34,760 nt of DNA from an uncultured Dehalococcoidia bacterium (GTDB taxonomy: Bacteria > Chloroflexota > Dehalococcoidia > Lucifugimonadales > UBA1127). Within the stretch, counting starts at the first letter, position 1, and every line of letters begins with the position of its first letter. The stretch is taken from NCBI GenBank assembly GCA_913049785.1, contig CAJWXP010000022.1:1-34760 (forward strand). The letters are read 5' to 3'. The notes beneath the pieces are model-generated. The model saw only the letters and a program-made list of their open reading frames with translations. It did no database searches and was not told where the DNA came from. Position numbers and translations under genes: made by a program. Positions 1-34,760 of the stretch are shown here, piece by piece.

Positions 1-95
1 TCCACAAGCTCCTTCACGGCAGAGGACGGACGCTCAACGACCTCCCCCGCCGCAATACGCGCAGCAACCTCATGAGAGAGCACTTGAATGGGCAT
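1..95 (-). CDS. mutL: DNA mismatch repair protein MutL, N-terminal fragment
   Basis: Reading the minus strand from an ATG at 95 gives 31 codons before the window edge. They include AARIAAGEVVERP followed by AVKELV, the N-terminal GHKL ATPase signature of MutL, whose conserved Glu and following Asn-containing helix bind Mg-ATP. MutL couples MutS mismatch recognition to downstream repair. The start is chosen because the conserved block begins about a dozen residues after this ATG, as in other MutL proteins. Only the start of the gene is present; the rest lies to the left. It is divergent from the inositol-monophosphatase-family gene, with about 230 bases between them. Confidence 0.9.
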   Translation of the reverse strand, partial: MPIQVLSHEVAARIAAGEVVERPSSAVKELV

Positions 96-253
96 GTCGC
101 CAGTATATCAGCAGGGTTCACCCTGCACCCACGTGCCTGCGGTTACCAAAGGGTTAGTGCTGCACCCGAATTAAACCACCGTGGATTGTCAGTCAAGTTG
201 GTCTTTTGCGTCATTAGTTTTGATCTCATCTCAATGTCCGTCAGGTTGAAGGG

Positions 254-270
254 TCAAGGCTCAGCCTTGA
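254..270. repeat. Perfect 8-bp inverted repeat upstream of the IMPase-family gene
   Basis: TCAAGGCT, one central base, then AGCCTTGA. It lies in the mutL/IMPase divergent intergenic region, about 53 bases before the plus-strand start. It is compact enough for a dimeric regulator operator or a small leader hairpin. No run of T follows, so a terminator is unlikely. No known operator was recognised. Confidence 0.35.
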
Positions 271-322
271 GGTGGTACTATGAAAGTGCTTAATAAGAGG
301 TTGGCAGATACGAGGTTGACAC

Positions 323-1258
323 ATGGCCCTTTCCCGACAGGAACTCCAGGGTATCGAAGTCCAGGCGATCGAGCTGGCTAGAGGCGCTGGCCGCATCCTC
401 ATGGATCGTTTCCACAAACCGATGGCCGTGGAGTACAAGGACAAAGAGGGTTGGAAGGACCCGGTGACGGAAGCCGACAAGGCTGCTGAAGCGTACCTGT
501 CTGAGGAGACCTCACGTCGCTTCCCTGACCACGGGTTCGTGGGCGAGGAGGGTGGCGGCAAGGAGTCGGGCGAGTCCGGGCTCATGTGGGTTGTAGACCC
601 GCTGGACGGCACCACTAACTTCTCCAACGGCCTTCCCTCCTTCTGCTGCTCCATCGCCTTGATAGAGGACGGAGCCCCGGTGGTGGGCGCCGTGTTCATG
701 CCCTGGCCGGAGACCACCGAGGGTAGAGTCATCCACGCTCGCAAAGGCGGCGGCGCATGGGAAGGCGAAGAACGGTTGCAGGTCGCGCCGGGCGAAAAGC
801 CGGTAGCCGGTCGCGTCGTCGTCCGAGGTGGCTTCTTAGCCGGTCGGTTCAGACCCAGCAAAGAGTTGTTGAAGAACGGTGGACAGCAACGTTCCGTGGG
901 CAGCACCGCCTCAGAACTAGCGTTGGTGGCAGACGGCACCTACCAGTACACACTGCATGGCACGCCGCACTCCTGGGACGTGGCTGCGGGCATCATCCTG
1001 GTGCAGGAAGCGGGCGGCACATCCTTCAGCCACAACAAAAACGGATGGTTCCCGCTGACAACCTTTCGAGACGGCTCCACGGAAGGTCCGGTCACTCAGG
1101 AACAGCTACGGAAGTGGCAGAACCCGGTGTTGTCCGGAAACCCGGAGATGGTGGGCTTCGTCAGCAGTGGCCTGCTTCCCCTAGCCCTGAGCACTCGGTT
1201 GATACGCGGGACGAAGAACGCGCTCACTCGACCCAAGCCCAATAGCCGGAGACCCTAA
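323..1258 (+). CDS. Inositol monophosphatase family protein
   Basis: 311 residues of the Mg-dependent, Li-sensitive phosphatase superfamily (IMPase, CysQ, HisN-type). Visible motifs: DPVTEAD near residues 46-52, GEEGG near 74, the metal-binding DPLDGTTNF at 92-100, and HSWDVAAG near 216-223, whose Trp-Asp completes the metal site. The family hydrolyses sugar, inositol, nucleotide or histidinol monophosphates, and the substrate cannot be fixed from sequence alone. It is longer than the usual 260-270 residues, mainly through a basic C-terminal tail ending in RPKPNSRRP. The ATG at 323 has GAGG at 312-315. A small membrane protein gene follows after 24 bases and is probably co-transcribed. Confidence 0.88.
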   Translation: MALSRQELQGIEVQAIELARGAGRILMDRFHKPMAVEYKDKEGWKDPVTEADKAAEAYLSEETSRRFPDHGFVGEEGGGKESGESGLMWVVDPLDGTTNFSNGLPSFCCSIALIEDGAPVVGAVFMPWPETTEGRVIHARKGGGAWEGEERLQVAPGEKPVAGRVVVRGGFLAGRFRPSKELLKNGGQQRSVGSTASELALVADGTYQYTLHGTPHSWDVAAGIILVQEAGGTSFSHNKNGWFPLTTFRDGSTEGPVTQEQLRKWQNPVLSGNPEMVGFVSSGLLPLALSTRLIRGTKNALTRPKPNSRRP

Positions 1259-1282
1259 GTCTAGATAACCCACGGAGGCCTG

Positions 1283-1579
1283 ATGGCTGGCATCGCTATG
1301 ATCTTTGGAACGTTGTTCTGGTTCACCCTGTTCTTGGGGTTCATGGTGACGTTCTACGTTTTGACAAAAGGAGGCTTCAGCGGCAAGTCGCTGGTTGAAG
1401 CCGCGCTTGCAATGACCATCATGGTCGGTGTGGGAGTGCCCCTGCAGTTCATAGCCAGGAAACTCAGTAGCAAAGTCGTGAATGCTGCGCAGGGCACGGA
1501 AGAACCCCAAGAGGCCTCGAGTGACGAAGAGACGGCGGACCGACGAGCCGCACGAAGGGTGAACCGCCGCCAAGGCTGA
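1283..1579 (+). CDS. Small two-helix membrane protein, unknown function
   Basis: 98 residues. Two hydrophobic segments (about residues 3-27 and 38-58) are separated by a short polar loop, and a charged C-terminal tail rich in Glu, Asp and Arg follows. GGAGG at 1274-1278 gives a good ribosome site for the ATG at 1283. It starts 24 bases after the phosphatase gene, so an operon is likely. It converges on yajQ with only 7 bases between the stops. No family recognised. Confidence 0.65.
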   Translation: MAGIAMIFGTLFWFTLFLGFMVTFYVLTKGGFSGKSLVEAALAMTIMVGVGVPLQFIARKLSSKVVNAAQGTEEPQEASSDEETADRRAARRVNRRQG

Positions 1580-1586
1580 GCGCTCG

Positions 1587-2072
1587 TTAGTCCCTGAAGT
1601 TGACGTACTGCAGAGGCAACCCCAGTTTCATCTCTTTCATCTGCTCGATCGCGGCCTGAAGGTCGTCGCGATTCTTACCTGTGACCCGAACTTCCTCACC
1701 TTGAATAGCCAGCTGCACTTTCAGCTTTGACCCTTTGATCAGCTGGACGATCTTCTTGCTGGTGGCCTGCTCAATGCCCTGGCGGACGACCACTTCCTGT
1801 CGAAGTGCGCCCTTGGCAGCCGCTTCAGGGGTCTTGTACTCCAATGACTCGTGGTTCACGCCGCGCTTGACGCAGTATGTCGCAAGAAGCTCCTGCATCT
1901 GCCGCAGCAAAACTTCGTTATCGGCCAGGATCGTCACCTTGTCCCCTGACCGCTCGATCTCACAGGCAGTTCCCTTGAAGTCGTAGCGCTGCTTGACCTC
2001 ACGACCTATCCCGTTGATGGCGTTATCAAGTTCAGCGACATCTACTTTTGAGACTACGTCAAACGATGGCAT
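1587..2072 (-). CDS. yajQ: YajQ/DUF520 nucleotide-binding protein
   Basis: 161 residues, the normal family length. The start MPSFDVVSKVD, RYDFKGT near 30-36 and the end LPLQYVNFRD are diagnostic of YajQ (UPF0234). The family has two tandem RNP-like ferredoxin folds. Some members bind cyclic di-GMP and act with a transcription factor; nucleic-acid and tRNA binding have also been reported. Whether this one binds c-di-GMP is not shown by sequence. The ATG at 2072 is preceded by GGAGG with about 8 bases spacing. A TATACT-like -10 box (plus-strand 2119-2124) lies in the gap to the upstream gene, though its -35 is weak, so yajQ may have its own promoter. Confidence 0.95.
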   Translation of the reverse strand: MPSFDVVSKVDVAELDNAINGIGREVKQRYDFKGTACEIERSGDKVTILADNEVLLRQMQELLATYCVKRGVNHESLEYKTPEAAAKGALRQEVVVRQGIEQATSKKIVQLIKGSKLKVQLAIQGEEVRVTGKNRDDLQAAIEQMKEMKLGLPLQYVNFRD

Positions 2073-2180
2073 CGTCTATTCCTCCAGTACGCAGCAGCAG
2101 TCAGGTAAGGCGACTCCTAGTATACCCTTCGGGGCAGGCTCATCGCCACGGCAAACCCGCAGCAAAACAGTCGAGGAGTG

Positions 2181-2927
2181 CTACATATAGGGCCAGGGGA
2201 TATGAGCGTTGGAGGGGTCAGGGAACACAGGGTTGTTGACGATGGCCTCAAGCCTGAGTGAAAGCGCCTCGATCTCTTTGGGATCCAGTAACGCCAAAAG
2301 AGGCGTTATGGATTCGTCGGCCTTGTCGATTCGGGTAGCCAGTGCGCGCAGATCCTCAATCAGAGGTGGCGGCACGGGCTCGTCAGCGAAGTCCCATATC
2401 ACCGTGCGCAGCTTAGGGTACGGGTGGAACGTCAGGCCGTGGTCGATGCCCCAAACTTGCCCATCCTCGCCCAGCAGCGTGTGCCCCGCCTTACGGTCGG
2501 CGTTGTTGGTGAGGAGGTCGAAGAGGCAGATGCGCCGCAGCGCATCGTGGTGCTCCTCTCGCATTGTAAAGTAGTGCTCGCGGGGATTGTGCTCCACGTA
2601 TAGCTGCACAGAGCCTGTGCCGTGGGGGCCGTCTCTCAGGATGGTCTTGGGGATGAAGCACCAACCCAGGGCCTCTGCCAGAAGGTAAGAAGCGTACTCA
2701 CGCTCGTGGAGGGTGCCGGCGGGGAAGTCCCACAGGGGTATCTCTCCCTTGCGCGGCTTGTAGATGGCTTTGAACTGCTCCCCGTCCTCTCCCTGGATGG
2801 AGACGAGGAAGGTATAATTGGAGCCCAGAGGAACTAGGTCACAAGAAACTACCTCTCCAGTTTCAAGCAACAGGTCTCTTGGTGATGCAGGGTCGTACTG
2901 GTTGTCTGCCACAGGTGTCACTACCAC
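2181..2927 (-). CDS. SCO1664/TIGR03843-type kinase-like protein
   Basis: About 248 residues matching the conserved actinobacterial/chloroflexal family typified by SCO1664. Landmarks: YKPRKGE, PLWDFPAGTLHEREYASYLL, ILRDGPHGTGSVQLY, LTNNADRKAGH and the catalytic-loop-like GIDHGLTFH. The family is distantly related to PI3/4-kinase and HipA-like folds, with Lys in YKP and NNADRK plus DHG suggesting ATP binding. Its physiological substrate is unknown. The start is uncertain: a GTG at 2927 with GCGGGA-like sequence upstream, or a GTG two codons later. Same strand as yajQ, separated by 108 bases. Confidence 0.85.
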   Translation of the reverse strand: MVVTPVADNQYDPASPRDLLLETGEVVSCDLVPLGSNYTFLVSIQGEDGEQFKAIYKPRKGEIPLWDFPAGTLHEREYASYLLAEALGWCFIPKTILRDGPHGTGSVQLYVEHNPREHYFTMREEHHDALRRICLFDLLTNNADRKAGHTLLGEDGQVWGIDHGLTFHPYPKLRTVIWDFADEPVPPPLIEDLRALATRIDKADESITPLLALLDPKEIEALSLRLEAIVNNPVFPDPSNAHIPWPYM

Positions 2928-3003
2928 CCAATCCCGCTGATTCAGAGCACTCCAACCACTTCATTAGACACACGCCCATGATTTGGGTCAAGGGCGCAGG
3001 AGG

Positions 3004-4308
3004 CTACGTTGTTTCTGGCGATGGCTGGGGCGATGGCCGCACGAGTGGTTTGACCAGAAATCCCATGGTGATGGTGATCATCCAAAAGACCACGGCCACG
3101 CCGAAGAGCAGCATGTACTCGGTGGAGATGTCGTATAACACGCCGAAGACCCAGGGCCCTCCGAAGGTAGCCAGGTTGTTGACGGTCTGCATCACTCCCC
3201 GAATTGCGCCGATGTGCTGCCGACCGAAGGTGTTGGCGACGAACACCTGGCTGACGACGAAGAATGCGTTCAACCCGAATCCCAGGAAGATCATGGCTGC
3301 AAACATCATGACGACGTTCTGCATTAGCGACACCAGCGCTACCAGGACGAGGCCGGTGGCAACGATGGAGCAGACGATGAGAAAGGGTTTCCGTGGCCCC
3401 TGTCGGTCCGCCATGATGCCGAAGACGAAGCCCATGATGATGGCTGGAACGGCGTAGGCGCTGATGGATGCTGCCGCCAGCGTAGGTTCAAAGTCCAAAG
3501 AGATGAAGAACGGCTGGAAATTGGGAATCATTCCCCGGATGCCCACCGTGGCCAGCCCTAGCGCAACCACCAGGAACCAGAACTGCCGAGTATGCAGTGC
3601 TTCCCGTCTGGTCAGACTGACCTCTGCGCGGTCGGCTGGTCGTTGTGGTGCCGACCCTGATGCAGACGCTTGCGACGTATCGCTGTCCAGTTTATCGCCG
3701 TCGGGGAGCAGTCCCAGGTCCTCCGGCGCTCGGACGATCAGGAAGGCTCCCGGAAGAGCTAGGGCGAGCAGCGCGATGCCCATCACGAACCAGGCGTCGC
3801 GCCAGCCGATGCTATCGACAAGTGTCTGAAGGATGAGCGGGAAGATGAGGGGCCCAACGGAAAATCCTGCCGAGACCGAGGCCTGCGCCAACCCTCGCCT
3901 GCGGACGAACCACTTGGGCACCACCACCAGAGCGATCTGCACGGTGAACCGTCCCATACCGCCAATTACACCAAAAATGAGGATATAGCCGACGACGTTC
4001 CCTGCGTTCTTCATGTAGATCAGCGAGATACCGAACAAGATGACGCCGATGATGGCCATCAACCGTGGCCCATGTTTCTTGTCGGCCAGTGGTCCGAAGA
4101 CGATGCCCAACGGCAACGTGACCAGTGCGCCTACCAGGAGAGGGAGAAATACGAGGCTCCTGTCCCAATCCAGGTCCTCCTGCATCGGCGTGACAAAGAC
4201 CCCGAGCCCCCAGGAGGTCATGCCAACGTTGAAGGCGCCGAACACGAATCCAAAGGCGACGATGACCCAGCCGTAGTAGAAGGGGAGCCGCTGAGCGAGT
4301 GCCTTCAC
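3004..4308 (-). CDS. MFS transporter, oxalate/monocarboxylate-like
   Basis: 434 residues with about 12 hydrophobic segments in two halves joined by a hydrophilic loop (about residues 200-235, rich in Asp, Ser and Arg). The N-terminus FYYGWVIVAFGF and the cytoplasmic loop PLADKKHGPR (the MFS A-motif, repeated as IMADRQGPRK in the second half) fit the OxlT/monocarboxylate-porter branch. The likely role is organic-anion transport, with substrate unknown. The GTG start at 4308 has AGGAGA upstream. Start and stop overlap the upstream PAP2 gene as GTGA, indicating translational coupling. The pairing with a lipid-type phosphatase is not one I can explain. Confidence 0.9.
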   Translation of the reverse strand: MKALAQRLPFYYGWVIVAFGFVFGAFNVGMTSWGLGVFVTPMQEDLDWDRSLVFLPLLVGALVTLPLGIVFGPLADKKHGPRLMAIIGVILFGISLIYMKNAGNVVGYILIFGVIGGMGRFTVQIALVVVPKWFVRRRGLAQASVSAGFSVGPLIFPLILQTLVDSIGWRDAWFVMGIALLALALPGAFLIVRAPEDLGLLPDGDKLDSDTSQASASGSAPQRPADRAEVSLTRREALHTRQFWFLVVALGLATVGIRGMIPNFQPFFISLDFEPTLAAASISAYAVPAIIMGFVFGIMADRQGPRKPFLIVCSIVATGLVLVALVSLMQNVVMMFAAMIFLGFGLNAFFVVSQVFVANTFGRQHIGAIRGVMQTVNNLATFGGPWVFGVLYDISTEYMLLFGVAVVFWMITITMGFLVKPLVRPSPQPSPETT

Positions 4309-4931
4309 GAGCCTTCTCCTTTAGCAGGTGGTTCGGCCCAAAAAGGCAGTCGCTCCAACGCTGGTATAGCCCACGCCATGCCGCAGACGGCTATCCCTCC
4401 CAGAAGGTACGCCCCCAGCACATCACTGGGCCAGTGTTGTTCCAAATAGATACGGGAGAGACCGGTCAGGAGGGCCCATCCAATCAATATCCCAACCACT
4501 GTTATTCGATAGTTCAGCCTGGGTATCTTAGACGCCACGGAGAACCAGACAGCCCCTGCAACAAGCACTGCATACAACACATGCCCGCTGGGGAAGCTCT
4601 TATTCCCTGTCGCCTCAAACTCGCCCGGTCTTGGTCGGTCGATGATCTCCTTGAACTCCTCATTCAGTGCAGTGATGATCAGGACGGAGAAGACTAGGAG
4701 GCCAGGCCTCCACCCCAAAATCCTCGTGGCAATGACTGTCGCCACAAGCGTTGTGATTAGGATCGCGAGTTTGCGTCCAGGCCATGACACCGCTTCCATG
4801 AAGGTGCTCACGCCGGGGCCAGGGGTGTCCATCACCCATCCCGCAATGGTGACATCCCAGGAGAAGAAAGGGCGGTCATGAGCGAATACGGAGAGTACAG
4901 CCATCGCCGTTGAAAGCACAGCCATCGCCAC
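4305..4931 (-). CDS. PAP2-family phosphatase
   Basis: About 208 residues with five to six membrane helices. All three PAP2 signatures are present: K94-x6-R101-P102, PSGH at 114-117, and S159-R160-x5-H166-x3-D170. The two His residues and the Asp form the phosphohistidine mechanism. Likely substrates are membrane lipid phosphates such as undecaprenyl pyrophosphate or phosphatidic acid, with the active site outside the membrane. The start is uncertain. A GTG at 4931 and an ATG at 4925 have poor ribosome sites. The frame stays open about 24 codons upstream, where GGGAGAG sits before an ATT codon, so a longer N-terminus is possible. It overlaps the MFS gene by 4 bases. Confidence 0.88.
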   Translation of the reverse strand: MAMAVLSTAMAVLSVFAHDRPFFSWDVTIAGWVMDTPGPGVSTFMEAVSWPGRKLAILITTLVATVIATRILGWRPGLLVFSVLIITALNEEFKEIIDRPRPGEFEATGNKSFPSGHVLYAVLVAGAVWFSVASKIPRLNYRITVVGILIGWALLTGLSRIYLEQHWPSDVLGAYLLGGIAVCGMAWAIPALERLPFWAEPPAKGEGS

Positions 4932-5105
4932 AAGCCACCAGGGGTTGGTAGGAAGTAGCTGGCGAAGGATAGCTGCTTTTCCTTGAATGGCGTTCTCTCC
5001 CGCTCACATCATGGATTCTTGACAGTGGAGGGTACCGTACCTAGTAAGTCAGAGCAACCAGCGCTTAACCTTTTACCTTCTAACGTTTACCAAAACGGCG
5101 TCCGG

Positions 5106-6410
5106 CTACGGTAGGTCGTTCACGTAATCCAAGAACGATCGGTAGTCGCCAAAACCCCGTACCCGCTGGATGAACCGCCCGATGTTCTCGCTATCGTCCC
5201 GCACCTGGCGGAGTTGCCCGGCTATGGGGCTCACGGAGGCGGCGTTCTCTGCGTAAGTGCCATGAAAGGCGAAGTAAGCCTGGTTGAGGACACGGATGGG
5301 ATACCCGTTTTCCACAAATATCTGACGTCGCTCCTCCATATACGCCTCAGCCTCGTCTACCAACCCTGCTTCCAGCAATTGGTCAGTGCGAAGTCGTGTC
5401 TCGCGCATGGTTGTGTTGAAGTCGAAGCTGTTAGGATCATCGGTCGATGGTGTTGCGGCAACGGGCTTCGGTATCTCGCCGCCAAGAAACTCGAATACAA
5501 GATCGCCCAGTTCTTTGCCGCCGATGTCCGCAGCGGTCTCGTTGAGTGTGGTCATGTCGGCAGACTCGAAGTACGACTGGCCCAGCGAGTGGAAGAAGAA
5601 GTACTGATGCAACCATTCATGGACTACGGTCTGAAGGGAAGAACGTAGGGATTGGGAGTCTGAGACCAGAGAAGGAAAAGTGGCCAGGCCTCCAAGCCCG
5701 GTGATCAGCGCAGAACGGTCCTGGTCAGATCCTACCGACGCTTCCAGTTCTATACGGTCCGCAACAGACAGGTCAGGCTCCAGCAGATGGACTTCCAGCG
5801 TAGCTATCCGGTCTCTGGGCGATACCACGATGAGCTTCGGCAAGCGGTCCAATCGAAAGGAGACGGGAGGGAAGAGGGGTTCAAAGGGTCCCCACTCCCT
5901 GTCCAGGTCCTGTTCCCGTAACACCTCAGCAACCGCCCGTTCAAGCGTCTCTTCCACCAGGCTGCACAGGTCGTCTCGTTGATCCCGCAGTTCTTCCAGG
6001 CGCTCTTCAAGGGTGGCGGCCTCCGGGTTGTCGACGCCACCGACGCCGTCTTTGGCGACCGACAGTGCCAGGGTTCCTTCGATGCGACGCACCTGGTCCC
6101 CAAGCTCGAAGTACGCCTGGACAGCAGATTCACGCTCCTCCTGGGAGTGGCCTCGCCCCGGCAAGAAATCGAACAGACCGGACAATGCTTTGCCCGTGAG
6201 GTTTCGGGTCACCCACCCTTCAAGGGAGAAGCTGCTGGCAGCCGTGGCGCGAGTCGTTGGAGAGATATCCAGCACGTCGCTGCCCATCATCACCATGGAC
6301 ATGACGAGGAGCGCAGCAATGCCCAGCCACCGACGCCAACGCATCCGCCAAGGGAGGCTTACCGCCCATCCTAGCCACCGTAGCCTCTGCGAGGCGCCTG
6401 AAATCTGCAT
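5106..6410 (-). CDS. Membrane-anchored putative zinc metallopeptidase (HEWLH)
   Basis: 434 residues. Arg/Trp-rich N-terminus, then one hydrophobic segment (about 28-45) that is a signal anchor, so the bulk is probably extracytoplasmic. HEWLH at 264-268 is a canonical HExxH zinc site, and NETAADIGGKE at 290-300 supplies a candidate third ligand (Glu291), as in gluzincin-type peptidases. A Glu/Arg-rich stretch at 135-170 could form a coiled coil. A further AYFAFHGTYAENAAS block lies near the C-terminus. I do not recognise the exact family; proteolytic activity is inferred from the motif. The ATG at 6410 has only weak ribosome-site similarity. Divergent from the hydrolase gene, sharing an 80-base intergenic region. 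Confidence 0.7.
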   Translation of the reverse strand: MQISGASQRLRWLGWAVSLPWRMRWRRWLGIAALLVMSMVMMGSDVLDISPTTRATAASSFSLEGWVTRNLTGKALSGLFDFLPGRGHSQEERESAVQAYFELGDQVRRIEGTLALSVAKDGVGGVDNPEAATLEERLEELRDQRDDLCSLVEETLERAVAEVLREQDLDREWGPFEPLFPPVSFRLDRLPKLIVVSPRDRIATLEVHLLEPDLSVADRIELEASVGSDQDRSALITGLGGLATFPSLVSDSQSLRSSLQTVVHEWLHQYFFFHSLGQSYFESADMTTLNETAADIGGKELGDLVFEFLGGEIPKPVAATPSTDDPNSFDFNTTMRETRLRTDQLLEAGLVDEAEAYMEERRQIFVENGYPIRVLNQAYFAFHGTYAENAASVSPIAGQLRQVRDDSENIGRFIQRVRGFGDYRSFLDYVNDLP

Positions 6411-6490
6411 CGATGTGCGCTTTCACCGTTCCCTAGATAGGGGTTCAGCATAGCACGGCGCTATCCGAGACAGCATGCGAGCTATTAAAT

Positions 6491-7133
6491 GTGGGAAAAT
6501 ATACGTCACAAAACTCGAGGCGGGATGTATTGGCTAACCAGATTGTTTTTCTCCCTGGCGCTGGCGGAAGGCCTGGCTTTTGGAAACCGGCAGCTGACGC
6601 CATCAGTCTACCGGTGGCAAAGGTGCTCATCGGCTGGCCCGGCTTCGGCGATGTTCCGGAAGACCCTGCGGTAATGAAACTCACGGACCTCGCGGACTAT
6701 GTATTCAATCAGGTACAACAGCCCATGTATCTTGTAGCCCAATCAATGGGCGGCGTTGTAGCGATTTTGATGACTCTGAAGCGGCCAAAGCTGATAGAAA
6801 AGCTGGTATTAGTGGGTTCTTCCGGCGGAGTAGACATGGTGCAGTTCAACGGCGAAGACTGGCGCGCAGACTACCTCAAGGAGTTGCCAGAAACAGCCCC
6901 CACCTGGTTCGTCGACGATAGGACAGACATCACCCATTCATTGAATTCCATTCAGGCGCCCACCCTACTTATGCGCGGGCAGGACGACCATATTCAGCCC
7001 CTCTGCTGCGGCTGAATATCTATCTCGCAACATACCAAATGCTCAGTTGCGCACCATTCCCCATGCAGGCCACCTGCTGCCAACAGAGCAACCTGACCAA
7101 GTAGCAGCAAAAATCCAAGCGTTTCTCGTTTGA
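6491..7133 (+). pseudogene. Alpha/beta hydrolase, frameshifted before the catalytic His
   Basis: The first frame (to a TGA at 7013-7015) encodes a fold start IVFLPGAGGRPGFW, the nucleophile elbow AQSMGGVVA (Ser in GxSxGG) and LLMRGQDDHIQP, containing the acid Asp. It then stops. The sequence continues in another frame through EYLSRNIPNAQL, then IPHAGHLLPTEQP, which carries the missing catalytic His, to a natural TGA at 7131-7133. Removing one C from the CCCC run at 6998-7001 restores one continuous protein. The start could be ATG 6491, or TTG 6530, which has GAGG nine bases upstream and begins right before the conserved core. Whether this is a real mutation or a base error is undetermined. 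Confidence 0.8.
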
Positions 7134-7158
7134 CACCCCTATAGGGCCATGCTAGATT
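7130..7158 (+). promoter_or_regulatory. Sigma70-type promoter candidate before the 7.28 kb gene
   Basis: TTGACA at 7130-7135, a 17-base gap, then TAGATT at 7153-7158. It overlaps the end of the hydrolase reading frame. Transcription from it would give a leader of roughly 120 bases before the GTG at 7283. A second candidate -10 (CATACA, 7231-7236) lies closer to the gene. Confidence 0.45.
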
Positions 7159-7196
7159 GAGTTGCGCCCTCACGCCTACTGTTTTTCGCGTTGTCT

Positions 7197-7236
7197 GGGG
7201 CGTAAAATCAACTCGTTACCTCGTATGGTTCATACA
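7197..7236 (+). promoter_or_regulatory. Two-part upstream motif shared with dnaG
   Basis: GGGGCGTAAAAT at 7197-7208, then ACCTCGTAT at 7218-7226, then CATACA at 7231-7236. The dnaG upstream region has the same two words in the same order, followed by TATACA. This may be a shared promoter or regulator site. The gap between the words differs (9 versus 14 bases), which weakens the case. Confidence 0.35.
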
Positions 7237-7282
7237 TCGAAGGCCAGTACATGCGCTGGCAGAGTTACCAAGGAGCACAAAA

Positions 7283-7720
7283 GTGGAAGATGACTTCCAG
7301 GTCGACCTGGAACGGGTCATAGACAGCATCAAGGAAGCAGAGGTCATCTCCATCCTGTTCGGAATGATCCGCAAGAGCCTGGTCATCGACATCCGGCCCA
7401 GCGAAGAAGACCCGCCCATCATCCGCATTGCGGCACAGTCGCGAGGGCCTGAGGACCGGCTCCGGTACATCCGGCGACAGCGCCCCAGTCTGCCCCGGCC
7501 CACCAACGTCACCATGTTCCCGTGGTCCAAGAGCGTAGACAGCTTCGTCCGGTTGGGCATCTTTGAGCAGCTGATGAAGCGGGCTGCGGACACAGGTCAC
7601 CCCACGTTGATTCAGGAGTGCGAAGACGCCCTTGAAGAGCTTCGTCGACTGGAGCGCGCGGAGATGGTGGCGGTGATTCGTGGAGAGAACTACTACACCG
7701 TCTGGTCAGCCAACTCCTAG
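7283..7720 (+). CDS. Conserved-looking hypothetical protein, 145 residues
   Basis: The chosen start is the GTG at 7283, because AAGGAG at 7270-7275 precedes it and the upstream in-frame extension overlaps promoter-like sequence. The protein begins VEDDFQVDLERVID. It has a basic middle (RLRYIRRQRPSLPRP) and an acidic, Arg-rich helical C-terminal half (CEDALEELRRLERAEM) that could be a short coiled coil, and ends ENYYTVWSANS. No signal peptide or membrane segment. Family not recognised. A strong terminator follows directly and it is transcribed alone. Confidence 0.65.
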   Translation: MEDDFQVDLERVIDSIKEAEVISILFGMIRKSLVIDIRPSEEDPPIIRIAAQSRGPEDRLRYIRRQRPSLPRPTNVTMFPWSKSVDSFVRLGIFEQLMKRAADTGHPTLIQECEDALEELRRLERAEMVAVIRGENYYTVWSANS

Positions 7721-7740
7721 CACAATACTCGATACTGCAA

Positions 7741-7776
7741 GAGAGCCCCCCGATATATCGGGGGGCTCTCTTTATT
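7741..7776 (+). terminator. Rho-independent terminator, perfect 15-bp palindrome
   Basis: A perfectly self-complementary 30-base sequence at 7741-7770, with arms of GAGAG, six C and GATA, followed by TTTATT on the plus strand. It ends the 7283-7720 transcript. It also separates that gene from the convergent EF-G-like gene, but no U-tract follows on the minus strand. Confidence 0.85.
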
Positions 7777-7797
7777 AGCAGATTGTCAGACCCCTCT

Positions 7798-9807
7798 TTA
7801 GATCTTGGCCGCCTCTGCCTCCTTATGCTGGTCCACAACCTTCTGGGTCATGTTCGGTGGCAGAGGCTCGTAGTGGTCGACCTCCATCTTGAAGCTCGCA
7901 CGACCCTGGGTCAGCGATCGGAGATCCAGGGCGTATCGCTGCACCTCGGGCAACGGAACATTGGCCTCCACCACGGTGCGGCCATCGTCCTGGGGGATCA
8001 TCCCAAGGATGCGGCCACGCTTGCTGTTGAGGTCGCCGATGATCTCACCGGTGAACGAGTCCGGCGTGGTCACTCGCAGCAGCATGACCGGCTCCAAGAG
8101 TTGGGGCGAGCCCTCTGCGAATGCCTTCTTCATAGCGAAGTAGCCACAGGTCTCAAAGTCGTTGCTGGCGGAGTCCACCGGGTGGTAGCTGCCATCATAG
8201 AGGATGGCCTTGGTCTCCACCACGGGGTATCCTGCCACAATCCCTTCGGCCCAGGCACGTCGTACACCCTTCTCCACCGCCGGGATGAACTCCTTGGGAA
8301 CGGAACCGCCAACCACCTCTGTGGCGAACTCGCCTTCAGAACCGCCGGCGCCGTGCTCTACCCGCAACATGATGTGGGCAAAGTGGCCATGCCCGCCCGA
8401 TTGCTGCTTGTGCCGGTGCTCCACTTTCGTGGTGCCGCCTATGGTCTCCTTGTACGGCACTCGAGGTGTCTGAAGCAGCAGGTGGACGCCGAACTTCCGC
8501 TCTGCGCGCTGCACCATCACGCTCAAATGCGCATCTCCCATGCCGGAAAGGAGCGACTCCCCGGTCTTCTGGTCGCGGACAAAGTGCAGGCTCGGGTCCT
8601 CTTCGGAAAGTCGAGCAAGCGCGGTTCCCATCTTGTCCGTATCGCCCTTGGTCTTGGGGTAGACAGCCATCTGGTACACGGGATCCGGGAAAGCGATGCC
8701 TTCCAACTCCACCACGTGGTCCTTGGCACTAAGGGTATCGCCGGTAACGGTATCGCCCAGCCTCCCCACAGCGCCTATCTCTCCGGCCACCAGGGACGTC
8801 ACATGCTCCTGGTTCTTCCCCATCGGTATAAAGAGCTGCCCCACATGCTCAGCCTTCTCCCTGGCAGCGTCATACACTTCCGTGTTGCTGTTGAGGGTGC
8901 CGCTAAAGACCTTGAGGAACGTCAGCTTGCCCACATGGGAATCGGCCGATGTCTTGAAAGCCAGCACAGAAAGAGGTTCGGCCGGTTTCGCCGCAGTGCG
9001 ACCCTCGGCGGGCGATGGCACCAGCGCCACCAGGGCATCCAACAACTCCTCGCCACCTATGCCGTGGGTCGCAGACGCAGCCAGCACCGGGACTGCTGTC
9101 CCACCGGCCACCGCCTGTTTCAACGGCTCCAACAACTCATCGTCAGAGAGGGTGCCTTGCTCAAGCCACTTGGTCGCAATGTCGTCGTCTGTCTCGGCGA
9201 TCGATTCCACCAGACCCTCTCGAGCCCGGTCGAACGCTGCCTGCACCTCGCCGGGTATGGTGTCCGGGGCCGGAAGTAGGCTCACCACGCCCTTGAAATC
9301 GTGTTCCTGACCGATCGGCACCTGCAGGGCAAAACACTCTTTACCCAGGGTGTTGCGGATATCCTCCACGGTTGCTAGGTAGTCCGCGTTCTCTCGATCG
9401 AGCTTGTTCACGACGATGATGCAGGGGATGCCCTGACGTTTGACCTCTTTCCACATCTGCTCAGTACCAACCTCCACCCCTGCGCCTGCTGCCACTACCA
9501 GAACGGCAGCGTCGGCCACACGGAGGGCAGAGAGAGCATCGCCGATGAAGTCGAAGTAACCGGGGGTATCAAGGAGGGTGACTTTGTGGTCTTTCCAGAC
9601 ACAGGGAAGAACCGACAGCTGGGTGCTGTGAGTGCGTTTGATAGCCTCGGGCTCATAGTCGCCCGTTGAGGTTCCGTCCTCAGTCTTCCCGAGCCGGGTG
9701 ATGGCCCCTGAGGCCAACAGGAGTGCCTCTCCTAAGGACGTCTTCCCTGCTCCGCTGTGAGAAAGCAGGACGACGTTACGTAGTTGCTCAGTGGTAAAGG
9801 TACCCAT
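7798..9807 (-). CDS. EF-G-like translational GTPase paralogue
   Basis: 669 residues. G1 SHSGAGKT at 16-23, G3 DTPGYFDF from 81 and G4 NKLDRE at 135-140 show a GTPase. Later regions carry EF-G domains II-V, such as RVPYKETI and the C-terminal EANVPLPEVQRYALDLRSLTQG. The divergent P-loop, the absence of a normal RGITI G2 motif and the short length versus about 690-700 match the EF-G-like family (FusA2/EF-G2 type), not canonical EF-G. Its role in translation is less certain than for FusA; it may have lost translocase activity. The ATG at 9807 has GAGGAGG upstream. A good promoter lies at 9842-9870. Confidence 0.92.
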   Translation of the reverse strand: MGTFTTEQLRNVVLLSHSGAGKTSLGEALLLASGAITRLGKTEDGTSTGDYEPEAIKRTHSTQLSVLPCVWKDHKVTLLDTPGYFDFIGDALSALRVADAAVLVVAAGAGVEVGTEQMWKEVKRQGIPCIIVVNKLDRENADYLATVEDIRNTLGKECFALQVPIGQEHDFKGVVSLLPAPDTIPGEVQAAFDRAREGLVESIAETDDDIATKWLEQGTLSDDELLEPLKQAVAGGTAVPVLAASATHGIGGEELLDALVALVPSPAEGRTAAKPAEPLSVLAFKTSADSHVGKLTFLKVFSGTLNSNTEVYDAAREKAEHVGQLFIPMGKNQEHVTSLVAGEIGAVGRLGDTVTGDTLSAKDHVVELEGIAFPDPVYQMAVYPKTKGDTDKMGTALARLSEEDPSLHFVRDQKTGESLLSGMGDAHLSVMVQRAERKFGVHLLLQTPRVPYKETIGGTTKVEHRHKQQSGGHGHFAHIMLRVEHGAGGSEGEFATEVVGGSVPKEFIPAVEKGVRRAWAEGIVAGYPVVETKAILYDGSYHPVDSASNDFETCGYFAMKKAFAEGSPQLLEPVMLLRVTTPDSFTGEIIGDLNSKRGRILGMIPQDDGRTVVEANVPLPEVQRYALDLRSLTQGRASFKMEVDHYEPLPPNMTQKVVDQHKEAEAAKI

Positions 9808-9841
9808 AGGGTGTATACCTCCTCACGCCACGATGGCACTG

Positions 9842-9870
9842 ATTCTAATCACGCCTCCCCATCATTGCAA
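9842..9870 (-). promoter_or_regulatory. Sigma70-type promoter of the EF-G-like gene
   Basis: On the minus strand TTGCAA (9870-9865) is followed after exactly 17 bases by TAGAAT (9847-9842). Transcription would begin near 9835, giving a leader of about 28 bases containing the GAGGAGG site at 9824-9818. Confidence 0.6.
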
Positions 9871-10032
9871 CCACCCTTGACAAACCCGCCTTGCCTAAGC
9901 CTTATCGACTTAGCTTTAATGACATGACGCCCAGATGAATCGTGTTAGAGGCGGCCCCGTCTCTCCCTGAGATGCTATCTGGATGTCGTGCTGCTAATTC
10001 GGCGCAAGGTTTTCTGCCACCAAATAGCGGGA

Positions 10033-10581
10033 TTAGGACTCCTGACGCAGATAGTACGTCAGCCAAAAGCGCCAAGCCCATGCGCCAGCCAGAAGCGTCG
10101 GGAGGGCGATGTGGACCAGGGAGTTGAAGGGGTTCAGGTCATCCAACGTGAATGGGCCAGTTGCCGTCACACTCCAATGGAATGCCCACCCGAAGACCGT
10201 CAAGAGGACAACGTTTGCCGATAAGGTGATTACGAACGCCGCAACGAACCCATCGAACCGGTGCGACCAGGACATTCCCGGTGTAAGAATGACCAGTGGC
10301 GTCAAAAGCACGAGCCCTCCCAGCAGTACCAGACCGTTTAGACCCTCTGCGAACTGTCCTAGGCCCAGCGAGCCCGAACTGCGGAAGATGATCACCGACC
10401 CCGAGGTCTCCACCGCCATATCGCCCGGAAGTAGAAAACTCGGGAAATTCGCTAATAGAGTCACGTATTTAGGAGCAATCACCATCCAGGGAATTACTAG
10501 CACTATGATGACTCCTCCCGCGAGTAGGACTCGCCGCTGAAGATGGCTGAGTATCTCTGGAGTCACTGGTGACTTAATCAA
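10033..10581 (-). CDS. Polytopic membrane protein, unknown function
   Basis: 182 residues from a TTG start at 10581, chosen because GGAG lies five bases upstream and because this TTG overlaps the stop of the 51-codon gene before it as TTGA. The frame is open further upstream, but that part is simply the other reading of the upstream gene. Four hydrophobic segments are visible, beginning VLLAGGVIIVLVIPWMVIA, then LVLLGGLVLLTPLVIL, FVITLSANVVLLTVFGW and a C-terminal one. A loop carries GMSWSHRFDG. No family recognised. Confidence 0.6.
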   Translation of the reverse strand: MIKSPVTPEILSHLQRRVLLAGGVIIVLVIPWMVIAPKYVTLLANFPSFLLPGDMAVETSGSVIIFRSSGSLGLGQFAEGLNGLVLLGGLVLLTPLVILTPGMSWSHRFDGFVAAFVITLSANVVLLTVFGWAFHWSVTATGPFTLDDLNPFNSLVHIALPTLLAGAWAWRFWLTYYLRQES

Positions 10582-10733
10582 TATGTCTCCTGTATAACCT
10601 GTGATCTGGTGCTTCTGCGAAGCCAAGCGATCCAGAACATAAATGAGGTGAGGATCATCACGGACTGCCACACCAGGAGATTGGCTACATCGAGGGCCTC
10701 ATTCCAGACGACTCCGATGAGAATCATGCTCAT
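10578..10733 (-). CDS. 51-residue small membrane protein, coupled to the next gene
   Basis: ATG at 10733 with GGGAG eight bases upstream; the TGA at 10578-10580 overlaps the TTG start of the following membrane gene. The peptide begins MSMILIGVVWNEALD, carries a hydrophobic helix around residues 18-39 (LLVWQSVMILTSFMFWIAWL) and ends with a basic then polar tail. Good ribosome site, membrane helix and 4-base overlap all support it as real. It probably works with the 182-residue membrane protein, for example as a partner subunit or targeting peptide, which is inference. Confidence 0.65.
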   Translation of the reverse strand: MSMILIGVVWNEALDVANLLVWQSVMILTSFMFWIAWLRRSTRSQVIQETY

Positions 10734-11026
10734 TTCTTAATCTCCCTGTGTCTTGACTGCCAGCAAAGGGAGACAGATACTGTCGCATCGACCGACCCTG
10801 AGGGTCAGACTACGCATAACAATATCTCGTTCCTGTTCGCTACTTCCCAATAGATGGGAAAGTCCCTTCTCTGACACTACTGCCGTTCTGTTCAAAATTG
10901 CAACGGTCACGAAACTAGGGAGCTTTGTATCAGCTCCAGCATGTTGATGACTGCGCAAGACTCAGATGCCTCTGCCTCCAAGTTATTTGAGACACTTCGA
11001 ATCTGATGAGAAGTCAGGAGAGTTGA

Positions 11027-12196
11027 ATGGTCGAATACAGAATCATCTCTGGGGATGGACACATCGATTTAGCTTGGCTGCCAGAAGACCTGTTTGTGTC
11101 TGAAGCCCCCGCCAGCCTCAAGGAGCGAATGCCTAAAGTGGTCGAAACGAGTGAGGGTCGAATCTGGCAGGTGGAAGGCTCCTTCCTGGGCTCGGTGGCT
11201 AGTGGGGGGCTTACCAGTTTGAACGAGCCATATAAGCCTGGTATCTCTCATCGCCTGGACAAGATGGAGGAGTTGGGCTTCTTCTCCGATGCCCAGATGG
11301 GTAAGTACCACCCCACCACTCCGCATCTGCGAAAAAAAGACCTTGAGGTGGATGGGCTACAAGGGGAGGTAATCTACGGAATCTTAGGGTTTGCCGCTGG
11401 ATTTTCCGACGCAAAGAGCGGAACTCTGAGTCCGGAAGTAATAACGGCTGTATACGACATATACAATACCTGGATCGCTGATTTCTGCAGCAGCAACCCG
11501 GACCAATTTGCTGGGCTAGCCTGTATTGCGAGCCACGATCCACAAGTGGCTGCCAAACAACTACAAAGAGCTGCTGGTCTTGGCCTTAAGGGGGCGGAGA
11601 TCAACGTCGCCGTCGCAACCAAACCCATATATCACAAAGACTGGGACATCCTTTGGGCCACAGCAGCGGAATGTAAGATGCCCATTTCCTTCCACACACT
11701 GGGACTGCCTTACCGCCAACCAGAGCCCGGAACGGAAGAGGAATATCAGTGGATTGACCTGGGTTTGCTGTACAGCCTGTTCCAACTGGCAGGACCCGAA
11801 TTTCTTATCAGCATTCTCCTTTCCGGGGCGTGTGACCGCCATCCCGACTTCAGGTTCGTGTTAGGGGAGTGTGGCGTGGGCTGGCTGCCATACATCCTTG
11901 AACGGATCGATCAGTTGTATGAAGACCGTCTGACCCCTCTGAATCTGAGTATGAAACCAAGCGAGTTCTGGCACCGCCAGGGGTATTCGACCTTCCAAGA
12001 CGAGAGGCTTTCCCAGGAAGTGATTCAAGCTGTAGGGGAGGACAACATTATTTGGGGGTCGGACTATCCCCACCCTGATTGCATATGGCCAGATTCCCAA
12101 GACTTCATCCAGCGCAACCTAGGGGACCTAGATGAAAAGGTGCGATTGAAAGTGGTTCGTGAGAACGCTGGAAAGTTATACGGCTTTTTGGAGTAA
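11027..12196 (+). CDS. Amidohydrolase-2 family protein
   Basis: 389 residues of the amidohydrolase_2 (PF04909-like) TIM-barrel branch. The N-terminal metal motif is ISGDGHID, a D/S-x-H version of HxH common in this subgroup. PISFHTLG in the middle carries a metal-ligand His, and the C-terminal WGSDYPHPDCIWPDS carries the catalytic Asp. Relatives are decarboxylases or hydrolases of small organic acids and amides; the substrate cannot be named. ATG at 11027 with GGAG six bases upstream (11018-11021 area). It stands alone, divergent from the small membrane operon, with 293 bases between them containing nothing else I can support. Confidence 0.88.
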   Translation: MVEYRIISGDGHIDLAWLPEDLFVSEAPASLKERMPKVVETSEGRIWQVEGSFLGSVASGGLTSLNEPYKPGISHRLDKMEELGFFSDAQMGKYHPTTPHLRKKDLEVDGLQGEVIYGILGFAAGFSDAKSGTLSPEVITAVYDIYNTWIADFCSSNPDQFAGLACIASHDPQVAAKQLQRAAGLGLKGAEINVAVATKPIYHKDWDILWATAAECKMPISFHTLGLPYRQPEPGTEEEYQWIDLGLLYSLFQLAGPEFLISILLSGACDRHPDFRFVLGECGVGWLPYILERIDQLYEDRLTPLNLSMKPSEFWHRQGYSTFQDERLSQEVIQAVGEDNIIWGSDYPHPDCIWPDSQDFIQRNLGDLDEKVRLKVVRENAGKLYGFLE

Positions 12197-12285
12197 TCGC
12201 TCCTAGTCGGGTACAAGACCCTGATCTGCGCCATGCGCGGGATGTGTTATTCATAAACCATAGGGGAGAAGCGCCATGAATATCG

Positions 12286-12564
12286 TTAGCTCCAAAGGAT
12301 GTGAGCGGCGTCTCGCAGGTAGTCCGTCATCCGGTGAGCTTCCTCGGGTGAACACCAGGCAGCGCTATCGAAGTACTGTTGACCAAATAGTTGCCAGCCC
12401 CCAAAAGCTACTTGCCACCGTAGCGCATCAAGCCCATTGTCGCTAACCATTATTTTTTTGCTAACCTCATGTTCTTGCGGATTATAGAGGTCGAGACGGG
12501 CATAAAGCGCAACACAGAATTCATTCCATGATGCCAGATACAAGTCCATATGGGGGGGTGTCAC
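12286..12564 (-). CDS. 92-residue hypothetical protein, probably leaderless
   Basis: Starts at a GTG at 12564 (an ATG lies five codons in). There is no ribosome site, but a perfect TATAAT ends six bases before the GTG with AGGACA 17 bases further up, so transcription should begin at the start codon. The protein is rich in Trp, Tyr and Phe (LYLASWNEFCVALYARLDLY; QVAFGGWQLFGQQYF) and ends CSPEEAHRMTDYLRDAAHILWS. It looks like a small globular soluble protein. No family recognised. It converges on the amidohydrolase gene. Confidence 0.5.
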   Translation of the reverse strand: MTPPHMDLYLASWNEFCVALYARLDLYNPQEHEVSKKIMVSDNGLDALRWQVAFGGWQLFGQQYFDSAAWCSPEEAHRMTDYLRDAAHILWS

Positions 12565-12570
12565 GCTGCG

Positions 12571-12599
12571 ATTATATCGGAGAGTTGCAACAATGTCCT
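12571..12599 (-). promoter_or_regulatory. Promoter placing transcription start at the GTG of the 92-residue gene
   Basis: On the minus strand AGGACA (12599-12594; four of six matches to the consensus, GACA intact), 17 bases, TATAAT (12576-12571), six bases, then GTG at 12564. The predicted start of transcription coincides with the start codon. Confidence 0.55.
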
Positions 12600-12888
12600 A
12601 GGAAGTGTTGCTCTTCCACCAGGGTCTTCGGAGGTGCAGCAGCAATCAGCGTCTCTTCAGATTTGAAACAGTTTCATCGATAAAGCGTAATTAGTTGGCC
12701 TCTTCGAGGGTGTGTTTGCTGCGACAGCCGAGCGGTTCAGCCCGAGGGTTCTACGCGTGAGGGACGACAACTGGACCGTGGTGGCTGGCGTCATTGACCG
12801 TCATGGGCATTCTGTTCCGGGCGGCAGCGTAGTGCTCCTATCGCCTGCTATACTGACACCACTCTGAATACCCCTTGAAGGGCAAACT
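12600..12888. other. Intergenic stretch before the DUF3303 gene
   Basis: Contains one plus-strand open frame (GTG 12712 to TGA 12865-12867, 51 residues, with NWTVVAGVIDRHGHSVPGG). It has codon choice like neighbouring genes but no ribosome site and no recognised family. It could be a gene remnant next to the damaged recombinase. No promoter or RNA gene identified. Confidence 0.3.
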
Positions 12889-13230
12889 ATGCTATTTGTG
12901 ACGTTGATGTCCTACAAATCCCACCTGACTCGACAGCAGATCGATGAGGCCTCCCAACGCAGGGCTCGGTGGTCCTACCCGCCAGGCCTAGAACTCATCG
13001 CAGAGTACTGGGTTCAAGGGAGCCCCCAAGTCATCACCATTGTTGAGGCAGAGGAGATTGGGCCTGTACTCGCGGCAAACTACACCTGGGCAGACGTATT
13101 CGATATCAACACGCACCCGGCACTGACGGTGAACGACGGCCTTCAGGCACTTCAGATGACTGGCGTGATAAAACGCCGTGGCCGACGGCCTAAAGCACTG
13201 GCTGCAGCCATGCGCGCCGCAGGTAAATAG
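12889..13230 (+). CDS. DUF3303-like small protein
   Basis: 113 residues. The start MLFVTLMSYKSHLT, then WSYPPGLELIAEYWVQGS and VITIVEAE, matches the DUF3303 ferredoxin-like small-protein pattern, in which a body of about 90 residues ends near a TWADVFDINTHPALTV-type segment. The function of the family is unknown. A basic C-terminal extension (IKRRGRRPKALAAAMRAAGK) could contact nucleic acid. ATG at 12889 has GAAGGG eight bases upstream. It lies between unrecognised DNA and the truncated recombinase, so it may be cargo or host sequence beside an old insertion. Confidence 0.75.
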   Translation: MLFVTLMSYKSHLTRQQIDEASQRRARWSYPPGLELIAEYWVQGSPQVITIVEAEEIGPVLAANYTWADVFDINTHPALTVNDGLQALQMTGVIKRRGRRPKALAAAMRAAGK

Positions 13231-13347
13231 TAAGCCGCTCGATTGGCTTCATCAACGGTGGAAGTCGAAGAACCTTCGGATTTCTAAACCCAGCGAGCTT
13301 AAGGAACAGATCGAGACCCATGAAGACCGCAGAACGACAGCCACAAC

Positions 13348-14469
13348 ATGGCTAGAGCCAAAGGCACAATATCCCAGACTGGCCGTGCACCTTATGGATA
13401 TCGGGCCATTAAACGCGCTGACGGCAAACATTGGGAGCAAATTCCCAGCGAAGTTGCAACAGTACGAGAGATGTACGATTTGTCTGCGGCCCAGAACTTC
13501 GGCTTCAAACAAATTGCCGTTACCTTAAATGGTTCCGGGTCTCTAACGCGTAGCGGTACTCAATGGGGAGCGTATACGATTCAGTACATCCTCACCAACG
13601 AATCTCTGGTCGGCACACTCGTAAAACGTGAGTCACCCACCACAAAGGGACACAAAGCGAAAGAGTTGGCAAGAATATCCGATTATTTCCCATCAATCCT
13701 ATCTCAAGATGAATGGGGAAAGCTAGAAGAACGGCTGGCCATCCGGCGGGAACACCCCTGGGGTCGCGTTCAAGGGAGTGGGTTTCTTCTTAGTGGAATA
13801 GCGCGGTGTGGACACTGTGGTGGGTCCATGGTGGGGTGTTATGGTTCCCCGCTAGACGATGGCACCGGGTACAAGCATCTGTACTACCGCTGCTCGAAAG
13901 CCCTCATCTCTAAGGAATTGTGTGAATTCAGACGATTCTACAAGGCGGAAATCATTGAAGACGCGACAGTGGGATTTCTTCGCCAGTTCACTAACCCCTC
14001 GAACATGCAGGAATATCAACATCCGGTTAAAAGTTCAACCGGCCACGTCAATCGATTGAATCGCGAACAGGACAACTCTCAAAATCAAACCCCTGAGGAA
14101 GCTCTCCAAGAACGTCTGGAGATGCTCGATCTAATGGTAATGACAAAGGTATCGTCGAACAGAGCAAGATCTCAGCGGGCACATGGCTCTTTAACGAGGC
14201 AGCAGAAGAACCATTCCATTCAGGCCCCACCAGAGGAGCAACAGATGATTTCAGACACACTTCGAAGGCTAACGTCAAAGGTGGACACATTCTTGGAGGT
14301 TTTGGAGAGTCATGATCTCCGAAATTCGAAGTCATTATTGCAACTCATCCTGAAACAAGTCCGTGTGTATCAAAGAGGCGGTCTAGAGCTGGAGATCAGA
14401 GTGAAAACAAGTGCTGCATGGTCTTTGCAAGGGGTTGTCGGTGTCCCACCAAGTCACGACTCTATTTGA
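13348..14469 (+). pseudogene. Serine recombinase lacking its catalytic resolvase domain
   Basis: 373 residues open. TGRAPYGYR near residues 11-19 begins the Recombinase domain (PF07508-like). LSGIARCGHCGGSMVG near 148-163 with later YYRCSK and a further Cys forms the zinc ribbon (PF13408-like). A polar linker and a C-terminal helical part ending VYQRGGLELEIRV follow, as in large serine integrases. The N-terminal domain of about 140 residues with the nucleophilic Ser is absent. In frame, a TGA lies nine codons before the ATG, and none of the three frames in the 117 bases after the DUF3303 gene shows a resolvase domain. No ribosome site precedes the ATG. Best read as a 5'-deleted integrase remnant. 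Confidence 0.8.
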
Positions 14470-14552
14470 AGAATCTTCTTCACTTGCGCGGATTCCGCCT
14501 ATTGCCTCAAACCCAGTTAATAGGGTGTCCGGTTAAGATCGAGAATTGTATT

Positions 14553-14592
14553 GGGGCCAGCCCCTATCCCCCCCCTCACCGGTGATTGAGGG
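14553..14592. repeat. Small hairpins just after the recombinase remnant
   Basis: GGGGCCAGCCCC at 14553-14564 forms a 4-bp hairpin. A second inverted repeat, CCCTCA (14573-14578) and TGAGGG (14587-14592), encloses the palindrome TCACCGGTGA (14576-14585). Inverted-repeat structure next to a serine recombinase gene is compatible with an old attachment-site end, but no second copy was found in the window. Confidence 0.25.
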
Positions 14593-14634
14593 AGATACGA
14601 CTTCCGGATTACGTAGTCAGATTTTTAAGCTTGA

Positions 14635-14661
14635 AATCAAAACAATCCGGTTGTTTTGATT
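14635..14661 (-). terminator. Perfect 11-bp hairpin downstream of the cyclase gene
   Basis: AATCAAAACAA, loop of five (TCCGG), TTGTTTTGATT. It sits about 40 bases past the stop of the minus-strand cyclase gene. The stem itself is AT-rich and minus-strand sequence after it is moderately T/A-rich, so it may terminate that gene. It could also belong to the end of the mobile-element remnant. Confidence 0.4.
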
Positions 14662-14701
14662 AGCTCATTGATCACTTGGTATCCATGCGCCTCCTAGCCC
14701 A

Positions 14702-15325
14702 TTATTCCGGCAGGAGAATGACCCTGGCGGGGGCCCCTTCGCTTCCCTCTATCTTCATGGGAAGACAAACAAGTTTATATCTGCCAGGAGACACCTGCCG
14801 CAGATCCAGTCCTTCCACTACAACGATTTCGTTGTCTAGAAGTGTGCGGTGTACCGACAGGTCAAGATTACCAGGAGCATCTATAGATAAGTAATCTATT
14901 CCCACCAAACGGGCACCGTTGTCTATGAGCCAATCAGCAGCGTCTACAGTGAGTCCGACGTAGTCGTTTTGGAATTCAGGGCGATCCCAGAGGGAAGAGT
15001 TGTGTGTTTTGAACAACACGCGTTCCTCACTTACAGCGATATCGCATTTCTCAAGGAACCCCATGGTGATCGGGCCTTGTCCAATGAACTCCACGACTAG
15101 AGCAGTCCCAAGCATTACTTCCAGGTCTAGCTCATCGACAGTCTTACCCCCCTCAAACAGGTGGGATGGTGCATCGACGTGGGTCCCAATATGAGCGCTG
15201 AGGGTCAAAAGGGATACATCAGCCGTTTTACCATTGGCTATTGCTTGGACCAACCGACGTTTAAAACTGGGATCACCCAGATAAGTTGGTACCTTTGAAC
15301 TTAACGCTAACGTCACGTCCCACAT
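14702..15325 (-). CDS. Cyclase-family metal-dependent hydrolase (kynurenine formamidase-like)
   Basis: 207 residues from the ATG at 15325, chosen because AAGGGAGGGG lies just upstream and the protein then begins MWDVTLALSSKVPTYLGDP, as in the family. An in-frame ATG eight codons earlier is less likely. The signature H45-x-G-T-H49-x-D51-x-P53-x-H55 is the metal site of PF04199 cyclases/kynurenine formamidases. The family hydrolyses N-formylkynurenine, isatin or related amides; the substrate here is open. GIDYLSIDAPG and HRTLLDNEIVVVEGLDL in the C-terminal half are also typical. With the nearby amidohydrolase it suggests catabolism of cyclic or aromatic amides, though the genes are not an operon. 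Confidence 0.9.
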   Translation of the reverse strand: MWDVTLALSSKVPTYLGDPSFKRRLVQAIANGKTADVSLLTLSAHIGTHVDAPSHLFEGGKTVDELDLEVMLGTALVVEFIGQGPITMGFLEKCDIAVSEERVLFKTHNSSLWDRPEFQNDYVGLTVDAADWLIDNGARLVGIDYLSIDAPGNLDLSVHRTLLDNEIVVVEGLDLRQVSPGRYKLVCLPMKIEGSEGAPARVILLPE

Positions 15326-16565
15326 AGTGTCATCCCCTCCCTTCTCCATCCTCTGATGGTTTGGTTCGCACTCAAGAGTCTGGTTACCAATAGATTCTGA
15401 AGTGTTTCAACTCTTCCCCGCAGCTCTCTAAATCGAATCCCTCAAGCCACCAAACCAGAATCAGAGCACCTTTTTATTAAATTGAATTGCGTCATTCCAA
15501 TATCGGAAGTTTCGCTTGTTGAGTGACCAAGCAAAATTACGAATAATTGTTAGTGGCGCTCAACGTTACGTACCATCGCCCGGTCCTTCTACCTAAACAC
15601 CTAGGTGGTCGTCACTGTTCACGGCAAAGAATGGGCACTGAAAGCAACTATGAACGTCGATCAAAGCTTTCGACAAGTATTGGCCGAATGTCGATCCAGT
15701 TTTCGAAAGTGCAACTTTGATCTTGGTTAATACTTCAAGAACACAAGAACCCATAATGAAACCACGATAGTTAGGCCCAAGACTGATCCTATCCGCACCA
15801 TCAGTTTTGGTGTCAGACCGGGTGTTAATCGTTGCACTCCTCGGAGCAAGCCGACTCCCTTCCGCTCGTCCTTGATGCAAAGACTCAAATCGAACCACTT
15901 CATCGCAAATTGCCTGCGTAGAAGCTGCAACAAATATGATTGGCCATAAAAATTAAGCTTCACCAATAACCAGTTCAATTCGTATAGCTTGAAGCCTTAG
16001 TCCCCGTGCACGGTAGCGTAAGGAAAATCTTTTCGCACCTTGCTAATCTAACACAGTAGTCGGAGTCATCACCTAGGAGAGGAACGAAACCATAATGCGC
16101 ATACACACAACGAGGACGAAGTTAAACGTTCGACATTTTTGAAAAAAGTCATCATTCGTATTTCGATCATGTTGCGGTTAGATACACTGCTTTTTGTACT
16201 GTCACTCAGCAATTCTATCCTGTTAACGTTCTACTGTCCTACTGTGGCCCTATCTAAAGTAACAGACAGCCAACTGAACTAAAGCGGCTCCGCTCAGCTA
16301 GTCAATCCCCATCCAAACTTACTCTCTACATAGCGTTCTGCGCATAATTTACTCGGTTATAAGGGAAATCGATTGTTAGTGACTTTCGCATACTGACCCC
16401 TCAGTTCGAACCGAAGGGAATAAATTCCGGTGTTCTTACGCCGTGGCGAATTCGTAGCCAGATCGTTCACGATTGGCATTCGACCTGATGATTGGTAGAA
16501 TCAGTAATTTGAGGTCAGATGAAAACGCAGTTTACAAACCAAACCGCTCCTCGAAAGGTTCAAAG
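15326..16565. other. 1.2-kb AT-rich region without a supported gene
   Basis: Composition is visibly AT-richer than the flanks and stops are frequent in all frames. The longest frames are on the minus strand. At 15727-15978 the frame has a hydrophobic C-terminal segment and an internal ATG that could encode 58 residues; at 15593-15898 a frame overlaps it. Neither has a good ribosome site or a family I recognise. No tRNA, rRNA or terminator was seen. It may be decayed DNA at the left side of the sugar-nucleotide island, or a long upstream region for the gene at 16566. Confidence 0.4.
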
Positions 16566-17750
16566 ATGGAAAGTATTACTCAGGCTGTTGTTTTAGCTGC
16601 TGGTCGGGGTGAGCGTCTCTATCCATTGACGGCGAAGCGACCCAAAGTCATGTTGTGCGTCGCTAACAAACCCATTCTTGAATACGTAATCGATGCGTTG
16701 TCCTCTTCAGGTATAATCGATTTGATCATCATAGTTGGGTATTACTCTGAAAAAGTTCAAGAATACTTCGGATCAGGAGCTAATTTCGGAGTCAATATCA
16801 GATATTTGAAACAGGACAGCCAATTGGGCACATCCCATGCACTCTCGGTCGCAAGTGAGCTTTTGGAAGACCATTTCTTGGTCGTTCCAGCTGACAACAT
16901 TATTGATGCTGATATTCTCTCCAACATTCATACTACGAGCAGAAATGCAGCTTTGCTTGTATCAAATACGATGGGATCGCAGTATGGGGTAGCGATGGTA
17001 AAGAACGATTGTGTATTAGGCATTCTTGAAAAGCCAGAGGGAGTCGAAACAGGCCTAGTAAGCACAGGAATCTACAAATTTAGTAATGAAATTATCCCTT
17101 ACGTTCTAGATGAGTTGGATTTACCTACTGCCATCAATAGGTTCATCAACGATGGCTTTGAGGTCACTGCGGTGCGTGGACATGGCATATGGTCGGATGC
17201 AATTGATGCCTCGGATTTGATTCACGTAAACGCGGAGGTATCGACAAAGATAGAACCCCGGTTGGCCGGAACCATTGAAGACGGTGTATATATCACAGGG
17301 AACGTTTCAATCGGAATCAATTCTATTATTAGGAGCGGCTGCTATTTGGTTGGACCAGTCATTGTCGGAGACGGCTGTGAAATTGGTCCCAATTCAGTGT
17401 TGATGCCTTATTCAAGTCTAGGCCATCAAGTCACGGTCGAGGCGTTTGGATTGATTAAAAACAGTATCATCGGCAACTCCGTTCATATTAAGAGCCATTC
17501 CTCCGTTATTGACTCTGTAATTCTGCATGGTTGTTCCTTCGGATCTTTTTTTCACGCATCGGCGGGACCGAATATATACAATAGTGAATCTAGCGAACGA
17601 AACGTCAATTTAGGAGCAGTAGTCGGGGAATCAGTAAGAGTTGGATCCCACGTGACAATTGAAGCAGGGTGTCACATCGGACCTGACACTCGCATTGGAT
17701 CTAACAATATCGTGCGAAATAGCGTTCCGGCGAATACGTTAATCCTTTAA
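16566..17750 (+). CDS. Sugar-1-phosphate nucleotidylyltransferase with left-handed beta-helix domain (GlmU-like)
   Basis: 394 residues from the ATG at 16566, just before the conserved core; an earlier in-frame ATG at 16473 adds 31 atypical residues. AVVLAAGRGERLYPLTAKRP at 7-26 is the nucleotidyltransferase signature, and PADNIIDADI carries the metal Asp. From about residue 245 the hexapeptide-type repeats (GVYITGNVSIG, VGPVIVGDGCEIGPNS, VRVGSHVTIEAGCHIGPDTRIG) form a left-handed helix as in acyltransferases. The layout resembles archaeal/thermophile bifunctional GlmU-type enzymes that make UDP-GlcNAc, more than E. coli GlmU. The neighbouring glmS, 15 bases on, supports that pathway. Product specificity is inferred. 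Confidence 0.85.
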   Translation: MESITQAVVLAAGRGERLYPLTAKRPKVMLCVANKPILEYVIDALSSSGIIDLIIIVGYYSEKVQEYFGSGANFGVNIRYLKQDSQLGTSHALSVASELLEDHFLVVPADNIIDADILSNIHTTSRNAALLVSNTMGSQYGVAMVKNDCVLGILEKPEGVETGLVSTGIYKFSNEIIPYVLDELDLPTAINRFINDGFEVTAVRGHGIWSDAIDASDLIHVNAEVSTKIEPRLAGTIEDGVYITGNVSIGINSIIRSGCYLVGPVIVGDGCEIGPNSVLMPYSSLGHQVTVEAFGLIKNSIIGNSVHIKSHSSVIDSVILHGCSFGSFFHASAGPNIYNSESSERNVNLGAVVGESVRVGSHVTIEAGCHIGPDTRIGSNNIVRNSVPANTLIL

Positions 17751-17765
17751 GTTTGGAGTGGGAAA

Positions 17766-19559
17766 TTGTGTGGCATATTAGGTTGTTTTGGTTCTGAGAA
17801 TCCGTATTCATTAATCCGCTCATCTCTACAGCGCCTAGAATACAGGGGATACGATTCGTGCGGAGTAGCTATCTCCGATCGTGACAAAATACACTCCTAC
17901 AAAGTCAGTGGGCCGGTCTCGGGCCTCATCCAACGCGCCGAAATATCGGGAGCGATCAGTGGATTAGGTCACACACGCTGGGCTACCGTTGGGACCCCAT
18001 CAGCCGAGAATGCTCATCCTTTCATGGATTGCAACGCAGATATAGCAATTGTCCACAATGGTGATTTGGACAATTTTATCGAACTCAGGGAATCGCTGCT
18101 ACTGAGGGGCCACCATTTTTCCTCTGACACTGATAGTGAAGTGTTCGCACACCTAATTGAGGAATCTGAATCTAATTTAGAACCCATTCAAAGAGTCAAT
18201 AGCATTCTTTCAAAGGTGACGGGGTCATATGCCCTTGGTGTTCTTTTTAGGTCGAGTGGTGTCATCGTTGGCGCCAGGCATGAAAGCCCGTTGGTTATTG
18301 GGACAAATTCTTCGGGTGGTTTCCTGTGCTCTGACGTGCATGCTATCGCACCTTATGTGGATCATGTCATACATCTAGAAGACGGCGATTTAGCCCTCCT
18401 GGATACAACTGGAGTATCACTTTTCCACGGAGACAAGCCCGTTACTCGTACCTCTCATCCGGTCTCATGGGATCCTGCCGAGGTCGATAAAGCCGGTTTC
18501 GATCACTATTTTCTTAAAGAAGTCTTTGAGCAGCCCAAAATCATCCGCAATTCATTGGAAGGCCGAGTAAGGTTGACGAATCCAACGATCGATTTAGCCA
18601 ATGAATTACCGAACATGCCTATTACAGGCAAAATTGGAGTTTTTGGTTGTGGGTCAGCTTTCAATGCAGGATTATTGGGGGCAACCATTGTCTCTGAATT
18701 AATTGATCAGGAAGTTGGTGCACATGTATCTTCAAATTACAACCGCCGCCTATTGACTAAAGATTTGGCGCTCGCAGTATTCCTGTCACAATCTGGGGAG
18801 ACTGCTGACACTCTGGCAACACTCAAAGTTGCCAAATCTGCGGGAATTAAAACTATTGCAATCACAAACGTTCCCAACAGTTCAATTACGCGGCTGGCCG
18901 AATTCACTCTTCTGAATAAAGCTGGTTTAGAAGAAAGTGTAGGTGCTTCCAAAACATTCACCTCTCAAGTCATTGATTTCGTTCTTTTGTGTCTTTGGCT
19001 AAACCAGACTGATATCTCGTCGTTGAACGATACTATTGTCGACATGCATAATCTGTCGAACCATTTGGATCACATTCTCGACACATATCAATCAATGGAG
19101 GATATTGCTCTGACAATTAGCAATGCATCTTCGATTTTCATCATTGGCAAGAATCTGAGCTATCCGATTGCCCTGGAAGCAAGCTTAAAATTCAAGGAAT
19201 TAGCCTATATCCATGCTGAGGCGATAATGTCTGGGGAAATAAAGCATGGGACTTTCGCACTCTTGACAAGTGAGACGCCGGTTATTGCAATTGCAAAAAG
19301 CGGCGATCAATATAAGGATGTAGTGCAAACGGTTAGGGAAATAAAAGCGAGGAATGCCCCGGTCATCGTGATAACCGATCAGGCAGATGCATTTTTGAAC
19401 GTAGCTGATGCTGTAGTTACGGTAGAATCAAGTCTCCCTATTGGTTTTTCACTAGAGGCATCAATGATATTCCAGCTTCTTGCCTATCGTGCTGCGATTG
19501 CTAAAGGATGTCCTATTGACAGGCCTCGCAATTTGGCAAAAAGCGTGACGGTGAAGTAA
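17766..19559 (+). CDS. glmS: Glutamine--fructose-6-phosphate aminotransferase (isomerising)
   Basis: 597 residues. Start is a TTG at 17766 with GGAG seven bases upstream; the next codon gives Cys2, the N-terminal nucleophile of the glutaminase domain. LEYRGYDSCG, GHTRWATVG and VHNGDLDN (near 100) are class-II glutamine amidotransferase motifs. HYFLKEVFEQP near residue 245 starts the two SIS domains; SQSGETADTL binds sugar phosphate, and the C-terminus RPRNLAKSVTVK is typical. It makes glucosamine-6-phosphate, the first step to UDP-GlcNAc for peptidoglycan or polysaccharide. It probably forms an operon with the nucleotidyltransferase before it. AT-richer than the housekeeping genes elsewhere in the window. 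Confidence 0.97.
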   Translation: MCGILGCFGSENPYSLIRSSLQRLEYRGYDSCGVAISDRDKIHSYKVSGPVSGLIQRAEISGAISGLGHTRWATVGTPSAENAHPFMDCNADIAIVHNGDLDNFIELRESLLLRGHHFSSDTDSEVFAHLIEESESNLEPIQRVNSILSKVTGSYALGVLFRSSGVIVGARHESPLVIGTNSSGGFLCSDVHAIAPYVDHVIHLEDGDLALLDTTGVSLFHGDKPVTRTSHPVSWDPAEVDKAGFDHYFLKEVFEQPKIIRNSLEGRVRLTNPTIDLANELPNMPITGKIGVFGCGSAFNAGLLGATIVSELIDQEVGAHVSSNYNRRLLTKDLALAVFLSQSGETADTLATLKVAKSAGIKTIAITNVPNSSITRLAEFTLLNKAGLEESVGASKTFTSQVIDFVLLCLWLNQTDISSLNDTIVDMHNLSNHLDHILDTYQSMEDIALTISNASSIFIIGKNLSYPIALEASLKFKELAYIHAEAIMSGEIKHGTFALLTSETPVIAIAKSGDQYKDVVQTVREIKARNAPVIVITDQADAFLNVADAVVTVESSLPIGFSLEASMIFQLLAYRAAIAKGCPIDRPRNLAKSVTVK

Positions 19560-19584
19560 ATATAATATGGCCATTCCAAGTAAA

Positions 19585-20015
19585 TTAAATTCCAGTGGGT
19601 TTGCCGTAGATTGCTAAAGTTCCACTCAATTTGACACTAGTAGTTACTGGGACGGTACTTTTCGAGACAATAAGGTGATAGCCAGTAGCAGCTTGACCGA
19701 TATTACGGGCAACTTCTTCTATTTGTTTTATGTCAGCAGATCCATTCTCCAAAGACGGTGTCCCGACACACAATATTTGAATTGCGGACCATGCCAGACA
19801 GTTGCTTAACAAACTGCTGAAGCGAAGCTGACCAGTCCCCATATGCTTCTCCACGAGCTCGTTCAGCCCCTCTTCCAAAATGGCAGCTTTCCTTGTTCGA
19901 TCTGGGCCACTTTGGATTCATCTGAATCCATGCAAAGGATCTCGTGCCCCACTTCAGCAAGGCTTGCACCTGTAACAAGACCAACGTGACCAGTCCCGAT
20001 AATCGAAATTTTCAT
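19585..20015 (-). pseudogene. UDP-glucose 6-dehydrogenase remnant, frameshifted and 3'-truncated
   Basis: From the ATG at 20015 the minus strand reads MKISIIGTGHVGLVTGASLA, the Rossmann NAD site of UDP-glucose/GDP-mannose dehydrogenases, then GHEILCMDSDESKV, and stops after KRG. The next frame continues with EEGLNELVEKHMGTGQLRF, ILCVGTPSLENGSADI and IVSKSTVPVTT, all canonical family blocks. One more T in the T4 run (plus-strand A4 at 19877-19880) would restore the frame as PFLEEGLNEL. The frame then ends at 19585 after about 140 of some 430 residues; no catalytic Cys domain remains. Intact, it would supply UDP-glucuronate, consistent with the sugar-nucleotide neighbours. Confidence 0.88.
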
Positions 20016-20150
20016 CGCTGTATCCCAATCCTTTGAATTCTTAAGCCCATTTAATACTGACGTGCAGAGTTCGCCTGACTACCGGATGGACGACTACATT
20101 CAGCCAGACATTTGCAGTACCTTCACCATCCGAAATGTCGGTTTTCGCCG

Positions 20151-20180
20151 TTGACATCAGTCGATGACATCGGGTACCGT
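20151..20180 (+). promoter_or_regulatory. Possible promoter for yjbQ
   Basis: Perfect TTGACA at 20151-20156, 18 bases, then TACCGT at 20175-20180, a weak -10. It is the only strong -35 in the 245-base gap between the ugd remnant and the YjbQ gene. Confidence 0.35.
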
Positions 20181-20260
20181 ATCGTGGTCTGATGACCTAG
20201 GCACTAAGTACAAACCCAAACTCCAATCAAAGTGCATAGGAAAGAGGGGACGGCGAGACG

Positions 20261-20767
20261 GTGATTCGACAACAGGTGAATCAGAACGGGCTTCTTACCC
20301 ATATGCGAACGGCAGAATCGCCAATGCGTATATGCAACTTCCAAATCAGCTTGGAGACAACGAACGCCCCTGAATTTATAGACATCACCGACCAAGTTCT
20401 CGACTCGATCGTAGAGTCAAACATCACCATGGGCAATGTCCTTGTCTACTCAAAGCACACCACCGCGGCAATCAAGATCAACGAGATGGAGCCCCTTTTA
20501 CTTGAGGATTTGGCTCGCACCCTGGAGCACATCGCTCCCCGGGACGCTGACTACCGGCACAACGACTTCACCGTCCGGACCGTCAACATGAATGAGGATG
20601 AGTGCCCTAACGGCCACGCCCACTGCCAGCACCTGACTCTGGGTACAAGCGAGACCGTCCCCATCATCGATGGAGCAGTGCAGCTAGGTACCTACCAACG
20701 GGTGTTCTTCATCGAACTAGATCACCCCCGCCAGCGGGAATTTCTCATTCAGGTGATGGGGTACTAA
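20261..20767 (+). CDS. yjbQ: YjbQ/UPF0047 family protein
   Basis: 168 residues if the GTG at 20261 is used (GAGGGGA about ten bases upstream). ATGs at 20303 and 20324 would give the more usual 140-150 residues but lack ribosome sites. Diagnostic blocks: YSKHTTAAIKINE, NGHAHCQHLTLGTSE and GTYQRVFFIELDHPRQRE. The conserved His, Glu and Cys residues form the presumed metal or phosphate site. Members rescue thiamine-phosphate synthase mutants of E. coli through a weak side activity; the true role is unknown. It transcribes towards the unknown minus-strand operon. Confidence 0.93.
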   Translation: MIRQQVNQNGLLTHMRTAESPMRICNFQISLETTNAPEFIDITDQVLDSIVESNITMGNVLVYSKHTTAAIKINEMEPLLLEDLARTLEHIAPRDADYRHNDFTVRTVNMNEDECPNGHAHCQHLTLGTSETVPIIDGAVQLGTYQRVFFIELDHPRQREFLIQVMGY

Positions 20768-20784
20768 CCTTTCTCCTCTCACTT

Positions 20785-20811
20785 GATTGGCTCTGCGGCG
20801 AAGCCTCAATC
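20785..20811. terminator. Imperfect hairpin between convergent genes
   Basis: GATTGGCT at 20785-20792 pairs with AGCCTCAATC at 20802-20811 with a bulge. It lies just past the YjbQ stop. No clear T-run follows, so this is a weak terminator at best. Confidence 0.3.
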
Positions 20812-20853
20812 TCCCTATTGCCCTGATTCACGCTTCTAAAAACGGCTCCTCAA

Positions 20854-21555
20854 CTAGCGGGAAACCCCTGAGTTATGCATCACCTTCTTCACCAAATCTG
20901 GGTAATGCTCCTTGAGATCTTGTTCGTCGCGATCGAAGCTAACTGGCACAAAGTGCTTTGGATCCAGGCGAACCCGTTTTGCAGTATCCGGATTCTCCTC
21001 AACGGCTTCCCAATCCAAAAGCCACTCATTATCTAGCAGGTCATCGGCCGCCTCTGACGCTACCTGTTCTGTATCTGTTCCTGAGGCCGCCGTAGGGGAA
21101 GTAGAGGTGGTGTCGTGAGTGTGACTCTCAAAACCCCAAATAGCCGAATGTGCGTTCGCGATCATCGGCTCTATGCCTAGCTTACCAGCCACATCAACAA
21201 TGTAATTGAACACGGCTTTCGCATCCCCTGCCAGTACTGTGATCCGCTGCTTCCGGAGGGCAAGGGTTACATTGATACTCTTGAGCATCCCTTCGCCTTT
21301 TGGGGCACCATAGAAGGCTGTGAGATACTCTTCCTGCAATACCGACGCTGGGCCAAACAAGGTCACCGAACTCCCTACCAAATCGAGGTGGCATCGCCTC
21401 GTTAGCAGTAGCTCCTGTTCCAGGATTTCGACATGTAGCTGAGACGTGAGGGATCCAAGCGTATCAAGCATGTAGCTCAGGATCTCGTTCTCACGAATCA
21501 TCGCTTTGTAGCGCTGCGCCTCTTCCGGTGACAAAGCACCTAGCATGGCGCGCAA
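20854..21555 (-). CDS. Hypothetical protein, probably the distal part of a frame-broken gene
   Basis: 233 residues from a TTG at 21555 that has no ribosome site. The open frame actually extends upstream to a TGA at about 21586, reading VTPVLSPAELRAMLGALSPEEA. The 34-codon ORF before it contains a similar FSPEDKARL block, so the two probably formed one protein joined by a +1 shift. The middle has a possible beta-rich segment (LLTRRCHLDLVGSSVTLFGP; LKSINVTLALRKQRITVLAG). An acidic Ser/Thr-rich linker (about 145-175) and a charged C-terminus follow. No family recognised; size and operon partners would fit a phage- or plasmid-type accessory gene, which is a guess. Confidence 0.5.
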   Translation of the reverse strand: MRAMLGALSPEEAQRYKAMIRENEILSYMLDTLGSLTSQLHVEILEQELLLTRRCHLDLVGSSVTLFGPASVLQEEYLTAFYGAPKGEGMLKSINVTLALRKQRITVLAGDAKAVFNYIVDVAGKLGIEPMIANAHSAIWGFESHTHDTTSTSPTAASGTDTEQVASEAADDLLDNEWLLDWEAVEENPDTAKRVRLDPKHFVPVSFDRDEQDLKEHYPDLVKKVMHNSGVSR

Positions 21556-21556
21556 T

Positions 21557-21661
21557 TCAGCCGGTGAGAGAACCGGCGTGACCTGATATCACCAACCTAG
21601 CCTTGTCCTCAGGTGAGAAGTTCTCGATAATGTCTCGGACACGCTGCTCAGGGTCAGTCAT
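21557..21661 (-). CDS. 34-codon ORF with a strong ribosome site, upstream of and out of frame with the 233-residue ORF
   Basis: ATG at 21661, preceded by AGGAGG in the last codons of the upstream gene, with two bases between that gene's stop and this start. The peptide starts MTDPEQRVRDIIENFSPEDK and ends SGHAGSLTG. Its TGA is one base before the TTG of the next ORF. A 6-bp hairpin, GCCGGT-TCTCTC-ACCGGC (21577-21560), sits immediately before the stop. It is either a short coupling ORF or the true N-terminus of the 233-residue protein after a frame break. Confidence 0.55.
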   Translation of the reverse strand: MTDPEQRVRDIIENFSPEDKARLVISGHAGSLTG

Positions 21662-21663
21662 TC

Positions 21664-22038
21664 CTACCTCCTCTGGTTCACCACCCTCTTTTCCATGGCG
21701 GTGAGCCGCCTTTCAAATTCCTCTGTCTTCGTCAGCCTGCTGTTTACTTGCAATAGATATGCCGCTGCGTTAGCAGTCTTGGCATCGATCGCTCCGGAAA
21801 CCAGCCCTTCAAGCACACTCCTCACGACGCCGCGAGCCTCCTCGGGACCCAACGGTTCCCCGATGGGGATAAACACAGAACGGCGACTCCCACCCCGCAG
21901 AGCAGCATCCTTCCTCAGGTCAGTCTGCGATGGGTCATGCCAGAAGCAGGGCCCCGACTCCATGGCGTATGCTCTACAAGCCAGACCGTCGACGCGGTCG
22001 GCTGTACACTTACGTCTGGTGTCCTTCAGGTCTGCCAT
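21664..22038 (-). CDS. Small Cys/His-motif protein, leaderless, first gene of an unknown operon
   Basis: 124 residues. The N-terminus has RRKCTADRVDGLACRAYAME followed by GPCFWHDP, a Cys-x9-Cys then Cys-x3-His pattern that suits a small zinc site. Similar short motifs occur at the start of many bacterial and phage proteins of unknown role. The C-terminal half is helical and charged (GPEEARGVVRSVLEGLVSG; EEFERRLTAMEKRVV) and may be a coiled coil. There is no ribosome site at the ATG at 22038, but a strong promoter places transcription start at the codon. The next ORF begins two bases after its stop. Confidence 0.65.
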   Translation of the reverse strand: MADLKDTRRKCTADRVDGLACRAYAMESGPCFWHDPSQTDLRKDAALRGGSRRSVFIPIGEPLGPEEARGVVRSVLEGLVSGAIDAKTANAAAYLLQVNSRLTKTEEFERRLTAMEKRVVNQRR

Positions 22039-22046
22039 TCAATTAG

Positions 22047-22075
22047 CCTATAAGCCCTCAGAAGTGGCCTGTCAA
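22047..22075 (-). promoter_or_regulatory. Strong promoter for a leaderless transcript
   Basis: On the minus strand a perfect TTGACA (22075-22070), 17 bases, then TATAGG (22052-22047), then eight bases to the ATG at 22038. Predicted transcription start is within two bases of the start codon. The remaining gap up to the lspA start (22076-22365) holds nothing else I can support. Confidence 0.7.
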
Positions 22076-22365
22076 CCGGGTATTTTGCTACAAAGCAGAA
22101 CAGGTATTCGCCAGCTTTTGCAGAGGGACATCTGGCGACCTCCACCCACTCGGCAACCAGGGCCCCTACCACTAGTCCATCAAAACTGGGCATCGGTTGC
22201 CAATAAATTTACATAATGTTCGATTTAGCTAGAACGCCGCAACGTTATGTCCAGTTATTGACTCCCTGGATACGCTATCATCAAGGTATCGATATTACTA
22301 AGTAATGGGTATAGGGAGACGGGGGTCGATACCATGGTATCTTGGGTCGCGAGGAGAATACTGCT

Positions 22366-22950
22366 TTGGTAGGTAATCCGACATTGGGCCAGGCCACTGC
22401 CCTCCAGAAACCCAAGATCTACCGTGACCTGCTACTGATACCAGTGTTCGCGGTGGTTGTGATCGTCGACCAGATCACCAAAGCCCTGATCCGGAGCAAC
22501 CTCCGTCTGCACGAGTCCGTACCTGACGATGGTTTCTTCCGCTTCACCTACACCACCAATACCGGCGCGGTGTTCGGCGTCTTCTCTGACCAGACGTTTA
22601 TCATGACCATAGCTTCATTTGTCGGCGTGGGCATTCTTCTGTACTTCTACCATTCCCACTCCGGGTCTGAGCGCCTGTTGCGAATCAGCCTGGGCCTGTT
22701 GCTCGGCGGCGCCATAGGGAACCTGATAGACAGGATATGGCTTGGCAAAGTGACGGACTTCATAGACGTGGGGCCGTGGCCGATCTTCAACCTGGCAGAT
22801 TCAGCCATCGTCGTCGGCATCGGAGTACTGGTGGGGATGTTCCTGTTCGAGGGCGAGAAGCCTGCTGTAGCGAAAGAAGGGGGCCAGCCCTCTTCCACGG
22901 AGTTGGAGGCCCACCCCATCCAAGGAGAACCTGTTGGCGACGACGAGTAA
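22366..22950 (+). CDS. lspA: Lipoprotein signal peptidase (signal peptidase II)
   Basis: 194 residues from a TTG at 22366, chosen over the TTG at 22342 because GAGGAG at 22351-22356 fits only the later one. Four membrane helices are visible. TNTGAVFG is the family's N-terminal block. GNLIDR (Asp near 122) and FNLADS (Asp near 145) hold the two catalytic aspartates. It cleaves the signal peptide of diacylglyceryl-modified prolipoproteins in the membrane. The C-terminal extension rich in Glu, Gly and Pro makes it longer than the usual 150-170 residues. Its last 17 bases overlap rluD, so the two genes are translationally linked. Confidence 0.95.
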   Translation: MVGNPTLGQATALQKPKIYRDLLLIPVFAVVVIVDQITKALIRSNLRLHESVPDDGFFRFTYTTNTGAVFGVFSDQTFIMTIASFVGVGILLYFYHSHSGSERLLRISLGLLLGGAIGNLIDRIWLGKVTDFIDVGPWPIFNLADSAIVVGIGVLVGMFLFEGEKPAVAKEGGQPSSTELEAHPIQGEPVGDDE

Positions 22951-23845
22951 GACCCAAGAATTCTCCGTCCTTAAGACCGGGTTGCGCCTGGACCTATTCT
23001 TGGGGTTCTGCTGCCCGGACATGACGCGTTCTAGATTGGCAAACCTGATTCGGGATGGCCTAGGCACAATCAACGGGCACCCCGCCAGGCCTTCGCAGAA
23101 GGTGCGCAGCGGCGACGTCGTCGCACTGACCATCCCTCCGCCGATGCCGCTGGATCTGGAGCCGGAAGACATCCCTATAAACATCCTGTACGAGGACGAT
23201 GACCTGATGGTGGTGGACAAGCCCTGGGGCCTCACCGTCCATCCTGCGCCGGGACATCCATCACACACGCTGGTCAATGCGCTGCTGGCTCTTCGGCCAA
23301 ACCTCTCCGGCATCGGCGGTGTACAGCGACCCGGTATCGTGCATCGACTCGATAAAGACACCTCCGGCCTGATGCTGGTGGCCAAGAACGATGCTGCTCA
23401 CAACTCGCTGGCGGGACAGCTTCAAAAGAGGCACATCCACAAACGCTACCTGGCCCTTGTTTGGGGAAGCCCTGACCCTGCCTCGGGGGTCGTTGATGAA
23501 GCCATCGCCAGAGACCCGCGGAACCGCAAGCGCATGGCAGTGGTAGCCGACGGGCGAGCATCCACCACAAACTACGCCACGCTGGAAGTCTTTCCTGACG
23601 TCAGCTTGGTTGAGGCCAGACCAGTGACAGGTCGCACTCACCAGATACGCGTCCACCTGACGTCTATTGGACATCCACTGGTGGGAGACGCCCTGTACAG
23701 CAACAGGAAGACGGACCTGGTTGAGCGACAGTTCCTCCACGCGGAGACGCTGGAGTTCCAACTCCCGTCTAACGGTGAGACTATGCAAATCACAGCACCG
23801 CTTCCCGCTGACCTTCAAGGCGCTCTGGATATTCTTCGAAAATGA
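22934..23845 (+). CDS. rluD: RluA/RluD family pseudouridine synthase
   Basis: 303 residues from a TTG at 22934 with AAGGAG seven bases upstream, inside the end of lspA. The N-terminal S4-like RNA-binding region (RLDLFL, SRLANLIRDGLGTINGHPAR) is followed by the catalytic core. HRLDKDTSG at 137-145 contains the catalytic Asp140. ALVWG, RPVTGRTHQIRVHL and GHPLVGDALY are family blocks. It probably modifies 23S rRNA, with RluD sites in helix 69 the likeliest, though RluC-type specificity cannot be excluded. The lspA-rluD overlap is a common bacterial arrangement. Confidence 0.92.
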   Translation: MATTSKTQEFSVLKTGLRLDLFLGFCCPDMTRSRLANLIRDGLGTINGHPARPSQKVRSGDVVALTIPPPMPLDLEPEDIPINILYEDDDLMVVDKPWGLTVHPAPGHPSHTLVNALLALRPNLSGIGGVQRPGIVHRLDKDTSGLMLVAKNDAAHNSLAGQLQKRHIHKRYLALVWGSPDPASGVVDEAIARDPRNRKRMAVVADGRASTTNYATLEVFPDVSLVEARPVTGRTHQIRVHLTSIGHPLVGDALYSNRKTDLVERQFLHAETLEFQLPSNGETMQITAPLPADLQGALDILRK

Positions 23846-23874
23846 ATGTTGGCACCAATAGCATTTTCTGCGCC

Positions 23875-23916
23875 GGGGCGTAAAATATGTCCACTTCTCT
23901 ACCTCGTATCTATACA
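23875..23916 (+). promoter_or_regulatory. dnaG upstream motif and -10 candidate
   Basis: GGGGCGTAAAAT at 23875-23886, ACCTCGTAT at 23901-23909, then TATACA at 23911-23916, eleven bases before the dnaG ATG. The two words recur in the same order before the 7283 gene. If TATACA is the -10, the leader is only a few bases long. Confidence 0.4.
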
Positions 23917-23927
23917 CTGAGAGCGCA

Positions 23928-25706
23928 ATGAGCCTGCTGGACGACGTAAAAAGTCGATTGGACATCGTAGAGGTTGTATCCGGGTACACGTCTTTGACGC
24001 AGGCCGGACGCAACCTGAAAGCTCGCTGCCCCTTCCACTCGGAGCGGACGCCGTCGTTCGTCGTGTTCCCGGAGCGCGGCAGTTGGCGGTGTTTCGGTGC
24101 GTGCGCCGAGGGCGGAGACGCTATCCGCTTCGTGATGAAGGCGGAGAACCAGAACTTCGCAGAGGCGTTGCGAACGCTGGCAGACCGTCTGGGGATACAG
24201 GCACCTTCGCGTCGAGCCCAGGAAGCCATGAACCCCCTCCTGAGAGCCAATGAGGAGGTAGCCAAGTTCTACCACAAGCACCTCGTCGACTCGGAAGAGG
24301 GCGCGGACGCCCGGGCCTACCTTGAAAAGCGGGGCGTATCCACAGAGACTGCTAGCGCCTTCGGACTTGGTCTCAGCCCCACCGGCTGGGAAGACATGAA
24401 GAACCACCTGGCCGGTCAAGGGTTCACCGACGCCCAGATGCTCCAGGCCGGGCTCCTCCATCGCAGCGAAGAAGGCCGCACCCGTGACCTGTTCCACGGC
24501 AGGCTCATGTTCCCCATCAAGGACGACGGTGGCCACATCGTTGGCTTTGGCGGGCGCGAACTGGACGGGGGCCAGCCCAAGTACCTCAACACGCCCCAAT
24601 CCCCTCTGTTCGATAAGTCCACCATACTGTGGGGCATGGACGTAGCATCGGAGGGCATCCGCCTCAAAGACGAGGCAGTAATCGTCGAGGGGTACATGGA
24701 CGCGTTGATGGCCCACCAACACGGGTTCACCAACGTTGTTGCCTCTATGGGTACGGCATTGACGAACCAGCAGGTGGAGCACCTGACACGACTGGCCAAG
24801 AGCTACGTCTTGGCGTTGGACGCCGACGCCGCTGGCCAGGAAGCCACGCTGCGAAGCCTCAAGTCGTCATGGAAGGGCGTGGACAACGTCAGGATAGCTC
24901 TGCTGCCGATAGGCAAGGACCCCGATGACCTCATCCGCCAGGCTCCCGACAGGTGGCCAGATGTCATCGCCTCAGCGGAATCGAAGATCGACTTCTTCTT
25001 CCGGCTGCTGCCACCCCGATACGACCTGACGACTACAGAAGGCCAACGGACGCTTACGGAGGAGCTAGGGCCATTGGTGTTGGACGTCCAGGACTCCACA
25101 GAGCAGGACCGCCATCTTGAACGCCTGGGTGAGTTGCTGGGGGTCAATCGACACACGCTGGAAGAGGTGTTGCAGAGGCAGCGACAATCTGTGCTGCGGG
25201 CGGCAACGGCCAAGGGCCAACGCCAGCGGGGTCCGGACGAACCACCAAAGGTGCAGGTAGCGGCAGCTGCTTTCAAGCAGGACCAGCTTGAAGCTTACAG
25301 CTTGGCGTTGTTGCTCAGGGATCCAGAACTCAAAGAGGTGGCAGAGGCCCTCCAACCGGAGTTTTTCCATGAGAGCGAGAACCGTGAGGTCTATCTAAAA
25401 TGGGCTGAATGTTCTATAATCGAGGAACTACGTGAACTTATGGACACCCCTCTGCGGGAGCATTTGGAAACTCTTGTAGACCGTGAATTCCCCTCCATGG
25501 ATCAAAAAGAACGAACAGAAGCCCTAGCACACTGTGTCCGTCGTTTAGAAGAGCGCCACCTTCGGGAAGTCCGCACACAGATAGCAACGGCGTTGAGCCA
25601 GGCCATTGAAGAGGGAGACGATCCCTCCCAGGTGATTGAGGAACTCCGCAAGCAGGATGAACGCCTGCGAGAAATCCACTCCACCAGGGTCAGGCGAGGA
25701 TTTTAA
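23928..25706 (+). CDS. dnaG: DNA primase
   Basis: 592 residues. The zinc-binding domain has C34-P-F-H37 and CFGAC at 55-59, with a C-x3-C ending where many primases have C-x2-C. The TOPRIM domain shows VIVEGYMDA (Glu254) and [11 protein letters not shown] (Asp298, Asp300), the metal site for primer synthesis. The C-terminal region (about 430-592) is helical and charged, the DnaB-helicase interaction domain. It makes RNA primers at the replication fork. ATG at 23928 with GAGAG nearby. rpoD starts 23 bases after the stop, forming the classical dnaG-rpoD macromolecular-synthesis pair (rpsU absent). Confidence 0.97.
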
Positions 25707-25729
25707 GGGCAGACCAGCAGGAGGTTTAT

Positions 25730-27292
25730 ATGACAACCAAGAAGCCATCATCAGGGGGACGGGGCCGGCCGAAATCCGATGCCTCTCTCACTGCCGATGA
25801 AGGTGAAGAGGAAGAGGGTGCAGAGGAAGCCAACGTCATTCCTCTGGACATCGGTATACCCGTTGGTGACCGAACACAGCTAGCCGACGAAGCCGGTGGA
25901 AAGCCCGCCGCAGCCGCCTGGACCACAGAAGAACCCCAGTCAAAGGAACTCGAAGAGGCTCGACTCGAAGAGGACGTGGAGTGGGAGGACGAGGTCGAGG
26001 TCGAGTCCGCCGAGATGATCGACGACCCGGTGCGGATGTACCTGCGAGAGATCGGTAGGGTAAGCTTGCTGACCGCCCAGGACGAACGTAGCCTGGCCCG
26101 TCGTATGGAAGCATTCAAGCACATCCAGCTCCTCAAGAAGTACCTCAGCGACGACTCTGATCGCACCGTCACCAACTGCCAGATCACCGTTGAACTGCTT
26201 CGGCGTTTGGTGGAGACCTGGCCGGTGACCAAGGAACTGGCCGCTCACGTTGAATCTGAGACCCCCGTTAACCTCAAGGTCATCATGGAAGACCCGAAGC
26301 TTCGGGCATCCATCGATAATGAGATGAAGATGGACATCGTCCAGACCCTCAGCCCCGCTATGGGCATTGAGGAGTTGGATATTGCCAAGGAGATCATCAG
26401 CCTCTCCCTCAACAGCCGACTGTTGGCACCTGAGGTGATCGAGGTACTGGGCGGGAACACCACCCTTGAGGAGCTTGCCCAGCAAATCACCGACGGCACG
26501 GTTTTGGAAGACCTCCTGCCGTTTGAGTTGCTCATCAAGAACCACATTGAAAAAGCGGTCCACGATGGCGTCCGCGCCCAACGACACCTGGCAGAGGCCA
26601 ACCTTCGTTTGGTGGTCAGCGTAGCTAAGAAGTACATCGGCAGGGGCATGTCCCTGCTGGACCTCATCCAAGAGGGCAACATCGGCCTGATCCGAGCGGT
26701 GGAGAAGTTTGACTACCGTAAGGGCTACAAGTTCAGCACCTACGCCACATGGTGGATTCGGCAGGCCATCACGCGAGCGATCGCTGACCAGGCCCGCACC
26801 ATTCGCATCCCGGTGCACATGGTAGAGACCATCAACAAGCTGCTCAGACAGCAGCGCCGCTTAATTCAGGAGTTTGGCAGAGAGCCCAGCAACGAGGAGC
26901 TTGCCGAGTCCCTGGAGCAGAGCCCGGAGCGTGTCCGAGAGATCCTTCGTATCTCCCAGGAGCCGGTGTCCCTGGAAACGCCCATCGGCGAGGAAGAGGA
27001 CTCCCACCTGGGTGACTTCATTGAAGACCGCGCAGCACTTGCCCCCATCGATGCTGCGTCATACCAGCTTCTCAAGGAGCAGGTAGAGGATGTGCTGAAC
27101 ACCCTGAGCGACAGGGAACGTCGCGTGCTGGAACTCCGGTTCGGGTTGATCGACGGCAGGAGTCGCACGTTGGAAGAGGTCGGCCGTGACTTCGGTGTCA
27201 CGCGAGAGCGCATCCGGCAGATTGAGGCCAAGGCGCTTCGGAAGCTGCGTCACCCAACTCGCTCACGCAAGCTCCGCGACTTCCTGGAATAG
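25730..27292 (+). CDS. rpoD: RNA polymerase primary sigma factor
   Basis: 520 residues. Acidic N-terminal region 1.1-like segment (about 15-100), then region 1.2 ([18 protein letters not shown]). Region 2 is [20 protein letters not shown] through [20 protein letters not shown] and [17 protein letters not shown], the -10 recognition and melting helices. Region 3 follows, and region 4.2 ([20 protein letters not shown]) recognises the -35. AGGAGG lies six bases before the ATG at 25730. This is the housekeeping sigma factor, in agreement with the TTGACA/TATAAT-like promoters seen elsewhere in the window. Followed by a strong terminator. Confidence 0.97.
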
Positions 27293-27332
27293 TCCCGCAC
27301 GCGGGACACCTAAGCTCCCTGTCGGACATTAA

Positions 27333-27360
27333 AAGAGGCCCCTCATACGAGGGGCCTCTT
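27333..27360. terminator. Bidirectional terminator between rpoD and the damaged hydrolase gene
   Basis: Perfect 12-bp stem AAGAGGCCCCTC with loop ATAC. On the plus strand CTTGTT follows; on the minus strand TTTTAATG follows, so it can end both convergent transcripts. Confidence 0.9.
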
Positions 27361-27382
27361 CTTGTTATGCTAGCTGTTTCAC

Positions 27383-28135
27383 CTAGACCTTAAATTCCAC
27401 CACCAACATGCTCTCTAACCAATCTTTGGTCTCGCCTACCAGCTGCCCATCAGTATCAAACATATAACCACCACCAGGGAAATCTTCATCCACTGTACGT
27501 CCCGCTTGGGTAGCTACGGCAATGTGGAGATGGTATTTCCTTGCAAACTCGTCTAGTTGAGTTCAACATTTCTCACGCCACCACCCGTGGCCTGACTCCC
27601 AGTTCCTTGATTCCTGCGGCCCGTCCAGCCCTGGGGCTGAGGGTAGGAGCACCACTTGCGCTCCCATAGATGCGTATTGCTCAAAAAGACCCCCGTTGTC
27701 GATGTCAGCGCAAATCGCCAGGCCAAAACTGACACCACCATGCGTACAAACCAAGGGTTCTGAGCCTGATGCAAACCAGTCTAACTCATCAGGAGCTACG
27801 TTGTTCTTCCGGTACACCCCAAGAAGTTCTCCGTCCCGGATCACCCCTTGGGAAATGAACGGCATCCCATCCGGGTTCGCCTCGACGATACCGGCAACAA
27901 TCGTCACATGGCTTGTTCTTGAAGATTCGAACAGCGGAGTAAGTCTCGAGTCGTTCCAAGTGACGATTTCATCTTGGTGCTTCGGGGGGTCAAGGTAGCC
28001 GGTGATGCTCATCTCAGGGAAGCACACAAGGTCAGCGTCTGCGTCCGTAGCCTGAGCAACGTACTCGGCAGTCCGGGCCAGGTTCTGGGTGATTTGTGCC
28101 TTTCCACAGACCATCTGGACCAAGGCTACCTTCAC
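27383..28135 (-). pseudogene. Carbon-nitrogen hydrolase (nitrilase superfamily) with an in-frame UGA
   Basis: The frame starts at the GTG at 28135 (GGAGGGG upstream) and encodes VKVALVQMVCGKAQI. The catalytic triad is visible as Glu in CFPEMSITGY, Lys in VYRKNNV and Cys in GLAICADID. At 27565-27563 there is a TGA after WREKC. The same frame then continues 59 codons (TQLDEFARKYHLHIAVATQA, then GRTVDEDFPGGGYMFDTDG) to a normal TAG at 27383, giving the usual length of about 250. The UGA probably replaces CGA (Arg). Lesion, base error or recoding cannot be separated here. The start lies 16 bases after the DUF4392 gene, so an operon is likely. Confidence 0.85.
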
Positions 28136-28151
28136 ATCGCCCCTCCAGGCC

Positions 28152-29014
28152 CTAGCCACCCGCTGAGATGATGCCGTGCCTGTGTAGCAGGCTATGAAGC
28201 GCCTCCAGCGTCTGGCCGTTCTCTTCAAGGGAGAAGCCATCAACGGCCGGAACGGGTTTCCCCGCCTTTGCGTCAATGGCGCCGTTGCCGACTATTGTGC
28301 GGATGACGTCTTCCTCCTCCTCAATAGAAGGAAGCAGGTTCCACCCCGCCAGGAGCGATAGAGCAGCAATCAGGCCGTACCCACCCCAGTTGGATACGCT
28401 GGCGATCACAAGTTCAGACACGGTGGTCATAACGGGATCGTTGGGGAGGGCTTCCACCGCCGCGATCTGCTCGGTCAGATTGCCCATGCCGATCTCATTG
28501 CCGCCATCGCCGATACCGATGGTATTGTCGTGGTGTTTGAAGAGGTAATCCAGCTTGGCATGGTACTCGGAGGTGTCCTCGCCCCTGGCGTTCAGGTACC
28601 GGCCGGGAGTGGTGAAGCTGCATCGCTCTATAGCGATAAAAAGGGACGGTTGAAGCTGCTCCAACAGGTCCACAGCAAAGGCCTCGCTGACCTCAGCGTC
28701 AGCCATGGGGAACTCGACGACGTCGCCGCATCGACCAGTCCCTCGAACAAGGGTGTGCTGTAGTGGTCGCTCACGTAGGTGACCTGGAAGCCCATCGCCT
28801 GGAGCGCGCGACCGATGAAGTATGCTCCCGGCGGGCCGTCCGTCTCTGATGCTCCAGCGCGTGTGATGTAGAAGCCCGTAGCTATCAGTGCGCGGCCGGG
28901 GGCGTTGAGGATGAGCTTGGCGGCCTGGGTGCAGAAATCGTCTGCCAGGAACGGGCGTAACTCCGCCATGCTACACCAGTCTCTGCTCAGGATAATGTCT
29001 TTGATCTCACTCAT
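28152..29014 (-). pseudogene. DUF4392 protein (D-glutamate cyclase-like), frameshifted
   Basis: From the ATG at 29014 the first frame gives MSEIKDIILSRDWCSMAELR, LIATGFYITRAGASETDGPP and VTYVSDHYS. From about 28722-28732 the family sequence moves to another frame: DVVEFPMADAEVSEAFAVDL, IAIERCSFT, GEDTSEYHAKLDYLF and the signature GIGDGGNEIGMGN. The span (863 bases) is one base short of an open frame, so a missing base explains it. Intact length would be about 287, as in the family. Members include D-glutamate cyclase. The ribosome site at 29014 is weak. It precedes the damaged carbon-nitrogen hydrolase in the same direction. Confidence 0.85.
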
Positions 29015-29156
29015 GGGTTAGGTGTCGCCCGGACTAGTGTAGGGCGACGAGAGAGCCTCGTTCCATCACTGTTTCTTGTGTCAATCACCCTTTTCGGTTC
29101 TCTTCCATGATACTACACTGAGGAAACCCCTTAGTTATGTGTCGAAGGAGCAGGGC

Positions 29157-29906
29157 ATGCCGGAAGCGCCTGACCTCTATGTCATCCGAGACTACTTTGA
29201 GGCCAACCTCACAGGCCTGACCATCGCAAAGGCGGAGGTGCTGCGCCCCATCGTCTTGCGATCTTTGGCCGTGTCACCGGAAGAGCTTCCTGACGACATG
29301 GCCGGGCGGTCGTTCACGGGCTTCTGGCGTCGAGGTAAGTTCCTTGGTCTGGAGCTCTCGTCAGGGTCAGACGGTTCCGAGCGATTGCTGGTAGTGAACC
29401 CGATGCTCAGCGGCGGGCTGCAGCACTGTGCCCCGTCTGTGCGCGTGTCCAAACGCACGTACCTGGTGCTCACGCTGAACGACGACCAACAACTGCGTTA
29501 CGTGGACGACGACCAGATGGGGATGATCTACTACCTCACCCCGGAGCAACTAACGCAGGTGCCTCGACTGACCGATCAGGGCCCCGACGTGTTGGACGAG
29601 GTCTTGACCCTGGACGAGTTCAAAGAGCACCTCAAGCCCTATCGTGGCGAGATCAAGGGCGTGCTCACACGGGGCGGAGCAGTGTCCGGTATCGGCAAAC
29701 GCGATACCCGTCCTCCAGAGGAGCGTATGGGCAGCGACATCCATCGCAAGGTGAGGGATTTCCTGAAGGTACATGGTAAGGGGAACCAGCCCTGTCCTAC
29801 GTGCGGCTCAAACATTACACACATTACTAGTAATGGCCACCTGACCGACTACTGCAAGAAGTGCCAACCGGGCTCACTCATAGGCGGGAGTACGCTGTTC
29901 CGATAA
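29157..29906 (+). CDS. Fpg/Nei family DNA glycosylase
   Basis: 249 residues from the ATG at 29157, with GGAG six bases upstream. The mature start is Pro2-Glu3 (MPEAPDLYVIRDYF), the Schiff-base nucleophile and catalytic Glu; upstream in-frame ATG 29076 would bury these and is rejected. WRRGKFLGLEL gives the DNA-binding Lys. The C-terminal zinc finger CPTCG plus CKKCQPG is intact in its four Cys, but the usual Arg in the finger loop (GRxT) reads GHLT, an unusual change. It removes oxidised bases and nicks the abasic strand. Divergent from the DUF4392 gene. Confidence 0.88.
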   Translation: MPEAPDLYVIRDYFEANLTGLTIAKAEVLRPIVLRSLAVSPEELPDDMAGRSFTGFWRRGKFLGLELSSGSDGSERLLVVNPMLSGGLQHCAPSVRVSKRTYLVLTLNDDQQLRYVDDDQMGMIYYLTPEQLTQVPRLTDQGPDVLDEVLTLDEFKEHLKPYRGEIKGVLTRGGAVSGIGKRDTRPPEERMGSDIHRKVRDFLKVHGKGNQPCPTCGSNITHITSNGHLTDYCKKCQPGSLIGGSTLFR

Positions 29907-29951
29907 CAGACTGACATCAGCCCCTACTCCCCTAGAGACCGCCACGGCAGG

Positions 29952-29981
29952 TATACTCATTGAACTACAACGGAGGTTCAA
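29952..29981 (+). promoter_or_regulatory. -10 box and inverted repeat around the ribosome site
   Basis: TATACT at 29952-29957. TTGAAC (29960-29965) and GTTCAA (29976-29981) then enclose a 10-base loop with GGAGG at 29972-29976, followed by the ATG at 29986. The hairpin could modulate translation. No good -35 was found. Confidence 0.35.
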
Positions 29982-29985
29982 CTAC

Positions 29986-30246
29986 ATGATTACCCCTGAG
30001 GTCGCAGAGGCCATGGCAAACTCGGTGATTCAAGACCTTGCCCAACGATTCGATACCGGCCACATGCCGGAGCTGCATACCCATCCCAGCAACAACCTTG
30101 TGACCATGATGTACACGACGTTTGTTGAAGGCTACATCAGCGGTCGGCCCTCAAGGGCGATAGTCTACGTAGCACTGACAGAGGACGATGAGGTTGCCCA
30201 ATGGGTTGAGAATCAAGTGGTGCGGATAGAGCAGCACCCGGCCTAA
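29986..30246 (+). CDS. Small hypothetical protein, first of two paralogues
   Basis: 86 residues with GGAGG nine bases before the ATG. Sequence starts MITPEVAEAMANSVIQDLAQ and has DTGHMPE and AIVYVALTEDDEVAQWVENQ. It shares the pattern M-[IL]-TPE-x-A, D-x-GH and a C-terminal hydrophobic strand followed by EDD/EDE with the next gene, so the two look like a divergent tandem duplication. Soluble, acidic. No family recognised. Confidence 0.7.
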   Translation: MITPEVAEAMANSVIQDLAQRFDTGHMPELHTHPSNNLVTMMYTTFVEGYISGRPSRAIVYVALTEDDEVAQWVENQVVRIEQHPA

Positions 30247-30291
30247 CAACACGGCAAACACACCCTCGAAGTACGATGGAGGCACACATTC

Positions 30292-30540
30292 ATGCTGACC
30301 CCTGAGCGCGCACTCGGCATCTCTCGAGAGGTGTTCCTGACCATTGTCGACGGCATTGACGAAGGGCACATCGCCGTTGGTGACGAGCCGAAGGAAGCTT
30401 TCACCCTGTTGAGCAACCTGCAGATAGAGCAAGCAGGCGATGGTCCGGGCCAGGCGGTCCTGTTCCTGGCGGTGATGGAAGACGAGAAGAAGGCCCTCGA
30501 CCTGAAATCGGTGTTGAGCAAGCTGATGGAGAAGCTCTAG
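30292..30540 (+). CDS. Small hypothetical protein, second of two paralogues
   Basis: 82 residues, GGAGG nine bases before the ATG, starting 45 bases after the previous gene. MLTPERALGISREVFLTIVD, DEGHIAVGDEPKEA and AVLFLAVMEDEKKALDLKS align in order with landmarks of the upstream protein. It ends in a basic/Leu helix. A short AGCTC-TAG-GAGCT hairpin plus T-run after the stop (30532-30554) may be a weak terminator. Confidence 0.7.
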   Translation: MLTPERALGISREVFLTIVDGIDEGHIAVGDEPKEAFTLLSNLQIEQAGDGPGQAVLFLAVMEDEKKALDLKSVLSKLMEKL

Positions 30541-30625
30541 GAGCTAGCCCCTTTTTCTCTGCTTACGCGGCCTGAACCCAAACTCCCAACATACTCAAGG
30601 CATATATATTCCTTGGAGGCAGGCA

Positions 30626-30778
30626 ATGGCTTTCACGTACGCATGCAGCGACTATCCGGGAATGGCGCCATGTCTTGGTCGGTTTACTGCGGAGACTGAG
30701 GTCGAGCTGTGGGAACACATCGAACTTCATGCCCTGGTAGCCCACGGTGAAGATCCCCACAGAGTGGTCGGACGATGA
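30626..30778 (+). CDS. DUF1059-like small protein
   Basis: 50 residues, ATG at 30626 with GGAGG six bases upstream. MAFTYACSDYPGMAPCLGRF is followed by TAETEVELWEHIELHALVAH. The two Cys about nine residues apart, the (T/S)-x-E-T-E-x-E-L-W-E-H helix and the paired His are the DUF1059 pattern, probably a small metal-binding domain. Function unknown. It lies in a run of small single genes downstream of the glycosylase. Confidence 0.75.
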   Translation: MAFTYACSDYPGMAPCLGRFTAETEVELWEHIELHALVAHGEDPHRVVGR

Positions 30779-30917
30779 TAGATCAACGATCCAGGCGCTC
30801 ATCACCAGCGCCTAAACCCATAGCTGCTACGCCCCAAAACTACAGGTTTACCCCCCTTCAGTAATCACATGAGCATCCCCTATGCTGGAAGCTGATACTG
30901 CATTCCAGGAGGAAGCT

Positions 30918-31259
30918 ATGCAAAAACCTCAGCGACTCCCTAGCGACCACAGCGATATTAATGAATCGTTCTCAGATGTGTTTGAGACTCATCTGACGGA
31001 CTGGAGCTACGCCATCACCTTCGGGTTGCGCTCGGTACGTCCTGACGAGCCCCACAAGTACAACAGCCAGGAACGTATGCCCCTGGCCCAGGCCAAGGCG
31101 CTAGCTGTGCTGATGCTCAGGAACATCCGTCGGTACGAGCAGGCGGCGGGCATAGACATTGACCTGCCACGCGACGTACTGGAGAAGCTGCAGATACCAC
31201 AGGAGGACTGGCAACTCTTCCGCGAGCCACTTGACCTGGACGGCCCCGTGACCCCTTAA
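30918..31259 (+). CDS. DUF3467-like small protein
   Basis: 113 residues from the ATG at 30918, chosen because AGGAGG lies six bases upstream; an in-frame ATG at 30882 is less likely. FSDVFETHLTDWSYAITFGL followed by an AKALAVLMLRNIRRYEQAAG segment fits the DUF3467 pattern (N-terminal strand, D/W-x-x-(I/L)-x-F block, AK-x-L helix and a YE...G motif). Function unknown. Its 3' end, including the sequence past the stop, is duplicated about 315 bases downstream in damaged form. Confidence 0.7.
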   Translation: MQKPQRLPSDHSDINESFSDVFETHLTDWSYAITFGLRSVRPDEPHKYNSQERMPLAQAKALAVLMLRNIRRYEQAAGIDIDLPRDVLEKLQIPQEDWQLFREPLDLDGPVTP

Positions 31260-31282
31260 GCCCCTTACGGCTTTCGCTGCCG
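31162..31282 (+). repeat. Parent copy of a duplicated gene tail
   Basis: The last part of the DUF3467-like gene (from DLPRDVLEKLQIPQ), its stop and the following GCCCCTTACGGCTTTCGCTG. It matches 31477-31577 with scattered substitutions and a short deletion. Confidence 0.75.
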
Positions 31283-31306
31283 GGTAGGGTTGTAACCTCG
31301 GCCTCA

Positions 31307-31312
31307 TATACT
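31307..31312 (+). promoter_or_regulatory. -10 box for a leaderless small gene
   Basis: TATACT ends seven bases before the ATG at 31320, so transcription would start at the codon. A -35 is not convincing. Confidence 0.35.
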
Positions 31313-31319
31313 TGATCCC

Positions 31320-31466
31320 ATGAATCGCTCAAGGGCAACTGCTCTGGCCTTCAGCATAGCAATGCTAGGGGTGTTGATCGTGTTTGACACCCCTAGGTGG
31401 TTCTTCCCCGTGATCATGCTGCCTGCCATCATCTATCTGGGAACCTCTAAAGCCAAGCGGAAGTAA
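31320..31466 (+). CDS. 48-residue small membrane protein, possibly leaderless
   Basis: ATG at 31320 to TAA at 31464-31466. MNRSRATALAFSIAMLGVLI has a hydrophobic first helix; a short polar turn (DTPR) separates it from a second (WFFPVIMLPAIIYLG), and the basic end is SKAKRK. A basic start, two helices and basic end suggest a hairpin membrane peptide with both ends in the cytoplasm. No ribosome site, but a TATACT box seven bases upstream. It sits between the DUF3467-like gene and the damaged copy of its tail. No family recognised. Confidence 0.5.
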   Translation: MNRSRATALAFSIAMLGVLIVFDTPRWFFPVIMLPAIIYLGTSKAKRK

Positions 31467-31476
31467 CTCTCCCACT

Positions 31477-31577
31477 GAACTGCCGCGAGACGTGCTGGAG
31501 AAGCTACAGATACCCCAGGGGAGCACTGGCAGCTCTTCCGCAATGGCCCTTTAAGGCCCCATAGGGGCTTTTGCTGC
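31477..31577 (+). pseudogene. Damaged second copy of the DUF3467-like gene tail
   Basis: Reads ELPRDVLEKLQIPQ and then loses frame relative to the parent copy (EHWQLFRNGPL continues in another frame) before a TAA. The post-stop sequence (AAGGCCCCATAGGGGCTTTT) parallels the parent's and forms a better hairpin, so it may act as a terminator. It is the end of a former paralogue. Confidence 0.75.
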
Positions 31578-31719
31578 CAATTTCAGCCCTAGATTTGGAT
31601 CATTCCATTTCTACAGGCATTATGTTTCTGTCACTCGTTCCTATAGCTGCACCCATGAACCCATGGTATGGTTTATTCATCCGATAGTTCCTTACTATTA
31701 ATTAACCTAAAGATTCTAT

Positions 31720-32238
31720 GTGCTGTGTGATGACGTAAGTATGCCGGATTTCAGTTGGTGGGGCAGTTTAACCAGCATAGCTGGGATATTCGTTTCGTTC
31801 TTCGGCCTGGCTTGGGCAATTCGGAGGGCTGGTAAAGCACAATCCGCCGCACTCGCAGCCGCAACCGCAGCAACTGAGGCCCGTTCGGAAATTACGGATG
31901 TTTTGTATTTCCGCGAATTAGAACGCGCAATAGGGATTATTGAAAGACTCAAAAGCTGGCATAGAGATTCCAAATGGGACTTAACAATTGAACAATACTC
32001 TATCCTCCGAGCAGCGTTAGCCTCTTTAAACGAACACCATCTGCCAAACAATCCGAAACTGGGAGAATCTCTTCAATCCGCAATTGTCCAGGTACGCGTA
32101 ATTGAGGAGTTAGTAGAAAAGGCAATACTAGGATCAGTAAACAACCAATCCGGACATCGTAAAAATAAATTCTCAGCTAACCAAGATCCAAACTCAATTA
32201 CAGATCGCTCCTTCTGGGGTAAAGCTATAGCTGTGTAA
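31720..32238 (+). CDS. Membrane-anchored hypothetical protein, first gene of an AT-rich pair
   Basis: About 165-172 residues; GTG at 31720 or ATG at 31741 may start it, neither with a clear ribosome site. From MPDFSWWGSLTSIAGIFVSF a single hydrophobic helix spans about 20 residues. An Ala-rich helical linker (KAQSAALAAATAATEARSE) and a charged helical domain (FRELERAIGIIERLKSWHRD; YSILRAALASLNEHHLP; VRVIEELVEKAI) follow. This one-helix-plus-Ala-linker plan is seen in many uncharacterised proteins near defence or accessory genes, but I recognise no family. Codon use is AT-richer than the neighbours. The second gene follows after 12 bases. Confidence 0.6.
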   Translation: MLCDDVSMPDFSWWGSLTSIAGIFVSFFGLAWAIRRAGKAQSAALAAATAATEARSEITDVLYFRELERAIGIIERLKSWHRDSKWDLTIEQYSILRAALASLNEHHLPNNPKLGESLQSAIVQVRVIEELVEKAILGSVNNQSGHRKNKFSANQDPNSITDRSFWGKAIAV

Positions 32239-32250
32239 CGGAGGTTGTAA

Positions 32251-32583
32251 ATGGCGGCCATCGATCAGATATTCCAAGCAATAAAATTAAGGACTTATCA
32301 AAATAAGGTGCCATGGGATACGACGGCAAGTGAGGATACATTTGCTGCTGGCATTAGAGATCAATCTGTCACGTTAACCAAGTCTGTATTTTCTTTGATG
32401 TTTGGCGACCCAACGTTGTTGTTTAGCATTTTTGACTCAAAGGGTGCGTCGTTAGACAGTTTAAGCCTGAAAATCACGAACGCCGGTGATTTGGATGATT
32501 TTTTCGCGCCTGTTAAGCGTCAAGCACTTCTAATTGACGCGAAATTAGGCCTCATGTTAGAAAACCTCGAACAAGACAACTAA
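32251..32583 (+). CDS. Hypothetical soluble protein, second gene of the AT-rich pair
   Basis: 110 residues, ATG at 32251 with GGAGG six bases upstream. MAAIDQIFQAIKLRTYQNKV is followed by SEDTFAAGIRDQSVTLTKSV. A hydrophobic middle (FSLMFGDPTLLFSIFDSKGA) and a C-terminal acidic helix (KLGLMLENLEQDN) complete it. Not obviously a membrane protein; composition AT-rich like its partner. The 12-base spacing suggests one transcript and a joint role. Unknown family. Confidence 0.6.
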   Translation: MAAIDQIFQAIKLRTYQNKVPWDTTASEDTFAAGIRDQSVTLTKSVFSLMFGDPTLLFSIFDSKGASLDSLSLKITNAGDLDDFFAPVKRQALLIDAKLGLMLENLEQDN

Positions 32584-32616
32584 CCAAACCTGCTGGCGCC
32601 TCTAATCTTCGCACCC

Positions 32617-32638
32617 TATAATGCGTACGGAAACCGTA
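32617..32638 (+). promoter_or_regulatory. pheS -10 box and leader hairpin
   Basis: Perfect TATAAT at 32617-32622, with only a weak -35 (CTGGCG-like) at the right distance. TACGG-AAA-CCGTA (32626-32638) then forms a 5-bp hairpin just before the GAAGGG ribosome site. No T-box leader is present. Confidence 0.5.
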
Positions 32639-32652
32639 GTAGAAGGGTGCCC

Positions 32653-33738
32653 ATGACCACCGCCCCTGAGATACTGGGAACGCTGCATAATCTCAAGACC
32701 GTCGCCGTTGCTGAGCTGGACGCCGTCAAAGACGCGGACGGCATTGAAGCGTGGCGTATCGCCTACCTGGGCCGCAAAGAGGGCCGCATCACCATGATCA
32801 TGAAGGGCATGGCGGCGCTGGACTCTGATTCCAAGCGCACCGTGGGCGCCATGGCCAACGATGTCAAAGCCCTCCTGGAGAGCCAGCTTGAGGCCCGTAT
32901 CGAGGAGATGAAGTCGGCGCAGTTCACCCATGCATCGCAAGAAGGTCGCCTGGACGTTACGCTACCCGGCCGTCGCCCCGCCCTCGGTCGACTCCACCCC
33001 ATTACTCAGACGCTGCGAGAGATCACCAACGCATTCGGCACTATGGGCTTCCAGATCGTCGAGGGTCCGGAAGTGGAGACAGACCACTACAACTTTGAGA
33101 TGCTGAACATCCCCAAGGACCACCCGGCGCGGGACATGTTCGATACCCTGTGGCTTGACCACACCAACGCAGACGGTGAGCAGGACATGCTGCTGCGCAC
33201 CCACACATCGCCCATGCAAGCGCGAGTGATGGAGAATACCAAGCCCCCGGTGCGCGTGGTGGTGCCCGGCCGTGTCTACCGCTACGAGGCAACTGACGCT
33301 ACCCATGAATGGCACTTCGCTCAGGTGGAGGGGCTGGCTGTTGACGAGGGGATCACCTTCGCCAACCTGAAGGGCACGCTGTACGAGTTCGCTCGATTGG
33401 TCTTCGGTCCCGAGCGTCGCGTGCGTTTCCGATGCGACTTCTTTCCTTTCGTCGAGCCGGGCGTCGACATGTCCATCGACTGCTTCAACTGCGATGGCGC
33501 TGGCAACGTGAAGGGTTCCGACGATATGTGCCGCATCTGTCGTGGCAGCGGCTGGATCGAAATCATGGGCGCGGGCATGGTGCACCCACGGGTGTTGGAG
33601 ATGTCTAACATCGACCCGTCCGTGTATACCGGCTTCGCCTTCGGCGTGGGCGTGGAGCGGATCGCCATGCTCAAGCACGGCATAGACGACATCCGCTATT
33701 TCTACGGCAACGACGCCCGGTTCCTTCGGCAGTTCTAA
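32653..33738 (+). CDS. pheS: Phenylalanyl-tRNA synthetase alpha subunit
   Basis: 361 residues from the ATG at 32653 (GAAGGG upstream; a GTG two codons earlier is possible). Class II motifs: HPITQTLREITNAFGTMGF with GPEVETDHYNF, motif 2 (VVVPGRVYRYEATDATHEWH) and motif 3 (GFAFGVGVERIAML). An N-terminal coiled-coil (about 1-85) binds tRNA. A CFNCDGAG block followed by CRICRGSGWIE is a four-Cys insertion found in PheS of several phyla, probably a small zinc site. It charges tRNA-Phe as an alpha2-beta2 enzyme with PheT, encoded 22 bases downstream. Confidence 0.97.
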   Translation: MTTAPEILGTLHNLKTVAVAELDAVKDADGIEAWRIAYLGRKEGRITMIMKGMAALDSDSKRTVGAMANDVKALLESQLEARIEEMKSAQFTHASQEGRLDVTLPGRRPALGRLHPITQTLREITNAFGTMGFQIVEGPEVETDHYNFEMLNIPKDHPARDMFDTLWLDHTNADGEQDMLLRTHTSPMQARVMENTKPPVRVVVPGRVYRYEATDATHEWHFAQVEGLAVDEGITFANLKGTLYEFARLVFGPERRVRFRCDFFPFVEPGVDMSIDCFNCDGAGNVKGSDDMCRICRGSGWIEIMGAGMVHPRVLEMSNIDPSVYTGFAFGVGVERIAMLKHGIDDIRYFYGNDARFLRQF

Positions 33739-33760
33739 GCCCAACAACTTGAGGTAACAC

Positions 33761-34760
33761 GTGAAAGTACCCCTGTCCTGGCTCAAAGAATACGTAGACG
33801 TGAACGTCCCGGTGGACGAGTTGGCCCATAGGCTCACTATGGCCGGCGTGGAGTCGGGCGGTGTTGAGCATCTTGGCGGCTGGAACGATACTTACGTGGG
33901 CCATGTGCTGGCGGTGGAGCCACACCCCGACGCTGACCGGCTGCGACTCTGCACCGTGGGCATCGGGGCTGAGCAACTTCAGGTGGTCTGTGGTGCGCCC
34001 AACGTGGCTGTAGGCCAGAACATCGCCTTCGCCAAAGTGGGCGCAAGGATGTTCGATACCCACTCAGGAAAGACAGAAGCACTGAAGCCCGCCAAGATTC
34101 GCGGCGTTGTCTCTGAAGGCATGATCTGCTCTGTCCTGGAGCTCGGCCTCGGCGAGGAGCACGACGGCATCCTGGTGCTGCCTGACGACGCACCTGTCGG
34201 CACGCTGCTCTCGGATTACATGGGCGACGCTGTCCTCGACCTTGAGGTCACCGCTAACCGACCCGACTGCCTATCCGTGCTCGGCGTGGCCCGAGAGGTC
34301 GCAGCCTTCCAGGGCAACCGAATAACGGAGCCGGATGTGAGCTACCCGGAAGACGGCGAGCCGATAGATTCGATGGCGTCTGTGGAGGTCGCTGACCCGG
34401 AGTACTGCAAACGCTACACAGCTTCTCTCATTACAGACATTACTATTGGGCCATCGCCGCAATGGATGCAGGACAGGCTCAACCGCGCTGGCCAACGGCC
34501 CATCAACAACGTCGTCGATGTGACCAACTACGTCATGCTGGAATACGGCCAGCCGCTGCACGCCTTCGACTTCGATAAGGTCAAGGACCGCAAGGTCATC
34601 GTCCGCCAAGCCACCGCCAACGAGGAGCACACCACCCTCGACGGGATCGAGAGGAAGCTGCAGCCGCCGATGATGGTCATCGCAGACCCCGGCGGCGTCA
34701 TCGGCCTGGCAGGGGTCATGGGCGGCGGCAACACGGAGGGCACGGAGGCCACCACCACCA
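33761..34760 (+). CDS. pheT: Phenylalanyl-tRNA synthetase beta subunit, N-terminal part
   Basis: GTG at 33761 with GAGG seven bases upstream, open to the window edge (333 codons). It starts VKVPLSWLKEYVDVNVPVDE, typical of PheT. The EMAPII-like tRNA-binding OB domain (about 40-150) shows VEPHPDADRLRLCTV, VCGAPNVAVGQ and KIRGVVSEGMICSVLELGLG. DLEVTANRPDCLSVLGVARE and RPINNVVDVTNYVMLEYGQP with LHAFDFDKV start the editing B3/4 region. Truncated at the right by the window, not by mutation. Confidence 0.96.
   Translation, partial: MKVPLSWLKEYVDVNVPVDELAHRLTMAGVESGGVEHLGGWNDTYVGHVLAVEPHPDADRLRLCTVGIGAEQLQVVCGAPNVAVGQNIAFAKVGARMFDTHSGKTEALKPAKIRGVVSEGMICSVLELGLGEEHDGILVLPDDAPVGTLLSDYMGDAVLDLEVTANRPDCLSVLGVAREVAAFQGNRITEPDVSYPEDGEPIDSMASVEVADPEYCKRYTASLITDITIGPSPQWMQDRLNRAGQRPINNVVDVTNYVMLEYGQPLHAFDFDKVKDRKVIVRQATANEEHTTLDGIERKLQPPMMVIADPGGVIGLAGVMGGGNTEGTEATTT

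Follow-up and report, generated by a model that had tools for sequence, protein, structure and literature searches.

Several described systems resemble the locus studied here. Bacterial selenoprotein genes carry a UGA within the reading frame and belong to genomes that decode selenocysteine (Sec); at redox sites Sec and Cys replace one another in evolution, as stated in one part of PMC1794560. Where tRNA-Trp reads UGA, the features named in a section of PMC13092985 are a UCA anticodon, a 4-bp anticodon stem, and A9 or G24 changes. UGA is also read through at a basal level: for one reporter, a passage of PMC9481147 gives about 12% in E. coli and 0.08% and 0.04% in two Pseudomonas species.

The window (the whole 34.8-kb stretch of DNA that was analyzed) contains a gene of the carbon-nitrogen hydrolase/nitrilase superfamily (PF00795), hereafter the amidase gene, that shares the triad, C-terminal block, length, and predicted fold of other members and differs from them by one premature TGA, at codon 191. 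Our preferred account, to which we give a probability of about 0.5, is that the TGA is the lesion of a nascent pseudogene, a real and very recent nonsense change. A TGA of this kind is an ordinary sort of finding, already known; the locus would serve mainly as a caution: even where a genome is a true Sec decoder, a UGA inside a reading frame may be nothing more than an ordinary lesion.

A carbon-nitrogen hydrolase gene with one in-frame TGA

The open reading frame begins at a GTG, runs for 190 codons to the TGA, and continues for 59 codons to a TAG (Table 1). This reading of the minus strand agrees with the first-pass annotation, which had reported a single TGA followed by 59 family-like codons and a stop. 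The part before the stop matched Pfam CN_hydrolase (PF00795; E 1.6e-22, profile positions 1-184 of 256), and a Pfam search with the tail alone matched no family. Alignment with five relatives found E41, K110, and C142 intact, which we take to be the Glu-Lys-Cys triad of the family and which had earlier been described as intact, and located the TQAG-T-DEDFPG block and the remaining C-terminus in the tail. Identity to 34 homologues was 0.44-0.62 in the tail and 0.38-0.55 in the part before the stop. The gene is a member of the carbon-nitrogen hydrolase superfamily. It had also been allowed that homologues might end at the stop, which would make the tail a chance reading frame; none of 48 homologues stops there, and this origin was ruled out because the tail aligns with the family.

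The nearest sequence found was L060, from a SAR202 MAG, at 55% identity. An NCBIfam search with the amidase reached no equivalog cut-off and thereby assigned no substrate. The amidase domain of glutamine-dependent NAD+ synthetase provided both the best solved relative (5kha, E 8.7e-21) and the best NCBIfam model, the latter with a score far under the cut-off; unlike that enzyme, the window gene stands alone, with no synthetase domain. A plasmid tblastn search with the amidase returned 78 records, several of them annotated as NAD+ synthase; none reached 60% identity, and the best stood at about 30%. In our literature search no paper was recognized as dealing with this gene. Third-position GC was 0.62 before the stop and 0.45 in the 59 codons after it, figures to which we gave no weight.

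Table 1. Positions, in window coordinates, of the amidase gene, its parts, and adjoining features.
Feature	Position	Strand	Basis
Amidase gene (carbon-nitrogen hydrolase, nitrilase superfamily), interrupted by one TGA in frame	27383-28135	-	ORF, Pfam, homologue alignment
In-frame TGA, codon 191	27563-27565	-	Hypervariable column, middle of predicted helix (residues 179-201)
Tail of 59 codons, homologous to the C-terminal part of relatives	27386-27562	-	Alignment, predicted fold (last strands)
GGAGG, ribosome-binding-site-like	28142-28146	-	Six bases 5' of the GTG start (sequence)
Stretch of about 815 bases, flanked by two blocks that align with G003 (about 34 bases there) and holding the amidase gene	27371-28186		Alignment
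D-glutamate cyclase-like gene (PF14336), one-base deletion near 28727	28152-29014	-	Pfam, congener comparison

A structure was predicted for the read-through protein, with W placed at residue 191 and 39 sequences as input, and the mean pLDDT was 96.8. In this model codon 191 lies inside a helix, and the tail supplies the strands at 204-213, 218-220, 224-226, 232-235, and 242-247. Because translation ending at the TGA would stop mid-helix and leave out the last strands of the fold, the 190-residue product should not fold normally and is presumably no active enzyme.

Codon 191 in homologues of the amidase

A single-protein query against genome contigs found no relative, and an alignment used as the query (A1) found 80 loci. 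We aligned 48 of these (L060-L107), excluding the 32 most distant. L093, L094, and L097 were left out of the entropy ranking (45 homologues) and dropped from the comparison of conserved positions and tail identity, for which 34 homologues were chosen by identity.

The homologue alignment, which the first-pass annotation had proposed, showed codon 191 to be hypervariable: 11 residue types occur there (I, Q, M, L, R, K, F, E, H, W, and V), with Trp in one of the 48 homologues and Arg in five, and the column ranked 10 of 250 by entropy. Cys was found at codon 191 in none of the 48, and the column directly before it, 190, holds Cys in 43. Judged from these columns, the site is nonfunctional. The CGA-to-TGA origin suggested earlier is possible and unproven, as the varied residues make Leu (TTA) or Trp (TGG) equally suitable.

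No homologue has a stop at codon 191 (0/48), and 45 have no in-frame stop anywhere, so that the window gene shows the disrupted frame with intact relatives by which pseudogenes are recognized. The other three (L083, L093, and L099) have in-frame stops at other sites, those of L093 and L099 inside frameshifted stretches; the homologue from Fodinicola feengrottensis (L099:3001-3708) is open solely by way of two frame changes. One more homologue, in G223, has clearly decayed, with stops and a Lys where the catalytic Glu should be. The family is thus disrupted now and then, at differing sites. The amidase also has a homologue in the order-mate G388, with the same match as in a Dehalococcoidia MAG (L096).

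Among 60 strongly conserved positions, lying on both sides of the stop, none is changed in the window amidase, which is also true of 12 of the 34 homologues. Relaxed constraint, another mark of a pseudogene, was thus not seen at these positions; it is expected only in an older one. With all of them intact, either the stop is erroneous or very recent, or it is read through. In a test that was chosen post hoc, with the site already known, one of the 72 other codons that lie one step from a stop had a column entropy as high as that of codon 191.

Gene neighborhood and other single-base lesions

The genome of the window was assembled into 77 contigs totaling 2.15 Mb, and it is the only one of the six family genomes searched that has the amidase gene. 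The closest relative, G003, whose rpoD is 94% identical, keeps rpoD and the D-glutamate cyclase gene in the same order; between these two genes, three other congeners have a gap of about 3 to 5 kb. Its absence from all five other family genomes and, in G003, from the syntenic location marks the amidase gene as accessory. It would have been gained by the lineage of the window, or lost from the congeners, between rpoD and the D-glutamate cyclase gene.

The D-glutamate cyclase gene lies directly upstream, and its TAG precedes the amidase start by 16 bases. Both halves of the cyclase gene share one frame in 4/4 congeners, and its pN/pS against G003 is 0.15-0.16, like that of intact genes. Two plus-strand genes are likewise frameshifted relative to G003: an alpha/beta hydrolase (6491-7135) has one extra base near 6988, after which its C-terminus continues in another frame, and an unnamed gene (31720-32238) matches G003 at about 70% identity as far as residue 129-136 and then runs out of frame (+1 near 32115-32139). 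Together with the TGA, these frameshifts give four genes in the window with one single-base lesion each, all otherwise clean. The frameshift in the cyclase gene and the two others, which were absent from the first-pass annotation, shift the odds toward a lesion or an error, and four one-base lesions in otherwise clean genes favor either an error or very recent decay.

In return, no sense gene was found broken in the syntenic stretches of G003. Nineteen window genes (about 15.5 kb) are intact in comparison with G003, namely dnaG, rpoD, pheS, part of pheT, and 15 others. The broken genes are accessory or belong to the faster-evolving, less conserved ones, a grouping that was made after the fact.

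Elsewhere in the window, a recombinase gene (13348-14469, plus strand) matched a zinc-ribbon domain and no resolvase domain and is possibly the remnant of a mobile element. A glmU/glmS-like pair (16473-19559, plus strand) is only 40-47% identical to G003 and was perhaps acquired; the third-position GC of glmS is low (0.42).

Recent nonsense change or assembly error

Several lines of evidence point to a nascent pseudogene lesion. The site is nonfunctional and carries a stop in none of the 48 homologues, and no recoding signal accompanies it, given the lack of a SECIS-like hairpin, the canonical tRNA-Trp(CCA), the presence of RF2, and the use of UGA as a stop (see below). The gene is accessory and its adjacent gene is frameshifted; more broadly, the broken genes are accessory or faster-evolving while the 19 compared genes are open. 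The predicted model cut at residue 191 ends mid-helix and loses five strands, and the family is disrupted in other genomes as well (3/48 homologues and the decayed one in G223). A very recent nonsense change at codon 191 would have left a 190-residue product without the last strands, and the amidase gene and the freshly frameshifted D-glutamate cyclase gene, apparently a two-gene unit, would now be a nascent pseudogene pair. Recent bacterial pseudogenes share with this locus the single lesion in an accessory gene, the lesioned neighbor, and the broken homologues elsewhere; the window amidase differs from them in having neither a second lesion nor any loss of conserved residues. A biological origin of the change, as opposed to an assembly error, has in our judgment about even odds. 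Since there is no sign of age, with 0/60 positions changed and a cyclase pN/pS of 0.15-0.16, an error or readthrough would fit equally well.

The close rival is an erroneous base or a misassembly, the assembly being fragmented, in which case codon 191 would be a sense codon and the amidase ordinary and working; we regard this as quite possible, though short of probable. It accords with the four genes that have exactly one single-base lesion each (the TGA, -1 near 28727, +1 near 6988, and +1 near 32115-32139), with the lack of a reciprocal break in the sense genes of the syntenic G003 stretches, and with the retention of every conserved amidase position. It has to be set against the 19 intact genes, which carry no lesion over about 15.5 kb, and against the concentration of breaks in the less conserved genes, post hoc though that grouping is. 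Moreover, about 1 in 20 substitutions makes a stop, so that a single error yielding a stop would lead one to expect many others that are silent.

Possible readthrough or reassignment of UGA

Low-level readthrough of the UGA by the ordinary tRNA-Trp, where a little full-length amidase would suffice and the gene would still be under selection, seems to us improbable. The 60 unchanged positions support it mildly, as does the position of the stop in a column that ranks among the most tolerant, which is what readthrough predicts (a post hoc test). Homologues with Trp (one) and Arg (five) at codon 191, and a basal UGA readthrough that, in the passage of PMC9481147 cited above, varies widely between species, are also in its favor. 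However, no suppressor feature was evident: an ARAGORN search covering most of 45 tRNA places found no tRNA-Trp(UCA), 4-bp anticodon stem, or A9/G24 changes, and the tRNA-Trp that was found has a CCA anticodon, a 5-bp anticodon stem (read by eye), A9, and G24. RF2 is present in the genome (461 bits), UGA occupies codon 191 in 0/48 homologues, and UGA readthrough cannot overcome the frameshift of the neighboring gene. If readthrough did take place, the amidase would illustrate how a leaky stop can keep a gene active.

Slightly harder still to credit is a variant in which the leaky UGA, lying where the helix tolerates variation, would be a natural brake, with the amidase produced at a low level via readthrough by tRNA-Trp and still under selection; the same cell would then use UGA for this purpose, for Sec, and for termination. 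A code in which UGA means Trp was ruled out by the canonical tRNA-Trp(CCA), by RF2, and by UGA stops in use, TGA terminating 4 of the 24 listed window ORFs. The earlier suggestion that readthrough or recoding is possible survives for readthrough, at low probability, while Sec and UGA as Trp are rejected.

Selenocysteine

The genome of the window decodes Sec. The first-pass annotation had pointed to tRNA-Sec and SelB, and both were found, at 72.3 bits (cut-off 47; ARAGORN agrees) and 341 bits, respectively. The selD gene (L140:1501-2421, minus strand) has one in-frame TGA in the context HCAG-TGA-AAK, presumably the usual Sec site of SelD, and with tRNA-Sec and SelB it forms a positive control. 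The hairpin 3' of the selD TGA has 7-8 bp (z -1.70, 15/200 shuffles as good). At the amidase, where a stem-loop just after the codon had been suggested as a sign of recoding, simple folding gave no SECIS-like hairpin at the needed distance, and the best structure was a 6-bp hairpin overlapping the stop codon itself (z -0.75, 43/200 shuffles as good).

Although tRNA-Sec and SelB are present and selD contains a TGA in frame, insertion of Sec at codon 191 is exceedingly improbable, because no homologue has Cys at the site (0/48), the Cys column being the neighboring 190 (43/48), and because the hairpin is missing, in contrast with the genome's own selD. The amidase gene thus has in common with bacterial selenoprotein genes an in-frame UGA in a Sec-decoding genome, and differs from them in lacking both Cys in homologues at the site and a SECIS-like hairpin. 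Sec had earlier been doubted on the ground that the residue is not catalytic, and the Cys count and the selD comparison make that doubt stronger than the first argument alone. The homologue column and the genome's own selD, taken together, separate Sec from an ordinary lesion. Matches to Fdh-alpha in this genome were free of in-frame stops, and a TAG inside the EF-Tu match was merely the normal stop of the EF-Tu gene.
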